This document shows positions 1 through 64,000 of a stretch of DNA of 64,000 nucleotides, in pieces. Position numbers and translations under genes: made by a program. This DNA is from Clostridioides sp. ES-S-0010-02 (GTDB taxonomy: Bacteria; Bacillota; Clostridia; Peptostreptococcales; Peptostreptococcaceae): assembly GCA_020641055.1 (NCBI GenBank), contig CP067345.1:2287317-2351316 (forward strand), given 5' to 3'. The notes below the pieces were generated by a model. The model was given only the letters and a program-made list of their open reading frames with translations, did not search any database and was not told the origin of the DNA. Position 1 is the first letter of the stretch; each line of letters starts with the position of its first letter.

Positions 1-483
1 TTTTCCACTTTGAGCAGATACATACATTTTGGCATTACTCTTTCCAAATTGCATACTATTGCCACCCATTCGTTTTTGCATTGATTTCATCATTAAATTA
101 CCAAATAGCATAAGAATACCTATAGGTACTATCCATGTAAGTAAAATACTCAAAAGAGGTGAATTTTCTTTAGGAATAATCTTAGTAAATTCTACTTTTG
201 CATCTTTTAATCTATCAACTAGTTCTGGGTCATCCATTCTACCAGTTATGTATATATTTTTATCCTTACTACTAGATGGGCTTATTGCAATTTTATTACT
301 TTCTATTTCAACAGATTTAACCTTTCCTGAATCTAACATTGTAAGAAATTTTCCATAATCAATCTCAACCATTTTTTTATCCATTAGACTTGGAAATATT
401 AAAGCATTTAAAAACATTACTACTATTATTATTATTGTATAATAATAGAGTATTGACCTCTTTTGTGGTTTGTGTTCATCCAT
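1..483 (-). CDS. ftsH: ATP-dependent zinc metalloprotease FtsH, N-terminal part (cut by window edge)
   Basis: The first 161 codons of a minus-strand gene run off the left edge. The protein opens MDEHKPQKRS, then has a membrane segment (about residues 12-32), an extracytoplasmic region with EIDYGKFLTMLDSGKV typical of the FtsH extracellular domain, and a second membrane segment (about 118-140) ending near GKSNAKMYV. FtsH is a membrane-anchored AAA+ protease that degrades misfolded membrane proteins and some regulators. The AAA and protease domains lie outside the window, so the call rests on the N-terminal architecture. The RBS AAGGAG lies about 9 nt upstream of the ATG. Confidence 0.8.
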   Translation of the reverse strand, partial: MDEHKPQKRSILYYYTIIIIVVMFLNALIFPSLMDKKMVEIDYGKFLTMLDSGKVKSVEIESNKIAISPSSSKDKNIYITGRMDDPELVDRLKDAKVEFTKIIPKENSPLLSILLTWIVPIGILMLFGNLMMKSMQKRMGGNSMQFGKSNAKMYVSAQSGK

Positions 484-513
484 AATTTTGTTCTCCTTTA
501 AATTAATTTTATG

Positions 514-957
514 TTATTTGCAATCAATATGAGTTAAAAGCTTATTTAATTTTTCTAAGCCCTCTATTATATCTTCCATATCTTGCAATTTTTCACTAGT
601 CATATTTTCAAAATAGTCATCAAAAATACTACTTGAAATATTTTCTTGTATATCCAGCGATTTTTCTGTAACTTTAACTTTTACAATTCGTTGGTCTTCT
701 TTATCTCTTATACGATTTAAAAATCCATTTTTTTCGAGTCTTTGACATATTACTGACACATTGCTATTTGTCATATTCAAATTTTTACCTAAATCACTTA
801 TTTTTTTCTCTCCATGTTCACATAGTTCTGATAAAATCAAAGCTTGTACTGCTGTAATCCCAAGTGGTTGATAGAACTGACTTAATGAAGTTGTAAATTT
901 GATATTTATATCTCTAGTTAATTCTAGCAGTGCTTTTTTAAAACTTATCTCATCCAT
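514..957 (-). CDS. MarR family transcriptional regulator
   Basis: A 147-residue protein with a MarR-type winged helix: recognition region KISDLGKNLNMTNSNVSV (about 52-69), then the wing with RDKEDQRIVKVKVT (about 84-97). MarR proteins are dimeric repressors, usually released by small phenolic ligands or oxidation. It lies 30 bp upstream of ftsH on the same strand and could be co-transcribed with it. Its own upstream region carries a long inverted repeat (1033-1079) suited to autoregulation. Ligand and targets cannot be read from sequence. Confidence 0.85.
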   Translation of the reverse strand: MDEISFKKALLELTRDINIKFTTSLSQFYQPLGITAVQALILSELCEHGEKKISDLGKNLNMTNSNVSVICQRLEKNGFLNRIRDKEDQRIVKVKVTEKSLDIQENISSSIFDDYFENMTSEKLQDMEDIIEGLEKLNKLLTHIDCK

Positions 958-1032
958 ATAAATTCTCCCTGTAAAAATACTTTATTTTACTAATATTTTT
1001 AACTTTAAATTCAAAAATATTTTATAAATAAT

Positions 1033-1079
1033 CCTTAACACTATAAATATTTAATGTATTAAATATTATAGTATTAAGG
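1033..1079. promoter_or_regulatory. Long inverted repeat upstream of the MarR gene
   Basis: The arms CCTTAACACTATAAAT and its near-complement ending ATAGTATTAAGG form an almost perfect palindrome of 47 bp, 76 bp upstream of the MarR start. It has no T-tract suited to termination of either neighbour. Size and position fit a MarR-dimer operator overlapping an AT-rich promoter; that role is inferred. Confidence 0.5.
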
Positions 1080-1168
1080 ATTTATTGTCAATAACAATAT
1101 TGTAACTTCAGTTATAAATAGTTTATCTTATCTTATTGAAATTTTTGAATAAGATATTTTTAATAAAA

Positions 1169-1195
1169 AATCGATGTATTTATTTTACACCGATT
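1169..1195 (-). terminator. Rho-independent terminator of the TetR gene
   Basis: On the minus strand the stem AATCGGTGTA/TACATCGATT (10 bp, one G-T) is followed by TTTTTTATT. It lies 60 bp downstream of the TetR stop codon. Confidence 0.75.
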
Positions 1196-1255
1196 CCTCT
1201 CATTTTAATCTTATTCAAAAATAAAAATCTAAAGTTATTTACTATTACAATAAAT

Positions 1256-1888
1256 TTAATCTTCTGTTAACATATTATATACAAAATCAAAACTTCCTTT
1301 ATGTGCTCCCAAGGTCGTTTCCATAATACAAACAAATGCCTTTGCTTTTTGCAGTATTTCATCATTATCCCAATCAAACATGCCTTTATCAAATATACAC
1401 TCAGAAGAAACAAGTAAAAACTCTATTGTCTCTTTTGGATATTTTGTATTGAATACACCTTCTCTTATACCTTGTTCTACTACCTCTGTTAATATAGGTG
1501 TAAAATTTAAAATAGTTTTGACTATTGTCTTTTGATGCATCTCAGCATTGTTGGGTTGTTGAAATTGGTTAATCACTTTTTCTTTACTTCCTCCAACTTT
1601 AGGTCTTTGAGATATTAATATCTGAAAGAACTTTTCAATAACTGGAATATCTGGATTTGAAGCAATTTCTTTCAACATCTTTATATCATTATCTATAATT
1701 CTAGTTATAATTTCATCCATTACCTCTTCTTTAGATTTAAAATAGTAATAAAATGTTCCTTTTGCAATTCCAATCTCATTTAAAATATCATTTACAGTAG
1801 TTTTTGTATAACCTTTAGTACAAAAAAGCATTTCAGCTGTATCAAGTATTTCATTTTTACGTTCTTCAGGGTCTTTTATAATTCTCAT
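1256..1888 (-). CDS. TetR/AcrR family transcriptional regulator
   Basis: A 210-residue protein. The N-terminal TetR helix-turn-helix spans about residues 10-57, with FCTKGYTKTTVNDILNEIGI and then GTFYYYFKSKEEV, the classic TetR signature. The C-terminal helical ligand domain is unspecific. Such proteins usually repress an efflux or lipid gene nearby, but no obvious target adjoins it here, so autoregulation through the palindrome just upstream (1907-1923) is the simplest inference. It has its own terminator and appears monocistronic. Confidence 0.88.
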   Translation of the reverse strand: MRIIKDPEERKNEILDTAEMLFCTKGYTKTTVNDILNEIGIAKGTFYYYFKSKEEVMDEIITRIIDNDIKMLKEIASNPDIPVIEKFFQILISQRPKVGGSKEKVINQFQQPNNAEMHQKTIVKTILNFTPILTEVVEQGIREGVFNTKYPKETIEFLLVSSECIFDKGMFDWDNDEILQKAKAFVCIMETTLGAHKGSFDFVYNMLTED

Positions 1889-1906
1889 ATACTTTCTCCT
1901 TTCAAT

Positions 1907-1923
1907 AGACCAACAGTCGGTTT
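1907..1923. promoter_or_regulatory. Probable TetR operator
   Basis: ACCAACAGTCGGT (1909-1921) is a nearly perfect palindrome 19-35 bp upstream of the TetR start and overlaps its promoter region. It resembles the ACCGACnnGTCGGT-like sites of other TetR proteins. Confidence 0.55.
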
Positions 1924-1973
1924 AGTTTTATTATATAAAACTACTTTTATAATGTCAATTTTATAAAATAAAA

Positions 1974-2014
1974 ATAAGGTATAAAGAAGTATGATAATTA
2001 CTTTTATACCTTAT
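1974..2014 (-). terminator. Terminator of the metY-metA operon
   Basis: On the minus strand ATAAGGTATAAA pairs perfectly with TTTATACCTTAT (12 bp) and is followed by TTTTTATTTT. It is 27 bp after the metA stop. Confidence 0.85.
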
Positions 2015-2040
2015 AGATTCTCATATTTTTTAGTTGCGTT

Positions 2041-2931
2041 TTATATTATTAGATAGTTTTTTATCCAATTTCTAAACAAAAGTTCTGAATGCTTTTTCCA
2101 TTTAACAGTTGGTTCTTTTGAAGGATCATCATTTATATAATAATTTTTAGGTATTGAGATTTTATCACCTCTATCTACATCTCTTTTATATTCTTTATCT
2201 AAAGTGTATTTATCATACTCACTGTGACCCATTACAAATACATCTCTTGAATTTGTAATTATATAAGGACCAGCTTCTTTAGAATGGCTTACAATGCTCA
2301 ATTCATCATTATTTTTCAAAGTTTCAATATTTACAGTAGTGTGTCTTGAATGTGGAGCAAAAAACTCTTTTTCAAATCCATCTACTATCTTACTATTTTT
2401 ATCCACTTCATGCTTAAATACTCCAAAACATTTTTGACTTAATGGAAGTTTTTTTACATTGTAGTATTTGTAAAGACCTGCTTGAGCTGCCCAACATATA
2501 TATAATGTCGATTTAGCCTTTCTTTTAGAATAATCCATAATATCTTTTAGTTCATCCCAATAATCAACTTCTTCAAACTCCATTTGTTCAACTGGAGCTC
2601 CTGTTATTATAAAACCATCAAAAGATTCTTTTTTTGCTTCATCAAATGTTTTATAAAAATTCTTAACATATTCATTACAACTTCTTTTACTCTCTCTTGT
2701 TGAGATTTTAATAAATTCTACAGATACATTAAAACCTGTCTTGTCTATTCTTCTAAGTAAATCTAGCTCTGTATCTATTTTTATTGGCATTAGATTTAAT
2801 ATAGCTATTTTAGTATCTATATTTTCTTTGTATTCTAAATCTTTATTAAAGTCTTCTTTACAAATTACATCTATTCCTTCATCTAATAATTTATTAATAA
2901 CAGGTAGTCCCTTTGGTAGTATTAAAGCCAT
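2041..2931 (-). CDS. metA: Homoserine O-acyltransferase MetA
   Basis: A 296-residue protein of the MetA family. It activates homoserine with an acyl-CoA in methionine synthesis. The catalytic cysteine lies in YICWAAQAG (C146), and later motifs include FGVFKHEV and MGHSEYD. The residue aligned with E. coli Gly111 is a glutamate (E115, in GAPVEQMEF), which in characterised family members goes with acetyl-CoA rather than succinyl-CoA use. This fits the partner enzyme upstream, an O-acetylhomoserine sulfhydrylase. It is the second gene of a two-gene operon (29 bp gap) under the SAM-I riboswitch. Confidence 0.93.
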   Translation of the reverse strand: MALILPKGLPVINKLLDEGIDVICKEDFNKDLEYKENIDTKIAILNLMPIKIDTELDLLRRIDKTGFNVSVEFIKISTRESKRSCNEYVKNFYKTFDEAKKESFDGFIITGAPVEQMEFEEVDYWDELKDIMDYSKRKAKSTLYICWAAQAGLYKYYNVKKLPLSQKCFGVFKHEVDKNSKIVDGFEKEFFAPHSRHTTVNIETLKNNDELSIVSHSKEAGPYIITNSRDVFVMGHSEYDKYTLDKEYKRDVDRGDKISIPKNYYINDDPSKEPTVKWKKHSELLFRNWIKNYLII

Positions 2932-2960
2932 ATCTTTTCACTTCTCTTTCTCTTATACTA

Positions 2961-4226
2961 TTAGAAATTTAAAGCTTGATTTAAATCAGCTATTAAATCC
3001 TCTACATTTTCTATTCCAACAGATAATCTTATTAGGGAAGGTAATACTCCAGACGCAATTAATTGTTCTTCTGTTAATTGTCTGTGAGTAGTTGAAGCTG
3101 GATGTATAACACAAGTTCTTACATCTGATACATGAGTTACTAATGCTGCTATTTGTAGTTTTTCCACAAATTTTTTAGCATTTTCAAGTCCTCCTTTTAC
3201 TCCAAATGATAAAACTCCACTACATCCTTTTGATAGATATTTCTTGGCATTTCCATAATACTTATTATTTTCAAGCCCTGGATAGTTAATCCAATCTACA
3301 TTTTTATGTTTTTCTAAAAACTCAGCTATCTTAAGTGCATTTTCACTATGTCTCTCCATTCTAAGATGTAGTGTTTCAATATTTAAATTAGTAAGATATG
3401 CGTTAAATGGACTCAGGCAATTTCCATAGTCTCTAAGTAATTGAACTCTTGTTTTAGTAGCATATGCAGCATTGCCAAACTTCTCAGTATAACTTATTCC
3501 ATGATATGTTGGGTCTGGCTCAACTAATTCTGGAAATTTCCCATTGTCCCAGTTAAAATTTCCACCATCTACTATAATTCCACCAACACTTGAAGCATGG
3601 CCATCTAAGTATTTTGTAGTAGAATGAGTGACTATGTTTGCTCCATATTTTAGCGGATTACAAAGTATTGGTGATGCTAATGAGTTATCAACTATAAATG
3701 GAACATTAATTCTTTTAGCTACATTTGCTATTTTTTCAAAATCTATAACTTCAAGAGTTGGATTTGCAAGTGTTTCTGCAAATACAACTTTAGTATTTTC
3801 ATTTGCAAGTTCTACTATTTCATCTTCGCTTGCATCTAAATCAAATGATATTAAATCTATTCCAAATTTTTTAAGACTAGGCCCTAATAAATTAAATGTT
3901 CCTCCATATACTTTTGAAGAACAAAGTATACTATCTCCAGATTTACATATATTTAAAACTGCTAACATATTTGCAGATTGACCTGATGATACAGCAACAG
4001 ATGATACTCCTCCCTCTAACAAACTTATCTTTTCTTCAAAAGCTTGAACTGTAGGATTACTTATTCTGGAATACATATGACCATCAGCTTTTAAATCAAA
4101 TAAGTCAGCAAGTTGGTCTATACTACTATATTTAAAAGTTGTACTTTGATATAAAGGTAAAACTCTTGGTTCTCCATTTCCTGGCTTATAATTTCCTTGC
4201 ACACATATTGTTTCTTTGTTATACAT
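2961..4226 (-). CDS. metY: O-acetylhomoserine sulfhydrylase (PLP-dependent)
   Basis: A 421-residue Cys/Met-metabolism PLP enzyme. It would convert O-acetylhomoserine plus sulfide to homocysteine. Visible motifs are YSRISNPTVQAFEEK near the N terminus, VSSGQSAN (cofactor phosphate region), FIVDNSLASP with the PLP-contacting Asp, and VTHSTTKYLDGH with the Schiff-base lysine. The C-terminal ENVEDLIADLNQAL is typical of the family. The gene is first in the metY-metA operon and its leader is a SAM-I riboswitch, so both genes should be switched off when SAM is plentiful. Confidence 0.93.
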   Translation of the reverse strand: MYNKETICVQGNYKPGNGEPRVLPLYQSTTFKYSSIDQLADLFDLKADGHMYSRISNPTVQAFEEKISLLEGGVSSVAVSSGQSANMLAVLNICKSGDSILCSSKVYGGTFNLLGPSLKKFGIDLISFDLDASEDEIVELANENTKVVFAETLANPTLEVIDFEKIANVAKRINVPFIVDNSLASPILCNPLKYGANIVTHSTTKYLDGHASSVGGIIVDGGNFNWDNGKFPELVEPDPTYHGISYTEKFGNAAYATKTRVQLLRDYGNCLSPFNAYLTNLNIETLHLRMERHSENALKIAEFLEKHKNVDWINYPGLENNKYYGNAKKYLSKGCSGVLSFGVKGGLENAKKFVEKLQIAALVTHVSDVRTCVIHPASTTHRQLTEEQLIASGVLPSLIRLSVGIENVEDLIADLNQALNF

Positions 4227-4295
4227 TTTTGTATCCCCCTTAGATTTTAATTAAGAAAATTAAACTATTTGTCAGATGAGATTTAAAATAAATAA

Positions 4296-4318
4296 AGCCT
4301 GAGTATATAACTCAGGCT
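4296..4318 (-). terminator. Riboswitch expression-platform terminator
   Basis: On the minus strand AGCCTGAGT/ACTCAGGCT closes a 9-bp stem with a short loop, followed by TTTATTTATTTT. It sits between the SAM-I aptamer and metY and is the OFF-state structure. Confidence 0.9.
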
Positions 4319-4324
4319 CTGTAT

Positions 4325-4438
4325 AAGCTTAATTATACTCATCTCTCAGCTTTCGCCGCAGGATTTAGCACCAATGTATATAAATATACTGGTTGCCGGG
4401 TTTCATAGGGCCAGTCCCTCCACCTCTCTGGATAAGAT
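4325..4438 (-). ncRNA. SAM-I riboswitch (S-box) upstream of metY
   Basis: On the minus strand the leader begins CTTATCCAGAGAGGTGGAGG, continues through GGCCCTATGAAACCCGGCAAC, and ends with GCGGCGAAAGCTGAGAGATG. These are the conserved P1/P2 start, the kink-turn and pseudoknot region, and the 3' core of the S-box. The following terminator (4296-4318) completes a transcriptional OFF switch responding to S-adenosylmethionine. Placement before methionine-synthesis genes agrees with the family. Confidence 0.95.
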
Positions 4439-4491
4439 TTATTTAATTTTTCTATGTTTTATATCTTATATTTTTTTCCTAATTTTGTCAA

Positions 4492-7149
4492 CTATTTTTC
4501 ATATAATTTTCTTTTAAGAAATTTTCCAACCTCTACTTGCACTACAGACATTATAGCTAAAATCACTGTTACAAGCCACTGTGAGCTATTTAAAACAGTT
4601 AAATTAAATGCATCTCTAAAATTAGGGACAAATAATATAACTGCCATAAGCAAAGCAGAAGTTAAAAATGAGATTAAAAGAAATGGGTTTTTAGCACTAT
4701 TTCTAGTAAACATAGAATCTGTATTTGAACGCTGGCTAAATGCACGCAACATTTGTGAAAATGCTAATACACAGAATGCCATTGTTTGACCTACAGTATG
4801 GTTTCCTATATTAAGACCAATTTTATATGCTAAAATGGTCATTATTGCTACAAATATCCCCTGAGTAATAACTCTTTGTACAAGGTTTTTTTCAAACAAA
4901 CTTTCTGATTTAACAGGCTGATGCTTCATTATATTTCTACTTGGTGGGTCAACTCCAAGAGCAAGAGCTGGAAGAGTTGCTGTTGCAAGGTTTACCCATA
5001 GAATATGCACAGCAAGAAGTGGAGTATCCCAGTTTAACAATATTGCAACAAATAGTGTAAGTATCTCTGCTATATTTCCAACAAGCAAGAATTGTATAAC
5101 CTTTTGTATATTTCTATATACACGTCTACCTTCTTTTATTGCATATGCAATTGTGGTAAAACTATCATCCATTAAAATCATATCTGAAGAATCTTTTGCC
5201 ACATCTGTACCACTTATACCCATAGCTATACCAATATCAGCAGACTTTAATGCAGGGGAGTCATTTACCCCATCTCCAGTCATTGCTGGTACTTCTCCAA
5301 TTCTTTTTAGAGACTGTATAATTCTAAGTTTATCAAATGGTGATACACGAGCAAATACTGTCACATTTTTAACAGCTTTATCAAGTTCATCATCACTTAA
5401 ATTATCAAGTTCATCACCAGATATAACAGTATTTCCTTCATTCCAAATTCCAAGTTCATGAGCTATTGTTGTGGCAGTGACTTTATGGTCACCTGTTATC
5501 ATTATGGTTCTTATGCCCGCTTCTTTACAAGTTTTTACTGCATCAGTTACCTCGGTTCTTGGTGGGTCAATCATACCAACTATACCAATAAATGTCAAAT
5601 CATATTCTATGTTTTCACTATCTTCCTTTGGTATCGATAGAATTTCACGCTTAGCAAAACCAAGTACACGTAATGCATCTTTAGACATAGTAAGACATAA
5701 TTCGTGTATGTTTTTTTTGTCCATCTCTGTAATGTTTCTTTCACCTTTTGATGTTAATATTTTGGTACATAAATGGAGAAGTTCATCCACTGCACCTTTA
5801 GTATATGCTGTGATTTTTCCATCTATATCATGAACAGTTGTCATACATTTTCTGTCAGAATCAAAAGGTTGCTCAAATACACGTGGATATTTCTCTTCAA
5901 GAGCTTCTTGATCTATTCCAAATTTATTAGCCATAAAAATCAATGAACCTTCTGTTGGATCACCTAATATTTCATCTTTTTTATCTGGATTTATACATGC
6001 ATCGTTACAAAGTGCACCAGCATAAACAAGCTCTTTATATACTAGTGGATGTTTCTCAGACGCAGTATCTATTGATGTTACTTTTCCAGATTCAAAATCG
6101 CCATTTACAGCAATATGTGTAACAGTCATTTTATTTAAGGTTAATGTACCAGTTTTATCACAACATATTACTGTAGCTCCTCCTAATGTTTCAACTGCTG
6201 GCAACTTTCTAATCAAAGCGTTTCTTTTAGCCATACGTTGCACACCTAGAGCCATTACAATGGTTGCTGTTGCAGGTAATCCCTCTGGAATGATTGATAT
6301 AGCAAGTGAAATTGCAATCATAAACATTGGTAAGAGAGGTCTCTGATAAAATGCACCTATTGCAAATATAATAACGCATACAATAATACCTATAACACTT
6401 AATGTTTTTCCAACAGTATTAAGTTTACGTTTTATAGGAGTATCAAAATCATTTTGTGAATCTAAAAGATGTGCTATATTACCTACTTCTGTGTCCATCC
6501 CAGTTGCAACTACAACACCTACACCTCTACCATATGTGACAATTGAAGACGTATAGGCCATATTACTACGGTCTCCTAATACACATTCTTCAGGTAAAAT
6601 GCCATCTGAATCTTTTTCTGATGGGACAGACTCTCCTGTTAAAGAAGCTTCTTGAATTTTTAAACTAGATGTATCTATTAAACGAATGTCTGCTGGAATC
6701 ATCGCTCCATCTTCTAAAAAAACAATATCTCCTATTACAAGATTACTTGCTTGAATAACATTTTCTTCACCATCACGTATAACACGTGCTGTAGGTGAAT
6801 TCATATTTTTTAGTGCTTCCAATGATGATTCTGCTTTTTTTTCTTGAACAATACCAATAACTGCATTTACTGTTACAATTATTAGAATTACAAAAGCTTC
6901 TGTAAATTCTCCAAATGCTAAAGATAATACTGATGCACCTATTAGTATCAATACCATAGCATCTGTAACTTGGGTCCAAAGCATTTGTAAAACTGTTCTA
7001 GGTGGTCTTTTTCTCAGTTCATTTAAACCATACTCTTTAATCCTGTTTTCCGCCTCGGTATCGGTGAGCCCCTCCTCTGATGAGTCTAAACTCTCTAATA
7101 CTTCATGTGTTGCCATCGAATGCCAAGGCATCTGTTTGTGATTTTCCAT
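4492..7149 (-). CDS. Cation-translocating P-type ATPase, calcium (type II) class
   Basis: An 885-residue membrane pump. In order: N-terminal cation-ATPase region (WHSMATHEVLESLDSSEEGL), TM pair, actuator motif LTGES, TM4 motif IPEGLPA, phosphorylation site CDKTGTLT, ATP-binding KGA, MITGDH, hinge MTGDGVNDSPAL, and C-terminal six-helix block with NLATATLPALALGVDPP. The IPEGLPA motif and overall order match bacterial SERCA/PMCA-like Ca2+ pumps such as Listeria LMCA1, so calcium export is the likely role; other type II cations are not excluded. RBS AAAGGAG precedes the start. It appears monocistronic. Confidence 0.9.
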   Translation of the reverse strand: MENHKQMPWHSMATHEVLESLDSSEEGLTDTEAENRIKEYGLNELRKRPPRTVLQMLWTQVTDAMVLILIGASVLSLAFGEFTEAFVILIIVTVNAVIGIVQEKKAESSLEALKNMNSPTARVIRDGEENVIQASNLVIGDIVFLEDGAMIPADIRLIDTSSLKIQEASLTGESVPSEKDSDGILPEECVLGDRSNMAYTSSIVTYGRGVGVVVATGMDTEVGNIAHLLDSQNDFDTPIKRKLNTVGKTLSVIGIIVCVIIFAIGAFYQRPLLPMFMIAISLAISIIPEGLPATATIVMALGVQRMAKRNALIRKLPAVETLGGATVICCDKTGTLTLNKMTVTHIAVNGDFESGKVTSIDTASEKHPLVYKELVYAGALCNDACINPDKKDEILGDPTEGSLIFMANKFGIDQEALEEKYPRVFEQPFDSDRKCMTTVHDIDGKITAYTKGAVDELLHLCTKILTSKGERNITEMDKKNIHELCLTMSKDALRVLGFAKREILSIPKEDSENIEYDLTFIGIVGMIDPPRTEVTDAVKTCKEAGIRTIMITGDHKVTATTIAHELGIWNEGNTVISGDELDNLSDDELDKAVKNVTVFARVSPFDKLRIIQSLKRIGEVPAMTGDGVNDSPALKSADIGIAMGISGTDVAKDSSDMILMDDSFTTIAYAIKEGRRVYRNIQKVIQFLLVGNIAEILTLFVAILLNWDTPLLAVHILWVNLATATLPALALGVDPPSRNIMKHQPVKSESLFEKNLVQRVITQGIFVAIMTILAYKIGLNIGNHTVGQTMAFCVLAFSQMLRAFSQRSNTDSMFTRNSAKNPFLLISFLTSALLMAVILFVPNFRDAFNLTVLNSSQWLVTVILAIMSVVQVEVGKFLKRKLYEK

Positions 7150-7278
7150 TTTGGAAGATCACTCCTTTCTTTTTTTGATTTAAGAATAATTATATTTTAA
7201 AATCCAATTCAATTCAATACTCAGTAATTATATTTTACCTAAATTTAACAATTCAATTTAAAGTCTATATAAAAATAT

Positions 7279-8022
7279 CTACTCTTTTACAAACACATAC
7301 TCCTTATTATTAGATAAATCTTCTTGATATTTATACCCTTCTAAGTTAAACTTTTTTAAGTCGTTAATATCTTCTATTTTATTTTTAACAATATATTTTA
7401 CCATCATTCCTCTAGCTTTCTTTGCTTGTGTAGATTCGACTTTTAACATATTATTTTTATTTATTTTAAAATTACATGTTACATATGTATGATTGTCATC
7501 AATAAATTTTTCCACAGTTTTGCTGTATTCACTTGATGCAAGATTGACAATAGCTGTATTTTCTTTGTTTAATTCGTTATATATACTGTCTCCCCAATAT
7601 TCATATAAATTTTTAAATTCTCTTATCTGTAACTTTGTCTGCATTTCTAATCTGTATTCATATATACTATCATAGGGTTTTACGACCCCATACAATCCAC
7701 TTATGATTCTAATACAACTATTTGCAAATTCCTCATCTTGCTTTGTAAAATTCTCTGCTTCTATATTTTTATATTGTATTCCAGCATAAGTTAAGATTGC
7801 AGGAGTACCTAAACTGTCAAATTTAAAATTATCAAATCTACTCTTGTTTAATATAGCTAATTTTTCGTTGATTTTCATTTTACTTTTGAAATCCTCTACA
7901 CTAAAGGTTTTTATATTCTTTGATATTTCTTTTGCTTTATCTATGAAACAGGGCAAGCTTAAATCTCTATCAAATTCTTGTACATTCTTCATATTTTTAG
8001 CTGGTGATAACATTATAATCAT
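7279..8022 (-). CDS. yaaA: Peroxide stress protein YaaA (DUF328 family)
   Basis: A 247-residue protein with the N-terminal MIIMLSPAKNM and central KSRFDNFKFDSLGTPAILTY characteristic of the YaaA family, plus KKARGMMVKYIVKN near the C terminus. In E. coli YaaA lowers free iron and Fenton damage during peroxide stress and has a DNA-binding fold. It lies 15 bp downstream of the peroxiredoxin gene bcp on the same strand, which supports a joint peroxide-defence role. Confidence 0.9.
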   Translation of the reverse strand: MIIMLSPAKNMKNVQEFDRDLSLPCFIDKAKEISKNIKTFSVEDFKSKMKINEKLAILNKSRFDNFKFDSLGTPAILTYAGIQYKNIEAENFTKQDEEFANSCIRIISGLYGVVKPYDSIYEYRLEMQTKLQIREFKNLYEYWGDSIYNELNKENTAIVNLASSEYSKTVEKFIDDNHTYVTCNFKINKNNMLKVESTQAKKARGMMVKYIVKNKIEDINDLKKFNLEGYKYQEDLSNNKEYVFVKE

Positions 8023-8037
8023 AAATTTCTACTACTC

Positions 8038-8496
8038 CTATTTTTCCAAATATTCAAGAATCTCTTGTGCATTTGTATCTGGTTTTGCTTTTTCAAAAAC
8101 TTTTTCAATAATTCCACTTTCATCTACAATATAAGTTGCACGAACAACTCCTAAAGCAGTTTTCCCATACATTTTTTTCTCTTTCCACACATCAAAAGCC
8201 TTAATAGTAGTTAAATCTGGGTCAGAAAGTAAAATAAAAGGAAGCTCATGCTTTTCTGCAAATTTTTGATGTGATTTAATACTATCTTTACTTATCCCAA
8301 TAACTGGTATATCATTATTTCTAAATCCTTCATATGCGTTCCTAAATGCACATGCCTGACGTGTGCATCCTGGTGTATTATCTTTAGGATAAAAATATAT
8401 TACCACTTTTTTCCCCTTAAAATCAGACATACTGACTTTATTTCCATCTTTATCTTCTAATGTAAATTCTGGTGCTTTTGTACCTATACTTAACAT
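8038..8496 (-). CDS. bcp: Thioredoxin-dependent peroxiredoxin (Bcp/PrxQ type)
   Basis: A 152-residue AhpC/TSA-type peroxiredoxin. The peroxidatic cysteine lies in YPKDNTPGCTRQACAFRNAY (two cysteines five residues apart, the PrxQ arrangement). It begins with GTKAPEFTLEDKDGN as expected. It reduces peroxides and alkyl hydroperoxides using thioredoxin. It is the upstream gene of a two-gene unit with yaaA, with a good AGGAG RBS. Confidence 0.93.
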   Translation of the reverse strand: MLSIGTKAPEFTLEDKDGNKVSMSDFKGKKVVIYFYPKDNTPGCTRQACAFRNAYEGFRNNDIPVIGISKDSIKSHQKFAEKHELPFILLSDPDLTTIKAFDVWKEKKMYGKTALGVVRATYIVDESGIIEKVFEKAKPDTNAQEILEYLEK

Positions 8497-8692
8497 AAAT
8501 ATCTCTCCTTTTGTTTTTAATCAATAATTTATACTATATTTATATTACTACCCTATATTTCTGTATATAAATAAAATATTTTACTTTTTATATAGAAATT
8601 TTCATGAATATGTAAATCTTATATACTGAAAATTTCAAGCTTTATTTGATTGGAACATTTAAACTGGAATTTATGTTAAGTAATTAAAATAA

Positions 8693-8722
8693 GCAGGATT
8701 TAATTTATGTATTAAATCCTGC
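8693..8722 (-). terminator. Terminator downstream of adenine deaminase
   Basis: GCAGGATTTAAT pairs with ATTAAATCCTGC (12 bp, 6-nt loop) and on the minus strand is followed by TTATTTTAATT. It is 32 bp after the stop codon. Confidence 0.8.
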
Positions 8723-8753
8723 CTATTTATTTTTATTCTTCTAATACTCTAAT

Positions 8754-10451
8754 CTATATAAATTTAAATTCTTCTACATCAAACAGACCTAAATCAGTAA
8801 GTCTTATTTTTGGAATAACAGGAAGAGCCATAAATGAAAGTGTAATAAAAGGGTCTACATACTTTGGAACTCCCATTTTTCTTGCTATTTTTAACATATT
8901 ATCAGTTGTTTCTTGCACTTCATCTGCTGGAAGAGTACTAATTAATCCAGCTACTTTAAGACTTAAGTGAGCAAGTACTTTTCCATTTGATACAATTACA
9001 TAGCCACCCTGTATATCTCTCAAGTAATTTACTGCAACTATAATATCATCATCATTATCTCCTGCAACTATGATATTATGTGAATCATGAGCTACAGTAG
9101 TTGCTATTGCTCCATTTTTTATGCCAAACCCTTTTAATGGTGCAACTGATATGTTTCCAGTCATTCTGTGTCTCTCAACAACACAAAGCTTTGAATATTC
9201 TTCATTTGGATTGAAATATCCATTTTTGTTTGGTATAGATTCAAATAATTTATTTGTCAGAATTTGATATGGTACAATTTCCATTACATAATTTTTTTCA
9301 TTTGACTTTAATTGTATTTTTTCTCTATCAACGTCTTTAAATTTGACTGTATTGAGTAAATCTTTATCCTTAATTTCATAATTATAATCAGAAAAAATTC
9401 CCTCATCTATCAATTTACCATCTTTATAAACACTACCTACCTCCATGTTTTCTAAATTGTTTAAAACAACAACATCCGCTTTATACCCAGCACCTATTGC
9501 TCCAATTCTATTTAGACCATATGCTCTTGCTGAATTGTAAGTTGCAATTTTAATAGCTTTAATTGGCTCCATACCCAAATCGATTGCACACTTTATATTC
9601 CATCTTATATGACCTTGTTTTTCTATATCATCCAAATGTTTATCATCTGTACAAAACATAAATTCTTCAATTGGTAAGTTGTGTTTCAATAATCCCTTTA
9701 TTATGGCTTCTAAGTTTTTTGCTGCACTTCCTTCTCTTATAAAAATTTTTAAACCTGCTCTTAATTTTTCATACACTTCATTAAAAGTTATACATTCATG
9801 GTCATTTTTTATTCCTGCACATACATATGCTTGAAGTGACTTCCCACTTATATTTGGTGCATGTCCATCTGCAATTTTATCTTTAAAAGCCTCTAATTTA
9901 TCTAAAATTTCCTCTTCCGCAGATATAACATCATTAAAACACATTACCTCTCCTAATCCTAAGATTCTAGGATTATTTATGTAAGCATCCATATCTTTTG
10001 CACTAAAAGTTCCTATTCCATTAGTTTCAAATCTTGTTGCAGGGACAGATGATGGTAGCATAATATATACATTTAAGGGTATTTCTTTTGTTGATTCTAG
10101 TAAAAAGTCTATTGCACTTGCTCCTTTTACATTGACTAGTTCATGAGGGTCAGCTATAACAGTTGTTGTACCTGACTTTAGTAATTTTTTTGATAATTCA
10201 ATTGGCATTACCATTGTAGATTCAATATGCATATGTGCATCAATAAAACCAGGTGATAAGTATTTACCACTACAATCAATCTCTATTTTACCACTATATT
10301 CGCCGATTCCAACAATTGTATCATCTACTATTGCTACATCTCCTACTATTAATTCTTCTGTGAATACATTTATAATTGTTCCATTTTTAAGTACAATATC
10401 AGCTTTATCTCTTCCACTTGCAACATCACACTTTTTTTTCAAATTGCTCAT
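8754..10451 (-). CDS. ade: Adenine deaminase
   Basis: A 565-residue amidohydrolase that converts adenine to hypoxanthine plus ammonia in purine salvage. Motifs: metal-binding DAHMHIEST (about 72-80), HMTIESTM-like start of the barrel, DPHE (about 106), FCTDDKHLDD, and C-terminal TVAHDSHNIIVAGDNDDD, all characteristic of the Ade family rather than of adenosine deaminases. The length matches bacterial Ade. The gene stands alone between hairpins. No purine riboswitch was seen upstream. Confidence 0.93.
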   Translation of the reverse strand: MSNLKKKCDVASGRDKADIVLKNGTIINVFTEELIVGDVAIVDDTIVGIGEYSGKIEIDCSGKYLSPGFIDAHMHIESTMVMPIELSKKLLKSGTTTVIADPHELVNVKGASAIDFLLESTKEIPLNVYIMLPSSVPATRFETNGIGTFSAKDMDAYINNPRILGLGEVMCFNDVISAEEEILDKLEAFKDKIADGHAPNISGKSLQAYVCAGIKNDHECITFNEVYEKLRAGLKIFIREGSAAKNLEAIIKGLLKHNLPIEEFMFCTDDKHLDDIEKQGHIRWNIKCAIDLGMEPIKAIKIATYNSARAYGLNRIGAIGAGYKADVVVLNNLENMEVGSVYKDGKLIDEGIFSDYNYEIKDKDLLNTVKFKDVDREKIQLKSNEKNYVMEIVPYQILTNKLFESIPNKNGYFNPNEEYSKLCVVERHRMTGNISVAPLKGFGIKNGAIATTVAHDSHNIIVAGDNDDDIIVAVNYLRDIQGGYVIVSNGKVLAHLSLKVAGLISTLPADEVQETTDNMLKIARKMGVPKYVDPFITLSFMALPVIPKIRLTDLGLFDVEEFKFI

Positions 10452-10594
10452 TTTTACAACTCCTCTTAAATTTTTTATATCAATATACTTGTTGTATCAT
10501 ATATTATAGTTTGATTTATTAATATATATTATATATGAGTTTCAATAAAAAGTATTGATTGAAATTTATTCCATAGCTTATTAAATTAAATAAA

Positions 10595-10633
10595 AATAAC
10601 ATAAGAAACAATAATATTATTTCTCATGTTATT
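10595..10633 (-). terminator. Terminator downstream of the metal exporter
   Basis: AATAACATAAGAAA pairs with TTTCTCATGTTATT (14 bp, one G-T) and is followed on the minus strand by TTTTATTTAATTTAA. It lies 113 bp after the stop codon of the gene at 10746-11900. Confidence 0.65.
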
Positions 10634-10745
10634 TATAAATATTTTAATTATATTAAATTTTATTTTTTATATTTTTAATACTTGTTACTATATCCATAGT
10701 ATAGATTTATGTATTTTTATCATTTATATTAAAATCTACTTTCAA

Positions 10746-11900
10746 TTAACCTAAAAAAGCATAAACTATAATTCCTACGATTATAGCTGGTATAGTAGTA
10801 ATAATCATAGCCCATAAGGAAGATTTTTTATCCATTGCTAAAAGCGGAAAAAGTGCATCTCCATCTTGAGATATTGAATTAGCTATTACTGCACCAAGTG
10901 GTATAGTTCCTTTCAAGTAAAATGACATAAGTACAATTTGTATACCGCACCCTGGAATAAGTCCAAGACCTGCACCTATAAATACACTAATTACACCTGT
11001 TGATAAAACTAAATTAACTAAGTATTCATCTCCACCTAAAACCAATATTATCAAATCGTAAATAAGATATGCAATAAAAATCCATGTAATAACAAATGAA
11101 ATTTCACCTACAGAATGTATAAGCATTTCTCTTAGGGAAATTTTCTTATTTTCTTCCTCTTTTTGATTAGAATTTTTAAATACCTTTTTAAAACACCACA
11201 TATAAACTATTGAGAATAGTATTCCTATAACTGCTATTGCTTCTTCTAGTGAATGTAATTTTTCAATAATAGGAAGATTTATTCCAGAATGAGCAAGAGA
11301 CATAAATATAAAACCTATTAATACAATTCCTATATAAATTTTGTACCCTTTACCATGTGTTATTATAAATGCAAGTCTATTTGTATTTCCATGAGATTTA
11401 GCTAAATTATCCAAAATTATATCATCATGATTATGCGATTCTTCATTATCTTTATGGTAATTTTTATCTGTATTATGTTTTTCTGATTTTCCATATTTAT
11501 TTAATTTCAATTTTTCTTCTAACTTAAAATAATCTACTAGTTGTCCTGTTATTACTCCTGTAATTGTACTAACTATAGTCACAAAAAAATACATTTTAAT
11601 ATTTGATGAAATAAGTATAAATGCAGCATCTCCCATACTTGCTATTAAGCTTGCAATGATTGCTCCAAAGCTTAGTTTTCCACTTATATATAATGGCATT
11701 ATTGCCAAACTCCCACCACAACCTGGTATAGCTCCTATCAAAGCTCCTATTAAAGGTTGATATTTTCTATTTTTTGATATAATATTAGTAAAATTACCAC
11801 TAGTTTTATAGTTTATATATCCAAATAGCAAAATAAAAAATCCAATCATAGAACCCACATGTAAAAATGCTTCTTCAGAAGCAGATATTAACATTTCCAT
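10746..11900 (-). CDS. Putative 10-TM heavy-metal exporter (ArsP_2/DUF2899-like permease)
   Basis: A 384-residue membrane protein with two related halves. Each half carries an IPGCG motif (AIPGCGGSLAIMPLY about 56-70; LIPGCGIQIVLMSFY about 312-326) followed by GAIIAS.. / GAVIAN.. and a GDA motif (MGDAAF, DGDALF). A cytoplasmic or external loop (about 135-165) is rich in histidine and acid, including ESHNHDD, as expected for metal binding. This is the layout of the putative heavy-metal or manganese exporters. The substrate is not known; the Fur-box-like site upstream (11956-11974) argues for iron or another divalent metal. Confidence 0.75.
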   Translation of the reverse strand: MEMLISASEEAFLHVGSMIGFFILLFGYINYKTSGNFTNIISKNRKYQPLIGALIGAIPGCGGSLAIMPLYISGKLSFGAIIASLIASMGDAAFILISSNIKMYFFVTIVSTITGVITGQLVDYFKLEEKLKLNKYGKSEKHNTDKNYHKDNEESHNHDDIILDNLAKSHGNTNRLAFIITHGKGYKIYIGIVLIGFIFMSLAHSGINLPIIEKLHSLEEAIAVIGILFSIVYMWCFKKVFKNSNQKEEENKKISLREMLIHSVGEISFVITWIFIAYLIYDLIILVLGGDEYLVNLVLSTGVISVFIGAGLGLIPGCGIQIVLMSFYLKGTIPLGAVIANSISQDGDALFPLLAMDKKSSLWAMIITTIPAIIVGIIVYAFLG

Positions 11901-11955
11901 TAATTTACCTCCTATATTAATTTCGCAATAATTATATTATATTTCATTTATTATT

Positions 11956-11974
11956 GATAATCAATATCATTATA
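11956..11974. promoter_or_regulatory. Fur-box-like operator
   Basis: GATAATCAATATCATTATA matches the classic 19-bp Fur consensus GATAATGATAATCATTATC at 15 of 19 positions by my count. It lies 56 bp upstream of the exporter start codon, in promoter position. Confidence 0.65.
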
Positions 11975-11996
11975 TCTTTTAAATTTCTAATATTAA

Positions 11997-12046
11997 AAAG
12001 TGCATATCTTATATTGTTAATTTCTTGCATATTAAGATACACACTT
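11997..12046. terminator. Imperfect hairpin between ispH and the exporter gene
   Basis: AAAGTGCATATCTTATAT faces ATATTAAGATACACACTTT with a few mismatches. On the minus strand the 3' arm is followed by TTTTTAATATT, so it may terminate transcripts leaving ispH about 125 bp upstream. Confidence 0.5.
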
Positions 12047-12071
12047 TCTGATATTAGGTTATCTAGTTGCC

Positions 12072-12107
12072 ATATGTAATTTTATATTATAATATAAAAT
12101 TACATAT
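12072..12107. repeat. 36-bp perfect AT palindrome
   Basis: The sequence from ATATGTAATTTTATATTA to its exact complement forms a 36-bp palindrome with no loop, about 65 bp after the ispH stop. It could cruciform or act as a symmetric terminator or protein site. No function can be assigned. Confidence 0.6.
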
Positions 12108-12170
12108 AGATATTACAACAAATTTTATATATTATACCGATATTACACATTTTTTCATCGTTTACTATAT

Positions 12171-13010
12171 TTATAAATTTTCAATAAATGTTATTACTTC
12201 CTCTATTATCCAATCTGGTGTAGATGCTCCTGCTGTCACTCCTAAAGTTTTATACTTCTTAAGCATATTTACATCCAATTCGTCTTTAGTTTCTATTGCA
12301 AAAGTTGGAACTAAATCTTCACAAACTTTTACTAACTTTTGAGTATTAGAGCTGTGTTTTCCACCTATAACTATCATACAATCAACTTCTCCTGCTAATG
12401 CTTTAGCTGCTTCTTGTCTAGTTTTTGTGGCTGAACAGATTGTATCATTAAATACTATATTTTCTAGTTTATCAGCTAATTTATTAACTATATTTGAATA
12501 TAAATCTGGATTTATTGTTGTCTGTGCAACAACACAATATTGTTTTGAATTATCAAATTCCATATTCTCCATTTGCTCTACAGCTTTTATTATTATTGCT
12601 GAGTTTTCGCACCATCCATTTATACCTATCACTTCTGGATGTTTCATATCTCCAATAACTATTATTTCATAACCCTTATTATGATACTCACTCACTACTG
12701 TATGTATTTTCTTTACAAATGGACATGTAGTATCTACAATTTTAAGTTTTTTATTTTTAGCTTCTTTGTATACTTTCTCAGGAACTCCATGAGATCTTAT
12801 TATCATATTTTCATAATCTGGTATTATATCGATTTCATCTACAGTTTTAAGACCTTTTTGTTCATATCTTGCTACTGCTTGCTTGTTATGAATAAGAGGT
12901 CCTAAAGCATATATTCCAGAATCATTTTTCTCTACTTCATCCCATGCCATTTTCATTGCTCTCTTTACTCCAAAGCAAAATCCTGCATTTTTTGCTATTT
13001 TAACATTCAC
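12171..13010 (-). CDS. ispH: 4-hydroxy-3-methylbut-2-enyl diphosphate reductase IspH (LytB)
   Basis: A 279-residue protein that makes IPP and DMAPP in the last step of the MEP isoprenoid pathway. Iron-sulfur ligands are visible at C12 (AGFCFGVKRA), TTCPFVKK and ICSATKTRQ. Other family motifs are RSHGVPE, GDMKHPEV and GGKHSSNT. In many clostridia IspH is fused to ribosomal protein S1 domains; here it ends at the normal IspH length with no S1 extension. It is the last gene of a five-gene operon, 13 bp after plsC, with a very strong G-rich RBS. Confidence 0.95.
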   Translation of the reverse strand: MNVKIAKNAGFCFGVKRAMKMAWDEVEKNDSGIYALGPLIHNKQAVARYEQKGLKTVDEIDIIPDYENMIIRSHGVPEKVYKEAKNKKLKIVDTTCPFVKKIHTVVSEYHNKGYEIIVIGDMKHPEVIGINGWCENSAIIIKAVEQMENMEFDNSKQYCVVAQTTINPDLYSNIVNKLADKLENIVFNDTICSATKTRQEAAKALAGEVDCMIVIGGKHSSNTQKLVKVCEDLVPTFAIETKDELDVNMLKKYKTLGVTAGASTPDWIIEEVITFIENL

Positions 13011-13023
13011 AAAATCCCCCCCC

Positions 13024-13620
13024 TTATTTTGAATATTTAAAGTAATTCTGTTTTATTATTTCTAAAACTTCTTGCGACATTCTTTCATGGTCATCATTAC
13101 TTAACTTTTCTTTAAAATGTTCTTCAAATGATATTGGCTCTCCAAAGTACACAATTACTTTACTAAAAGGTTTATACTTAGATATTATCGATACTGGTAC
13201 AACCTTAGATTTACTCTTTATTGTAAATAGAGAAAGACCTGCCTTAGCTTTGCCAAAGTTGTCTCCTTTAATTCTTGTTCCTTCTGGAAATATTCCTAAT
13301 ATATAACCATCTCTAATTGACCTTAAAATAGTTTTTATAGTGGATACATCTGGCTTTTCTCTATTTATAGGCATAACATGCAATTTTTTTAATATAAAAC
13401 CTAGTGGCTTCACTTTAAATAATTCTTGTTTTGCAATAGCTGCTATCTCTCTATTCTTTATAGCTGCAGCTAAAAATACAGGGTCAAGATTTGATTTATG
13501 ATTTGAAGCCACCACTATATTTCCTCTGTCTGGTATATTTTCGGCACCTATAACTTCATATTTAAAAAACACTTTAGAAAAACATCTAAAAATATTTATT
13601 GCAAATCTATAAAAATTCAC
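13024..13620 (-). CDS. plsC: 1-acyl-sn-glycerol-3-phosphate acyltransferase (PlsC)
   Basis: A 198-residue membrane-associated acyltransferase that turns lysophosphatidate into phosphatidate. The catalytic motif NHKSNLDP (HX4D) lies at about residues 40-47 and the substrate-binding motif FPEGTR at about 115-120. An N-terminal hydrophobic stretch fits membrane attachment. The gene sits between cmk and ispH in the same transcription direction, an arrangement common in Clostridia. Confidence 0.92.
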   Translation of the reverse strand: MNFYRFAINIFRCFSKVFFKYEVIGAENIPDRGNIVVASNHKSNLDPVFLAAAIKNREIAAIAKQELFKVKPLGFILKKLHVMPINREKPDVSTIKTILRSIRDGYILGIFPEGTRIKGDNFGKAKAGLSLFTIKSKSKVVPVSIISKYKPFSKVIVYFGEPISFEEHFKEKLSNDDHERMSQEVLEIIKQNYFKYSK

Positions 13621-13671
13621 GTTTATCTCCCTTCAATACTACATTATATTTTCATTTTAGATACATTAAGC

Positions 13672-14322
13672 TTAAAAACTTATCTTAGATACAACTTCTT
13701 GTACAACCTGATCTATAGTCTTTCCTGTTGTATCTATTTCTAGTGCATCCTCAGCTTTTACTAGTGGTGCAAATTCTCTATTTGAATCAATTTCATCTCT
13801 CTTTACTATATCCTCAATTACTTCTTTTAAAGTAGTATTATATCCTTTATTGCAAAGTTCTTTATAACGTCTATTTCCTCTTTCTTCTGGTGTAGCTACT
13901 AAAAAGAATTTATAATCTGCATTTGGAAAAACATATGAACCTATATCTCTACCATCTAATATTACTGAACTTTTTGTTCCAATTTTTCGTTGAACTTCAA
14001 CCATCAACTTTCTTACTTCTTTTATCTTAGCTACATTGGAAACATTATTGCTTACTTCTATTGTCCTTATTTCATTATTTATAATTTTTTGGTCTAAGTA
14101 TATGTTATTATTTTCAAAATCTATATCTGAATTTTTAGCTATTTTAATAACCTCTTTTTCATTATTAACATCAATATTATTTTTTAAACACTTATAAGTA
14201 ACAGCTCTATACATAGCACCTGTATCTATATAATTTATATTTAGTTTTTCTGATACTATCTTAGCTATTGTACTTTTACCAGCCCCTGCTGGTCCATCCA
14301 CAGCTATAATCAAATTACTCAT
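13672..14322 (-). CDS. cmk: Cytidylate kinase
   Basis: A 216-residue nucleoside monophosphate kinase that phosphorylates CMP and dCMP. It has the P-loop GPAGAGKST (about 10-18), YIDTGAMYRAVTYKCL (CMP-binding region), LDGRDIGSYVFPNADYKF and RRYKELCNKGY. Length and motif order match bacterial Cmk. It is the third gene of the operon, 48 bp after the flavoprotein gene. Confidence 0.95.
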   Translation of the reverse strand: MSNLIIAVDGPAGAGKSTIAKIVSEKLNINYIDTGAMYRAVTYKCLKNNIDVNNEKEVIKIAKNSDIDFENNNIYLDQKIINNEIRTIEVSNNVSNVAKIKEVRKLMVEVQRKIGTKSSVILDGRDIGSYVFPNADYKFFLVATPEERGNRRYKELCNKGYNTTLKEVIEDIVKRDEIDSNREFAPLVKAEDALEIDTTGKTIDQVVQEVVSKISF

Positions 14323-14370
14323 ATCTACACCTCTATTTTATTTATATTTAATAATCAACTTATCAAAAAC

Positions 14371-15624
14371 TTATACACTAATCCCTGCAAGATATCCAGT
14401 TGAAAATGCTATTTGTAAATTATATCCACCAGTTTCTGCATCTACATCTATCACCTCACCTGTAAAAAATAAATCCTTTATTAACTTAGACTCCATTGTA
14501 GAAGAATTAATTTCTTTAACTGAAATACCACCAGAAGTAACCATTCCAGTGTTTATCCCTGTAGTTCCATTACAAGTTAGTTTCATATTTTTTATATACT
14601 CAATAATTTTAATCTCATCAGCCTTAGATAAATCATTTGCTTTTTTATCACTTAAAGATAATATAGAAAGAATTTCTTTTAAGAAATTTTGAGGTAATAT
14701 CTGTTTAAGATTATTTAAGATATTTTTATTTGGAAATTCTCTAATTATATTAGAAATTTCATTGACATCTAAGTTTGGTAAAAAATCTATATTTAATTCT
14801 ATCTTATCTTTTTCAATAATCTTATTGATATAAGAAGAGATTATAAGTACACAAGGACCTGTTATCCCAAAATGTGCAAATAACATGTCTCCTGATTTTG
14901 ATATTTTCTTTTTCTTAATCTTACAAGATATTTCTACATTTCTCATAGATATTCCTTGCAAAGCTTTAATCCATTTTTCTTCTATTGTAAGTGGCGCTAA
15001 AGCAGGATATAGTTTATTTAATGTATGTCCATGATTTTGAAGAACCTTATACATTGAACCATCTGAACCTGTTTTTGAATAACTAACTCCTCCAGTTGAT
15101 ATAATGACTTTATCTCCTAATATCTTATCTCCATTATCTAAAATGACACCTTTTATTGAATAATTTGCTTTATTATTGTTATGGTCACCTTGTTCAGTAA
15201 TTTCTTCAGTTATAATATCCACAACTTTTTTATTATACATTATCTTTACATTATGATTAATTAAGTCCTTATTTAATAATTCTATTACTTCTATAGACTT
15301 ATCATTCTTAGTATAGACCTTGTGGTCATTTTCTTCTTCAATCTTATATTCTAAATTTTTACTTTCAAAGTACGATATAAGATTTTTATTTGTAAATGTA
15401 TAAAAGCTACTGTATAGAAATTTTTTATTGTTCACAACCTTATCAAAAAAATCTTCTATCTCTCTATTGTTGGTAAAGTTACATCTGCCTCCACCAGTTG
15501 CTCTTAACTTTCTCCCTAACTCTCCATTTCTTTCAATCAATATTACTTCATTATTATTTTTCGAAGCTGACAAGGCTGCCATCATGCCAGATGGACCTCC
15601 ACCAACCACTATAACTTTACTCAT
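14371..15624 (-). CDS. NAD(P)/FAD-dependent oxidoreductase, HI0933 family
   Basis: A 417-residue flavoprotein. The N-terminal dinucleotide-binding motif is VVGGGPSGMMAALSA, followed by RKLRATGGGRCNFTNN, diagnostic of the HI0933/YhiN family. The C-terminal GGYNLQIAFSTGYLAG is also typical. The reaction is not established for most members. It commonly sits beside cmk, plsC and ispH in Clostridia, as here, which has suggested but not proven a housekeeping role. Confidence 0.9.
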   Translation of the reverse strand: MSKVIVVGGGPSGMMAALSASKNNNEVILIERNGELGRKLRATGGGRCNFTNNREIEDFFDKVVNNKKFLYSSFYTFTNKNLISYFESKNLEYKIEEENDHKVYTKNDKSIEVIELLNKDLINHNVKIMYNKKVVDIITEEITEQGDHNNNKANYSIKGVILDNGDKILGDKVIISTGGVSYSKTGSDGSMYKVLQNHGHTLNKLYPALAPLTIEEKWIKALQGISMRNVEISCKIKKKKISKSGDMLFAHFGITGPCVLIISSYINKIIEKDKIELNIDFLPNLDVNEISNIIREFPNKNILNNLKQILPQNFLKEILSILSLSDKKANDLSKADEIKIIEYIKNMKLTCNGTTGINTGMVTSGGISVKEINSSTMESKLIKDLFFTGEVIDVDAETGGYNLQIAFSTGYLAGISV

Positions 15625-15648
15625 AAACTTCTCCTTATAATTTGATAC

Positions 15649-16290
15649 TTACTCAAGTGCAGAATTATTTATTTTTACATGATTTTTTATATGACTTGTA
15701 TCATTCATCTTTATTACTACTGGACCATAATCTTTAAACTCTACTATATTTAAAGCAGTATTATCTTGCTTAATTCTGTATATATTTTCCATACCTGACT
15801 CTAAGAATGATAGTAACATAACCCTCAATGTAATTGAATGTGTAACAAGAACTATATTTTTATCATTGTATTTTTCATTTAATTCCTTTATAAAAGTATC
15901 AACTCTTTCTTTTATAATTTTAAGAGTTTCTCCTTCTGGTATATTTACTAAATGTGGCTCATTTCTCCATGTTGAATATATATCTGAATAGTCTTTTTGA
16001 ATTTCTTTTATTAAAAGACCTTCCCAAACTCCAAATCCCATTTCTCTAAGTGCTTCAGTTTTTTGTACTTCAATATTAAGCTTATCACCTAAAATTTGAG
16101 CTGTTTGCATTGCTCTTCCTAAATCACTACTAAAAATATAATCAATCGAATACTTACCAATGTCTTCAGAAAGTTCTCTTGCTTGTTCTATTCCTTGTGG
16201 TGTAAGGTCAGAGTTACCATGACCTTGTGTTTTTCCTAATAAGTTCCAGTCTGTTTGTCCATGTCTTACTATATAAAAAGTATTTCCCAT
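15649..16290 (-). CDS. Histidine phosphatase family protein (phosphoglycerate-mutase-like)
   Basis: A 213-residue protein with the histidine-phosphatase motif VRHGQTDWN (catalytic His in RHG, about residues 9-11), FSSDLGRAMQTA (second Arg), EGETLKIIKERV, and VTHSITLRVMLL with the second catalytic histidine. These enzymes dephosphorylate small phosphoesters. True glycolytic mutase activity is unlikely from this branch. It is the first gene of the operon leading to ispH. Confidence 0.88.
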   Translation of the reverse strand: MGNTFYIVRHGQTDWNLLGKTQGHGNSDLTPQGIEQARELSEDIGKYSIDYIFSSDLGRAMQTAQILGDKLNIEVQKTEALREMGFGVWEGLLIKEIQKDYSDIYSTWRNEPHLVNIPEGETLKIIKERVDTFIKELNEKYNDKNIVLVTHSITLRVMLLSFLESGMENIYRIKQDNTALNIVEFKDYGPVVIKMNDTSHIKNHVKINNSALE

Positions 16291-16495
16291 ATTTCCTCCT
16301 AATATATCTGTCTATTTTTTATTAAATATAAATTGTCACTTCTCAAACTTTAATTATACCATATAATAGTTTACTATGTTTCTATTTTATAACTTAATCT
16401 AATTTATCCTTCTTAGCTCATACTATTTATATTTACCTCAATTTATTATATAATAACAGGTTTTTTCTCAACTTATAAAAAATAATCATCATATT

Positions 16496-16915
16496 TTATT
16501 TATAAAATTCTTCAAATCTATATTCTTGAATTGGATTAAAATACTTATCTCTATCTACTTTTGATAAAAACATATCTAATGGCCTTGCAAATATCCCTGT
16601 ATCATCATATAGAGTTTTATATAAAACCAAATTATTATTATCTTTTTCTTTTTTATGATAAAAACTTCCATTCATGTCTATATATATATAAATATTTTCA
16701 TCTAGCTCAGTATGCTTAACATCTAGCTTATACCTAATTTTGTTTTTAGTTGAACCTTTTCCATTGTATGTTTCACAGATTTTTTCTATATCATTATTAT
16801 CAATGGCTTTGCTCAATCCCATTGTAGCATAATATTTTCCTTTAAAATGTTTATAAATACAAGGACATTTTAATTTTCTTTCATCAATATTTAGACTATT
16901 TTTTGGTTTATCCAT
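16496..16915 (-). CDS. DUF1653-like domain protein
   Basis: A 139-residue protein. YKHFKGKYYATMGLS (about 21-35) and LVLYKTLYDDTG with ARPLDMFLSKVD and YRFEEF at the C terminus match the two halves of the small DUF1653 domain (pattern Y-HFKG-Y...vYr-Ly...wvRP..MF...). Between them is a 50-residue insert not usual for the family. Function is unknown. It stands alone about 200 bp upstream of the phosphatase operon. Confidence 0.65.
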   Translation of the reverse strand: MDKPKNSLNIDERKLKCPCIYKHFKGKYYATMGLSKAIDNNDIEKICETYNGKGSTKNKIRYKLDVKHTELDENIYIYIDMNGSFYHKKEKDNNNLVLYKTLYDDTGIFARPLDMFLSKVDRDKYFNPIQEYRFEEFYK

Positions 16916-17250
16916 TTTACTATCCTCTCCTATATGTATTTTTTAAAAAATATGCTTTATCTTATTATTTTTTATTTTAAAATAAATTTACAAACTAAGT
17001 TATTTAAACTTTTTCAAAATACAGCAATTTTTAATATTCAAATTATATATTATAATTTGTCTAATATTTTTACACATCATATAATATATTTAGTTGTTTA
17101 TGAATTTAATTTTTATTTATATAAATATATTCTACTTTTCTTATTATGTAGTTATATAAAACTTATCCTATATTTTATTTATTAAAAGCAATACTTGTCT
17201 TATATTTTATCATAATTTAAAGTTTATTAATAATACAATAAAATAAATAA
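16916..17250. other. AT-rich stretch without genes
   Basis: Very AT-rich. Only a plus-strand open frame of low-complexity Phe, Tyr, Ile and Leu codons is present, without an RBS, and I treat it as chance. No structured element was recognised. Confidence 0.5.
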
Positions 17251-17275
17251 AGAGGCTGTATAAAATACAGCCTCT
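17251..17275 (-). terminator. Terminator of the LytTR gene
   Basis: AGAGGCTGTA pairs with TACAGCCTCT and on the minus strand is followed by TTTATTTATTTT. It is 5 bp after the stop codon. Confidence 0.9.
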
Positions 17276-17280
17276 CAAAG

Positions 17281-17622
17281 TTAATATTTATAATCATATA
17301 ATTTTTCTAACTTCTTTTCTAATTTCTTTTTTCTATCTAAACCTAAAACTCTTATAAAATTATTTCCTACAAAAATACAATTATTGCTGAGATAAAATTC
17401 ACACTTATCTAAATTTACAATATAACTGTTACTGCATTTGAAAAAATTTTCTTCTTTCAGTAGTTTTCTTACACTAGAAGAATTTTCTCCAATATAATAA
17501 GTTCCATTTTCTGTATAAATTTTTGATTCATACTCTTGCTTTTCTATGTACAAAATTTCTTTAATGTTAATTGAAAAACGTTTATCTTCGTATTCAATAT
17601 TAATAAAACATTCCTCTTTCAT
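17281..17622 (-). CDS. Stand-alone LytTR DNA-binding domain protein
   Basis: I place the start at the ATG at 17622 because GGAGG lies about 6 nt upstream; a longer frame exists but has no RBS. The 113-residue product is almost entirely a LytTR domain: KEILYIEKQEYESKIYTENG, then SSSVRKLLKEENFFKCSNSYIVNLD. LytTR domains bind direct repeats upstream of target promoters and usually sit behind a response-regulator receiver (AgrA, VirR). Here there is no receiver, so activity must be set by abundance or a partner. An AgrC-like membrane protein lies 1.3 kb upstream. Confidence 0.82.
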   Translation of the reverse strand: MKEECFINIEYEDKRFSINIKEILYIEKQEYESKIYTENGTYYIGENSSSVRKLLKEENFFKCSNSYIVNLDKCEFYLSNNCIFVGNNFIRVLGLDRKKKLEKKLEKLYDYKY

Positions 17623-17859
17623 TACCATCCCTCCAAGTATTCTTATTAATTTAATTTTAGTGTTTTTTATCAATATAATCTATCGGAAATATATGTAAGA
17701 TTAGTCTATTTGAGATATTTATAAAGTTATTTTTGATACTGACCTACAGACTCTTTTTTTAACATTAATTTTTAAAGTTAAAATAGCTTATTATAAATAA
17801 CATCAGTAATTATAAATACATATTTCTTTAATAAAATAACTTTTCAATAAAATTGTGTA

Positions 17860-17905
17860 AAATTATACATATAAAAGTAAATATTGACTTTTATATGTAT
17901 AATTT
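17860..17905. repeat. Perfect 19-bp hairpin
   Basis: AAATTATACATATAAAAGT and its exact complement enclose an 8-nt loop, 240 bp upstream of the LytTR start. It could terminate transcripts coming from the decayed region to the right or insulate the LytTR promoter. Confidence 0.6.
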
Positions 17906-18571
17906 AAAAAATTAAGATTTAATTATGAATTTGTTAAAATAATTTTATACTTCTTAATTATCAATTAAAATCTCAATAGACATATTATAAATATATATGT
18001 ATATTTATGTATTTCTTTTTTGATATTCTGTTACTCCCTCAAGTTATATCTAAGCAAATTTAATAATATAATCTTTTTACTATAAAAACTTGATAAAAGT
18101 GTTCCCATATATTTTACACATACATTTCATTTTTTCAAAAAAACAATGAAGTTCATATTTGTAAATTTTTTTAATTTCTGTTGAAAGAATTCGAACATTT
18201 GCTTGTTCTGAACTAGAAGCAAATGGAAAACGTAAAACACCTTGCAGAGTAACTGGAGTCTGTTCAGAGTGTTTTTCACTTGAGTACATGTGTTGCAATA
18301 TAGTTGTTACACATATGTCTAGATATAAAGAACGCATAAAAGTGATTTTGGTTGGTACATAGCTAGGATGTTAACATTACATTTTCTTATATTTACTAAT
18401 ATCTCTCCTTACAAAATAGGCATTTCTTGAAGTTATTAAAAAGTCTATAAGTAATTTTACAAATGTTACATGGTATAGTTATAGACATAAAAAAACAGTC
18501 TATATGTTAAAATAAACTGCTCTATAAACTAAAACTTGATATTTTTTTAAATTGAATCTATCTAATTATAT
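17906..18571. other. AT-rich region with unconvincing reading frames
   Basis: An 85-codon minus-strand frame (18080-18337) starts MRSLYLDICV but has no RBS and no recognisable domain. Its base composition is less AT-rich than its surroundings, so it may be a fragment of an old gene. A weak hairpin (TATAGAC/GTCTATA) lies near 18478-18508. No gene is called. Confidence 0.4.
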
Positions 18572-18860
18572 CTATAGGTTCGTAATAACAAGCAATCCTA
18601 AAAATCCTATCGTAAGAATTGTTCCAATCAAAGCTAATGCATTAATAATCGTTTTTATTCTGAATAACTTGTTTTAATTTATTTGCAAATCTGCAGAATA
18701 TGTTGCTACTATCAGTTCTTCTACCATACAACTTGAGAATACATTTATGTAATCTTACTTATGTCACTAATACGCTCATTTTAGAAAGTCTTAGCATAAT
18801 CAACTTTATCTACTTCACCAGATAATTCAATTTTCAATCTTTTAAAACAAATAAGCTATA
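18572..18860 (-). pseudogene. Decayed coding remnant with a C-terminal membrane segment
   Basis: Read on the minus strand, short protein-like stretches follow one another in shifting frames: LKIELSGEVDKVDYAKTF, a stop, NERISDISKIT, a stop, then FCRFANKLKQVIQNKNDY in another frame. At the end, 18727-18572 reads MVEELIVATYSADLQIN, stop, then NKLFRIKTIINALAL and a strongly hydrophobic helix ending LLVITNL. The pattern of interrupted but protein-like sequence suggests a gene broken by stops and frameshifts. Its identity is not recognised. Confidence 0.35.
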
Positions 18861-18906
18861 ATATATCAATTAGAAATATATACTAAGCTATTTTTATATG
18901 TATTAA

Positions 18907-19575
18907 TTAATTTATTATATTATCTTTTTTATCTTTAATTTTAAGAATTATACATATTAATGCAAATATTGAGATATTGGATAATATCAATAGTAAAACT
19001 ATTACTAGAAAGACAACTCTTCTTTCAGGAGAAATCTTTATAAGATTAATAATATAATCGTAAAGTATAAAAAATGATAATAAATTTGCTATCATTGGAA
19101 CACATATATACAATTCTTTTTTACTAATTTTAAAATTAGTACAAGAAATTTTATAAATGTATAATAATATAATTAAAATCAATTTTCCAAAAAAGATAGC
19201 TTCATACCTGTATAAATTTCCACTAAGTAAAATATTCATATTATCTAAATTGTTCATTGAAACTACTAATAGCATACTCAATGCATTTATACCTATTAAC
19301 ACCATCCAATAAAAAAACAAAACCACTAAACATTTATATATATTGACCTTATAATTAGACTTATAAAAAATAAAAGTTATAAGAATACATATCCATATTC
19401 TATCATTAGCTCCTACATTTATATAAAAAGAACCGATAATAAGAAAAATAGAAAATAAGAAAGATATATTTAGTTTCATTAAATTAGTTTTTACTTTACT
19501 TGTATAATCAAAAACTTTCTTGCATGCCCATATCTCTATAATAGAAGAAACAATTGTTATAAACGTGTCTAACAT
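18907..19575 (-). CDS. AgrC-like polytopic membrane protein lacking a kinase domain
   Basis: A 222-residue protein with about six predicted membrane helices and a short charged C-terminal tail (KIKDKKDNIIN). It starts MLDTFITIVSSIIEI and has the helix spacing of the peptide-sensing half of AgrC-type histidine kinases. It stops where the coiled linker, HisKA-like and ATPase domains would begin, and the following 300 bp contain no kinase motif. With the receiverless LytTR gene downstream it may be the remains of an agr-like circuit or a decoy receptor. Function is inferred only. Confidence 0.5.
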   Translation of the reverse strand: MLDTFITIVSSIIEIWACKKVFDYTSKVKTNLMKLNISFLFSIFLIIGSFYINVGANDRIWICILITFIFYKSNYKVNIYKCLVVLFFYWMVLIGINALSMLLVVSMNNLDNMNILLSGNLYRYEAIFFGKLILIILLYIYKISCTNFKISKKELYICVPMIANLLSFFILYDYIINLIKISPERRVVFLVIVLLLILSNISIFALICIILKIKDKKDNIIN

Positions 19576-19933
19576 AATAACTCCCCAAAAATAATTAATT
19601 TATATCTTCACAATAAAATATACCATTAAAAATACATACTAATTATAACATAAAATGGCACTTAAATTTGATATTATCACTTAATGATTTTAATAATAGT
19701 ATAAAATCAACTAACGAAATATTAACCACTAAATTGTTAACATTACAATTAGAAAATATAAAAATTATTTCCTCATTTTATTTTAATTATGCTCAAAAAT
19801 ATAAGTTGACTCTAAGAACAATTAGAAACAATTAAGGAAGTTTGATATGATTAAATAAAATAACGGCTTGAATTAAGGAAAAGTAATGAATTAAAAAATT
19901 ATTTTTAAAGCTAAAAGCATGGAGAACTAAAAT

Positions 19934-19962
19934 AGGTGGTATCATTTAACTTGATACCACTT
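19934..19962. terminator. Hairpin downstream of blaI
   Basis: GGTGGTATCA pairs with TGATACCACT around a TTTAACT loop (about 10-11 bp). On the minus strand it is followed by TATTTTAGTT. It lies about 145 bp after the BlaI-like stop codon. Confidence 0.55.
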
Positions 19963-20105
19963 ACTTTAATTATTAATAGGTATTTTATTGAATTTACGCC
20001 TATTAATCATCAATTTATAAATAGTTGGTAACTTATTAAATAATACCAATATAGATTTTTGTATATATCTATCTATTAAAAACTTAAACATATAAATACA
20101 TATAT

Positions 20106-20483
20106 TTATTCATCCTTTAAATTTTTAAAATGATTTTCAAATAAATCTAATGCATCTTTGTCAATCACTTCATCTTCATGTAATGCTGAAAGTAAACTTT
20201 GTAAAGAATTATCATGTATATTACTTAAAAAATCTTTTGTCTCAACATTCAAATATTCTTTGTGACCAACAACTATCGTATAATGAGTATATCTATCTAT
20301 TTTTTCTGCATTCAAGAAATGCTTTTTAACAAGTCTTGATAAAAGTGTCAATGTTGTTGTTTGTTTCCATCCATATTTTTGTTCCATAGCTTCAATAGTT
20401 TCTTTTGATGTTACTGTATCATTTTTCTCCCAAATAAACTTCATAACTTTTAACTCTGCTTGTGGTATTTTTGAAATTGTCAT
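20106..20483 (-). CDS. BlaI/MecI family repressor (orphan)
   Basis: A 125-residue penicillinase-repressor-type winged helix: ISKIPQAELKVMKFIWEKND (helix 1), GWKQTTTLTLLSRLVKKHFL (recognition helix), and a C-terminal dimerisation half with LSALHEDEVIDKDALDLF. Classical BlaI is cleaved after BlaR1 senses beta-lactam. Neither a BlaR1-type metalloprotease sensor nor a beta-lactamase adjoins it here, so targets elsewhere or autoregulation are likely. RBS GAGGGGCG lies upstream. Confidence 0.85.
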   Translation of the reverse strand: MTISKIPQAELKVMKFIWEKNDTVTSKETIEAMEQKYGWKQTTTLTLLSRLVKKHFLNAEKIDRYTHYTIVVGHKEYLNVETKDFLSNIHDNSLQSLLSALHEDEVIDKDALDLFENHFKNLKDE

Positions 20484-20519
20484 AGCCTTACGCCCCTCTC
20501 AAACTTTTATTAAATTAAT

Positions 20520-20535
20520 ACTATCGCAATATAGT
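20520..20535. promoter_or_regulatory. Candidate BlaI operator
   Basis: ACTATCGCAATATAGT contains inverted arms ACTAT/ATAGT spaced 6 bp, about 37-52 bp upstream of the repressor gene. It resembles the TACTA-type dyads bound by BlaI proteins. Confidence 0.45.
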
Positions 20536-21117
20536 TTTTAAGTCAAAGATTTTGTCGATAATAATATTTTCCAATTTTTTCCATAATTTATTTCTTGCTA
20601 TAATTCTATAACAAATTACATAAGTAATGATTATTCTACATAATAAATTTAAGTACATAAATAAGATATAGATTATCAAAGAAATAAAAATTTAAATTTT
20701 CTTATTGATTCATATATTAGAGACCATATATATCATAGACATGTTTATATTTCCTATTTTTGTAGAGAAATAATTTCAAAAAACTAAAAGTGTATTTGTA
20801 TTTAATTTTTTGGAATATTCTTCTTAAGATTAATTTAGATTTCAATAATATGTCTATTTTTAAGTTAAAGTTTTTTTTAAATCTTTGATTTATTCTATCT
20901 TATTTTAGACAATATAAAATAGTAATTTTCATAAACTGTAACTTAATTTATAATAACTATTCTAATTACTTATCCTCTTAAAATCATATCCTATATTTAA
21001 ATTTAATTTTTCATTATATCAAAATAATTTTCAATTAAATAAAAAAATTACTTACACTAAAATTTTTCTTAATGTATAATCCTAATATAAATAAATTAAA
21101 TTGGGAGGTAAATAAGT
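20536..21117. other. AT-rich intergenic region
   Basis: This is divergent intergenic space between the BlaI-like gene and the plus-strand DUF2798 gene. Apart from AT-rich promoter-like sequence and the RBS GGGAGG just before 21118, nothing structured was recognised. Confidence 0.5.
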
Positions 21118-21591
21118 ATGCCACAAAATAAAAAAGAAAGTTTGATATTCACAGTGCTTATGTGTGCTTTTATGGTATTTTTTATGAGTATCTATAATAT
21201 CTCTTTACATGAAGGTCTTTCATCAGAAACTGTAAAAAATGCTTGGATGGGGTTTCCGCTAGCCTATGTAGTAGGTATGATTTTTGATTGGTTTATTGTT
21301 TCTAAAATTGCTAAAAAAATTGCATTTTGCATTGTAAATCCACAAAGTAAACAAATTGCAAAGGCCATTGTTATATCAAGTTGTATGGTATGTGGGATGG
21401 TTATATGTATGTCTTTATTTGGAGCCATTGAATCAGTTGGTTTCTCTAGCACAACCTTATTTGTATGGGCTGTTAATATACTCAACAACTTTATCATTGC
21501 ATTGCCGTTGCAACTACTAATTGCAGGCCCTTTAGTGAGATTTGTTTTTAGGAGATTATTTCCTGAAGGAACAATTGTAGACTGTTTATAA
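21118..21591 (+). CDS. DUF2798 family membrane protein
   Basis: A 157-residue protein with four membrane helices: about 10-29, 45-62, 78-98 and 112-135. Two related halves each carry the DUF2798 pattern (LMCAFMVFFMSIYNISLHEG...; VISSCMVCGMVICMSLFGAIE...). It acts in the membrane; no activity is known. A strong RBS (TTGGGAGG) precedes the ATG, and it is one of the few plus-strand genes in the chromosomal part. Confidence 0.8.
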   Translation: MPQNKKESLIFTVLMCAFMVFFMSIYNISLHEGLSSETVKNAWMGFPLAYVVGMIFDWFIVSKIAKKIAFCIVNPQSKQIAKAIVISSCMVCGMVICMSLFGAIESVGFSSTTLFVWAVNILNNFIIALPLQLLIAGPLVRFVFRRLFPEGTIVDCL

Positions 21592-21675
21592 TTCACAAAA
21601 CTACATAAAACTTTATACTATAAGTATGTTTATCCTAAAGCAAACTACTACACTATACAATAATTTTTAATTAAT

Positions 21676-21709
21676 GGCAAAATAAATTTATTACCAAATT
21701 TATTTTGCC
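21676..21709 (+). terminator. Hairpin downstream of the DUF2798 gene
   Basis: GGCAAAATAAATTT and its exact complement form a 14-bp stem with a 6-nt loop, 85 bp after the stop codon. The T-tract is weak, so termination is probable rather than certain. Confidence 0.5.
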
Positions 21710-22180
21710 AGCAAATTTATTCTTAATCGTATTTTAGATTTATGAAATACTATTCAAATTCATTTAATTTATTTACATCTAATTTTTCATCTTTTCTATT
21801 TATTAAAACTGAAATTAAAATCTTAAGTTAAATTTTATGTATGTTCTTTATAAATCTTTTTATTTCAAATTTTTGATATTTCTTTTGCTAACATTTTATA
21901 AAATTTACATTTATCTCTTTTTTAACCATCAAAAGATATTATTTTATAGATAATTTATTAATATAATTTCTGTTCTTAATAATTGTTCTAGTAATATTTC
22001 TTATTTTTCACATTCTCTTCAAGGTCACTCATTCCAATGTATTTTTTACTTTGTATAATCAAGTGAAGATTTTATTGTATAGTAGATTTCCAGTACTTCT
22101 ATACTTCCACCCTTCTAAAAATAAAGTATACTTATCATAATCGATCAGTACTAGTTAATCAATAATATAGGAGGATGTTG
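21710..22180. other. AT-rich region with no called gene
   Basis: No open frame with an RBS was found. The T-rich stretches and scattered stops look like non-coding or strongly decayed DNA. Confidence 0.45.
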
Positions 22181-22264
22181 TATGATCAAATTAAATACTT
22201 TTATGAATGTTTTAATAGGTACTTTCAATAATTCTGAACAACATGAGGGATTACAAAATAGATG
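22181..22264 (+). pseudogene. Short gene fragment with intact RBS
   Basis: AGGAGG sits 7 nt before an ATG opening MIKLNTFMNVLIGTFNNSEQ, which stops after 27 residues. In the next frame, the sequence after the stop reads DYKIDDSNGKTNFVYNYM and stops again. A good start followed by protein-like sequence in a shifted frame suggests the 5' end of a degraded gene. The IGTFNNSEQ motif is faintly like the GxFDNxEQ start of CpcT-type proteins, but I do not rely on that. Confidence 0.4.
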
Positions 22265-22420
22265 ACTCAAATGGAAAAACAAACTTTGTATATAATTATA
22301 TGTAAAAGAAAATAATAAGTTTTTATAAGCAAACAGGTATGTGTTCAAGCAATAGTATATGCCTATTTTGATTTGATGAATATAGAATAAAAGGTATTGA
22401 ATTTATAGTAAAAACAAAAC

Positions 22421-22454
22421 AGAAGGTAACAACTAATTATAGTTGCTACCCTCT
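22421..22454 (-). terminator. Terminator of the LRR cell wall protein
   Basis: On the minus strand AGAGGGTAGCAACT pairs with AGTTGTTACCTTCT (with G-T pairs) and is followed by GTTTTGTTTTT. It starts 4 bp after the stop codon. Confidence 0.88.
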
Positions 22455-22457
22455 AAT

Positions 22458-24857
22458 CTACTTAACTATTTTTTCTATTTCCTCAAAAGCTTTCTCATTT
22501 CCATTCCCACCAATTTGAGTTATATTTTTAAATTTCTTATTCTTAATTAACTCTTTTTGACTATTATCTAATCCACTTCCAACTAAGACTACTGGAGATT
22601 CAGTTTTACCTGCAAGTACTCCTACTGATAAAGCATCTACTAAATCATCTTGTTTATTCATTCCATTCTTAGCTACATATAAGTCATTAAGTATCTCTTT
22701 GCTATAGAAATGATTTATTACTTTTGAATTAGTTTCTGTTCTATCAGAACCCGCTATTTTAGTTACAGATGGTAATGTATTACTCACTTCTTTAGTATTA
22801 AATAAAGATTCTCCACCTATTACATATGACTTTGATATGTCTTTATTAGCTATTAAGTCTTTTATATCTTTCATATCATCATTTTGATTGGTAAGAAGAA
22901 TTGGCATTTCCTCTTTTGCTGATATAGCTCCCATGCTTACTGCATCAGCTAGTCCTTTTTCTCCATTAACCACTACCACTTTTGACAACTTGGAGTTTTT
23001 ATCTAATTCTTTTGCAAGTTTTATTGATGTTTCGTATCTATCATTTCCAGATATCCTAATTACATTTAATCCCTTTGTCTTTAAATCAGATACTACTTTT
23101 TCACCTACAGACTTTAATCCACCTACTATATACACATTTTTTACTTCTAATCTATTTATTTCTTTTTCTGTTAACTTATTTAAGTTATTATTTTGAGTAA
23201 GTAGTATTGGTGCATCTTTTGACTTAGCAAATGGTGTTGCTGATAAAGCATCTGATATACTAGAATCATTTATTAATACTATATTATCAGCTTTTCTCCA
23301 ACCTTTTTGGCTTATCTTCACAGAGGTATCATTTCTATCTGTACCTGTTATTTTTTCCTTAGATAGTATTGTATTAAAGTCCTCTTTACTTGAAGTTCCA
23401 CCAGAAGAACCACTTGAGCCCGTTGATTCTTTTTTATAAGTTGCTATAAAGTCAATACTATCATTAAAAACTAATCTACTTACCTGTTCTGATGTATATA
23501 CTTTTTCATCTTTGTTATTTCTCCAACCACTGAATTCATAGTTTTCTCTTTGAGGATTAGCTTGAATTTCATTCATACTTGAATTGTCTAATATCTCTTT
23601 TTCATTAATTATACTCCCATCATAATCTATATATCTAATTCTACATTTTACTAATTTATCTACTGATATATTTACGTCCATATATTGTGTGTCATCTACT
23701 GGACCATACTTATATTGCAAACTATAATTTACATTACTTGGAAAATCAGAAGCATTCTTCCATGTTAAAAGACCAGTTGATGTGTCATAATTTCGTGGAT
23801 ATAATTCTTTTAATTTTAAATTTTCTTTTCCTATGTCCACAACTATGTTTTCACCTATTTTTATAATACTTTTTTCTATATATTGGCTACTACACTCTAG
23901 TGAATTTAATTCTTTATTTTTACTGATATCTATTTTAGTTAAACTATTATTACCACAAAGTAAAGAACGTAAATTTATATTTGTAGACACATTTAAATCT
24001 TGTAATTTATTCTTAGCACACCCTAAGTACTCAAGATTTACAAGCCCTTTTATGTTTAATTCTCTTAGATTATTACCTGAACAGCTTAAATTTTTTAAAA
24101 TAACATTATTACTTAAGTTGAGAGATTCAAGTTTATTGTTAGTACAATTTAAAGATTGTAATTTTGGATTATGGCTTAAATCTATACTTTTTAAATTGTT
24201 ATTAAGAAATTGCAAACTTTCTAAATTTTTATTATTACTTAAATTTATTTCTGTTAATTCATTACTCGTAAAAAATAAACTTACCAAGTTTTTATTATTT
24301 TTAAGGTCTAAACTGGTTAATTTATTTGCATCACAATTTAATTCATTAATAAGACTATTATTTTTTAAATCTATATTTAATATCTTATTTCCACTAATGT
24401 CTATATACTTTAATTTTATATTTTCACTTAAATCTATATTTTCTAAATTGTTTGAACTACAATCAAGTTTTTCTAGACTTTTAAAATTTTCTATTCCATC
24501 TAAGTTATCTATTTTTTTTGGATTAGGAACATCTGGATTTTTATGTAAATTTAATTCTAAACAATTCTCAATTTTATTTAAATCGCTTTTATATATCTTG
24601 TAATTATCTTTTGATGCAATTTCATTTGTTGTTGGATCGTTTCTGTTTTCCAATACCATTTCTACAATATCTCTTCTAAAAGAATCATCTGGAAAACTAC
24701 TTGTTATATCTAATTCATTCATATTCTTTCTATTATTATATTGAATATCACTATCAATACCTAAATCTAATGCATTTGCTACAAAACCAGCTTTACTCAT
24801 TATCAATATTAGACTAGAAACTATTAATAATGATTTTACATATTTCTTAAAACTCAT
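22458..24857 (-). CDS. Cell wall protein: leucine-rich repeats plus three CWB2 domains
   Basis: A 799-residue secreted protein. A signal peptide (1-29, hydrophobic LLIVSSLILIMSK, cleavage near VANA) is followed by about eleven internalin-like leucine-rich repeats of about 21 residues (roughly 95-330, e.g. LKSIDLSHNPKLQSLNCTNN), a beta region, and a Listeria-Bacteroides-type repeat (about 405-475, GWRNNKDEKVYTSEQV). Three CWB2 modules end it (about 490-799), with ITGTDRNDTSVKI, ISGNDRYETSIKL and IAGSDRTETNSKV. CWB2 anchors C. difficile Cwp proteins non-covalently to the wall polysaccharide PSII. LRRs suggest a binding or adhesion role. The locus resembles a known cwp region, but I do not assign a number. 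Confidence 0.92.
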   Translation of the reverse strand: MSFKKYVKSLLIVSSLILIMSKAGFVANALDLGIDSDIQYNNRKNMNELDITSSFPDDSFRRDIVEMVLENRNDPTTNEIASKDNYKIYKSDLNKIENCLELNLHKNPDVPNPKKIDNLDGIENFKSLEKLDCSSNNLENIDLSENIKLKYIDISGNKILNIDLKNNSLINELNCDANKLTSLDLKNNKNLVSLFFTSNELTEINLSNNKNLESLQFLNNNLKSIDLSHNPKLQSLNCTNNKLESLNLSNNVILKNLSCSGNNLRELNIKGLVNLEYLGCAKNKLQDLNVSTNINLRSLLCGNNSLTKIDISKNKELNSLECSSQYIEKSIIKIGENIVVDIGKENLKLKELYPRNYDTSTGLLTWKNASDFPSNVNYSLQYKYGPVDDTQYMDVNISVDKLVKCRIRYIDYDGSIINEKEILDNSSMNEIQANPQRENYEFSGWRNNKDEKVYTSEQVSRLVFNDSIDFIATYKKESTGSSGSSGGTSSKEDFNTILSKEKITGTDRNDTSVKISQKGWRKADNIVLINDSSISDALSATPFAKSKDAPILLTQNNNLNKLTEKEINRLEVKNVYIVGGLKSVGEKVVSDLKTKGLNVIRISGNDRYETSIKLAKELDKNSKLSKVVVVNGEKGLADAVSMGAISAKEEMPILLTNQNDDMKDIKDLIANKDISKSYVIGGESLFNTKEVSNTLPSVTKIAGSDRTETNSKVINHFYSKEILNDLYVAKNGMNKQDDLVDALSVGVLAGKTESPVVLVGSGLDNSQKELIKNKKFKNITQIGGNGNEKAFEEIEKIVK

Positions 24858-25125
24858 AATATACCCCCATATATTAATAATAGTATTATCTAAATAGTAT
24901 CATATTTATAGCCTTAAATAAACATCAAGGTCACCTTAAATATAATATCTATATTGAAATAAAATAAAAGAATATTTTTGTTTATAAAAATTTAGTACAA
25001 TAAATTTATTAAAAAACATATAGGATATTAAGACAAGGACATTAACCTGTATTTTTCTTTTACAAAGTTTCTGCTTTGTACATTGTTGACTATAGGTCAT
25101 CATCATATATTGAAGTGAATTTTTC

Positions 25126-25324
25126 TCATATAGCCTTACTTGTTTCTTTGAATTTTGTTCCAAATTCCTCCCCCATAACATACATATTTTCTGTTTGATA
25201 TGGTTTATAATCTTTTACAATTACTACCACATGGCTTTCCTTTAATCTTTTATAATATAATTCTATTATCTTTGCTAATAGTTTATCTTCTCCACAATAA
25301 ACTATTATTGAAATAGTAACTCCT
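25126..25324 (-). pseudogene. Gene remnant without a start codon
   Basis: A minus-strand frame reads TISIIVYCGEDKLLAKIIE, then HVVVIVKDYKPYQTENMYV and MGEEFGTKFKETSKAI before a stop, and continues in frame through further stops (EKFTSIYDDDL, STMYKAETL). It is clearly protein-like but has no ATG, GTG or TTG start and is broken downstream. An AAGGAG lies just upstream. An overlapping frame at 24936-25181 is a shadow of it. Family not recognised. Confidence 0.4.
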
Positions 25325-25510
25325 TAAAATAAATAAAGTATAAAGAGTTATTACTAATCCCTATATACCTTATACTTATAGCTTTAGTATTAAATTTTAT
25401 AATTTTTAAGCAAATGATGCATACTTTAAATCAATTTTAAAAGTTATTAAATAATTAAAAAAGTCATTATAAACTTAAAATCATATTTATTATATATATT
25501 TAGATCCTAA

Positions 25511-26722
25511 CTAATCAATCCATTCATCTTTTCTTCTATAGTATTGTTTAGGAAATTCATAGCTTGAAAACATTACTGGAGATAGAGAATATGAGTAACT
25601 ACCTGCATTATTAATTGAAATCACATCTCCTATAACTGCCTTTTTTAATTTAACATTATTAGCTAACACATCTAATGATGTACAAAGATTTCCAACTATT
25701 GTTACATATTCTTCTTCTTCTGAACTACTTAATACTGAAAAATAAAATGCATGATTTGATGTATATAATGGTTCTTGCCCTTCTAATTCTACACCACAAG
25801 TTACTTTCTCAATTAAATTAGAAATAATAGGTCTCATAAATCCATTAAGACCATTTCTTACAACAAGATACTTTATCCCTCTTGATACCTTAATATCGAC
25901 AATTTTAGTATAGTAATTACCTGATGTGCAAACTACAAAACGACCTGATTCAATAAAGAGTCTAGCCTTTAATGTATTTGCATTAGTAGAAACAATCTTT
26001 TCAGTTAATATTGAAAGCTTTTTAAGATTAACTGGACTTTCTTTAAGATTGTCATATACTACTCCAATACCACTACCAAAATTTATAAATTCAATATTTA
26101 TATGTTCACTTTTATTTAAATTTAGTGCTATGAGAAAACATTTTTCATAATAACATCCTAACTTTTCAAAATCTAACACTTGAGATTTAATATGTATATG
26201 AATTCCAACCACAGATATATAGTTACAAAGATTTAGTATTTTAAAAACATTATCTATATCTTCTATATCAATACCAAACTTGCTTGATATAGAGCTATCA
26301 TCATCCATAGTAAAAGCAGGATTTATTCTTATGCCTATTTTAATTTTTTTATTTTGTTTTTCTGATATTTTATTTATAAGTTCTATTTCTGTTATACTAT
26401 CTGCAATAATTATACACTTATCTAAAACAGCTTCTAGCTCCTCTTCTAGCTTTCCTGGTGCAGAATAGTAAATATTATCTCTATCCACTCCACATTCTTT
26501 TGAAATCAATACTTCTTTCATGGATGCTGCATCTGTTCCAAACCCTTGTTTAGCAATGCTTTTTACAATTTTATTATATGGATTTGTTTTGATGGAATAT
26601 AAAAAATCAAAACCTAAAATACTATTTTTTAACTCCATACACCTTTCGATTATATTAATCTCATCATATATATAACATGGTGCATGTTCTTTTATAAAAC
26701 TATATTCTTGATTTAAATACAT
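25511..26722 (-). CDS. Type III PLP-dependent decarboxylase (diaminopimelate/ornithine decarboxylase-like)
   Basis: A 403-residue enzyme of the alanine-racemase-fold decarboxylases. The PLP lysine lies in YSIKTNPYNKIV (about K45), followed by GTDAASMKEV, YSAPGK, IGIRINPAF with KFGID, HIHIKSQV, FGSGIGV, LFIESGRFVV and VGNLCTSLDVLANN with the partner-subunit cysteine. C-terminal GSYSYSLSPVMFSS resembles the substrate-binding segment of LysA. It is not next to other lysine genes and has no lysine riboswitch, so it may serve a specialised metabolite or polyamine pathway. The gene is monocistronic. Confidence 0.82.
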   Translation of the reverse strand: MYLNQEYSFIKEHAPCYIYDEINIIERCMELKNSILGFDFLYSIKTNPYNKIVKSIAKQGFGTDAASMKEVLISKECGVDRDNIYYSAPGKLEEELEAVLDKCIIIADSITEIELINKISEKQNKKIKIGIRINPAFTMDDDSSISSKFGIDIEDIDNVFKILNLCNYISVVGIHIHIKSQVLDFEKLGCYYEKCFLIALNLNKSEHINIEFINFGSGIGVVYDNLKESPVNLKKLSILTEKIVSTNANTLKARLFIESGRFVVCTSGNYYTKIVDIKVSRGIKYLVVRNGLNGFMRPIISNLIEKVTCGVELEGQEPLYTSNHAFYFSVLSSSEEEEYVTIVGNLCTSLDVLANNVKLKKAVIGDVISINNAGSYSYSLSPVMFSSYEFPKQYYRRKDEWID

Positions 26723-27091
26723 ATTTTATACCTCCAAAGTTATAGATGATTTTATTAATTAAGTTCCTATACTGTTTATAATATATTTTACTATAGATTG
26801 GTATAGTTAACTATATACATATGCTTAAAGTATGCATTTCAAGTATTTTATATAGTAAACATTCAATAGTAATATTTATAAGTTTTTATGCCATAAATTC
26901 ATCTATCTAATAAAAAAATATAACTTAAAATTATTATATTGAATATATTTTATATCCAATCTTAATTGTTTTTGCCTAATTTTTTGAATGATTTATTTCA
27001 ACTTTATTACAGATTAAAAAAGTGTATTGTTGTTAATGTATTCTCGTAGTATCCTAAATTTATATGAAACTTTAAAATTGTGAGGTTATAT
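26723..27091. other. Divergent intergenic region
   Basis: The region lies between the decarboxylase (minus) and a small plus-strand membrane gene. It is AT-rich, with several overlapping repeats of the type TATACTGTTTATA and GGTATAGTTAACTATA near 26770-26820 that could be regulator sites. No riboswitch was recognised. Confidence 0.4.
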
Positions 27092-27271
27092 ATGAAATTT
27101 TTAATGGTCTTTTTAGCATATTTTTTAATGTATATTTTACTGGTACGTATTGGAAAAAGAATTAATAAGATATATCCATACAAAAATCATATTTTTACAT
27201 GGATGATTTTAATTTTATTAGCATTCTACATAGTTACTAATATTGCTAGTTTTCTAAAATCACTTCTTTAG
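27092..27271 (+). CDS. Small two-helix membrane protein
   Basis: A 59-residue product starting MKFLMVFLAYFLMYILLV. I prefer the ATG at 27092 to the GTG at 27080 because GTGAGG sits 7 nt upstream of the ATG. Two membrane helices (about 2-18 and 35-55) are separated by a basic loop (RIGKRINKIYPYKN). No family recognised. Confidence 0.6.
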   Translation: MKFLMVFLAYFLMYILLVRIGKRINKIYPYKNHIFTWMILILLAFYIVTNIASFLKSLL

Positions 27272-27399
27272 GCTGTTGGTTTTAAACTACTAAATGAAAT
27301 GAAACTCATTTTATAGAATATATATTTAAAAAGTTTTTATAAAATTTAAATATTACTATATCATTAAACATTATTTTAAAATAATATGGAGGTGTTAAT

Positions 27400-28002
27400 A
27401 TGAAAGTATGTATTCTTATGGGAAGCCCTAAGAAAAATGGTAATACTGCTTCTATTTTAGAACCATTTATAGAAGAACTAGAAAACTATAATGCAAATCT
27501 TGAAATGTTATGGTTGTATGATTATCAAATAGAACCTTGTATTGCCTGTAAAAAATGTCAAGAAAATTTATCTTCTTTTGGATGTTGTCGTCAAGATGAT
27601 GTTCATAAAATTTTCAAAAAGGTTCTTATGTGTGATTTAATTATTCTTGCAACTCCAATTTATTCTTGGTATTGCACTTCTCCAATGAAAGCATTGCTCG
27701 ATAGATTGGTATATGGTATGAATAAATACTATGGTGATGAAAAAGGACCAGCACTATGGTCAGGAAAATCAGTAGCACTTATTACAACTTGTGGATATAG
27801 ACCTGAAAAAGGAGCTGATATCTGGGAAGATGGTATAAAGCGTTATTGCAAACATTCACAGTTAAAATATATAGGAATGCTTGTTGAACGTGATTTAGGT
27901 AAGCTTAATTTTATGGATACAGAAAAAGAAGAACATTCTCGTCAATTTGCAAAACAAATTTATGATATTTTAGAGAATTCATTTAAAGCAGATAACTGTT
28001 AA
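27400..28002 (+). CDS. Flavodoxin-fold NAD(P)H-dependent oxidoreductase
   Basis: A 200-residue protein with the NADPH-dependent FMN reductase / iron-sulfur flavoprotein fold. The FMN phosphate loop is MGSPKKNGNTASIL (8-21), followed by PCIACKKCQENLSSFGCC with four to five cysteines (about 47-64), ATPIYSWYCTSPMKALLDRL (FMN ring-binding) and TTCGYRPEKG. It likely uses FMN to reduce quinones, nitro compounds or a metal centre. A strong RBS (TGGAGG) is present. Confidence 0.85.
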   Translation: MKVCILMGSPKKNGNTASILEPFIEELENYNANLEMLWLYDYQIEPCIACKKCQENLSSFGCCRQDDVHKIFKKVLMCDLIILATPIYSWYCTSPMKALLDRLVYGMNKYYGDEKGPALWSGKSVALITTCGYRPEKGADIWEDGIKRYCKHSQLKYIGMLVERDLGKLNFMDTEKEEHSRQFAKQIYDILENSFKADNC

Positions 28003-28037
28003 GTACATAATGCTACATGGAAAGTATTGGTAATATA

Positions 28038-28079
28038 AATAGAGCTTATAATAATTTTAAAATTATATAAGCTCTATTT
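28038..28079. terminator. Bidirectional terminator between convergent genes
   Basis: AAATAGAGCTTATA pairs with the region TATAAGCTCTATTT, with T-tracts outside both arms. It separates the plus-strand reductase from the minus-strand CWB2 protein. Confidence 0.85.
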
Positions 28080-28089
28080 TTATATGTTT

Positions 28090-29790
28090 TTATTCTCCAA
28101 TTGATATATTATTTATGCCACTGTTTTTAACTTCGACAATTGGTTGTCCATTTCCTAAGATATAATCTTTAGACCAACCTTCTGGTAATTTATTCAGACC
28201 ATTTCCAATCAACTTCAAGTGTAAATTTGATGGTTCTTTTTTCAAGTTTAATTTGAATATGCCATCAAAGGTATCTTTGCTGTCCTTTCCAAACAAACTT
28301 ATATTGCCACTTATATTTGTAGCTGTTACATTTACAATTCCATTGTTTCCTCTAAACTTTATCTCAGATGATATAGTTTCGGCTGTTACACCTGAAATCC
28401 CACTATTAGTATTTATATTAAAAGGATATGTTACACTTTTGTCGATAACTTTCGCAATTCCATCATTGACATCAACTGTAGCTCCCCCCTTAATATTATA
28501 AAGTTCTACTGAGCCTCGTTCAACATCTACTTTAAAATTAGAATACACTTTATCTGGAATTCCAATCTTTATTACATTTACTCTCTTATCTTTATTTGCA
28601 TTTATCATATTATCGCCATTCATATCTTGCAAGGGACCATCTTTCTTCTCTATTGTTTTCTTAGCACTTACAACCAACTTTCCATTTTTTCCATTATTAG
28701 AAGCAGTCTCTTCATTCACAGAAAAAGTACAATTTTTTTCATTAGTTACACTTACATAATCAAACTCAAATTTATCAGTATTCGTCTTTTCAACAACTAC
28801 ACCTAAATTATCAGTTTCTATATATACTTCAGAAACTTCATTTCCTTCAATTGAAGTTAAGTGTTTTACAATATTTGGAGTTATATTCATATTATTATAT
28901 TCCACCATATCTAAACATTGTTTATATATATTGGCATCAATTCCTCCAACTTTTGTTATACTTTTAGCTCCTTTTAAAATACTTTTATTACTTCCATCAG
29001 CAACTAAAACAATTGGCTTTTCTTTTGCTAGAGGAGATAGTGTTAATGCATCTACTAATTGATATCCTCTTGTTATGTAAAAGTCAGTTGATTCATTATA
29101 AAACTTTTCTATTACTTTTTTATTGGTTTCAAATCTATCATTTCCACCAACTCTAGTTGCATTAGTCTCCCTTACCAAATCCTCATTTATTGCAGATTTG
29201 CCACCTATAGCATAAATATTTAATCCTTCAATCTTAAATGGAATTGATTTACCATCTGTAAGTATTATAGCTCCTTTGTTTTTTGCAGCTACAGGTGCTA
29301 TGCTCATAGCATCAGCCTCTCCTACAAACCCATTTGTCAACATGACATCTTTTACCTTACTAACTTCATTTATTTTTTTTGCTACATTGTAACTAGTTTC
29401 AATTCTATTATTTCCACTTATCCTTTCTACTTCAATACCTTTTCTTTTTATATCTTTTTCCACGGAACTTTCAATAGTATTATAACCACCAATTATGTAC
29501 ACTTTTTTTACAACGTTCAAATTCTTGTTATCTAGTCTATTTGAAGTGGCCTTTGGTATTTCATCCTTTTTAGTCAAAAGTATTGGCGCGTTAATAGCCC
29601 CAGCTAGTCCACTTGATGAAAGTCCATCAGATAAATTTTTATCTCCATTAACCAATATTACAGTGTCATAAGTCTGCCTATCTGCTATAAGCCCTGCTGT
29701 TTCATATCTATCAGTTCCTATTATAGAATCTTCTTTGATTTGTGCACTTGCAGTTATATTATTTTTTTTTATAATCCGATAAAACCTCAT
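28090..29790 (-). pseudogene. CWB2 cell wall protein lacking its signal peptide (5'-truncated)
   Basis: A 566-codon frame. Three CWB2 modules come first (about 20-300: IIGTDRYETAGLI, ISGNNRIETSYNV, VGGNDRFETNKKV), then a C-terminal region with DMNGDNMINANKDKR, a possible Ca2+-binding loop, and beta-rich repeats. The frame begins MRFYRIIKKNNITASAQIK: ITASAQ looks like the end of a signal peptide, but the hydrophobic core is absent, and there is no good RBS. Cwp proteins need a signal peptide to reach the wall, so the gene is probably non-functional here. The prophage starts just upstream, so its true 5' end may lie beyond the far prophage end. Confidence 0.75.
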
Positions 29791-29836
29791 CTATTGTATG
29801 AAACTTAATCTGTTATTTCTATTATTTCTATATTTT
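29791..29836. other. Probable left prophage-chromosome junction
   Basis: The cwp frame loses homology to a Cwp N terminus at about 29750-29790, next to an A9 run and an AT-rich segment. To the right the small XRE/phage-type genes begin. No integrase or tRNA is adjacent, so the att core cannot be fixed without the right-hand junction, which is outside the window. Confidence 0.4.
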
Positions 29837-29938
29837 CTAATGCCCTATAAAACATATTAGTATCACATTAGTATCATAGTTTTTACTACATATCTTTTTT
29901 ATTTCTACAATGTCCTCTATTTCACAATCTAATTTCAT
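29837..29938 (-). CDS. 33-residue ORF coupled to the gene upstream
   Basis: The ATG overlaps the stop of the 102-residue gene (ATGA). The product reads MKLDCEIEDIVEIKKICSKN then NVILICFIGH and stops next to the junction with the cwp gene. It could be a truncated gene whose remainder was lost at the prophage boundary. No family recognised. Confidence 0.3.
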   Translation of the reverse strand: MKLDCEIEDIVEIKKICSKNYDTNVILICFIGH

Positions 29939-30243
29939 TCTTTTATTATAATCTTTTTATGAGCTTTAATTATCATATCATAGTTATCTTTAGCAGTTTT
30001 AAATACATCTATAAAAGGTATTATAATAACACTATTTATAAGTACTAATTCATCATAGTGTAGAGTTCCCTTTCCTATATAAAAGTCATTTAACTTCTTT
30101 ATATCTATATTAGTCAAAATAGATACTGTGTCCATTGAAAATTTATATTCATCTATAAGATAGTATAAATCTCCTATATAATTCTTTGCAACCTCATGGT
30201 CTTTAAAAAAATTAATCTCTCCTGTATGCAAAGTTACTTCCAT
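29935..30243 (-). CDS. Hypothetical protein, possibly helix-turn-helix
   Basis: A 102-residue protein starting MEVTLHTGEINFFKDHEVAK. The middle (FSMDTVSILTNIDIKKLNDF) has the spacing of a weak helix-turn-helix, but no family is certain. It lies 18 bp downstream of the XRE repressor gene on the same strand and probably shares its transcript. RBS GGGGGAA is present. It may modulate the repressor. Confidence 0.55.
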   Translation of the reverse strand: MEVTLHTGEINFFKDHEVAKNYIGDLYYLIDEYKFSMDTVSILTNIDIKKLNDFYIGKGTLHYDELVLINSVIIIPFIDVFKTAKDNYDMIIKAHKKIIIKE

Positions 30244-30261
30244 ATAACAAATTCCCCCTAT

Positions 30262-30483
30262 TTATACTTTTTCATTTGTATCTTTTATAATAAAATAAAA
30301 ATCAAATTCACAATCAAGTATTTCAGCAAATTCTCTAATTTCTTTTTCTGAAAAATTGTCCCTTGAAAATTTATTTGAAAGATTTTGTCTTGTTTGTCCT
30401 GTTTTTTCTGCTAATTCACCTATAGTCATATTTTTTCTTTTCAGTATTATTTTTATCTTTTCTCCAAATGAAATCGACAACAT
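30262..30483 (-). CDS. XRE-family repressor
   Basis: I start at the ATG at 30483 because GAGG lies 5 nt upstream. The 73-residue protein is a single Cro/CI-type helix-turn-helix: FGEKIKIILKRKNMTIGELA, EKTGQTRQNLSNKFSRDNFS, EIREFAEILDCEF. It is divergent from a plus-strand pair (30641, 31076), and the shared region contains two ACACT-type dyads (30513-30524, 30588-30601), the expected layout for a repressor controlling both directions. Confidence 0.85.
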   Translation of the reverse strand: MLSISFGEKIKIILKRKNMTIGELAEKTGQTRQNLSNKFSRDNFSEKEIREFAEILDCEFDFYFIIKDTNEKV

Positions 30484-30512
30484 AACCACCTCGCTTTTCT
30501 ATATATAATTAT

Positions 30513-30601
30513 ACACTATATAGTTTCTTTTATCCATTTTTATTTTACAAAGAAAACTAAATAATTTCATTTTTATATTTACAAACGACACTTTATAGTG
30601 T
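30513..30601. promoter_or_regulatory. Divergent promoter region with two repressor-site dyads
   Basis: ACACTATATAGT (30513-30524) and ACACTTTATAGTGT (30588-30601) share the half-site ACACT and lie at the two ends of the intergenic space between the XRE gene and the plus-strand gene at 30641. The second is followed by ACAATATA, a likely -10. Confidence 0.55.
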
Positions 30602-30640
30602 ACAATATACTTAACAAAATAATTATTGGGGGTATTTAAG

Positions 30641-31063
30641 ATGATAAAATTTGAAGTAGGCAAAACTTATGCAACAAGAAGTGTATGTGACCATGACTGT
30701 GTGTTCACTATAGAGGTTATTAAAAGAACTGATAAAACTATAACTTATAAAGAAGATGGTACTATTAGACGTGCTAAAATTCGTTTTAATTATGATTGTG
30801 AATACATAAGGATTGGCAACCATAGTATGGCACCTTGTTTTAATGCTGAAGGCTTAGTTATAGAAGACAAAGAAAATGTATCTACTGCAGAAAAATACTT
30901 CGTAATAAGCAGATACTATGATGATGGCAAGACTATTGCTTTTATAGAAATAAATAACACTAGATATAAGACTGAATATGTTAGAAACTTTGACCAGTAT
31001 GTAGACGAATTTTTTACTTTGGAAGAAGCAGAAAAGCGCTTACAAGAATGCCTTAGTGCTTAA
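30641..31063 (+). CDS. Hypothetical prophage accessory protein
   Basis: I start at the ATG at 30641 (GGGGG 8 nt upstream) rather than the TTG at 30626. The 140-residue product begins MIKFEVGKTYATRSVCDHDC and includes FTIEVIKRTDKTITYKEDG, a small beta-barrel-like N-terminal part, then YFVISRYYDDGKTIAFIEIN and an acidic C terminus. No family is certain. It is the first gene of a plus-strand pair, divergent from the XRE repressor, and so likely under prophage control. Confidence 0.6.
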   Translation: MIKFEVGKTYATRSVCDHDCVFTIEVIKRTDKTITYKEDGTIRRAKIRFNYDCEYIRIGNHSMAPCFNAEGLVIEDKENVSTAEKYFVISRYYDDGKTIAFIEINNTRYKTEYVRNFDQYVDEFFTLEEAEKRLQECLSA

Positions 31064-31075
31064 GGAGGGATATAG

Positions 31076-31261
31076 ATGTGTTTTAAGACTTATATACTAA
31101 AAAGACTTGTAAATAACAAGCAACTAGAATTAACTCGTAGTTTTGACTTAGATAATCTTATTTGTACTGCAACAGAAATATTAGAAGAAAACGAGATTGA
31201 TTTGATAATTACAGATGAAAAAAACAAGATTGTTTGGAGAAATGAAAAAAGCACTCCCTAA
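31076..31261 (+). CDS. Small hypothetical prophage protein
   Basis: A 61-residue acidic/basic protein starting MCFKTYILKRLVNNKQLELT. A strong RBS (AAGGAGGGA) precedes it, 12 bp after the previous gene, so the two are co-transcribed. A terminator follows at 31285. No family recognised. Confidence 0.6.
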   Translation: MCFKTYILKRLVNNKQLELTRSFDLDNLICTATEILEENEIDLIITDEKNKIVWRNEKSTP

Positions 31262-31284
31262 CATGAGAATGCTTAATTGCAACT

Positions 31285-31313
31285 ATAGAAGTGTATTCGT
31301 AGTACACTTCTAT
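31285..31313 (+). terminator. Terminator of the plus-strand accessory pair
   Basis: ATAGAAGTGTA pairs perfectly with TACACTTCTAT around TTCGTAG, followed by TTTTTTATT. Confidence 0.92.
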
Positions 31314-31425
31314 TTTTTTATTATATCACATAATTTAGGTTGTTAAAAAGAACTATTTAAATCAATTTTAAGGTGTATTGAGTAATGTTCTTGACAGTTT
31401 TATACCTTAATGTATTTCAAAAAAT

Positions 31426-31449
31426 AAGCACTCCTATAAAAGAGTGCTT
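31426..31449 (-). terminator. Terminator of the 31.5-33.0 kb minus-strand unit
   Basis: AAGCACTC/GAGTGCTT with an 8-nt loop; on the minus strand it is followed by ATTTTTTG. It is 75 bp beyond the stop codon at 31524. Confidence 0.85.
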
Positions 31450-31523
31450 TACCTTAAGTGCTTAACTTCATATATCAGTTCTTTTTCTATCATTTCTTCG
31501 TTTTTACTCACTCAGTTCACCTT

Positions 31524-31898
31524 TTATTCTTCAATTTCATCCATAAATTTAATAAAATCATTAAAATCCCAGATTTCTACAATTCTACTAATGTCAACCA
31601 CACTTTCTCCGTCATGCCCTTCTCTTATATAGTCTCCTTCTACAACAAGGACTCTAAAGTCATTACCAAAAAAACTCATATAACTTGCTAATTCTTTAGC
31701 TGTATCACAACAACTTTTTCCATCTAAAATTTCACAGTCGTCTTCTCTTGCTTCCTCTTCTGTACTATAAATCATTCCCCAACTTTTTGTTCCTATTTCC
31801 CAATCTTTGCATTGAAATCTATAAAAAGTATATCTACCCTCGTCGTATTCTTCTACCTTTGATTCTGTTGGCTTTCCGTTAACTTGGTATAAACTCAT
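31524..31898 (-). CDS. Hypothetical prophage protein
   Basis: A 124-residue acidic protein starting MSLYQVNGKPTESKVEEYDE, with aromatic-rich FYRFQCKDWEIGTKSWGMIY and a C-terminal WDFNDFIKFMDEIEE. RBS GGGGG is present. Its promoter region repeats the sequence ATAATTAAAGAAAGAGATA found before the gene at 33037, suggesting common control. No family recognised. Confidence 0.6.
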   Translation of the reverse strand: MSLYQVNGKPTESKVEEYDEGRYTFYRFQCKDWEIGTKSWGMIYSTEEEAREDDCEILDGKSCCDTAKELASYMSFFGNDFRVLVVEGDYIREGHDGESVVDISRIVEIWDFNDFIKFMDEIEE

Positions 31899-31931
31899 TT
31901 ATATCCCCCTATCTCTTTCTTTAATTATATT

Positions 31932-32567
31932 TTAAGTATTTATATTTATTTCTTTTAGAAATTTTTCTTTGGCACTTTTATATGCTTCTTCTGCTTCTTT
32001 TATATCATCGAAGTAACCTAGGCAATAGTGCCTTTTTTTAAAATCTATTTGAGCGCAGTATTTCCTTTTTTCCTTATCCCAAGAAACACCTCTAACTTTA
32101 GTTTTCGAATTAGGATAAGCTTCTGTCTTTTTTAATAACGCTAAATTTGTATTGTCAATAATATTTTTTTCCTTGTTGGCTTTTGCTGCTAATTTCATAT
32201 TTTCCCTTATAGCTTCTTTTTGCAAACATCCACAAGACCTAGTTTTGCCAGTTGTCAGACTGCTTTCTATTATTTCAATTTTATTTCCGCAATCACACTG
32301 GCAAGTCCAGATATAATGTCCACTTTTTGCTTTTTTACTAGTAGATTTTATCGCTGTTAATCTGCCAAATTTTTTATTCGTCAAATCATTTTGCTTAAAT
32401 TGCGTATTGCTTTTCATACATCCACATGCTTTTATTCTTTTCAAACTATCTGCTCTTATCCATTTTTCATTGCCGCAATTCCCGCATTTACATAGACAGT
32501 ATTTCCTGCTGTTCCTTTGTTCCATATCTAGTATTGTAAGATTTTCAAATTTATCTCCAATTTTCAT
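31932..32567 (-). CDS. Zinc-ribbon plus AP2-domain DNA-binding protein
   Basis: A 211-residue protein. Two zinc-ribbon-like repeats come first: CLCKCGNCGNEKW..IKACGC (about 24-51) and CQCDCGNKIE..TRSCGC (about 89-114). The C-terminal 60 residues form an AP2-like DNA-binding domain (TKVRGVSWDKEKRKYCAQI, HYCLGYFDDIKEAEEAY). Such combinations are known in phage mobile endonucleases, usually with an HNH nuclease; no HNH motif is seen here, so it may be a nuclease-less relative or a regulator. It lies within the accessory unit at 31.5-33.0 kb. Confidence 0.75.
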   Translation of the reverse strand: MKIGDKFENLTILDMEQRNSRKYCLCKCGNCGNEKWIRADSLKRIKACGCMKSNTQFKQNDLTNKKFGRLTAIKSTSKKAKSGHYIWTCQCDCGNKIEIIESSLTTGKTRSCGCLQKEAIRENMKLAAKANKEKNIIDNTNLALLKKTEAYPNSKTKVRGVSWDKEKRKYCAQIDFKKRHYCLGYFDDIKEAEEAYKSAKEKFLKEININT

Positions 32568-32587
32568 ATTTTCACTTCCTATAGATA

Positions 32588-33037
32588 TTACAAATATTTA
32601 ATAAACATTTCTTTTATTTTAGTTTCAAATTCTTCTGTTGTTATATACTCATCTTTGTAATTTTCTTCTAATTCTTCAATGTCTCCATCTTCATCTAAGT
32701 ATGTATCATGCTTATAATATAAGTCATAAACTTCATTGAATAAAGAGCCATCTATGCAATATAGATGATTCTCGCAAGTTGCTAAGTCCTCATAACTACA
32801 TCCTTCGCCTATATGGCACCCTTCAAAAATATTTATATCATAATCCTTGAATTCACACTCTGTTGCAATTTTAAACCAATATTCGCATAAATTTATTATC
32901 GCATCATAGCAATTTTCTTTACTTATTTTATAACAACTAATTCCTGCTTCAAAATGTTCTCCATCTCCAGTTGCACTACTTCTGTGTTCTTTGCCTCTAA
33001 AATTTTTATCGTAATCAAGTCTAATAAATTTTTCCAT
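32588..33037 (-). CDS. Hypothetical prophage protein
   Basis: A 149-residue, strongly acidic protein starting MEKFIRLDYDKNFRGKEHRS, with a cysteine-containing middle (CHIGEGCSYEDLATCENHLYC). RBS AAAGGAGG is strong. It is the first gene of the minus-strand accessory unit whose promoter overlaps the operator cluster at 33079-33163. No family recognised. Confidence 0.6.
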   Translation of the reverse strand: MEKFIRLDYDKNFRGKEHRSSATGDGEHFEAGISCYKISKENCYDAIINLCEYWFKIATECEFKDYDINIFEGCHIGEGCSYEDLATCENHLYCIDGSLFNEVYDLYYKHDTYLDEDGDIEELEENYKDEYITTEEFETKIKEMFIKYL

Positions 33038-33078
33038 TTTTATGTCCTCCTTTGTTTATCTCTTTCTTTAATTATATT

Positions 33079-33163
33079 ATAAACGTTTGCGTTTATTAAG
33101 TCAATGCCTTTATTAAACTTTTGCGTTTATTTTTTTCTTGCATTATTAAACTTTTGCGTTTAT
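33079..33163. promoter_or_regulatory. Three-copy operator in a divergent promoter
   Basis: ATAAACGTTTGCGTTTAT (33079-33096, a perfect 7-bp dyad around TTTG) is followed by two identical copies of ATTAAACTTTTGCGTTTAT at 33112-33130 and 33145-33163. The AAAC starts are 34 and 33 bp apart, about three helical turns. The cluster covers the promoters of the genes at 33037 (minus) and 33189 (plus), so one regulator probably controls both. Confidence 0.8.
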
Positions 33164-33188
33164 AATATAATTAAAAGGAGTTGTTACA

Positions 33189-33398
33189 ATGAAGGATATT
33201 TTCGATGAACTTATTTCTATAAAAGACGCTTGCGAACTTTACAAAAAAGGCGAAAGCACGTTAAGGCTGAATATAAAAAATAAAAAATTTGTGGTTGGTA
33301 CAGATTGTAAAAAATTCGGCACTACATGGGTATTTAAAAAGACAGCACTTGAAAGAGAATATGGAAATGTAGATATAAAAAAAGAGGGGAGCAACTAG
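33189..33398 (+). CDS. Small helix-turn-helix protein
   Basis: A 69-residue protein: ISIKDACELYKKGESTLRLN, KFVVGTDCKKFGTTWVFKKTA, an excisionase/MerR-like helix-turn-helix as in 'helix-turn-helix domain-containing' phage proteins. RBS AAAAGGAG is strong. It lies directly behind the triple operator and is a candidate for binding it. A bidirectional terminator separates it from the endolysin gene. Confidence 0.75.
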   Translation: MKDIFDELISIKDACELYKKGESTLRLNIKNKKFVVGTDCKKFGTTWVFKKTALEREYGNVDIKKEGSN

Positions 33399-33415
33399 TT
33401 AATTAGTTACTCCCC
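33386..33415. terminator. Bidirectional terminator between the HTH gene and endolysin
   Basis: GGGGAGCAACTA pairs with TAGTTACTCCCC with one mismatch. T-tracts lie on both sides (TTTTG on plus, TCTTTTTTT on minus). It closes the late lysis/tail operon. Confidence 0.9.
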
Positions 33416-33425
33416 TTTTGCGAAA

Positions 33426-34238
33426 CTATCTTTTTATAAATTCTAATGCTTTTTTAGTAGTTTCAAATCTATCTTTTCCTTGTATCTCTGTAAATTTTTC
33501 TTCAGTTATAGATTTTATTTTGTTACATGCTCCTGCTCCTACTATATATAGATTTTCTGTCCTTCCTGGTACGTAATCTTTTATATCACATACCAAGCAT
33601 TTTTCTTTTTCATACCTCCAGCTAAGTATTAATGCTGGTATTCTATCAACTTCTCCTTCAAAAACTATTGTGTGTTTATACATTTTACCTACCTCTACAT
33701 TATTTATAGTTTTATTCAATACACCTTCTACAATTAACTTGGCCATACCTTCATATCCAAGTTTCTTAGCCTTCTCATAATCTTCTTTATTATCACAGAA
33801 GAAACTTTCAATTAATATGGCTGTAGGCTTGGAACTATTTAAAATATATAATCCTTTGTCTAATTTAGCACCTCTATTTTTAAATACTGTGCCTAGTTTC
33901 TTACATATTCTAGTTGCATACTCTAAACCTTTATTACTATAATATAGCACCTCTGAGCCTTTTCCTTGACCATCACTTGCATTTAAATGTAACTCTATAA
34001 GTAAATCATATTCTCCATTATTAACTTTAGGTATTTTATATGACTTTTCTTCATTCTTAGTTTTAAACTGCTTTTCGGGGCATATTATTACATCTACCTT
34101 ATGACCTTCTTTTCTGAATGTATCTGCTAATACTGGTGCAAGAGATTTATTATATTGATACTCGTTAACTACTCCATCAGCAGAAGTACATGCGCCACTT
34201 TTTAAAATACTGTGTCCTACTGTAATACATATTTTCAT
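33426..34238 (-). CDS. Endolysin: N-acetylmuramoyl-L-alanine amidase, CD27L-like
   Basis: A 270-residue endolysin. The N-terminal Amidase_3 domain (1-175) shows ITVGHS (zinc His), NEYQYNKS (zinc Glu), LLIELHLNAS (zinc His) and ILIESFFCDN (catalytic Glu). The C-terminal domain (about 185-270) is of the CD27L type. It reads ENLYIVGAGACNKI and then IQGKDRFETTKKALEFI, which resembles half of a CWB2 module. It cleaves the amide bond between MurNAc and L-Ala to release phage. It overlaps the holin gene by one base. Confidence 0.95.
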   Translation of the reverse strand: MKICITVGHSILKSGACTSADGVVNEYQYNKSLAPVLADTFRKEGHKVDVIICPEKQFKTKNEEKSYKIPKVNNGEYDLLIELHLNASDGQGKGSEVLYYSNKGLEYATRICKKLGTVFKNRGAKLDKGLYILNSSKPTAILIESFFCDNKEDYEKAKKLGYEGMAKLIVEGVLNKTINNVEVGKMYKHTIVFEGEVDRIPALILSWRYEKEKCLVCDIKDYVPGRTENLYIVGAGACNKIKSITEEKFTEIQGKDRFETTKKALEFIKR

Positions 34239-34495
34239 TATTTATTTTCCTCCTTTAATTGTTTGTAAGTTTGATTTATACCTATAGATATACCCCAGCA
34301 AATTACACCTTGTAAGACTGCACTAGGATTTAATCCCAGCATCCATACTGAAAAACCTATCCCAAGCACTAATAACACTACTGGAATATACTTGTTATCT
34401 AACTGTTTATACTTCTTACAACCTGCTCCTATAACATAAAGAGCAGCAACTAAAATTAGCAACTGCTCAGGTATGAAACTTATTAAATTATCCAT
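34238..34495 (-). CDS. Phage holin
   Basis: An 85-residue membrane protein with three hydrophobic segments (about 8-26, 36-52 and 55-73) and a charged C-terminal tail (YKQLKEENK). Position between the XhlA-like gene and endolysin, and the overlap with the lysin start, mark it as the holin that opens the membrane to the lysin. Confidence 0.88.
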   Translation of the reverse strand: MDNLISFIPEQLLILVAALYVIGAGCKKYKQLDNKYIPVVLLVLGIGFSVWMLGLNPSAVLQGVICWGISIGINQTYKQLKEENK

Positions 34496-34510
34496 CTCTT
34501 ATCCTCCTAA

Positions 34511-34741
34511 TTAAAATATTCCTCTCTGTATTGCAAATATAAAGAATCCTACAAGGGTTGTAATCATTGTACCAATTAACCACTTCAACATACTTGTAAG
34601 CGAGTTTAAATTCTCACATAATGCTTTTAATTCTGCTTTAGACTCTATATTTGCTACTTTTAATTCGTCTATTTCATCATTATGTTTATTTATTGTTACC
34701 TCATGTCGTTTCAAATTATCTTTGAAAAGTTCTTCATTCAT
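34511..34741 (-). CDS. XhlA-like membrane protein
   Basis: A 76-residue protein: an N-terminal coiled coil (MNEELFKDNLKRHEVTINKH ... ALCENLNSLTSML) and one C-terminal membrane helix (WLIGTMITTLVGFFIFAIQ). This is the XhlA/hemolysin layout found beside holins in PBSX-like phages, where it assists lysis. RBS TAGGAGG is present. Confidence 0.82.
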   Translation of the reverse strand: MNEELFKDNLKRHEVTINKHNDEIDELKVANIESKAELKALCENLNSLTSMLKWLIGTMITTLVGFFIFAIQRGIF

Positions 34742-34777
34742 GTAAGCCTCCTAAATTTTTATATTAAAAAAGAACTT

Positions 34778-34948
34778 CTATATTGTTGGTTCTACTGGTG
34801 TTTCTTCTTTATTTAATAAACCTGTTAACTCTAAATATTGTTCTTCTGTAATCCTATTTACTGCATAGAATACATCCATCTTGTGTTGCAAATCCTCTTT
34901 AGTACTATAGTTCTTCTGTTCTATCATTAATTTTAATAAGTTGTACAT
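34778..34948 (-). CDS. XkdX-like small tail-end protein
   Basis: A 56-residue product starting MYNLLKLMIEQKNYSTKEDL and ending KEETPVEPTI, with ITEEQYLELTG in between. XkdX-type proteins of this size, with a YsteDlq..v..g.IT..qY..LTG pattern, sit between the fibre and lysis genes of PBSX-type phages, as here. RBS AGGAGG is good. Function unknown. Confidence 0.75.
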   Translation of the reverse strand: MYNLLKLMIEQKNYSTKEDLQHKMDVFYAVNRITEEQYLELTGLLNKEETPVEPTI

Positions 34949-34959
34949 GTTAATTCCTC

Positions 34960-35307
34960 CTAAATATTGTTATTTAATTTTATATTTTCCACTTCAAATG
35001 CTGTGTTTACTATCTCACTATCTCTATTTTTATTTTCTTCTTTTAACATACTTAGTTCTTCTTCTAATGCTTGTAATCTCTTTTGTTCATCTGTCAAAAT
35101 AACTTCTATATTTTTTAAAACAGGTTCTTTTGTGATTGGATTTATAGACTCTATATACTGTTTACTATAGTCTATACTTCCGTGTTCGACATCTAAGAAA
35201 TGTAATTCTGTTATTGTATCATGCTCTGATACATCTCCTGTTGCTTCTCCAGTTTGAAGTAAGATTTTTCCGTCTTGATTGTAAATTATTCTATTTCCTC
35301 TTTTCAT
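34960..35307 (-). CDS. Hypothetical tail-region protein
   Basis: I start at the ATG at 35307 (MKRGNRIIYNQDGKILLQTG), 8 nt after GGTGG. The 115-residue protein has a beta-rich N-terminal half and a C-terminal coiled coil (EQKRLQALEEELSMLKEENK). It sits between the receptor-binding candidate and XkdX, where small fibre accessory or chaperone proteins are found. Confidence 0.6.
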   Translation of the reverse strand: MKRGNRIIYNQDGKILLQTGEATGDVSEHDTITELHFLDVEHGSIDYSKQYIESINPITKEPVLKNIEVILTDEQKRLQALEEELSMLKEENKNRDSEIVNTAFEVENIKLNNNI

Positions 35308-35329
35308 TTTAATTACCACCTTTTCTTAT

Positions 35330-36781
35330 TTATTCATACGCATACCATGTAAAACTTTCCCCGACTTTACAACGGTATATCGCATCACTTGCACCAGTAC
35401 GTGTATCACGATAAGTACGTAAAACAAAATTACTACTATCTGCACTTAGAACAAACATATGAGCATTAAAAAAATATTCACTACTCCTATCAACACGACC
35501 AACAGAAGTAAATCTGTTTAGATTATTAACAGCATAAAAGTTTAAATCATAACTACCATCGTGAAGAATAATTTTTTCAACAATGATAAAACTAGGAGTA
35601 AAATTTAGATTAATAGGAACAGTAAGACTTCTCGCATAGTCACTACTAGCCGAATATCGTGAGTAAAAATTGTCATAATCATTTTGAGTAAAAGTATAAG
35701 TACCTTTAGCCCATTTTTTACGTTGACTAAGCTGATTATTCAATTCAGTTATCCTATTTTGCAACTCCTGCACACTAGCATCTGAACTGTCAAAAGAAGT
35801 TTTAATTTTCTCTGATAACTCCACAAGTGTATTATTTAAATTTGCTTCTATATTTTTAAGTGCTAAAGTATTTATAATACTTGTTTTTCCATTCTTAAAT
35901 CCTTCTCCAAGCTCTATCAATTTAGTTGATATGTCTTGCAAGGTTGCATCTGTTTGTAGTGGCATTATTTCTTTACTTATACTTAAAACTTTCTCAGCAG
36001 TTGCATTCTCTGAGTCTGTAGCTATTATTTTAAGTGTGTGTATTGCATTGTCTGTAAGTTCATAGTTTATTGTTTTCTCTGTTGTTAAATCTGTTGTTAT
36101 TGTTTCTTTTAACACATCATCTAAATACCACTCAATTTTACTTAAATTATTATCTGTGTCTATTACTGTAAATTTCGTAGAAGTTGAATTGTAAGAGGAT
36201 ACACTTAGTTTTGGTTTAGTATTTCCTTTTATAAATGAAACTACTTTAGTTAAAAATACCCCTCCATCGCTAGTGCTAAGTTCTATAGCTATATTGTTTC
36301 TAGATTTAAAACTTAATTTTGATAAATGTTCTTCTGTTAAATCTATAGTATAGTTTGAATCAGTTGTATTATACTTTTCACCTATAACAATATCATTTAA
36401 TTTATAAACTATTTTAAATCTAGTAGTAGGGTCACTGTCTGTTATTTTATAATTTATACTCTGAGCATAACTAATATAGCCTAAGTCATTACTTATAGAA
36501 ATTATAGGGTCTGGTATAAGTTCAATAGTTGTATCTTGCCGAATCGTACAATCCTTTATAATAATTTTTTCATTATATTCGCCACCTGCTAAATAATACG
36601 CTTCAAATGAATTAATAACATGCTTAGTTGTCTCAGGAATATTTATATTTTTAATATCACTTAAATTATAACTAGCATAATAATTTCTACTTTCAAGATA
36701 ACAAGGAGTAATGTGTATATCAGATTCAGAATAGCAACCCCTTCTTTTTTTAATAGTTCTTTCAATAACATAAAATTCCAA
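35330..36781 (-). CDS. Putative tail fibre / receptor-binding protein
   Basis: A 483-residue protein. The start is TTG, supported by GAGAGG 8 nt upstream. Repeated Ig-like beta domains fill residues about 95-270 (IVYKLNDIVIGEKYNTTDSN, IEWYLDDVLKETITTDLT). A coiled coil follows (about 320-350, LQNRITELNNQLSQRK), then a C-terminal domain ending GESFTWYAYE. Position downstream of the collar-like fibre gene and architecture suggest host-surface contact. The receptor is unknown; C. difficile myophages of this kind often use SlpA. Confidence 0.6.
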   Translation of the reverse strand: MEFYVIERTIKKRRGCYSESDIHITPCYLESRNYYASYNLSDIKNINIPETTKHVINSFEAYYLAGGEYNEKIIIKDCTIRQDTTIELIPDPIISISNDLGYISYAQSINYKITDSDPTTRFKIVYKLNDIVIGEKYNTTDSNYTIDLTEEHLSKLSFKSRNNIAIELSTSDGGVFLTKVVSFIKGNTKPKLSVSSYNSTSTKFTVIDTDNNLSKIEWYLDDVLKETITTDLTTEKTINYELTDNAIHTLKIIATDSENATAEKVLSISKEIMPLQTDATLQDISTKLIELGEGFKNGKTSIINTLALKNIEANLNNTLVELSEKIKTSFDSSDASVQELQNRITELNNQLSQRKKWAKGTYTFTQNDYDNFYSRYSASSDYARSLTVPINLNFTPSFIIVEKIILHDGSYDLNFYAVNNLNRFTSVGRVDRSSEYFFNAHMFVLSADSSNFVLRTYRDTRTGASDAIYRCKVGESFTWYAYE

Positions 36782-36798
36782 TTATTTCACCTCTCCTT

Positions 36799-37581
36799 CT
36801 ACATTGGTATTAGATTACTATTTACAGTTGATATAATACTAGTTCTATTATTTTTTACTTCTTGCATTACTTCTTTTAATGCTCCCTCTACATTATCGCT
36901 TTCAAATAAATTATCTGTATCTTTTATACTTGTTTTCTCTGCTGTTGTTTCTATACTATCTACACTAGTTTTTACCTCATTTAATGCACTAACTATATTT
37001 GTTTTATCTGTTGTTTCAAGTAGTGTTGTATCTCCTATTTTATTATTAATCTCTGTCTTAGCAGTTTCTAGATTGCTTGTTAACTCTGTTTTAGTTGTAT
37101 CTATTTTAGTGTTTACATCTTGTATATCTTTGAGTGTAGCTAAAACAACAGTTGGGTCTATTTTTAAATTTATACTTGCTGTATTAGACACAGCTAATAT
37201 AATTTTAATTAATATTTCTTTTACTGTTCCCGAATCCGGAGCAGGTTTATAAGTTTCAGGATAACTAGATACTGCTAAAAGTTGGTCTTTAGAGTCAAAT
37301 ATCCCTACTTCTCTAATTGTAAAGGTTCCAGTATCCCCAGTGATGGTCTTTTGAATAACTATCCAATTAGGATTTTTTTTATCTGCTTGAACATGCTCTA
37401 AGGTGCTTTCCCACACTACATTTTTAAGTGTTGTCTGAGTTTCCGTTGGAATATATGCACTTCCACCACCATCCCCAACTTTTATTTTTGCAAAATCAAC
37501 TCTAGTCCCAAGTGCTGTAGCATTTGCTATAGCCGCCTTACCTATTTCTGTAAGTAATGTATAATATTGTGTTTGTGCCAA
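36799..37581 (-). CDS. Phage tail fibre N-terminal (DUF3751-like) protein
   Basis: A 260-residue protein with a TTG start behind AGGAGG. The N-terminal part (QYYTLLTEIGKAAIANATAL, VDFAKIKVGDGGG, GTFTIREVGIFDSKDQLLAV) matches the baseplate-attaching domain of tail-collar fibres. The C-terminal half is a long coiled coil with threonine-rich heptads (NTKIDTTKTELTSNLETAKT). It probably links the baseplate to the receptor-binding protein. Confidence 0.82.
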   Translation of the reverse strand: MAQTQYYTLLTEIGKAAIANATALGTRVDFAKIKVGDGGGSAYIPTETQTTLKNVVWESTLEHVQADKKNPNWIVIQKTITGDTGTFTIREVGIFDSKDQLLAVSSYPETYKPAPDSGTVKEILIKIILAVSNTASINLKIDPTVVLATLKDIQDVNTKIDTTKTELTSNLETAKTEINNKIGDTTLLETTDKTNIVSALNEVKTSVDSIETTAEKTSIKDTDNLFESDNVEGALKEVMQEVKNNRTSIISTVNSNLIPM

Positions 37582-38199
37582 TTATATCACCTCCTGTTTA
37601 GGATATAATGTTACCCTTTCCGCACTTTTATTGTTTCCACTAGCAAATATCATTTCTCCAAAACATGTTATATCTTTAGGAGTATAAGGGTAGATTGTAA
37701 CTGTTTCTCCTGTACTAGCCATTGCTCCTGTATAAAGTCCATTTTGATTATATAAAATCATTTCAAATTTATGTTCTAAATGTGCTGGTTTTATTTCTTC
37801 TATTTTCTTATCTAATTCTAAAATAGTGTTATAACTGCAATTATTTGTTATAAAACTAAGTGTAAAACTAAATAGATTACTGAACACTTCTACATCAACA
37901 TTAGTCTTTGTATAAGCCTCTCCTATCGCTTTTATAACTTCTATTGTAGTTGTACCCTTGCCTCTCATCTTTGCTTTTATATTGCTTCTTCTATCTTCTA
38001 TACTTAAATCGAATCTATTTTTAATAGATAAAATATTTTCCCAGTAATCAAGTCCCCACGTTGCTGTATCCACAAAGCATTGGTCAAAAGTATCGTCGTA
38101 TGTTTCCCTAAGCATCTCTAGTTCTATGTCATAAGCATCTTGTATCTTTCTAGTAACATTATTGCTATAAAAAGAAGGTAGCTTATCAATTAATTTCAA
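37582..38199 (-). CDS. Tail protein XkdU-like (DUF2313, tail protein I)
   Basis: A 205-residue protein with a TTG start after GAGGTGG. LPSFYSNNVTRKIQDAYDIE and LDYWENILSIKNRFDLSIED with RRSNIKAKMRGKGTTTIEV match the YmfQ/XkdU baseplate wedge family. It ends exactly where the fibre gene begins. It assembles next to baseplate protein J. Confidence 0.85.
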   Translation of the reverse strand: MKLIDKLPSFYSNNVTRKIQDAYDIELEMLRETYDDTFDQCFVDTATWGLDYWENILSIKNRFDLSIEDRRSNIKAKMRGKGTTTIEVIKAIGEAYTKTNVDVEVFSNLFSFTLSFITNNCSYNTILELDKKIEEIKPAHLEHKFEMILYNQNGLYTGAMASTGETVTIYPYTPKDITCFGEMIFASGNNKSAERVTLYPKQEVI

Positions 38200-39249
38200 T
38201 TAAACCACCTCACTAAACTCAAGCGTCGTAACACTTGGGACTTTGTCTTCTTCAAAACTTATATTTTCAGCTCTATTATTTAAAAGTAAGTTACTAAAGT
38301 CATGTAGACCTTCTACACTTGCAAGTATTGCACTTACTTTAGTGTAAATTATTTCTTTATTAACATTTATTAAATAGTCATTAATACTTTCTAAGAAACT
38401 CTCTTTTACAAAATCTAGTGTATACCCTGCTTCTAGCTTTATAGTTGCACTTATGCTTATATTAAGTGATGAAGGTGTTGTGACTGTTAGTGTACATCCT
38501 ATTGGCATTTCTGCTTCGATATGTTCTCTACATTTAGTTATTATTTCTTCTTCAACAGCTTGATTATTTTGACCAAATAATAAAACCTTAACTGTCCCTG
38601 CTCCATCCCATCTTGGATATACTTTTGCATTATATACACCATCAACCTCTAAAGCCCATTCCTCATAGTGTGCTTTATTTCCACTTGTAGCTTGGTTTTT
38701 CTGTATTTTATAGAATCTTTCTTTTAATTCTTCGTCTGTTTCTATTTCTGTCCCACCTTGGAATGCTAAATTATTATAAATTTTAGTTATACCATTTATT
38801 TCGTCTTGTAGCTTAAATTCTGTGTTTGCAGGTATATTATATCTAATTCCGATTTCTAAAGCCTGTATAGGGCTTGTATTTTGTTCGATTTCCGAACCGA
38901 TTTCTATATCTTTGATTACTACGAATAATAGCTCATTGTAAGATATAGTAGTTCCGTTTTGGACTACTGTTCCAGCTTTTCCCTCGAATGTCACTTCCCC
39001 TGTAGCTTCTGTTCCTAGTTTTCTATACACTCCAAATTCATTTACTCGTTTATCTAAAAAATCATCGAAGTTATCTTCTATAAAAGCTTTCTTATGAAGA
39101 TATGAAAGTTCTATATAGAATTTTGCTAATTCACTATTAACAGGAGATACCATATCACTTAAAAAAGAACCCTCGCCTTTATAGATATTTAAATCTATAT
39201 TAGATAAGGTCCTATTTTTCACAACATCATATGTTTGGCTACTATACAT
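38200..39249 (-). CDS. Baseplate J-like protein (XkdT-like)
   Basis: I start at the ATG at 39249 (MYSSQTYDVVKNRTLSNIDL) because GGGAGG lies 9 nt upstream; a longer frame begins at 39267. The 349-residue protein contains GSFLSDMVSPVNSELAKFY and EDNFDDFLDKRVNEFGVYRK near the N terminus, then GTEIETDEELKERFYKIQKN and YPRWDGAGTVKVLLFGQNN. This is the order of baseplate J/gp47-type wedge proteins of contractile tails. Confidence 0.9.
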   Translation of the reverse strand: MYSSQTYDVVKNRTLSNIDLNIYKGEGSFLSDMVSPVNSELAKFYIELSYLHKKAFIEDNFDDFLDKRVNEFGVYRKLGTEATGEVTFEGKAGTVVQNGTTISYNELLFVVIKDIEIGSEIEQNTSPIQALEIGIRYNIPANTEFKLQDEINGITKIYNNLAFQGGTEIETDEELKERFYKIQKNQATSGNKAHYEEWALEVDGVYNAKVYPRWDGAGTVKVLLFGQNNQAVEEEIITKCREHIEAEMPIGCTLTVTTPSSLNISISATIKLEAGYTLDFVKESFLESINDYLINVNKEIIYTKVSAILASVEGLHDFSNLLLNNRAENISFEEDKVPSVTTLEFSEVV

Positions 39250-39670
39250 TAACTTCCACCTCCCCATAAATCGTGTTTATAGTTATGTCTACACTTAATA
39301 AATCATCTGTAAACCTTGTATTTACAACATTAACATCTAGTATATATGGATTAACTAGTAAAGACTCTTTTATATATCTAGATGCTTCACTTTCTGTAAG
39401 TCCTTTGCTATACTTTTGACCTATTAATTCAGATAGCTCTGTTCCATAATCCCACGAATATACCTCATGTTCATATCTATTAGTTTTAATACATTTATAC
39501 ACCCAGACCTTTATAGCCTCATTTCCTTCAACAATCTTAAAATCTCCATTTTCAATTATTGGTTCATCTTTTTCAAAATTCCAAGCTACTTCTCTGAATA
39601 ATTCTAACTCTTTTTCTTTTGATACTTCATAATCTGATGGCACTCCTATAAATGGGAATATTGTACTCAT
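39242..39670 (-). CDS. DUF2634 baseplate protein (XkdS-like)
   Basis: A 142-residue protein with KVWVYKCIKTNRYEHEVYSW and YGTELSELIGQKYSKGLTES, the DUF2634 signature, a gp25-like baseplate wedge component. Its stop overlaps the downstream gene start by 8 bp, and its start overlaps the DUF2577 stop by 1 bp. Confidence 0.87.
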   Translation of the reverse strand: MSTIFPFIGVPSDYEVSKEKELELFREVAWNFEKDEPIIENGDFKIVEGNEAIKVWVYKCIKTNRYEHEVYSWDYGTELSELIGQKYSKGLTESEASRYIKESLLVNPYILDVNVVNTRFTDDLLSVDITINTIYGEVEVNV

Positions 39671-39996
39671 TATAAACTCACCAGCTTACTTACAACAGCA
39701 AATTTATCACCTATTTTGAACATTATAACCATGTCATCAGGCTTAAAGGTATCTATAAATGGATTTTTTATTTCATGTTTATGTTCTTGACTTGTTTCTG
39801 TATCAAATAATTCTATCTGTCTATCAAGAATCCAACTATCTATTAAGATATCTTCTTTTTCTAATATAATGTCATTTGTTTCTATCTTTAAATCTGGTAA
39901 TTTCTCTTTAACTTTTCCAATAAAAAAAGAAGGTTCATTGTAATGCTTTCCTTCTTCTCTTATTATTCCTATAAATTCATTGATTGGATTAGCCAT
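39670..39996 (-). CDS. DUF2577 baseplate protein (XkdR-like)
   Basis: A 108-residue protein with VKEKLPDLKIETNDIILEKE and DTFKPDDMVIMFKIGDKFAV, matching DUF2577, a small OB-like protein between the hub and the gp25-like wedge in PBSX-type tails. RBS AAGGATGG is present. Confidence 0.85.
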   Translation of the reverse strand: MANPINEFIGIIREEGKHYNEPSFFIGKVKEKLPDLKIETNDIILEKEDILIDSWILDRQIELFDTETSQEHKHEIKNPFIDTFKPDDMVIMFKIGDKFAVVSKLVSL

Positions 39997-40013
39997 TGTT
40001 TCACCATCCTTTT

Positions 40014-41783
40014 TTATAAAAATCTTTTAGCTGTTACATAATTTTTAGTGTAATAACTACCACTTAACTTACTTATTTTTACTACATCACCACTATGTGG
40101 CGAATGAATAAATTCTCCATTTCCAATAAACATGCCAACATGGTCTATTGCTCCATTTGCTCCTTTGCTAGAAAAGAAAACTAAATCTCCTGGTTGTAAA
40201 CTTCCTTTACTTACTGCTTTACCTGCTTTTCCTTGGTCTTTTGATACTCTAGGAATACTTATGCCTATCTTTTTATAGCACCACTGAGTAAACCCACTAC
40301 AATCAAAAGTATTCTCCCCAGTTGCCCCCCAAACATACTTACAACCTAATTTACTTTTTGCTATACTAATTAATTCTTTTGCCTTTCCTGTAGCATTTGT
40401 ATATCCTGTTCCATCTCCAATTATTATGCTTCCTTTTCTTCTTCCAAACTTGTTACATTCTTCTTTGCTAGACATTAGTATGTCTATCTTATATACTCCA
40501 TTTACAACTTTTATAACTCCACCTCTATCTGTAACTGTATATGTCTTGTTATCTATATTTGTACCTGGACACTTTGCTTGTATTTGTGTTTTAAATTTAA
40601 GTGCTTCGGGTGCGGCACAAGTATTATTGGATGGCACAAGTTTCTTTCCATCCATTTTTTGATATAGTCCACCTTCCATAGGGTCATTTGATGGATAGTA
40701 TGCTGAAAATTCTGCTTTTACTTCTTTACCATTTAGTGTACCTTCTCCATTCAAACTAGAACTTTCTTCCTTCTGTTCGTCCTGTCCTGCTGTCTTTTCA
40801 TCCATAATGTTTTGGAAGTTCAAATCTAAGTCTATCTCATAATTTCCAGAACTGTCCCAGTTATGTTTATCTGTATCTATATAAAATAACCCAACTAAAC
40901 CAGTATAAGAATCTTTTACCTTTACGCCTCTACCAGTTATACAACTTACATCGCCATACCCTTTTAAATTGCAAGTCTGTTCTATTCCTTTAAACTCACT
41001 TTCAACATCTACAGTATTATTTTCTTGTTGTTGTATAACTTTTTGCATTATTACTCCGACATCCTTAAAAATCTCATCATTGACCTTTTCACTAATTTTA
41101 TTACCATACTGGTCTACAACTAATACCTTGTTTTTTACATTCTCCATACTTTCTGAGAAGTTTGTATTTATAAGATTCATACCTTCTTCAAACATAACAT
41201 TTAATGTAACAGTTCCTTTTTCAATGATATTAAATTTATCTACATTAGACTCTATCATATACTTTTTTTTAGTTGTCTTACTAGCTTCTGTATATGCACT
41301 CATTATAGTATCGTAGCCAGTTACACCAATAAACATCTTCGTATATTTAACACCAGTTTTAGGTATGTTTCCTATTGCAAGTTTATTGTCATTAAAAACT
41401 TGTTTTGCAATATCTTCAACTAATTTATCTTTAAAATTATATGATACCTCGCTTTGAGTAAGTAAAAATCCCATGTCTTTTGATGTAAAGCTAATACTAG
41501 TATTACTGGAGTCTTTAGACCTGTTAATTATCATTCCTCGATAGATTTCTTTATCATCTACATAAAAACAAACTGTACTAGCTATAGGTATATCTATTTG
41601 CTTAAAATTAATATCAGAAGCTGACTGTACTATAGAAAACTCTAGTGTCCTTGATGGTGACTTATAATCACCTGACCATGTAATTTTTTCTACTATATCG
41701 GTTATGTTGTATATAGCTCCATTTTTTATATGGACCTGTAATTTTATATTATTGATTAAAATCACCTCACTTACTCTACACAT
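40014..41783 (-). CDS. Tail hub protein with DPBB/3D-like and NlpC/P60 peptidase domains
   Basis: A 589-residue fusion. Residues about 1-325 are an XkdQ/gp27-type hub (NGAIYNITDIVEKITWSGDY; LEFSIVQSASDINFKQIDIP). Then comes a 3D/barrel-like domain (about 345-450, FSAYYPSNDPMEGG, TVTDRGG, IDILM). The C-terminal NlpC/P60 domain (about 465-589) has its cysteine in FDCSGFTQW, histidine in IDHVGMFIGNG, and a third polar site at FIHSPHSG. It likely cuts peptidoglycan during DNA injection. The hairpin just upstream covers its likely RBS (GGTGGTG). Confidence 0.9.
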   Translation of the reverse strand: MCRVSEVILINNIKLQVHIKNGAIYNITDIVEKITWSGDYKSPSRTLEFSIVQSASDINFKQIDIPIASTVCFYVDDKEIYRGMIINRSKDSSNTSISFTSKDMGFLLTQSEVSYNFKDKLVEDIAKQVFNDNKLAIGNIPKTGVKYTKMFIGVTGYDTIMSAYTEASKTTKKKYMIESNVDKFNIIEKGTVTLNVMFEEGMNLINTNFSESMENVKNKVLVVDQYGNKISEKVNDEIFKDVGVIMQKVIQQQENNTVDVESEFKGIEQTCNLKGYGDVSCITGRGVKVKDSYTGLVGLFYIDTDKHNWDSSGNYEIDLDLNFQNIMDEKTAGQDEQKEESSSLNGEGTLNGKEVKAEFSAYYPSNDPMEGGLYQKMDGKKLVPSNNTCAAPEALKFKTQIQAKCPGTNIDNKTYTVTDRGGVIKVVNGVYKIDILMSSKEECNKFGRRKGSIIIGDGTGYTNATGKAKELISIAKSKLGCKYVWGATGENTFDCSGFTQWCYKKIGISIPRVSKDQGKAGKAVSKGSLQPGDLVFFSSKGANGAIDHVGMFIGNGEFIHSPHSGDVVKISKLSGSYYTKNYVTAKRFL

Positions 41784-41786
41784 ATA

Positions 41787-41833
41787 AAAACACCACCAAA
41801 AATGATAAAATATATCATGAGAGGAGGTGTTTT
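41787..41833. promoter_or_regulatory. Hairpin sequestering ribosome binding sites on both strands
   Basis: AAAACACCACC pairs with GGAGGTGTTTT (one mismatch) and an inner ATGATA/TATCAT pairs as well. On the plus strand the 3' arm holds the GGAGG of the gene at 41837. On the minus strand the 3' arm GGTGGTGTTTT is the RBS of the hub gene and is followed by TTTTTATAT. It may be a terminator, a translational switch, or both. Confidence 0.6.
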
Positions 41834-41836
41834 CAT

Positions 41837-42034
41837 ATGTATCATTTTGAAAATTTAAGTAATTACTGTTCTGTTATAGATAGACAAGTTTCTACTGATT
41901 CTAAATATTTTGAAACTCACACAAGCAATGATAAAAAACTAATTGATTTTAGTTGTTCACATTCAAATACTTGTAATTTATCAGATGAAAATAAATGTGA
42001 GTTACTTCAAAAAGCCCACAACAAATATAGATAA
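41837..42034 (+). CDS. Cysteine-containing small protein, antisense to the tail operon
   Basis: A 65-residue product starting MYHFENLSNYCSVIDRQVST with CSHSNTCNLSDENKCELL near the C terminus. GGAGG lies 9 nt before the ATG. It is the only plus-strand gene inside the 30-kb minus-strand late operon, and its stop abuts the stop of the gene at 42035. The cysteine spacing loosely recalls the two small cysteine proteins to its right. Real coding is likely; function unknown. Confidence 0.5.
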   Translation: MYHFENLSNYCSVIDRQVSTDSKYFETHTSNDKKLIDFSCSHSNTCNLSDENKCELLQKAHNKYR

Positions 42035-42277
42035 TTACTTTACTTTAAAATTTTTAAATGGAGATAATTTTAAATCAGTCAATTTACTTAACTTTAAAAA
42101 AGTATCCCAAAAATCTGATTCTCTATTATCTCCAAAACATTTATCTAAGTGTTTACACTCTGTACAAGGGAAAACTAAGTCTTTTTCGTTGTGCATGAAG
42201 CTTTTTATAGCTCCAATTTGTATAAACTTACCTATACAATACAAGTCTTTTTCTGAAAGTTTTATTTCTTCTTGCAT
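42035..42277 (-). CDS. Small cysteine-cluster protein, paralog 2
   Basis: An 80-residue protein: LSEKDLYCIGKFIQIGAIKS, then FPCTECKHLDKCFG, then FWDTFLKLSKLTDLKLSP. It is a clear paralog of the adjacent gene (42299-42571), sharing the EKDLYCI start, CxxC..C cluster and WDTF.KLSK ending. The cysteines could bind a metal. RBS AGAGG is present. Confidence 0.7.
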   Translation of the reverse strand: MQEEIKLSEKDLYCIGKFIQIGAIKSFMHNEKDLVFPCTECKHLDKCFGDNRESDFWDTFLKLSKLTDLKLSPFKNFKVK

Positions 42278-42298
42278 AATAACACCTCTTTCACATTT

Positions 42299-42571
42299 TT
42301 AATCTGTAAAACCTGCACCTGGACACATTCTTACTCCTGTAATTTTTGATAATTTTATGAATGTGTCCCAGTGTGCATAACCATATCCACTTTTAAAACA
42401 TTCTCTTTCATACTTACAAGTTTGGCAAGGGTCTAATATATCATGTTCTTCTCTAAAACATCTCTTTATAACGTTTATTTGAATATGTTTTGCTATACAA
42501 TATAAATCTTTTTCTGTCAAATCATCTTTTGTTAAACCATTACTTTGTGGTATTATTCTTACTTTCTCCAA
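42299..42571 (-). CDS. Small cysteine-cluster protein, paralog 1
   Basis: I start at the TTG at 42571 (GAGG 8 nt upstream), although an in-frame TTG at 42607 overlaps the LysM gene. The roughly 90-residue protein contains LTEKDLYCIAKHIQINVIKR, DPCQTCKYERECF and WDTFIKLSKITGVRMCPG. It pairs in tandem with its paralog at 42035. Four or five cysteines per protein suggest a zinc or Fe-S site. Family not recognised. Confidence 0.65.
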   Translation of the reverse strand: MEKVRIIPQSNGLTKDDLTEKDLYCIAKHIQINVIKRCFREEHDILDPCQTCKYERECFKSGYGYAHWDTFIKLSKITGVRMCPGAGFTD

Positions 42572-42585
42572 CTCTATCACCTCAT

Positions 42586-43227
42586 CTAAGGAATTATTAA
42601 CACCCAACCATCTTTTATAACGTCAGGATTTTTAATTAATTTTTTATTTGCATCATAAATCTTCTTCCACAAATCTCCATTTCCATAATATTTTTTTGCA
42701 AGTGACCAAAGACTGTCGCCTTTACCTACTTTATGAGTCTTTTGTTTATTTTTAACCTCAAATCCTTTCGTCAAAGGTAAATCAAGTTTTGAAGATAACT
42801 TATCATTTGAACTCGTATTGATTTTAGGTATCTGTATTCTTTTATACTCTTTTAAATTTAAAGTGAAATATACATCTCCTGTGCAGTCTTTTTCTTCATA
42901 TTTAAAACTGTCTATTATTACTTCCATATTTATATTTGTTTCTGTAACTGTAAACCTTAATATAAAGCCTTCATTCATCCATTTTTCAATTTTATTTACA
43001 CAGTCATAAGGCGAGGGAAAACCTGTATAATCACAAAAAGTATAGTCATTTTTGGGAAAGAAACTAGATATTTCTGTAGTTCTTAAGCCTACACCTCCAA
43101 ATACTGCAATTTCTCCTGTTTTCAAGATATTTGAGGTATTTACTATTGCTTTACTGTTTATCTCAAAAGAGCTTGGGAAAACAGGAAATCTAAAGGTGTC
43201 ATTTGCTTGTCTAATCCACATTTCCAA
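42586..43227 (-). CDS. LysM-domain tail protein (XkdP-like)
   Basis: A 213-residue protein with a TTG start behind AGGAGG. Residues 1-130 match the XkdP/gp53-like N-terminal part (FPVFPSSFEINSKAIVNTSN; VFGGVGLRTTEISSFFPKND). The C-terminal LysM (about 163-213) reads KTHKVGKGDSLWSLAKKYYG and WKKIYDANKKLIKNPDVI. It sits between tape measure and hub and joins tube to baseplate. Confidence 0.9.
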   Translation of the reverse strand: MEMWIRQANDTFRFPVFPSSFEINSKAIVNTSNILKTGEIAVFGGVGLRTTEISSFFPKNDYTFCDYTGFPSPYDCVNKIEKWMNEGFILRFTVTETNINMEVIIDSFKYEEKDCTGDVYFTLNLKEYKRIQIPKINTSSNDKLSSKLDLPLTKGFEVKNKQKTHKVGKGDSLWSLAKKYYGNGDLWKKIYDANKKLIKNPDVIKDGWVLIIP

Positions 43228-43312
43228 CTACATCACCTCCTTTCTAAAATATCTTTAAAGCTATACCACAGCTTTCTTAACATATATTCACTTCTTTTGA
43301 TTTTTCGTATTA

Positions 43313-43340
43313 AAAAACACCTACCCAAGTAAGTGTTTTT
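43313..43340 (-). terminator. Terminator after the 49-residue ORF
   Basis: AAAAACACCTAC pairs with GTAAGTGTTTTT (one mismatch, 4-nt loop); on the minus strand it is followed by TTAATACG. It sits inside the late operon and marks the accessory island's edge. Confidence 0.7.
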
Positions 43341-43359
43341 AATTTATAGAATTAATTTC

Positions 43360-43509
43360 TTATTTATACTTTGATTGTTTACAGTATTTATCTACTATTT
43401 GTTTGAAAACATAAAAGTCATGTTCATCTTTTTGTCTTAAAGTTTTTAGGTAAGAAATAAGATATTCCTTTTCCTCATTACATACATTATTTAGCAAGTT
43501 ATCTCCCAT
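43360..43509 (-). CDS. Small protein coupled to the antirepressor frame
   Basis: A 49-residue product starting MGDNLLNNVCNEEKEYLISY and ending DKYCKQSKYK. AAGGAGG lies 9 nt upstream. Its ATG overlaps the TAA that ends the antirepressor's extended frame (TAATG), a typical translational coupling. No family recognised. Confidence 0.65.
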   Translation of the reverse strand: MGDNLLNNVCNEEKEYLISYLKTLRQKDEHDFYVFKQIVDKYCKQSKYK

Positions 43510-43658
43510 TACATTACCTCCTTGTATACAACATGGAAATTCTTCTTCTCACCTGCAATTTTAATAGGTCTATTATTTTCATCTATCCATTTGCTAATCT
43601 TGTTTATTACACTTTCTGTATACTTATTTACAGTACCAGTCCAAGAACCATTTGTTTC
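43509..43658 (-). pseudogene. In-frame C-terminal extension of the antirepressor beyond an amber codon
   Basis: After the TAG at 43659-43661 the same frame continues without a stop for 49 codons (ETNGSWTGTVNKYTESVINK ... NFHVVYKEVM) to a TAA overlapping the next start. It has no start codon of its own. The antirepressor was probably about 281 residues long and has lost its tail to a nonsense mutation, unless the amber codon is read through. Confidence 0.6.
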
Positions 43659-44354
43659 CTAAACTCCCTTAACTTCGTTTTCTTCTAATTTTATCTTTTT
43701 AATAATTTCACAAATAGCAAGTTGTGCTGGTTTATTACTCTTAGAATATATTTTCAGCTTAGATGCTATTTGCTTTGTATCAAAATAATGTTCTTCTTCA
43801 TCTATCTCGATTGGTAAATCAATTCCCGCTTTTTTGTACAATGTCTTTGCTGTTAGTAACTTAGATTTATTGTCAAAGCCTGCATTGTCTAGCAACTCTT
43901 TTAACATAGATGTACTGTTATAAGCTAATTGTAACTTTTCAATCTCACTTGCTTTTTCTCTTAGTTTTTCAGGATTAGCATTATCAGTTATGTATGCACC
44001 AGTCTTAAATATAGATTCTACTACATCCCAAACCCAATCCATAAAAGTATCAGCCTTTGGCTGTCTACTAAAACGACATATTTCCATTACTCCTTTTGTA
44101 TTATAAACTATAGTATCTCTTAATACTTCTCTATTCCCTTCAACTGTAACCAACTTGACTACAGTTGAAAATTTATCAAGTCTATCTTTGTTACGTTCAT
44201 GTATTTTACTTATAGCTATCCTTGGTTCTGTATACTCTAAAGCCATTCCTATTTGTTCTCTAGTCATTAATATATCTTTAGTATCATTTTCATAAAAATT
44301 ACATTCTACTTCTCCAAAGTTTTCTGATTTGATTAATTCTAAATTAGTTTTCAT
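43659..44354 (-). CDS. BRO-N antirepressor
   Basis: A 231-residue protein. The BRO N-terminal domain (about 15-115) includes ILMTREQIGMALEYTEPRIA, RNKDRLDKFSTVVKL, LRDTIVYNTKGVMEICRFSR and ADTFMDWVWDVVESIF, then a coiled linker and a C-terminal part with KTLYKKAGIDLPIEIDEEEH and YFDTKQIASKLKIYSKSNKP. Antirepressors of this type bind phage repressors or DNA. A strong RBS (GAGGAGG) is present. It lies next to a ribbon-helix-helix repressor gene inside the tail operon. Confidence 0.85.
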   Translation of the reverse strand: MKTNLELIKSENFGEVECNFYENDTKDILMTREQIGMALEYTEPRIAISKIHERNKDRLDKFSTVVKLVTVEGNREVLRDTIVYNTKGVMEICRFSRQPKADTFMDWVWDVVESIFKTGAYITDNANPEKLREKASEIEKLQLAYNSTSMLKELLDNAGFDNKSKLLTAKTLYKKAGIDLPIEIDEEEHYFDTKQIASKLKIYSKSNKPAQLAICEIIKKIKLEENEVKGV

Positions 44355-44473
44355 ATAAATTCCTCCTCAAATTGATTTGAAAGAAGTACCCTTATATGAT
44401 AGAATATTTCATATAGAAGGCAACTTCTTGTACAAGTAGTCCATTTTGCTTTGGTCGGCGGTTGGGCTACTTT

Positions 44474-44641
44474 TTATTTGTCTTTTAGTAGTTTTATACC
44501 TCTTCTAACTCCTTCGGCTTTATCTATATTTTCTTTTTCACAATATTTTTCTAGAATATTTTTAGATTCTTCATCCAATCTTATAGTTATTCTACTACCT
44601 TTGGGATTATCTGTAGGTCTACCTATTTTTTTACTTGGCAT
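44474..44641 (-). CDS. Ribbon-helix-helix repressor (CopG-like)
   Basis: A 55-residue protein starting MPSKKIGRPTDNPKGSRITI. The beta strand SRITIRLDE and following helices (ESKNILEKYCEKENIDKAEG, VRRGIKLLKDK) match small RHH repressors. RBS GTGAGGTG is present. It has its own strong promoter with a dyad around the -10 box (44659-44702), so autorepression is likely. It is probably the partner of the antirepressor downstream. Confidence 0.82.
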   Translation of the reverse strand: MPSKKIGRPTDNPKGSRITIRLDEESKNILEKYCEKENIDKAEGVRRGIKLLKDK

Positions 44642-44658
44642 ATCTTCACCTCACTTTC

Positions 44659-44702
44659 GTCTGCCTTAATTATATTATATAGTTTCGGCAGACAAAAGTC
44701 AA
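44659..44702 (-). promoter_or_regulatory. RHH gene promoter with operator dyad
   Basis: On the minus strand TTGACT (44702-44697) and TATAAT (44679-44674) are separated by exactly 17 bp. GTCTGCC (44659-44665) and GGCAGAC (44687-44693) form an inverted repeat embracing the -10 box, the expected site for repression by the RHH protein. Confidence 0.82.
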
Positions 44703-44758
44703 TTAAATATCCAATTTTTTCTAATTATTTTACCCAACCGACCAATTTGAGCAAAACA

Positions 44759-44787
44759 AAAGCACTTACCACAAAAGTAAGTGCTTT
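44759..44787 (-). terminator. Terminator directly downstream of the CRISPR array
   Basis: AAAGCACTTAC pairs perfectly with GTAAGTGCTTT (11 bp) and on the minus strand is followed by TGTTTTG. It lies 14 bp beyond the last repeat. Confidence 0.85.
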
Positions 44788-44800
44788 CTTTGTTTATTTA

Positions 44801-44959
44801 GTTTTGAATCCACATAGTTAATATAAAACGATTAATGCAGTTATAGCAATTATAGCGATACCAATATTTACATACCACTTAGTTAATATAAATTTGTAAC
44901 ACAAGTTTGGAGCGCTACTTTAGCTACGTTATTTACATACCACATTGTTAATATAATTC
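44801..44959 (-). CRISPR. CRISPR mini-array: three repeats, two 36-nt spacers (type I-B repeat)
   Basis: Repeats of 29 nt lie at 44931-44959, 44866-44894 and 44801-44829. Read on the minus strand they match the known C. difficile repeat beginning GTTTTATATTAACTATGTGG and ending TATGTAAAT, with 2-3 changes in the first two. The leftmost keeps only its first 20 bases, as expected for the leader-distal repeat. The spacers, 44895-44930 and 44830-44865, are both 36 nt. No cas genes are in the window, so the host's enzymes would be needed. Spacer 44830-44865 translates to IGIAIIAITALI, like part of the tape measure protein. Confidence 0.9.
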
Positions 44960-44968
44960 TGTACCTAT

Positions 44969-44974
44969 ATTATA
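44969..44974 (-). promoter_or_regulatory. Candidate -10 box for the CRISPR array
   Basis: TATAAT on the minus strand lies 9 bp before the first repeat, which puts a start site almost at the repeat. The -35 is poor (GTGCTT at 17 bp). There is no long AT-rich leader of the usual kind. Confidence 0.45.
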
Positions 44975-44983
44975 TCATTTTTT

Positions 44984-45032
44984 AACATATAAAGCACTTG
45001 AAACAATGTAATATCCAAGTGCTTTATATGTT
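44984..45032. terminator. 17-bp perfect hairpin between the SHOCT gene and the CRISPR array
   Basis: AACATATAAAGCACTTG and its exact complement enclose a 15-nt loop, 22 bp after the stop of the gene at 45055. The better T-tract is on the plus strand (TTTTATTTG). It separates the array from the gene upstream. Confidence 0.7.
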
Positions 45033-45054
45033 TTATTTGATTATTATTCTAATA

Positions 45055-45807
45055 TTATAAGTTCAATAATTCTTTTTTCTTAGTATTAAATTCTTCTTCT
45101 GTTATTGCTCCCATATCTAATAACTCTTTTAATGTTTTTATTTTCTCTAGTGGGTCAATAGCATTATTTTTATCAGCTATATTATTGTTAGCATCTTCAA
45201 CTTTATTGTTTTTTCTATATTCAACTAATTTTTTATAAATAATTGCACATACATTGTCATTTTTCTTAAAAGATAATATAAAATCTTTACATTCTACTAT
45301 TAAGTATTCCTTTTTATCTATTGTCTTTTTTTTCATAGCAAGAGCGAATGGTCCAAACAAAGCTATTCTAGTTGCTGTATACCTTCTAATAACTTCCTCT
45401 TCTTTTTCAATAGAAACACTTTTTATTTCTGAATATGAAATTTCAAAGACATCAATCATTTTATCATTTAAATTTTTTCCAGTCTTTTTAAATAATATTT
45501 TATTATCTTTAACTACAACAAATAAAAGCCCTTCTTCATTTAAAAGCGGGTGCCCTCCTATATATTCTAACATTACCATTTCGCTCTTGCTGAAGTTTCC
45601 TTCTTCATCTTTACTATTTTCCATACATTCTAAAATATCATTTTTAGTTAGTTTCTTTATTGGCTTTCCTGATGAAACTATCTCAACTCTGCATTTCTCA
45701 AGACAATTTTTACACAAGTATCCATCTGAAACTTTTAAATCATTTGTATCAGTTCCACAAATTATACATGGTTCTTTTGTTTTCTCTTTTCTACTGAATA
45801 ATCCCAT
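45055..45807 (-). CDS. Zinc-ribbon (DUF4428-like) and SHOCT domain protein
   Basis: A 250-residue protein. The N-terminal metal site is PCIICGTDTNDLK..GYLCKNC (about residues 13-40). A PH-like central region covers about 90-190 (KMIDVFEISYSEIKSVSIEK). The C-terminal SHOCT motif is EKIKTLKELLDMGAITEEEF. Similar proteins occur in phages and bacterial chromosomes and may tie to membranes or nucleic acids. It lies between the tape measure and the CRISPR array and is not part of the standard tail set, so it is an accessory gene. Confidence 0.75.
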   Translation of the reverse strand: MGLFSRKEKTKEPCIICGTDTNDLKVSDGYLCKNCLEKCRVEIVSSGKPIKKLTKNDILECMENSKDEEGNFSKSEMVMLEYIGGHPLLNEEGLLFVVVKDNKILFKKTGKNLNDKMIDVFEISYSEIKSVSIEKEEEVIRRYTATRIALFGPFALAMKKKTIDKKEYLIVECKDFILSFKKNDNVCAIIYKKLVEYRKNNKVEDANNNIADKNNAIDPLEKIKTLKELLDMGAITEEEFNTKKKELLNL

Positions 45808-45879
45808 ATTTATCCCCCTAAAATATAATAATTATACTACGATTATAGCATATACTGGTATCTTTTAGGAGAAATATGT

Positions 45880-48663
45880 CTATACACCACCAGCTATTCC
45901 TAATTTTATTTCTCTTACTAACATCTTAGTTAATTTAGTCATATCAGCTTCTTCTTTAACTGTAACACCACCTAAGTTTATATTTATAGTAATATTATTA
46001 TCTTCTTTATTATTTGTAGTCTCGCTATTAGTTTTATTAACAGTATTTTGTTCAGTTCTTTGAGTTATAGCCTCTTTGTATTTACTTGTATAGTTACTCT
46101 CTTCAACTTCTTTAGGATTATACATTCTACTAACTAAACTGTTAACCATCCCAGTAATATTAGTCTCTAATTTTGGCAATGTCATTTTTATTCCATTCCA
46201 AATACCAGGAGGAAGAAATTTACCTACCAAATCCCTTAATTTCCAAGATGGAGAATGCACTCCAAAACCATCTTTAAATCCGCTTATTACACCATTTGCA
46301 AAATCTCCAATCTTACCTTTTAGCCAATCTCCAGCTCCTGTAATACCTTCCCAAAGCCCTTTAACAATATTTTTACCTATATCCATCACTTTTTTAGGTA
46401 AAGACTTCAATGTGTCCACTACTGTAGTAATTAATTTTTTAGCACCTTCTTTACCTTTAGTTGCCATTTGACTTCCCCAAGTAGCAACTTTTTGAATTGT
46501 ATTTGTAAGCCAAGTCCAAACTCTGCTAGGTAAGGTTTGAAAAAACACCACTATATTATTAATAATCATCCTAGCATAAATTTGAGCATATGCTATCATA
46601 ACCATACCCCACTGACCTATTTTTTGAACTGTATTCACTAACCAAGTCCAAATTTTATTAGGAAGTTGAGCAAAGAATGTTCCTATATTATTAATCCATA
46701 TAGGAACATTTGTAACTAAGTAAGTCCAAACAGAAATACCCCAAGAAATTATTTTGCCTAATGCAAATCCTAATCCATAGCCAATTTTTGCAGGTAATTG
46801 TCCAAACCACACTCCAATATTATTTATCCATGTTGGAATAGTTTGAGTAAAGAAAGCTACAATAGCATTCCAACCATTTACAAAAGTCTGTTTTATATTG
46901 TTCCACATCTGTACAAACCAAGTTCCTGCATTTGAAAAACTTGTACATAGACTTTCCCAAGCTTGTGGAATAGTTTGTGTAAAGAAATTACATATACTTC
47001 CCCAAACTTTTGTTGCTGTTTCTTTTATATTGTTCCAAGCATTTATAACAAAATCTCTAAAGCCCTTGTTTGTATTCCACAAGACTACAAGTCCTGCTAC
47101 GAGAGCGGTTACTGCAATTACAGCAATTCCTATAGGACCACCTAAAAGAGCACTTGCTTTTGCTAATAGCATTGTCCTAGCTTGAGCTATAGTCATTTCT
47201 GTAGTTAATACTCCAACCAAAATTTGAAAACTACTCAAAACCGTACCTGCCTCTGCCATGCCAACCATATAGGTTCTTACAGCCAACTTTGCCACAATCC
47301 AAGAGTTTTTCAGAGCTACAATGCTTTTAACTGCACTAGTCATAATAGAAGCTGTTTTTATACTTACAAAAATACTTGCGATTACAGGTCCATTCTTTAA
47401 AATCCAACTTAAAGAATCAATTAAAAGTGGTAATGCTTTAGTTGCAAGTTTTACAGCACTTGATAATCCATTTCCTATCTCATTTGCAAAACTATTTATC
47501 GACTTAACTCCATCATTTTTCAACCAATTGGCAAAGTCATTTAGAGCAGGTAACATCCGCTGACCAAGGGGTATCAACACATCTGCATTTATAATTCTGC
47601 CAATACCTTGTAACCCTTGTGAGAATGACGCATATTTAATTTGATTTATTTCATCCATAGTATTTTTTGTTTCATCAAACTTATCTCCTATATTGCCAAG
47701 TTGCCTACAAACGTCTGGTCCTAAATCTTCCCACATAGTCTTAAAAAGCTGAGCTCCAATAGTGCTTTGCTTCAAAGGGTCATTTACATCACCTATAGCT
47801 TTCATAGTGTCCATAAAAGCTTTCTTAGCAGATTCGCCTCCTCCTGCAAATTTCTTAGCCATATCGTCAGCGTTGAAACCTAGTTTCTTAAAAGCATCTA
47901 CAGTAGTATTAGAACCATCGATTGCGTTTACAGAAAGTTCTTTTATTGCGTCTCCAACTTTGTCAAGGTTGAATGCTCCACTATTCATGCCTGTTTCAAA
48001 AATATTGAACATGTCTGTAGCAGTAAACCCAAATTTTTTAAATTGAACCGAATATTCATTAATATTATCGAGTAATTCGCCCGAATAATCTAATCCTCGT
48101 TGCTGCCCTTGTGCCATTAAATTAAATGCTTCGTCACCACTTATACCAAAATTTTGTATCAGTGCATCTGCTGACCTAATACTTTCAGATACCTCGTATC
48201 CGAATGTATCTCTGAATCCAATTGCTTTTTCAGTTAAACCTTGTATATTTCCAGTTGCTCCTGCTAGGCTTTTGTCCACTATAGACATAGCATTTGCTAT
48301 ATCTGCAAAATCCTCGCCAAAATTATTTTTATATACTCCAAGCATTGCATCTTTTAAATGTTCCATACCTTGTGCTGTATTTCCTGTTGACGCTTGTATT
48401 TGATTCAAAGCTTTTTGATAATCATCATTAGCTTTTATTGCCATCCCACCAATACTTAGCACTCCTGCACCTAATCCAGCACATGCTTTCGTTGCTATTT
48501 CTCCAACTTTCTTTAACTGTTCTTGTAATCTTTCTTGTGCTTCTGATGTTGAATCAGTTTGATTTTGAAGGGCTCTAGTAGCATCTCTAACTTGTTGTAG
48601 GGTTCTACTAGCTTCATCTCGCATTCTTATAACAGCTTCCAAAGCTCTGCTTCCTGCTGACAT
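45880..48663 (-). CDS. Tail tape measure protein
   Basis: A 927-residue protein. An N-terminal coiled coil (MRDEASRTLQQVRDATRALQ) is followed by the TP901-type domain with GVLSIGGMAIKANDDYQKAL, QGQQRGLDYSGELLDNINEY and AFNLDKVGDAIKELSV. Hydrophobic segments follow, including GGPIGIAVIAVTALVAGLVV (about 505-524), and then repeated tryptophan-rich blocks (WNNIKQTFVNGWNAIVAFF, VPIWINNIGTFFAQLP). At about 1.5 angstrom per residue it predicts a tail near 140 nm. Segment 47098-47133 is the counterpart of a CRISPR spacer in this prophage. Confidence 0.93.
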   Translation of the reverse strand: MSAGSRALEAVIRMRDEASRTLQQVRDATRALQNQTDSTSEAQERLQEQLKKVGEIATKACAGLGAGVLSIGGMAIKANDDYQKALNQIQASTGNTAQGMEHLKDAMLGVYKNNFGEDFADIANAMSIVDKSLAGATGNIQGLTEKAIGFRDTFGYEVSESIRSADALIQNFGISGDEAFNLMAQGQQRGLDYSGELLDNINEYSVQFKKFGFTATDMFNIFETGMNSGAFNLDKVGDAIKELSVNAIDGSNTTVDAFKKLGFNADDMAKKFAGGGESAKKAFMDTMKAIGDVNDPLKQSTIGAQLFKTMWEDLGPDVCRQLGNIGDKFDETKNTMDEINQIKYASFSQGLQGIGRIINADVLIPLGQRMLPALNDFANWLKNDGVKSINSFANEIGNGLSSAVKLATKALPLLIDSLSWILKNGPVIASIFVSIKTASIMTSAVKSIVALKNSWIVAKLAVRTYMVGMAEAGTVLSSFQILVGVLTTEMTIAQARTMLLAKASALLGGPIGIAVIAVTALVAGLVVLWNTNKGFRDFVINAWNNIKETATKVWGSICNFFTQTIPQAWESLCTSFSNAGTWFVQMWNNIKQTFVNGWNAIVAFFTQTIPTWINNIGVWFGQLPAKIGYGLGFALGKIISWGISVWTYLVTNVPIWINNIGTFFAQLPNKIWTWLVNTVQKIGQWGMVMIAYAQIYARMIINNIVVFFQTLPSRVWTWLTNTIQKVATWGSQMATKGKEGAKKLITTVVDTLKSLPKKVMDIGKNIVKGLWEGITGAGDWLKGKIGDFANGVISGFKDGFGVHSPSWKLRDLVGKFLPPGIWNGIKMTLPKLETNITGMVNSLVSRMYNPKEVEESNYTSKYKEAITQRTEQNTVNKTNSETTNNKEDNNITININLGGVTVKEEADMTKLTKMLVREIKLGIAGGV

Positions 48664-48666
48664 ACT

Positions 48667-48849
48667 CTAAAGCCCCCCTCCAAAATTCTTTATTTCTTCT
48701 ATTTTTTCATCCATTTCTTGATACATAAATGCTTTAGTTATACGTTTCTCTCCATGTTTAATCTTATAAAAAACAGATGGCATCATTCCTTTGTATTTAA
48801 ACATTAAATACATTAAATTAACTTCACCATCTGTTTTTATTAGTTTTTT
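48667..48849 (-). CDS. Frameshift extension of the tail assembly chaperone
   Basis: At the end of the upstream gene the slippery heptamer A AAA AAC (48849-48843) immediately precedes the zero-frame stop TAA. A -1 shift continues as LIKTDGEVNLMYLMFKYKGM through GEKRITKAFMYQEMDEKIEE to a stop at 48667. This adds 58 residues, giving a 214-residue product. No start codon with an RBS exists for the downstream frame. This is the G/GT arrangement of tail chaperones, directly before the tape measure gene as expected. Confidence 0.85.
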   Translation of the reverse strand, partial: KKLIKTDGEVNLMYLMFKYKGMMPSVFYKIKHGEKRITKAFMYQEMDEKIEEIKNFGGGL

Positions 48850-49310
48850 ATTTTTTCTTCTATTCTCTTATCTTTTTCAGAATTAGATTCGCTATATCCA
48901 TTCAGCTCACATATTTTGTTATATAAATCATTTATTTCACCTGCTAATAACATTTTTCTTAGCAATTCCCTTGGTGTTGGAGATTTAAAATGTTTTAATA
49001 GTTCTTTATCTTTAAATGTTTTGCAAGAAGCTAATATAATATTTGTTTTCATTTTAAAATTATCTAAATCCTTTAATGAACCATTCTCTATTTTCAGTCC
49101 ACTTGACTGTAATTCGTCAAAAGTTTCGGGTTCTAATGCTGTGCACTCAAAAGGTAACTCTATACCTACTTTTTTGCAAAATATTTTGTATGTCATGCTT
49201 GGCATTTTAATTTCACCTGCATCCATTTTGAGTAATAATTCTACTATATTTTTTACTTCTGTTACTTCTTTTTTATCTACTATTTCTTTTTCTAATCTAT
49301 TTTCGCTCAT
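48840..49310 (-). CDS. Tail assembly chaperone (XkdN-like)
   Basis: A 156-residue protein with KMDAGEIKMPSMTYKIFCKK, LKDLDNFKMKTNIILASCKT and LKHFKSPTPRELLRKMLLAG, the XkdN family pattern. It lies between the tail tube and the tape measure genes. Chaperones of this kind coat the tape measure during tail assembly. Its last codons form the -1 frameshift site that makes the longer form. Confidence 0.88.
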   Translation of the reverse strand: MSENRLEKEIVDKKEVTEVKNIVELLLKMDAGEIKMPSMTYKIFCKKVGIELPFECTALEPETFDELQSSGLKIENGSLKDLDNFKMKTNIILASCKTFKDKELLKHFKSPTPRELLRKMLLAGEINDLYNKICELNGYSESNSEKDKRIEEKIKN

Positions 49311-49340
49311 ACTAATTCTCCTTTTTATTGTTAATTATTT

Positions 49341-49772
49341 TTATGCTGCATCTAATATCTCAAAATCTTCAAAAGTGAAAGATGCTTCAATCTCTCCTTC
49401 TTTTCCATTTTCCCAATCTATAATTGATAATCCATCAAAAGAAACTCCAGTTAAAGAGATTCTTTCCACCCCTTTAGCATCAGGGTCAGCTAGTTTACTT
49501 ATAATAGTAAATTTAGGCTCTCTACCTTCTTTTATAATTTGAGTTATATACTTTAACATATTTGAATCTACATGATATAGAGTTATAGAACCTTCCGCAC
49601 TAGCACCTATCACTTTTTGACCTTTAATCATTTTTCTAGGTCTGACTATTTCAGCTTTATCTAGTTTTATTTCAGCTTTTAATGCTTTGCACTCTGCTAT
49701 TTGTACCTCATTTAACCAACACTCTCCAAATGTTCCATTTATTACGTTTTTACTTTCAAAACTTGTAGCCAT
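49341..49772 (-). CDS. Tail tube protein (XkdM-like)
   Basis: A 143-residue protein with NGTFGECWLNEVQIAECKAL, VRPRKMIKGQKVIGASAEGS and EGEIEASFTFEDFEIL, matching the XkdM/phage tail tube family. It forms the inner tube of the contractile tail. It follows the sheath gene by 14 bp. Confidence 0.92.
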   Translation of the reverse strand: MATSFESKNVINGTFGECWLNEVQIAECKALKAEIKLDKAEIVRPRKMIKGQKVIGASAEGSITLYHVDSNMLKYITQIIKEGREPKFTIISKLADPDAKGVERISLTGVSFDGLSIIDWENGKEGEIEASFTFEDFEILDAA

Positions 49773-49786
49773 GTTATCACCTCTTT

Positions 49787-50857
49787 CTACATTTGAACTC
49801 TTATATCTATATCTTCCATCGCATCAACTAATTTTAGATTTATTAGGTAAAATCCATTTGAACCAGTATTAGCTTCTTTTATTTCATTCTCTTTCATTTT
49901 ACTAACATCTACTTTTTTACTTTCTAAGTATTCTTTTTGCTTTTCTAAGTCAATTTCGACTGTAAAATTAGAGTCAATCAATTCTTGTCTTGTTAATTCA
50001 GTTAAATATGACTGTACAGCTACTATGAATAAACATTTATTGTCATAAGTGTTAGGGCATTTACGTAAATACTTCTCTACATAAATATTCTTTATATCTT
50101 TACTTATTAAATCTTTTGTATCGACAAGCTTAATCTTTTGAAATATTTCTCCTTTTTCTGCTGTTAAAGTTGTAAGAGAATTTACTCCCCTAGCAATTCT
50201 AATCTTACCTGATAATCTTCTTAAAATTAATTCTCCCGATTGTACTTTAGCGTCTGCACTAGCTTTGTCTATCTTTGTAATAGATTCAACTTCATCAAGA
50301 GGAGCATAAGTAACAGATTGTGTGCCAGGTGTAGAGGCTATAAGAGAAGCAATACGTGGCGTGTATTTTTCTGCTGTTATTTCTTCACCATCAACTACTA
50401 CATTTTCAGTAAAATTAATAATTGCTTCATTATCAGCTTTGATATTTGCAAGAACCGCTTTAGCCTCTGTGCTTTCTTCCTCTCTTATTTTCTTAATCCA
50501 TTTTGCAATTGTTTGTTTTTCTGATTCTATAGCTTCTGGCATACATAAGTAATTAAATTCTACAGATTCTAATTCTTCTAGTATATCCTCAACTTTTCCA
50601 TCTTCTGTGAAAGTGCTTATAATAACTTTACTTGGTTTTAGTATCTTCTCATTGTCAGTAGAACCCATAAAAGCATATTTTATATATTTTTTATTAGAAT
50701 CACTTAACGATGTTGATATATCATCTTCGCTTGTAAGCTCTTTATACATCTTTGTTGTATCTTTCAATACAATTACTACTATTCCAGCTCGGGAACGTTG
50801 TATAAAGCTTGTAGCCAACTCTTTAAACTCTATATTTATGTTAACTAATCCAGCCAT
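49787..50857 (-). CDS. Tail sheath protein (XkdK-like)
   Basis: A 356-residue protein. VNINIEFKELATSFIQRSRA at the N terminus, YTPRIASLIASTPGTQSVTY in the middle and RGVNSLTTLTAEKGEIFQKI with VEKYLRKCPNTYDNKCLFIV near the C terminus are typical of the XkdK sheath family. Its presence shows that the phage has a contractile (myovirus) tail. Confidence 0.93.
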   Translation of the reverse strand: MAGLVNINIEFKELATSFIQRSRAGIVVIVLKDTTKMYKELTSEDDISTSLSDSNKKYIKYAFMGSTDNEKILKPSKVIISTFTEDGKVEDILEELESVEFNYLCMPEAIESEKQTIAKWIKKIREEESTEAKAVLANIKADNEAIINFTENVVVDGEEITAEKYTPRIASLIASTPGTQSVTYAPLDEVESITKIDKASADAKVQSGELILRRLSGKIRIARGVNSLTTLTAEKGEIFQKIKLVDTKDLISKDIKNIYVEKYLRKCPNTYDNKCLFIVAVQSYLTELTRQELIDSNFTVEIDLEKQKEYLESKKVDVSKMKENEIKEANTGSNGFYLINLKLVDAMEDIDIRVQM

Positions 50858-51310
50858 TTAATCACTCCTTTCAAATCTCATATTTAGTTCTTCCATTAAT
50901 TCATGTTTTTCTTCTTCAAAATAAATTTGTTCATGATAATTTATAGATATAAGAAATTGAACATAATTTCCTATTTCATCTTTTTCTATACTTCCACTTT
51001 TCTTACTGAAAGTTAAATATCTGTCTTTTACTTTTATATTTCTAGTGAATATGTTCTCTAATTTATTTAGAATGTCAAGTAAATCTTTTTTCTTTTTTCC
51101 CCATTTAGGCAAATATTTTATATCAACTAAGAAGCTTTTTATATCAGTTTTTTTAGTTGCTGTCTGTACCATTTCTGGCAATATCTGCACAAAAAAACAA
51201 GACTTTTTATTGTCTTGTATGTTATATTCTCCTACAACTATAGTTTCTTTAAAATTATTATCTATAGTTTTAGTAAATGAATCTAGTATTTCATTATAAC
51301 TTAGCAACAC
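50858..51310 (-). CDS. Tail terminator/completion protein (XkdJ-like)
   Basis: A 150-residue protein starting MLLSYNEILDSFTKTIDNNF, with KSCFFVQILPEMVQTATKKT and FLISINYHEQIYFEEE. It lies between the gp10-like joining protein and the sheath, the place of XkdJ-type (DUF6838-like) proteins. The start abuts the sheath stop side of the operon with no gap. Confidence 0.75.
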   Translation of the reverse strand: MLLSYNEILDSFTKTIDNNFKETIVVGEYNIQDNKKSCFFVQILPEMVQTATKKTDIKSFLVDIKYLPKWGKKKKDLLDILNKLENIFTRNIKVKDRYLTFSKKSGSIEKDEIGNYVQFLISINYHEQIYFEEEKHELMEELNMRFERSD

Positions 51311-51317
51311 ATCACCT

Positions 51318-51728
51318 CTAATTCCAAAAATCTATTATTATTTGATTTAGTTCATTGTCAATTATACTGTTTATTTCATCAACACTTTTTGCTAGCATAA
51401 AAACACCTTCAACAAACTGTATACCACCCTGTTTTGGTCTATAGTTTTCACTAGTTCCTGTTCCTTGCCTAGTTCTATGTCCAAACTCTAGATGTCTAAT
51501 ATACTCTGTGTTATTAAAAACAACTCCATCAAAAGTGCCAAGCTCCTTGTATTGCCAATTTTTTCTTGCTGTTCCACCATTTTTTTCAGCGACTGGTGTT
51601 TTCTGTTTTACTTTTCTAAGAAGTTGATTACCTATTCTATTTTTAGCTTTTCTAATGTTCTTAGTTAATTCTTTTTCTTGTCTCTCTAAATCTCTTATCA
51701 AGTCATCTAGACTATTAAACTCTATCAT
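51318..51728 (-). CDS. HK97 gp10-like head-tail joining protein (XkdI-like)
   Basis: A 136-residue protein with NIRKAKNRIGNQLLRKVKQK, TPVAEKNGGTARKNWQYKEL and EYIRHLEFGHRTRQGTG, the gp10/XkdI signature. It overlaps the upstream gene by one base. It works at the head-tail interface. Confidence 0.88.
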   Translation of the reverse strand: MIEFNSLDDLIRDLERQEKELTKNIRKAKNRIGNQLLRKVKQKTPVAEKNGGTARKNWQYKELGTFDGVVFNNTEYIRHLEFGHRTRQGTGTSENYRPKQGGIQFVEGVFMLAKSVDEINSIIDNELNQIIIDFWN

Positions 51729-52078
51729 TAGTATCTTTCCTTTAGAGTTAGATTAGTTTGCAAGTGGCTTAAATGAGGGAAGGGTTTAGATGCAATGAAA
51801 GTTTCTATATTTCCATTTTCTAAAGTTATATCAAGTATATCTCCAACCTGCAAATCTATATTAGGTCTACAATATAATTCAAAGACTGAAATAGAACTTG
51901 TTATATCTGTATCTGTAATATTAGGTACATTTCCATTTACAGCACATGGTATATCTTCTACAATTACAACATTCTCATCAAAATCCGTAACTCCTGTTTC
52001 CTCGTTTTTAATACTTGCACATCTTCTTATTGTCATTTTACAAAAGTATGTCAGTGCTAGTATATCTGCTTCTGTCAT
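51728..52078 (-). CDS. Head-tail connector protein (XkdH-like)
   Basis: A 116-residue protein with CKMTIRRCASIKNEETGVTD, FELYCRPNIDLQVGDILDIT and IETFIASKPFPHLSHLQTNL. The size, position and pattern match the XkdH/DUF3599 head-closure proteins. It lies one base after the preceding gene. Confidence 0.8.
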   Translation of the reverse strand: MTEADILALTYFCKMTIRRCASIKNEETGVTDFDENVVIVEDIPCAVNGNVPNITDTDITSSISVFELYCRPNIDLQVGDILDITLENGNIETFIASKPFPHLSHLQTNLTLKERY

Positions 52079-52079
52079 A

Positions 52080-52427
52080 TTACCACTTCACTTTTCTAAA
52101 ATTATTTAAAATATTCTTATCTTTTTGAGATAATTTTATTTCCATTAATTCATCTGTTGTTTTAGCTGTTGCAACATTGTAAGTAACAGAATAACCACCC
52201 CTAGAAACTGAACTAACTTTGCCATTATCAGCACTATTATTACTTAATAGTGTTTCTTTTAATTTAACAATGACTTTATCTTCTATGATATTTTCAAGAG
52301 TATCATTAAGTGTTTCTATATTGCAGTATGCAAGAACTAGAGTAGTGTATTTTTTAATGTACAACTTTATTAAATTATCATGAGTATCATCTTTTAAATT
52401 TAGAATTAACTTTATATTTTCTAACAT
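52080..52427 (-). CDS. Phage head-tail connector (gp6/gp15-like adaptor)
   Basis: A 115-residue helical protein with LENIKLILNLKDDTHDNLIK and YIKKYTTLVLAYCNIETLND, then VSRGGYSVTYN. This is typical of the Phage_connect adaptor family that docks below the portal. It is followed directly by the XkdH-like gene. Confidence 0.82.
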   Translation of the reverse strand: MLENIKLILNLKDDTHDNLIKLYIKKYTTLVLAYCNIETLNDTLENIIEDKVIVKLKETLLSNNSADNGKVSSVSRGGYSVTYNVATAKTTDELMEIKLSQKDKNILNNFRKVKW

Positions 52428-52455
52428 CTAACCACCTCAAATAAAAATAGAGAAA

Positions 52456-52677
52456 CTAAATATTATTTAATTTCTCTATTAATTCATCTTTTTTCAGTTT
52501 TGAATAACCTTCTATACCATTTTCTTTTGCTAAGCTTTTCAGTTCTTCAAGAGTTGAATTTTCTATATCAATACTTTTCTTATCTTCTAGTAACTTAAAT
52601 CCATCTTGTATTAGCTTATCTTTTAAAAAAGAATCTTCTACTCTACGTTCTATATTTTCTTTAATTAATATAAACAT
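52456..52677 (-). CDS. Small protein with SAP/HeH-like helix-extended-loop-helix motif
   Basis: A 73-residue protein. The C-terminal 35 residues, STLEELKSLAKENGIEGYSK then LKKDELIEKLNNI, match the Rho-N/HeH motif often found in phage head-region small proteins. The N-terminal IKENIERRVEDSFLKDKLIQ is helical. It lies between capsid and adaptor genes. Confidence 0.7.
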   Translation of the reverse strand: MFILIKENIERRVEDSFLKDKLIQDGFKLLEDKKSIDIENSTLEELKSLAKENGIEGYSKLKKDELIEKLNNI

Positions 52678-52689
52678 TTAAATCACTTC

Positions 52690-53628
52690 CTAAGCTGTAG
52701 GTTTGGCATCTTTAAAATTAGCATATACAGAGTTAACTTTGTTATCAAGGACCCACAATTCATGGTATCTTCTATAGTCCATAGACCATCCATCTGCTGT
52801 TTGATTTGTATCAGGGTCAAAGATTCTCATTTTATCTTGTTTTGTAACAGCGATAGGCACATCTATTGGAGCTATTATAAAGTTAGCATCTATTGCTTTT
52901 GTCCCTTTTGAATAACCTCCCTCTGTCTGGTTAGAAGAAGTACCATCATTAAGTATTATTGATGAATACATTCTGTTTTGAGGTGTTTTTATAAGAGGGC
53001 ATCCATCAATTGAAGGTACTTGTGTTTCTATACCACCTTGTATAAAAGTAACAGAAGATAGCTTTTCTAACACTTTTTCTTCTACTGCAAACATACTATC
53101 ATAATTCAAGTGACAAACTAAAGGTCCATTATATCCATTTTCTCTAATTACTTTTATACCAGCTTTTATCTTATTTATTATTGTACTTGAATTTACTGTG
53201 TATCCATATTCAACGTTAGTGTCTCCTGCTACATTCATAGCAGTAGTAGCTAACTTACTTAGTCTGTAAGCATCTATTTCCGGAATAACTTTTAATCTTT
53301 GGAACTCTCCCATAATATTTGTTGCAGTTACCAAAAAGTTAGTTTCATCCACATCCATAGAATCTAATGTGAATTTTCTTCCTCTATCTTGTGTCATAAC
53401 CTTAGTTTCATATTCAAATTTAACATCCCCATTAACATAAGCATCAGACGAACCTCTTGCATAATCTCCTAAGCCATCTGTAGAAAGCTTACCTATTTTT
53501 ACTTCTTTTCCTCCTGTGTATTTTATTTGTTTTGCGTTAGAATCCATCCATCCAGTTAATAATTCTTGTGTTACTTGTTTGTCTAAACCTTGTTGTAGAG
53601 CTTGCCCATACGCTAATATATTAGCCAT
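52690..53628 (-). CDS. Major capsid protein (XkdG-like)
   Basis: A 312-residue protein with ILAYGQALQQGLDKQVTQEL, YETKVMTQDRGRKFTLDSMD, IPEIDAYRLSKLATTAMNVA and DANFIIAPIDVPIAVTKQDK. These match the XkdG/HK97-fold capsid of PBSX-like phages. No cleavable delta domain is evident; a separate scaffold gene lies just upstream. Confidence 0.9.
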   Translation of the reverse strand: MANILAYGQALQQGLDKQVTQELLTGWMDSNAKQIKYTGGKEVKIGKLSTDGLGDYARGSSDAYVNGDVKFEYETKVMTQDRGRKFTLDSMDVDETNFLVTATNIMGEFQRLKVIPEIDAYRLSKLATTAMNVAGDTNVEYGYTVNSSTIINKIKAGIKVIRENGYNGPLVCHLNYDSMFAVEEKVLEKLSSVTFIQGGIETQVPSIDGCPLIKTPQNRMYSSIILNDGTSSNQTEGGYSKGTKAIDANFIIAPIDVPIAVTKQDKMRIFDPDTNQTADGWSMDYRRYHELWVLDNKVNSVYANFKDAKPTA

Positions 53629-53659
53629 ATAATCATCATCCTTTCTTAATCACATTAAT

Positions 53660-54259
53660 TTATTTAACTCCTAATATTTCATTTACCATAGCTTCCATAT
53701 TTACATTCTCGTTTGTTTCTCCACTACCACCTGGTACATACTTGTAAAAAGGCTGTGTATTTGTTTGTTTAGCAGTTTCAGTAACATTAGATTCAAACAA
53801 ATCTTGGTAGCTTTCTTGCAACTCTTTTAATTGTTCCTCTATGCCTGTTATTTTGCCATCCTCACCCACACTTATTTTTTCTAAGTCAAACTTATTTGTC
53901 AATAAATCAGTATGCTTAGCTTTGTTAGTTAATAAAGCTTTCTCAACAGCACTTAATTTTCTTGTCTTTATACTCTCACTTTGCATTTTTTCAACTTCTA
54001 ACTTGTGATTTTCTTCTATCTTTTTAATTTCTGTTTGATGCTCTGTTTTAAGCTTCTCAATATCATCTTGAGTCATTTTACCATTAAAGCTTTTTATAGT
54101 CTTATCAGCTTCTTTTAATTGTTCATTTACCTTATTGAAAGTTTCTTTAGGTACTGCGTGTTTGGGAAATTCAGCATTAACACTTTTTAATATTTCCTCG
54201 ATATCAAGCTTATTTTCTTCGATTTTAATACCTTCTAATATTTTTCTTAACCATTCCAT
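53660..54259 (-). CDS. Phage scaffolding protein (GP20-like)
   Basis: A 199-residue, highly charged coiled-coil protein: LNKVNEQLKEADKTIKSFNG is preceded by VNAEFPKHAVPKETFNKV, and a long helix HQTEIKKIEENHKLEVEKMQ follows. The C-terminal PFYKYVPGGSGETNENVNME suits capsid docking. It matches the Phage_GP20 scaffold family and lies directly upstream of the capsid gene. Confidence 0.88.
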   Translation of the reverse strand: MEWLRKILEGIKIEENKLDIEEILKSVNAEFPKHAVPKETFNKVNEQLKEADKTIKSFNGKMTQDDIEKLKTEHQTEIKKIEENHKLEVEKMQSESIKTRKLSAVEKALLTNKAKHTDLLTNKFDLEKISVGEDGKITGIEEQLKELQESYQDLFESNVTETAKQTNTQPFYKYVPGGSGETNENVNMEAMVNEILGVK

Positions 54260-54377
54260 TTAATCATCATCCCTTCTTATCTTCTCTATAGATTTTTATA
54301 GTTGCCCTCCAACTGCGAGAGTTTCTTTGTTCTTTATGCTCTACAACTTTTTTAAAAAGAGCAAAATAAAAAAGCCT

Positions 54378-54569
54378 CTATAGACTTTTATGTTTTCTTA
54401 GCTCATCATTTAATTTTTTCAAAAGTTCATTAGAAACTTTATTTATAGCTACTTCATATTCTTTTTTTAAACTTTTTAGATATATTTTTAAAACCATATC
54501 ACTTATTAAACTTATAATAAGTATTATGTTTACAACAATACTTATTATTTGTAGTATTAACCAACTCAT
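54378..54569 (-). CDS. Small single-helix membrane protein
   Basis: A 63-residue product: a hydrophobic N-terminal helix (LILQIISIVVNIILIISLIS) and a basic C-terminal coil (YLKSLKKEYEVAINKVSNEL). It lies in a small cassette between scaffold and head morphogenesis genes. Function unknown; the shape is compatible with a superinfection or lysis accessory. Confidence 0.55.
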   Translation of the reverse strand: MSWLILQIISIVVNIILIISLISDMVLKIYLKSLKKEYEVAINKVSNELLKKLNDELRKHKSL

Positions 54570-54603
54570 TTAAATCACCTCATTTTATAAAATAAAAAGC
54601 ATA

Positions 54604-55464
54604 CTATATATAATCAATTTCATTGTCTTCAATATAATCACTAATTACTATAGATTGGACATTAGACATATTAAACATAACTGTTTTTTCTTCATCTTCA
54701 AAAGCTCTCAAACAATCTATATCTGATTGAGAATCAGAAAAACAAGTTACTAATTTATCAGCTATATGTTCTTTAACTATGCCAAATATACAATCATTAT
54801 TTTTAAAATGTATGTCATATTTTTTGAGCTTTTTATCTTCTTTTGAAACTATAAGTTTTTGTGATTTTAATTCTTTAAGTAACTTTTCATTTACTTCTTC
54901 TACACTTTCAGATTTTGATATTGTTGGTATATTTATTTTTACTTCATTTACCTTTTCTCTACCAAATATTCCATTAATTTTTTTCTCTAATTTGCCTGCT
55001 GCTTCATTAAATGTTTCAATTTCTTTTGTAGCACTTTTTATATTTTCCTCAAAATCTGTTGTATCTAGTTCCAACTTAGCTGAAAGTTCTAATTTATTCT
55101 TCTTGTTGTTATCCTCATCAACATATCTATGTCCTTTTTCAATATTTTCAGTATAGTTTCTTATATCCTCAATAGTTGCAGTATATTCAACTTTTTGATA
55201 TATATCATCAAATAATTTAAAGTTGCAAGAGTTTATTTCTCCATGCGAATTTCTGATTATATAATCATCAAGCTCTCCTCTCCACAATCCTCTTTTCTGA
55301 GTTTTTATCATCAAAATCGGTTTTTTAATATATTCACCCTCCTGAACATATTCAGTTGAAATAATTTTGTTTTCAACTGCTTCTGATACCCATTTTGGTA
55401 TTTCTTCTTCGTCTCCAAATCTGAAAACTTCTACTACATCTGATTTCTTCACAAATTTAGCCAT
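54604..55464 (-). CDS. Hypothetical prophage protein with coiled coil
   Basis: A 286-residue protein. The N-terminal 100 residues (VVEVFRFGDEEEIPKWVSEA; MIKTQKRGLWRGELDDYIIR) resemble small phage proteins that keep an SH3-like 'PGDYIV' pattern. The middle is a coiled coil (SATKEIETFNEAAGKLEKKI), and the C-terminal part has MSNVQSIVISDYIEDNEIDY. Its start overlaps the upstream gene's RBS region. No function assigned. Confidence 0.55.
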   Translation of the reverse strand: MAKFVKKSDVVEVFRFGDEEEIPKWVSEAVENKIISTEYVQEGEYIKKPILMIKTQKRGLWRGELDDYIIRNSHGEINSCNFKLFDDIYQKVEYTATIEDIRNYTENIEKGHRYVDEDNNKKNKLELSAKLELDTTDFEENIKSATKEIETFNEAAGKLEKKINGIFGREKVNEVKINIPTISKSESVEEVNEKLLKELKSQKLIVSKEDKKLKKYDIHFKNNDCIFGIVKEHIADKLVTCFSDSQSDIDCLRAFEDEEKTVMFNMSNVQSIVISDYIEDNEIDYI

Positions 55465-55644
55465 TTATTCATCCTCCTCAATTCCTATAAGTCTAATTTT
55501 ATTTTCGCTATTCTTTAATTTTATCTCCTCACATGCTATATCCTTTGGGTACTGTAACTCCTCAATAATATCAAATTTTATTTCTTTTTCATCTTTTATT
55601 CTATTTAATAACTCTTTTTTTTGTTTTATACAGAATTTAGTCAT
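55465..55644 (-). CDS. Small hypothetical prophage protein
   Basis: A 59-residue product starting MTKFCIKQKKELLNRIKDEK and ending KIRLIGIEEDE. The stop lies one base before the next ATG, and GAGGATGAA at its end serves as the next RBS, showing tight coupling. Family not recognised. Confidence 0.6.
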   Translation of the reverse strand: MTKFCIKQKKELLNRIKDEKEIKFDIIEELQYPKDIACEEIKLKNSENKIRLIGIEEDE

Positions 55645-55677
55645 ATCTTAAACCACCTAGCAATAAATTTGCATAAT

Positions 55678-55713
55678 AAAAGCACTTACTATTTAAACTT
55701 AGCAAGTGCTTTT
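55678..55713 (-). terminator. Terminator after the 65-residue gene
   Basis: On the minus strand AAAGCACTTGCTA faces TAGTAAGTGCTTT (one mismatch) and is followed by TATTATGC. It may attenuate the operon between head morphogenesis and scaffold genes. Confidence 0.7.
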
Positions 55714-55910
55714 TATATAACTTCTATACTTTTTATTTCATCTTCTTGAAAAGATACCAAGCAATCATTTTGTTTTAAGCCAATCTCATCTATTTCATTA
55801 TCACTGTCTATAGCTGGTGTATAAGTTTTTACATAACCAATCCATTCTTTATTGTCTATATCTATAATTTTAACTTTCTCACTCATATAATTAATTAAAT
55901 TTTTACTCAT
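55713..55910 (-). CDS. Small SH3-like hypothetical protein
   Basis: I start at the ATG at 55910 because GGAG lies about 8 nt upstream; a TTG at 55919 is also in frame. The 65-residue product has KVKIIDIDNKEWIGYVKTYT and GLKQNDCLVSFQEDEIKSIE, a beta-barrel pattern like small RNA/DNA-binding or SH3 folds. It overlaps the end of the head morphogenesis gene by 8 bp. Confidence 0.6.
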   Translation of the reverse strand: MSKNLINYMSEKVKIIDIDNKEWIGYVKTYTPAIDSDNEIDEIGLKQNDCLVSFQEDEIKSIEVI

Positions 55911-57324
55911 CCTTTTCAACTCCTTTCATTGTTGGCACTATATGAGTACCATTTTTACTACTATAGTGTATATAAAACTTATTAGTTGCTGTTTCTTCTC
56001 CTGTTAGATTGCTTATATTTACACCTATATTTTTTTCACATGTTATTAATTCTTTATTTTTAAACTTACTATTTCTATCAAGTTCCAATATTCCTGTACC
56101 TGCATATTTGTTAATGAGTTCTTGAGCTTCTTCTTTTGATACTGTTAAATAACTTCTTCCTTCTGTATAATTATTATGGTCCTTAAAATGTTTTCCTTGT
56201 TTGCCGTCATGGATATTTAGGTTGTATTTACCCTCTTTTATATCTTTCTTTATACTATCTATTATAACATTATTTTTATTTTCTTTCTCTTTATTTATAG
56301 TAACTTCAACATGAGTTTTATACCATTCATTGTATGACATATTTGAAGGAACTTCATATGTCTTACCTTTTGGCAATCTTGCTGTTCTTGTTTCTTTTTC
56401 ATCCTCAAAATATGGAATAGTCGTACATCGACATCTAGGATGGAGTGGAGGATAATTTTCTCCTTCTTTTGCTTCTTTAACTAAATATACTTTCATATCT
56501 ACATTTCTACATCTTTTACAAGTATTATCCTGTAATGTTGCTAAAAATTGATATTTGTCTACTTCTTGGCTTTTATATGCTCTTTTATCAGCTTCTGACA
56601 TAAAATGAGAATGTTCAGTCTGAACTAATCTTATTGCATTTTCATAGCTAGAGTCCATTTTCTCTGACACTCTATTAGCAATCTTTTTCAAACTTTCCCC
56701 TCTTATAACCATCTGAGTGACTTCTTCCTTAATGACTTCACTTAATAAATCTCTATTCTTCCATATCCTTTGCGAAAAACTTTTGCCGCTCCAAGGGTAT
56801 GTAATTATATCTCTTACAGTTTCTTTATTAAGCTTAGTAAAACTTACACTAACACCTGCATACTTTTGTATCTCATATATACTCTTATAGTAACTATCTT
56901 TTACAGATTCCTCTAATAGCTTTTCTACTCTATTATTTTGAATATCAAATGTATTATATATCTCTTTAGATATTTGATAGAATAGTTCTTCTAATCGATT
57001 TATTCTACTCTTCATAGCTAATGTATTAAGTTCTAATAGTAATCTTTCATCACCAGTTTGTTCTATTAATTTAATATATTGCTTAATGCCCATACGCCAT
57101 GCCTTAAACTCATTATTAGTTAAATATTTTTGTGTTTCTGCATATGTTAGTTTATTTTGCTCAGCATATTTGTAAAATAAATTAGCAATTTCTTTTTCTA
57201 TATTTTTCATTGCAATTTTATATTGTTTATCTAGTTCATTTAATACCTCTTTTTCATCTTTTAATCTTGCATTTAATCTTTGCTTTTCTCTTTCTTTCCA
57301 ATATTCAGTATTATTATTTTCCAT
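55903..57324 (-). CDS. Phage head morphogenesis protein (SPP1 gp7-like) with toxin-50-like C-terminal domain
   Basis: A 473-residue protein. Residues about 150-310 form the Mu F/SPP1 gp7 domain, with VTQMVIRGESLKKIANRVSE, TEHSHFMSEADKRAY and CKRCRNVDMKVYLV..HPRCRCTTIPYF. The last 95 residues (about 375-470) read HFKDHNNYTEGRSYLTVSKE, QELINKYAGTGILELDRNSK and KFYIHYSSKNGTHIVPTMKG. This matches the polymorphic-toxin Ntox50 nuclease-like domain that some phage head proteins carry. The portal-associated position is standard. Confidence 0.88.
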   Translation of the reverse strand: MENNNTEYWKEREKQRLNARLKDEKEVLNELDKQYKIAMKNIEKEIANLFYKYAEQNKLTYAETQKYLTNNEFKAWRMGIKQYIKLIEQTGDERLLLELNTLAMKSRINRLEELFYQISKEIYNTFDIQNNRVEKLLEESVKDSYYKSIYEIQKYAGVSVSFTKLNKETVRDIITYPWSGKSFSQRIWKNRDLLSEVIKEEVTQMVIRGESLKKIANRVSEKMDSSYENAIRLVQTEHSHFMSEADKRAYKSQEVDKYQFLATLQDNTCKRCRNVDMKVYLVKEAKEGENYPPLHPRCRCTTIPYFEDEKETRTARLPKGKTYEVPSNMSYNEWYKTHVEVTINKEKENKNNVIIDSIKKDIKEGKYNLNIHDGKQGKHFKDHNNYTEGRSYLTVSKEEAQELINKYAGTGILELDRNSKFKNKELITCEKNIGVNISNLTGEETATNKFYIHYSSKNGTHIVPTMKGVEKDE

Positions 57325-57333
57325 ATTAAATAC

Positions 57334-58917
57334 CTACATTGAACCTTCAAGTATTTTTTTAGCTTCATCTTTTGTCACACCTATAGCTATAGATATTACA
57401 TTTATAGCTTGACCTAATGTTAGTGTTCCTGCTGAATATTGAGACAATACACCTACCAGTGATTGTGTCTGAGCACCATTTAGAGTTTTTCCTGCAACTT
57501 CTTCTACATTGTCTATTGTGTCATTTACACTTTCTTTTTCTTCTACATTCTTTTTTTCATTCGGTAAATCGTCAAAGTTATAATCATCAGAAACTAAAGC
57601 TGCTTGCGTTTGTTTTTCTTCTAAATAAAGTCTCTCAGCTTCCTCGGGGTCGTCAATCCAAGGATGATGTCTAAAAATAATTTTGGTAGGTATTATTCCC
57701 ATGCTTTTGGTTGCTATGTCTGCATCTTCTAAATCATTAGACATCATGTTACGTGTATATGTCTGTTGTACCTTTTTATAATTTGTAACTCCTAAAAAAC
57801 ATAGTATAGCTTTAATTAGCTTATCAAAAGAGGTTCTAAACTCAGTTTCAAGTAATCCACTTTTTAGTTCTAGCTTTCTATAAAAGAATTTAAGTGCTAC
57901 ACCACTTGCATTGCCAAAGCTCTCAGTATCCTGTTGTAGTCCTTGACCGCTTTCATATATTTGCTTTTTAAGTATCTCTAATATTATACGTCTAGCTTCT
58001 GTGGGGATTTCTATTTGCATAGTTTTAAGACCGCCACTATCTCCTTCTGAGTCCGTTTCAGTCTTTATTGTTTTATATCTCTTTAATTCCTTTAAGAACT
58101 CTGATGTATCTTCTCCGCCAAAATTTTCAAGTATATAAATTATTTGTTGTATATCCTCTAAATCATTTGCAAAACCACTCATAACTCGGTCGTATAAGTC
58201 CAATATTTTTTTATACTTAGATAAGTCACTTTGTTTTTTTATATTGTTAGCAAATTCAATAAAAGGAACTGAATTAAATCTATGTTGTACTGTTATATGC
58301 TCTATTTGAGAACCACAACACGATACTCCAAAGAATTTATATTTATTTAATACTTTATCTGTCCAAAATTCAACATAAGTATATGTTTGTTTCTGTATCT
58401 GTCTTTCTACATCTTCTAACTGAACATAATATCTTATAACAGCTTCTAATTCTCTTTCAATACCATTTCTGTATATAGGAATAATTTCTTCTGTATTCAC
58501 TACCCCATACTTGAATGTTTGGGCTATTATCTGTTCATTACTATATTCTTCATCTATCCAATAATGCAACCATGCTGTGCCACAATTTGATGCTTCTATA
58601 GCTAAATTCTTAGCTTTTCTAGTAAACTCATTCCCTAGAACATCTGTTACTTTCTCATTCAATTCCTTGTTATTGTCAATGTCAAATAAAACTGGATAAG
58701 TAAACATATAAGAAGCTTTTTCATCAACAAGTATTTCATGAAAGTTATGACTAATTCTATTGTCAGCATTTCTGAGAGGATTTTCGTCTCTATTTTGAAC
58801 AACTACACCCTTTTTCAAGATATCATTTTCATTATAATAATATGATTTAGCTTGTAATATTTCTTGTCTTCTAGCTATATCAGCATTTATTATACTTCTT
58901 ATTTTTTCTAACTCCAC
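57334..58917 (-). CDS. Portal protein (SPP1 gp6-like)
   Basis: A 527-residue protein. The N terminus reads SYYYNENDILKKG and NPLRNADNRISHNFHEILVD, with EKASYMFTYPVLFDI next. The core has YVQLEDVERQIQKQTYTYVE and RFNSVPFIEFANN, and DLEDIQQIIYILENFGGEDT follows. All are typical of the SPP1 gp6/PBSX portal family. It forms the dodecameric DNA channel of the head. It sits between terL and the head morphogenesis gene. Confidence 0.92.
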   Translation of the reverse strand: MELEKIRSIINADIARRQEILQAKSYYYNENDILKKGVVVQNRDENPLRNADNRISHNFHEILVDEKASYMFTYPVLFDIDNNKELNEKVTDVLGNEFTRKAKNLAIEASNCGTAWLHYWIDEEYSNEQIIAQTFKYGVVNTEEIIPIYRNGIERELEAVIRYYVQLEDVERQIQKQTYTYVEFWTDKVLNKYKFFGVSCCGSQIEHITVQHRFNSVPFIEFANNIKKQSDLSKYKKILDLYDRVMSGFANDLEDIQQIIYILENFGGEDTSEFLKELKRYKTIKTETDSEGDSGGLKTMQIEIPTEARRIILEILKKQIYESGQGLQQDTESFGNASGVALKFFYRKLELKSGLLETEFRTSFDKLIKAILCFLGVTNYKKVQQTYTRNMMSNDLEDADIATKSMGIIPTKIIFRHHPWIDDPEEAERLYLEEKQTQAALVSDDYNFDDLPNEKKNVEEKESVNDTIDNVEEVAGKTLNGAQTQSLVGVLSQYSAGTLTLGQAINVISIAIGVTKDEAKKILEGSM

Positions 58918-58936
58918 ATCATCACCACCACCTATA

Positions 58937-60343
58937 TTACTTAAATACTGATAATCCTTGACCTTTTAGTGCCTTTTCTGCAACTCCTGTTGTAGCGTCA
59001 GGTGCATCATCATGTTTATTTTTTCCTTCTCTTTGATAACTCACCATCGCCTTATAATAATCTTGCCATTTATCTCGCCAATTAACTGGAAAATATATAT
59101 GTTCCATTACCCACGAACTGTTAGATAAGATTCTAGCTTCTTTATTTTTCGATTGATGAAACCATTTAATAATAGTTTTATTACTTTTAAACTTTTCTTT
59201 CAATATTCTTTGTACATTTCTTGCAAAAGCTCTACCACCACTATTACTTTCTATATCGGCTTTGTTAACTTCATTTTCATAGAACATCCTAGCTGTTTTA
59301 TACTCTGTTATTTCCATACTTTCCTTAGTGTATAAAACATCTAGTATATAAGCTTCTTTGTTATATACTCCATATACAATAGCACACAAATAATCTGCTC
59401 CCTCATCTGCTGTATCTACATAAGCTTTTATAGATGTAAACAATATATTTCCCTTATCATCAGTAGGAGGCTTGTTATACGTCTTAAATCTAGTGTATAA
59501 ACATCCTTTAAGGTCAATAGGCTCTTGTTGATAGTTAGCACTTGCAATATCTTCGCCCATCGCTCTTATTTTTGATTTATAACTATTTAGAGATAGCACT
59601 TCTTCACAAAGCATGTTGCCATCTTCTAATGCTTTCATATTAATATGTTTTACTTTCTTACCTTCTTCTTTATAATGTTCTAATGCTCTACCAGCCAAGT
59701 CCTTACTAGACCATCTAGTCATTATGATAATTATTTTTCCATTCTCCTCGAGTCTTGATAGCATAGTATTAGTAAACCAATCCCAGTGTTTTTCAAGAAC
59801 ATTTTCGTTGTAGGCTTCCTCTGCATTTTTAATTAAATCATCTATAATCATCAAAGAACATCCAAAGCCTGTTGCTGTGCCACCTGGAGACGTTGCCAAA
59901 TAATTATTATAACCACCTTCCAATGACCATAAATTCATAGCTCCATCACCATGTTTGATTTTTGTGTTAGGAAATATATCACTATAGATAATAGTGTCTA
60001 TATCAGCTTTTTCTTCTTGAATAGCATTTCTGACATTCTTTGAAAACATAGTTGAAAGAGTTTCATTATAACTACCAGTCATTATTTTTTCATTTTTATT
60101 TTTACCTAAAATCCATTCTACGAATAAACCTGCACTTCTACTCTTCCCATGCCTAGGTGGCATATTTATAATTAAAACTTCATCATCTGAATAATAAAAA
60201 TCTTGAAGCTTATTACAGGTTTCAACTAAATACTCTCTATCTTCTTTATAAAAGTTTGGTGCTAATAAATTGCAATAAAAAAAGAAGTCTCGCCTTGCAA
60301 GTTCTTTCTTGGCTTCTAGTGCTATCAATTTATTGTTAATCAT
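58937..60343 (-). CDS. terL: Terminase large subunit
   Basis: A 468-residue packaging ATPase/nuclease. Walker A is MPPRHGKS (61-68), preceded by the adenine-binding start; Walker B is CSLMIIDDLIKNAEE (about 163). The coupling motif is IIIMTRW, and the nuclease domain holds YVDTADEGADYLCAIV and ESNSGGRAFARN, with C-terminal DDAPDATTGVAEKAL. It overlaps terS by 8 bp. Confidence 0.94.
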   Translation of the reverse strand: MINNKLIALEAKKELARRDFFFYCNLLAPNFYKEDREYLVETCNKLQDFYYSDDEVLIINMPPRHGKSRSAGLFVEWILGKNKNEKIMTGSYNETLSTMFSKNVRNAIQEEKADIDTIIYSDIFPNTKIKHGDGAMNLWSLEGGYNNYLATSPGGTATGFGCSLMIIDDLIKNAEEAYNENVLEKHWDWFTNTMLSRLEENGKIIIIMTRWSSKDLAGRALEHYKEEGKKVKHINMKALEDGNMLCEEVLSLNSYKSKIRAMGEDIASANYQQEPIDLKGCLYTRFKTYNKPPTDDKGNILFTSIKAYVDTADEGADYLCAIVYGVYNKEAYILDVLYTKESMEITEYKTARMFYENEVNKADIESNSGGRAFARNVQRILKEKFKSNKTIIKWFHQSKNKEARILSNSSWVMEHIYFPVNWRDKWQDYYKAMVSYQREGKNKHDDAPDATTGVAEKALKGQGLSVFK

Positions 60344-61064
60344 CTAAACTCGCCAACTTTTTCAACTCCTCTAAGGATAATTCTTTGAACATATTTTCAC
60401 TTTCATTTTGACCTAGACTATGATTTTCTAATTCAAATTTCTTTCTATCTATCTTCATTTTCTCTAATGTTTCAATACATTTTCTTTTTTTATCTTGAAT
60501 TTTAGTTAGTTCAGCTTCTAATTTCTGTATAACCTCAAAAGTGGAAACACCTCTAGTTACCATTTCTTCTTGAACTTGACCATCTTTTAATACATTTCCA
60601 GTAATCTCTAGCCTTCTTTTATTAACACTTTCAAGGCTTATACCATCTGTTTTTTGAGTGTATTCCTTTATTCTAGCCATGTGCCTATGTTCTCTTATAG
60701 TAAGTAAATCTATTTCTAATTCTAAATCATATATTTTATCACTACTTTTATTTTTTATTAACTCTAACTCTTTATCTGTCAAAGTATCAAAATAAATTTG
60801 TTCAAAGATACCATGCTTAAAATTATTTTTATTTCTTAATGGAGCACCATGCCCTTTTGCATTAGAATTGTTAGGCTGACCACCTCTTTTTGCCGAACGC
60901 TCGTTATTATTTTCCGAACGTTCATTATCCCAATTATAAGTTTTTTTCCATCTTCTTACTGTTCCATCTGGTATATCTAATTTTTTAGCAATCTCAACTA
61001 ATTTCAGACCTTTTAAATATAATTTTCTTGCTTCTTTTTCTTTCTCATTTGGTGCTCTAGCCAC
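60336..61064 (-). CDS. terS: Terminase small subunit (XtmA-like)
   Basis: A 242-residue protein. The N-terminal helix-turn-helix (EARKLYLKGLKLVEIAKKLD with IPDGTVRRWKKTYNWD) is the PBSX-type terminase DNA-binding domain that finds the pac site. A basic linker follows (RSAKRGGQPNNSNAKGHGAP), then a coiled coil and the terL-contacting tail SENMFKELSLEELKKLASLD. It directly precedes terL. Confidence 0.93.
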   Translation of the reverse strand: MARAPNEKEKEARKLYLKGLKLVEIAKKLDIPDGTVRRWKKTYNWDNERSENNNERSAKRGGQPNNSNAKGHGAPLRNKNNFKHGIFEQIYFDTLTDKELELIKNKSSDKIYDLELEIDLLTIREHRHMARIKEYTQKTDGISLESVNKRRLEITGNVLKDGQVQEEMVTRGVSTFEVIQKLEAELTKIQDKKRKCIETLEKMKIDRKKFELENHSLGQNESENMFKELSLEELKKLASLDD

Positions 61065-61101
61065 ATCACCACCTCATTGTTCGTTTGAATCTTATTTTTT
61101 A

Positions 61102-61737
61102 TTATGAAGCTTGTTTATCTACTTTTATTTCTTTATTTCTAGTTAATAAATAGAAGAATGGAGTATCTGCTAAAGCTAAGAAGAACTTAACTACATACTG
61201 ACTTAATATCATAGTTAATATACTTGGTACAGTACCCCAAAAACCAATCGTAATGAAAATAGCTGTATCTATCAACTGACTTAACATAGTACTAGCATTG
61301 TTTCTCAACCACTTATGTTTTCCATTAAATCGCTCTTTAAGCTTATGAAATATAAATACATCATTCGATTGAGCTAATATATAAGCTATTAAACTAGCTA
61401 ATACAAACCTTACATTCTGCCCTAACACTACTTTTAGATTACTTGAATAATCTTGTGCAAAACTTGCACTTGGAAGGGCTATTGCTATTGTAATTAATAA
61501 AAGACTAAATAACTGCATTAAAATACCTCTTTTGACTGTTCTGTTAGCTTCTTCTTTGCCCCATATTTCTCCAATGACATCTGTACACAAAAAAGTTAGT
61601 GGATATGCTACAACCGCGGCAGGAACAATTAACCCAAATACATCAATCACCTTTCCTGCAACAATATTAGAAACCACTAAGCTTGTTACAAATACACAAT
61701 TTAATAATGTTAAATTTCTTTCTGTCTTTTTCACCAT
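61102..61737 (-). CDS. Queuosine precursor transporter (VUT/YhhQ family)
   Basis: A 211-residue, six-helix membrane protein. NIVAGKVIDVFGLIVPAAVV, YPLTFLCTDVIGEIWGKEEA and FVLASLIAYILAQSNDVFIF with NASTMLSQLIDTAIFITIGF are the conserved YhhQ/VUT patterns. Family members import 7-deazaguanine bases such as preQ0, preQ1 or queuine. It overlaps the TGT-like gene by 7 bp (translational coupling), strongly suggesting that it feeds that enzyme. Confidence 0.88.
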   Translation of the reverse strand: MVKKTERNLTLLNCVFVTSLVVSNIVAGKVIDVFGLIVPAAVVAYPLTFLCTDVIGEIWGKEEANRTVKRGILMQLFSLLLITIAIALPSASFAQDYSSNLKVVLGQNVRFVLASLIAYILAQSNDVFIFHKLKERFNGKHKWLRNNASTMLSQLIDTAIFITIGFWGTVPSILTMILSQYVVKFFLALADTPFFYLLTRNKEIKVDKQAS

Positions 61738-62498
61738 CTCACTCCATCCATATATTTTTGATATTTAACCCACTCGCACATGCTATGAGCTACTAATTTT
61801 TTTAAATCAGTTTTCTTATTACCTTCTTTTTCTAACCTTCTTATATGTATATCTCCATTTTTAAATGTATATAATTGCTGACCAATACTTGCCCCTATAG
61901 TCCAACTACTGCTGTCAACACTATAAAACTTAAATGATTTTAATATCTTCGTCTTAGTAAAGCCTAGTCCATGCACTTTTACACCTTTTTGATAAGCATA
62001 CTCGACCATTTTTTGTATTAAAGGATACTCTTGTTTTTTTATATCATTTATTGCAAATCCTCCAACTGCAATATATTTATATGTTGCACATAACTTTTTC
62101 CAGTATTCTACTCCCCGACTTTTATGCCATACAGGTATACATTGTCTGCCTACTTCATTTTCTATTTTTTTAGTCCATTTTTCTACTTGCTCTAACCCAA
62201 AAATATTGTCTACATCCACTTCAAAGAAATATTTTATGTTGTATTTTTTTATAAACTCTATATATCTATCAATATAGTTTTCCATTCCTTCTTTTGAGAT
62301 TTCTGTGCCATTCATAAAAGAAAAAGCACCCGAATCTAATAAAAAATTCTCATTTCCTACTATTTGCAAAGCTTCTAGGCATGTTTTCTCTTTATTAAAA
62401 AAAGTTTCTAAGATATATAAAGGTTTACATTTCTCTATTGTTTCTAATCTTAATTCTTTATTCATTCCACTTTTTGTTGCAGCAAGAAAAATCCTCAT
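61731..62498 (-). CDS. TGT-like (DpdA-type) base-exchange protein
   Basis: A 255-residue TIM-barrel-type protein related to tRNA-guanine transglycosylase. NFLLDSGAFSFMNG (about 51-64) matches the TGT DSGGFQ active-site region with its key Asp (D55); FFEVDVDNIFG (about 91-101), IPVWHKSRGVEYW, IAVGGFAIND and VHGLGFTK (about 176) follow barrel positions seen in TGTs and phage DpdA. DpdA exchanges guanine in DNA for a 7-deazaguanine base. Whether the target is DNA or tRNA here cannot be told. Tight gene coupling with the YhhQ gene supports the role. Confidence 0.72.
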   Translation of the reverse strand: MRIFLAATKSGMNKELRLETIEKCKPLYILETFFNKEKTCLEALQIVGNENFLLDSGAFSFMNGTEISKEGMENYIDRYIEFIKKYNIKYFFEVDVDNIFGLEQVEKWTKKIENEVGRQCIPVWHKSRGVEYWKKLCATYKYIAVGGFAINDIKKQEYPLIQKMVEYAYQKGVKVHGLGFTKTKILKSFKFYSVDSSSWTIGASIGQQLYTFKNGDIHIRRLEKEGNKKTDLKKLVAHSMCEWVKYQKYMDGVRW

Positions 62499-62989
62499 TA
62501 TACTTCAAACTCCTCATTACAATGTGGACATTTCACTATTTTAGCTTTTTTCTCTTTTTCTTCTAATTCTTCATCCAATATAAAATCTGCATCAATAACT
62601 CCTAAATCTTCAAACATGTGTATGTTAAATCCCAAATTACTCATATCAATATTTTCTATTTCAGCTAATTCTTTTGTCAATTTATCAAACTCCCAGTCTG
62701 AAAATTCTCCAACTTTATTGTCAGCTAATCTATATGCTCTTATTTCTTCATCTGTTAAATCTTCTAAAACCATACATGGCACTTGCTTCAAACCAAGTAT
62801 TTTAGATGCTTCATACCTTGTATGCCCTGTAACAATTATATTGTTTTTATCAATTGTAATTGGATTGTTAAAACCAAATTCTTTAATTGAATTAACTACT
62901 TTTTCAACTGCATACTCATTGTTTCGAGGATTATTTTCGTATGGTTTTATATCTTCTAAATTAAGATAAACAACTTCTCTTTTGTTCAT
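62498..62989 (-). CDS. ParB-N/Srx-like nuclease-domain protein
   Basis: A 163-residue protein. The ParB/Srx domain (about 8-100) has EDIKPYENNPRNNEYAVEKV, SIKEFGFNNPITIDKNNIIV, TGHTRYEASKILGLKQVPCM and EEIRAYRLADNKVGEFSDWE. The C terminus ends KCPHCNEEFEV, half a zinc ribbon. In phages such domains usually sit with DNA methylases or terminases. The stop overlaps the TGT-like start (TAATG), forming a three-gene cassette in front of terS. Confidence 0.87.
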   Translation of the reverse strand: MNKREVVYLNLEDIKPYENNPRNNEYAVEKVVNSIKEFGFNNPITIDKNNIIVTGHTRYEASKILGLKQVPCMVLEDLTDEEIRAYRLADNKVGEFSDWEFDKLTKELAEIENIDMSNLGFNIHMFEDLGVIDADFILDEELEEKEKKAKIVKCPHCNEEFEV

Positions 62990-63022
62990 TTTAAGACCTC
63001 CTTTTTAAAATTTAAATATAAT

Positions 63023-63050
63023 AAAAGAGTCACCTGCAAAGATGACTCTT
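63023..63050 (-). terminator. Terminator after the 44-residue ORF
   Basis: AAGAGTCA pairs with TGACTCTT around a 10-nt loop; on the minus strand it is followed by TTATTATAT. It lies upstream of the ParB-like gene. Confidence 0.8.
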
Positions 63051-63184
63051 TAAACTAAACACTCATATTTTTCTTTAAACTCTTTTATAGCTTCATTCCA
63101 AGCTTCTTGCTCTGTTATTCCTTTTTCTATAGCAATTTTCTGTGCTATATCTCTAATTAACTCAGCACCTTCTAATATCCCCAC
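63050..63184 (-). CDS. 44-residue hypothetical phage protein
   Basis: The product begins with a GTG start (MGILEGAELIRDIAQKIAIE) and ends EFKEKYECLV, a simple amphipathic helical protein. The RBS AGAGG is 12 nt upstream, rather far. A dedicated terminator follows its stop codon. Family not recognised. Confidence 0.5.
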   Translation of the reverse strand: MGILEGAELIRDIAQKIAIEKGITEQEAWNEAIKEFKEKYECLV

Positions 63185-63251
63185 ATTAACTCACATCCTC
63201 TTTTTTATATAAAATACAACAATTAAATCCATTTTCCTTCTTAAAAAAAAT

Positions 63252-63283
63252 AAAAGACTAAGCTTACCCAAACTTAGTCTTTT
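63252..63283 (-). terminator. Terminator after the tRNA-like structures
   Basis: AAAGACTAAG pairs with CTTAGTCTTT and on the minus strand is followed by TATTTTTTTT. It closes the transcript carrying the two tRNA-like elements. Confidence 0.88.
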
Positions 63284-63307
63284 TATGAGGGAGGTACATA
63301 TTCTTTA

Positions 63308-63384
63308 AGGGAGCAAGTTCTAGGAATCGAACCTAGATTAAACACCAGCACCTGCATGGTGAGTGAGGTTACCAAGCCCCACTC
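63308..63384 (-). ncRNA. tRNA-like structure A
   Basis: On the minus strand three arms of a cloverleaf are visible: GAGTGGGG/CCTCACTC with a CTTGGTAA D-like loop; CACCA/TGGTG; and TCTAGG/CCTAGA around the classic T-loop TTCGATT. The 3' end reads AACTTGCTCCC. There is no complementary 5' acceptor strand, the anticodon-like loop has 9 bases, and no CCA is encoded, so it is not a standard tRNA. A terminator follows at 63252. Confidence 0.55.
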
Positions 63385-63476
63385 TTTTTAGACTTCTGAA
63401 TTAAGATACAAAATATAAAATTTTGCCCTCAATTTCTCTACTTTTTAGTGTATCCGTTGATTAATATTTAAACATA

Positions 63477-63552
63477 GTTAGAATTGAACTAACAGCATCC
63501 TCATGCCCTGCCTAGTCTGTTCATAGTGACTAGGGCAATCCCTTAACCCTAG
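63477..63552 (-). ncRNA. tRNA-like structure B
   Basis: On the minus strand CTAGGG/CCCTAG closes a D-like arm, an overlapping CTAGTC/GACTAG stem follows, then a GC-rich variable region and the T-arm GTTAG/CTAAC around TTCAATT. It has the same order of arms as element A 93 bp downstream, and likewise lacks a clear acceptor stem. Confidence 0.5.
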
Positions 63553-63656
63553 CCAATTATTTAGTTTTGAGAGGGAAATCTTTCATTTCCACAATACTAT
63601 TATCTCATGTCTAAAATTAAAAAAACGGCACATTTTTGGCAATTAAAATTCATAGT

Positions 63657-64000
63657 CTAATTTAGTCTGTAATCTAACAATTCAAAAAGTGGTTCCTGCT
63701 CTATTAATGCTTTCTTTCCAAATAATGCTATTGATATTGAATTTATAGCTTGATTAGCTCTTTCTCTCAATTGTCTTTCTTCTAAATATACCTTATCAAC
63801 TATTAAACTCAATTCTAAGCCTTCAATATATTTGTATGTTATGATTTGTTTGTGTATAGGTTTTAAATTCCTTATAGCTAAATCTATGGTAGATTTAATT
63901 ATTTCTGACTCATATAACTCTATTTCTTTTTCTGTTATTAAGTCTGATACATTAACAATAGCATCCTCAATCATATTACTAGTTTTGTTTGTTTTTCCTG
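63657..64000 (-). CDS. ArpU-like phage late transcription regulator (5' end outside window)
   Basis: The visible 105 residues from the ATG at 63974 continue upstream in frame to the window edge (GKTNKTSN before the Met), so the true start is outside. IIKSTIDLAIRNLKPIHKQI, ITYKYIEGLELSLIVDKVYL and ERQLRERANQAINSISIALF resemble sigma-70 region 4/ArpU-type regulators that switch on packaging and structural genes. It lies directly upstream of the late operon. Confidence 0.78.
   Translation of the reverse strand, partial: GKTNKTSNMIEDAIVNVSDLITEKEIELYESEIIKSTIDLAIRNLKPIHKQIITYKYIEGLELSLIVDKVYLEERQLRERANQAINSISIALFGKKALIEQEPLFELLDYRLN

Follow-up and report, generated by a model that had tools for sequence, protein, structure and literature searches.

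The window considered here is the whole stretch of 64,000 nucleotides analyzed from Clostridioides sp. ES-S-0010-02. It carries a prophage of the myovirus type, as judged from PHROG and Pfam matches to tail sheath, tube, portal and terminase genes. Among the tail genes of this prophage, on the minus strand at 44801-44959, lies a mini-CRISPR array of three repeats and two spacers of 36 nt. The array is situated 0.9 kb downstream of the gene for the tape-measure protein (TMP), with a SHOCT-domain gene in between. It adjoins the very gene that its spacers match, an adjacency which was absent from a preliminary description of this DNA. The features of the locus are as follows.

44758..44788, minus strand: intrinsic terminator-like hairpin directly after the array; 13 pairs (shuffle mean 0.0); the scan gives both strands
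44801..44829, minus strand: repeat 3, terminal; 23/29 identical to the C. difficile repeat, 3′ end degenerate
44830..44865, minus strand: spacer S2, 36 nt, the spacer of the preliminary description
44866..44894, minus strand: repeat 2; 27/29 identical to the C. difficile repeat
44895..44930, minus strand: spacer S1, 36 nt
44931..44959, minus strand: repeat 1; 25/29 identical to the C. difficile repeat, 5′ end degenerate, 3′ ATGTAAAT intact
44960..44977, minus strand: promoter-like element of the extended -10 type, TGATATAAT, directly adjoining repeat 1; recognized by eye and absent from the promoter-scan hits
45055..45807, minus strand: gene lying between the array and the TMP gene; SHOCT domain, plus a weak match to DUF4428 that stays under the curated cut-off
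45880..48663, minus strand: TMP gene, 927 amino acids, class I allele; PHROG and Pfam matches
47098..47133, minus strand: counterpart of the S2 target in the resident TMP; 24/36, with mismatches at seed positions 3 and 6
47144..47179, minus strand: counterpart of the S1 target in the resident TMP, located by its offset from the S2 site; not recognizable
47454..48505, minus strand: class-specific N-terminal TMP block without blastn similarity to class II; borders approximate, from alignment breaks

All three repeats are identical at 23-27 of 29 positions to the 29-nt type I-B repeat of C. difficile, GTTTTATATTAACTAAGTGGTATGTAAAT, and the spacer size of approximately 36 nt fits this type. The intact 3′ end of repeat 1 would serve as the 5′ handle of the S1 crRNA. 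A promoter scan of the window returned a promoter count no higher than chance. Repeat 1 has no C. difficile leader upstream, whereas the second array of the sibling prophage L174 does have one. Rfam at its gathering threshold gave no match within 40000-50000. A DUF4428-type gene between TMP and array occurs in two lineages, at 45055-45807 in the window and at 38196-38963 in phiCDKH02.

The preliminary description had stated that S2, read on the minus strand, translates without stops to IGIAIIAITALI, and that the resident TMP gene agrees with it at 24 of 36 bases behind a CCT; both statements were confirmed. By itself the self match is weak evidence, as other places in the window score up to 23/36. 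With a difference of a single base, the match to the resident TMP was dropped as proof. The link between S2 and the TMP is considered real because the TMP genes of other phages match it. The best target, in the TMP of L181 from Clostridioides genome G005, agrees at 31/36 behind CCT with zero mismatches at positions 1-8. Eleven further TMP sequences (22 examined, 17 distinct) reach 29/36 with a YCN PAM, and the maximum in 1000 dinucleotide shuffles of S2 was 24. With the seed taken as positions 1-8 and position 6 left out, 13 of the 22 TMPs combine a PAM and an intact seed within 10 mismatches of S2; the resident TMP is not among them. The near-perfect match that had been looked for did not appear, 31/36 being the top score, and searches of the phages collection, of IMG/VR and of genome_contigs returned no perfect S2 target. 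A degenerate exact scan with the back-translation of S2 returned one IMG/VR contig, in which the matching gene is the TMP of a distant phage; such scans gave nothing in genome_contigs, nor in a second, stricter pass over IMG/VR.

Spacer S1 matches the TMP of the sibling prophage L165 at 34/36 behind CCT, with mismatches at positions 2 and 18, a score reached by none of 1000 shuffles. This target was found in L165 only, one of the 22 TMPs of the lineage. In the same gene the S2 site (29/36, CCA) lies 10 bp from the S1 site. The best place for S1 in its own TMP reaches 22/36, at another position and without a PAM. Thus, neither orthologous site in the resident gene appears targetable, the S2 site on account of its 24/36 match with seed mismatches and the S1 site as it is not recognizable. 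The best S1 and S2 targets are preceded by CCT or CCA, which agrees with the CCW motif named previously. It also fits the YCN PAM of C. difficile, of which CCN is described as the best form in PMC8406132.

In the isolated phage CD1801, as in several prophages from IMG/VR, an array occupies the same position, with spacers that differ between siblings. Among the TMP-adjacent arrays of this lineage, 8 of 9 distinct spacers have a PAM-flanked match in a TMP of the set, and each of the eight has a score reached by none of its 1000 shuffles. Control spacers from other arrays match the TMP set at 80% identity in 5 of 716 cases. Those controls that match this lineage at all (78% identity, PAM) fall in the TMP in 5 of 57 cases, the TMP representing 7% of the bases; the TMP-adjacent spacers that match the same pieces, seven of the nine, all do so (7/7). 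The label “chromosomal” for spacers is unreliable, as it includes L204, possibly the prophage contig IMGVR_UViG_2645728085_000001. The CD1801 spacer A1 has a TMP target with mismatches at positions 3, 5 and 6. The CD1801 spacer A2 has no TMP match in the set; its best place is an antirepressor gene (L237 1501, LIBA6276), at 31/35 behind ACA, which is not YCN. In view of the seed mismatches in the S1 target (position 2) and the A1 target (positions 3, 5 and 6), those exact siblings may escape.

The TMPs of the lineage fall into two N-terminal classes without blastn similarity to each other in that block. Five spacers from the class I phages L164 and L174 match 16/16 class II TMPs and 0/6 class I TMPs (YCN PAM, within 10 mismatches), the L164 spacer with four seed mismatches in 3 of the 16. 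By the same measure, S1, S2 and the L164 and L174 spacers have no match in their own TMP. The L174 locus (11852-12462) holds a leaderless one-spacer mini-array beside a leader-bearing three-spacer array, both by one TMP, and all four spacers match sibling TMPs on one TMP strand. The CD1801-type array is found with both TMP classes, so linkage between array and allele would cover part of the TMP only. In L166, L167, L172, L176 and L177, a terminal repeat and terminator-like sequence stand alone approximately 0.95 kb after the TMP, and resemble solitary repeat units.

Target positions were then counted across four C. difficile phage lineages. The targets were 27 complete or near-complete phage genomes, comprising 12 phages or relatives of the present lineage and 15 added IMG/VR contigs that were selected for the arrays they contain. 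The dereplicated spacers number 622, of which 284 come from arrays near a TMP, that is, within 5 kb of the gene; a hit required 85% identity and a YCN PAM. Near-TMP arrays have 66 targets in the same family: 47 in the TMP, 15 within 5 kb and 4 elsewhere, placing 62/66 at the locus. Their 55 targets in different families are distributed as 8, 12 and 35, and those of arrays without a TMP within 5 kb as 7, 15 and 22. The base share of the targets is 8.2% for the TMP and 27.9% for the TMP with its 5-kb flanks, and even the arrays without a nearby TMP match that gene above its share (7/44). The comparison of locus with elsewhere gives a Fisher p of 7e-12 and a bootstrap by contig places the locus share at 0.88-0.99. 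Neither the spacers within an array nor related prophages count as independent observations. At 92% identity the same pattern is obtained (30, 7 and 4 in the same family against 3, 10 and 23 in different families).

By lineage, the ratio of TMP to other same-family hits is 5:0 in F1, 15:13 in F2, 5:2 in F3 and 21:5 in F4, the majority in F2 being slight; the TMP total is 46 or 47 depending on slightly different TMP borders. A TMP majority is seen in 18 of 26 contigs. When the 19 same-family hits outside the TMP were re-examined, 15 lay within 5 kb of it at a median of 822 bases, with 22% expected. A smaller first set had given 29:5 against 7:39. An early test on all prophage arrays, with lineage ignored, was weak (68/169 proximal versus 159/507 random places); its targets were mostly array-centered fragments and biased, and were replaced by the complete or near-complete genomes. 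The spacers of other prophage arrays often match long genes of other families, and five representatives of these are TMPs by PHROGs.

No spacer of 225 has a self match with a PAM at 85% in the covered part of its own contig. In the first set, the 29 spacers with a same-lineage TMP target likewise have no match to their own locus at 85%, several of the own TMPs being only partly covered. The nearest approach is an L132 spacer, with 31/37 and a PAM at its own locus, just below the 85% cut. In four sampled genome pairs, 5-10% of the PAM sites absent from self lie in the TMP. As a sibling genome contains much sequence that is absent from self, self-avoidance alone predicts 5-10% of targets in the TMP, and the observed concentration therefore requires the position of the array. 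The TMP stands apart in the comparison of phiC2 with phiCDKH02, with 42% identity against 64-99% for ten other structural genes; phiCD27 and phiCD418 diverge more broadly, head genes included.

The Cas systems of the present host differ from those of its relatives. DevR-type Cas7 (PF01905) has 0 matches in the host genome (G000) and is matched in 7/7 other Clostridioides genomes. For the families scanned, the host has one Cas1 match and one match to the Cas7 of its own operon, both outside the window. That operon (G000:C1:1994000-2013000) is a Hmari-type I-B system with Cas5h, Cas1 and Cas3 above cut-off and a weakly Csh2-like Cas7, the last of which has no match in the seven other genomes. 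Its array comprises approximately 30 repeats of 30 nt, GTTAAACAGTAACATGAGATGTATTTAAAT, between cas3 and cas4, and this repeat is unrelated to the C. difficile-type repeat of the prophage. Repeats of the C. difficile type occur in 8/8 Clostridioides genomes searched, with at least 29 sites in each of the seven others and only remnants in the present host outside the prophage. The Cas6 profile PF10040 matched 0/8 genomes and is hence uninformative. Because the host has no DevR-type Cas7, the prophage array may be idle in this strain. In view of the unrelated repeat in the host operon, membership of the virus-borne mini-arrays is claimed for the phage lineage and not for this strain. At G000:C1:1604000-1607000 there is a remnant short array with lone C. 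difficile-type repeats, one of them with leader-like sequence, despite the missing DevR-type Cas7.

The reading preferred here, with a probability of roughly 0.7, is that the phage mini-array borrows the type I-B Cas machinery of a host to attack sibling phages, and that it is aimed at the adjoining TMP gene. The guides match the TMP of sister viruses and not the copy beside them, which suggests a built-in distinction between self and rival. The array RNA would be made and then cut by host Cas6, and the crRNA loaded into Cascade. Superinfecting or co-induced siblings with another TMP allele would then be blocked. We infer the order of these events, and the activity of the array, from sequence. 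Under free recombination among siblings, the weapon would be safe only when the immune allele is inherited alongside; a recombinant with the array and the wrong TMP allele would attack itself. An array placed beside its polymorphic target gene would hold weapon and immunity together in a single haplotype, and the linkage of array and immune allele would be selected because siblings recombine. The earlier suggestion of an inter-phage competition tool, a spacer against a related TMP with the resident copy diverged, thus finds support at the sequence level in both spacers, the sibling arrays and the multi-lineage test.

Comparable systems have been described in archaea. The Sulfolobales portogloboviruses SPV1 and SPV2 carry mini-arrays without cas genes that target each other (Medvedeva et al. 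2019, PMC6858448). The targeted sites lie close to the arrays, for a reason that section 9 of that paper leaves open. The present arrays resemble them in being small, in their fixed intergenic place, in their differing spacers and mutual targeting, and in the changed orthologous site of the owner. They differ in that the carriers are bacterial temperate phages, the type is I-B and the array of the window is leaderless. Moreover, one polymorphic gene, the TMP, is the main target, and proximity has been counted in four lineages. The archaeal mini-arrays have a leader before the first repeat, absent from the array of the window. According to PMC7099407, phage mini-arrays have leaders unlike those of hosts, and for this reason a leader is not treated here as defining. 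Phage mini-arrays are reviewed in PMC11656645.

For C. difficile, prophage arrays have been proposed to block related competing phages (review, PMC6079278). The present arrays share with these the repeat type, the location in prophages and the proposed block of competitors. The phrase “tape measure” is absent from the main text of that review; what is added here is that the arrays target the allele of their own locus in siblings. In PMC5154133, the TMP appears as one of several spacer targets. The word CRISPR is absent from the main text of the CD1801 paper (PMC8809339), a study that produced lysogens of CD1801. No description of the proximity of array and TMP was found among the matches listed, in titles and abstract openings on difficile CRISPR or phage mini-arrays, a comparison that covers sources other than Hargreaves 2014 and Boudry 2015. 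Within this literature, and as far as searches show, it is new that the arrays adjoin the TMP locus and aim at its sibling allele.

Virus–virus mini-arrays were known, and the near-self targeting of the archaeal viruses lacked an explanation in PMC6858448. The same proximity is now seen in four bacterial phage lineages, and the numbers separate it from self-avoidance and from a general preference for the TMP. They suggest a simple rule, by which weapon and immunity are kept in one haplotype, and offer a possible reason for the polymorphism of the TMP among close relatives. Isolated phages such as CD1801 make the system accessible to experiment, and it bears on which C. difficile phages can co-occupy a host. 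A wider and rather doubtful generalization would be an allele-linked, RNA-guided system of incompatibility or homing. In this scheme, arrays beside the TMP would cut other alleles and exclude or convert rivals, the TMP would act as a tag of self and non-self, CRISPR pressure would drive TMP diversity, and the same rule would account for the proximity in archaeal viruses.

Homing endonucleases, such as the products of the T4 seg genes, spread in a comparable manner by cutting the allelic locus. Like the marker exclusion caused by these enzymes, the present arrays are phage elements that would cut the allelic locus of a relative and favor their own haplotype; unlike them, they would be RNA-guided and use borrowed Cas proteins. 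Homing is therefore a candidate: a cut sibling locus would be repaired from the haplotype with the array, so that proximity spreads the array. Such localized marker exclusion would agree with the sibling targets at the array's own locus and with the phages L170 and L175. These belong to class II and class I, respectively, with different TMP N-termini, and share a tract of over 4 kb, 98-100% identical, that runs from the TMP's C-terminal half through the array. By position, this tract includes the segment with the A1 target. Erf-like annealing proteins are also annotated in phiC2 and phiCD27. However, type I Cas3 degrades its target, no conversion event with donor array and cut recipient was observed, and the linkage argument accounts for the same data. 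CRISPR-driven homing is considered unlikely, and the linkage of weapon and immunity is preferred.

The next alternative, quite unlikely, is that the array is a relic, acquired from a host or from a different phage and now an inert passenger, with the TMP matches recording an old encounter. The degenerate repeats, the lack of a leader, the host without DevR-type Cas7, the five siblings that retain the terminal repeat alone and the imperfect matches of S1 and S2 would all be in keeping with decay. On the other hand, a promoter-like element and a terminator-like hairpin are present, and the spacers at this site differ from sibling to sibling. The targeting of the own locus, together with the lack of self hits, suggests selection.

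An acquisition bias alone, by which primed adaptation from an imperfect first spacer clusters later spacers with no selection for linkage, is less probable again. It would be consistent with the S1 and S2 targets only 10 bp apart and with the four L174 spacers on one TMP strand, in a prophage with a leader-bearing array. It leaves unexplained, however, both the own-locus cluster in several lineages and the spread of different-family targets.

CRISPR repeats in phages, there without cas genes, are also a property of solitary repeat units and the Racr RNAs (PMC10651486). The array of the window differs from these in its two spacers with PAM-flanked targets, and was for this reason not classed as a solitary repeat unit, which consists of a single repeat and no spacer. 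A Racr-like decoy, an RNA anti-CRISPR whose repeats titrate host Cas6 or Cascade irrespective of spacer sequence, would suit the degenerate repeats and the lone terminal repeats of siblings. It is nonetheless highly improbable, as PAM-flanked matches to sibling TMPs far beyond chance would be needless for a decoy.

CreA is a regulatory RNA with partial complementarity to its own target. Self-regulation of this kind, with a crRNA pairing partially with the phage's own TMP gene, would accord with the 24/36 match and CCT at the resident S2 site but is scarcely credible, given the seed mismatches at positions 3 and 6, on which a CreA-like RNA was rejected, and the spacers of the window, L164 and L174 that are without YCN-flanked own-TMP matches within 10 mismatches. 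Other genes and promoters of the phage itself were judged by the best-identity places in the window.

The array of L164 (11738-11858) differs in one respect from that of the window, as it keeps an apparent first part of the leader fused to repeat 1. This arrangement suggests that the leader was lost by deletion.
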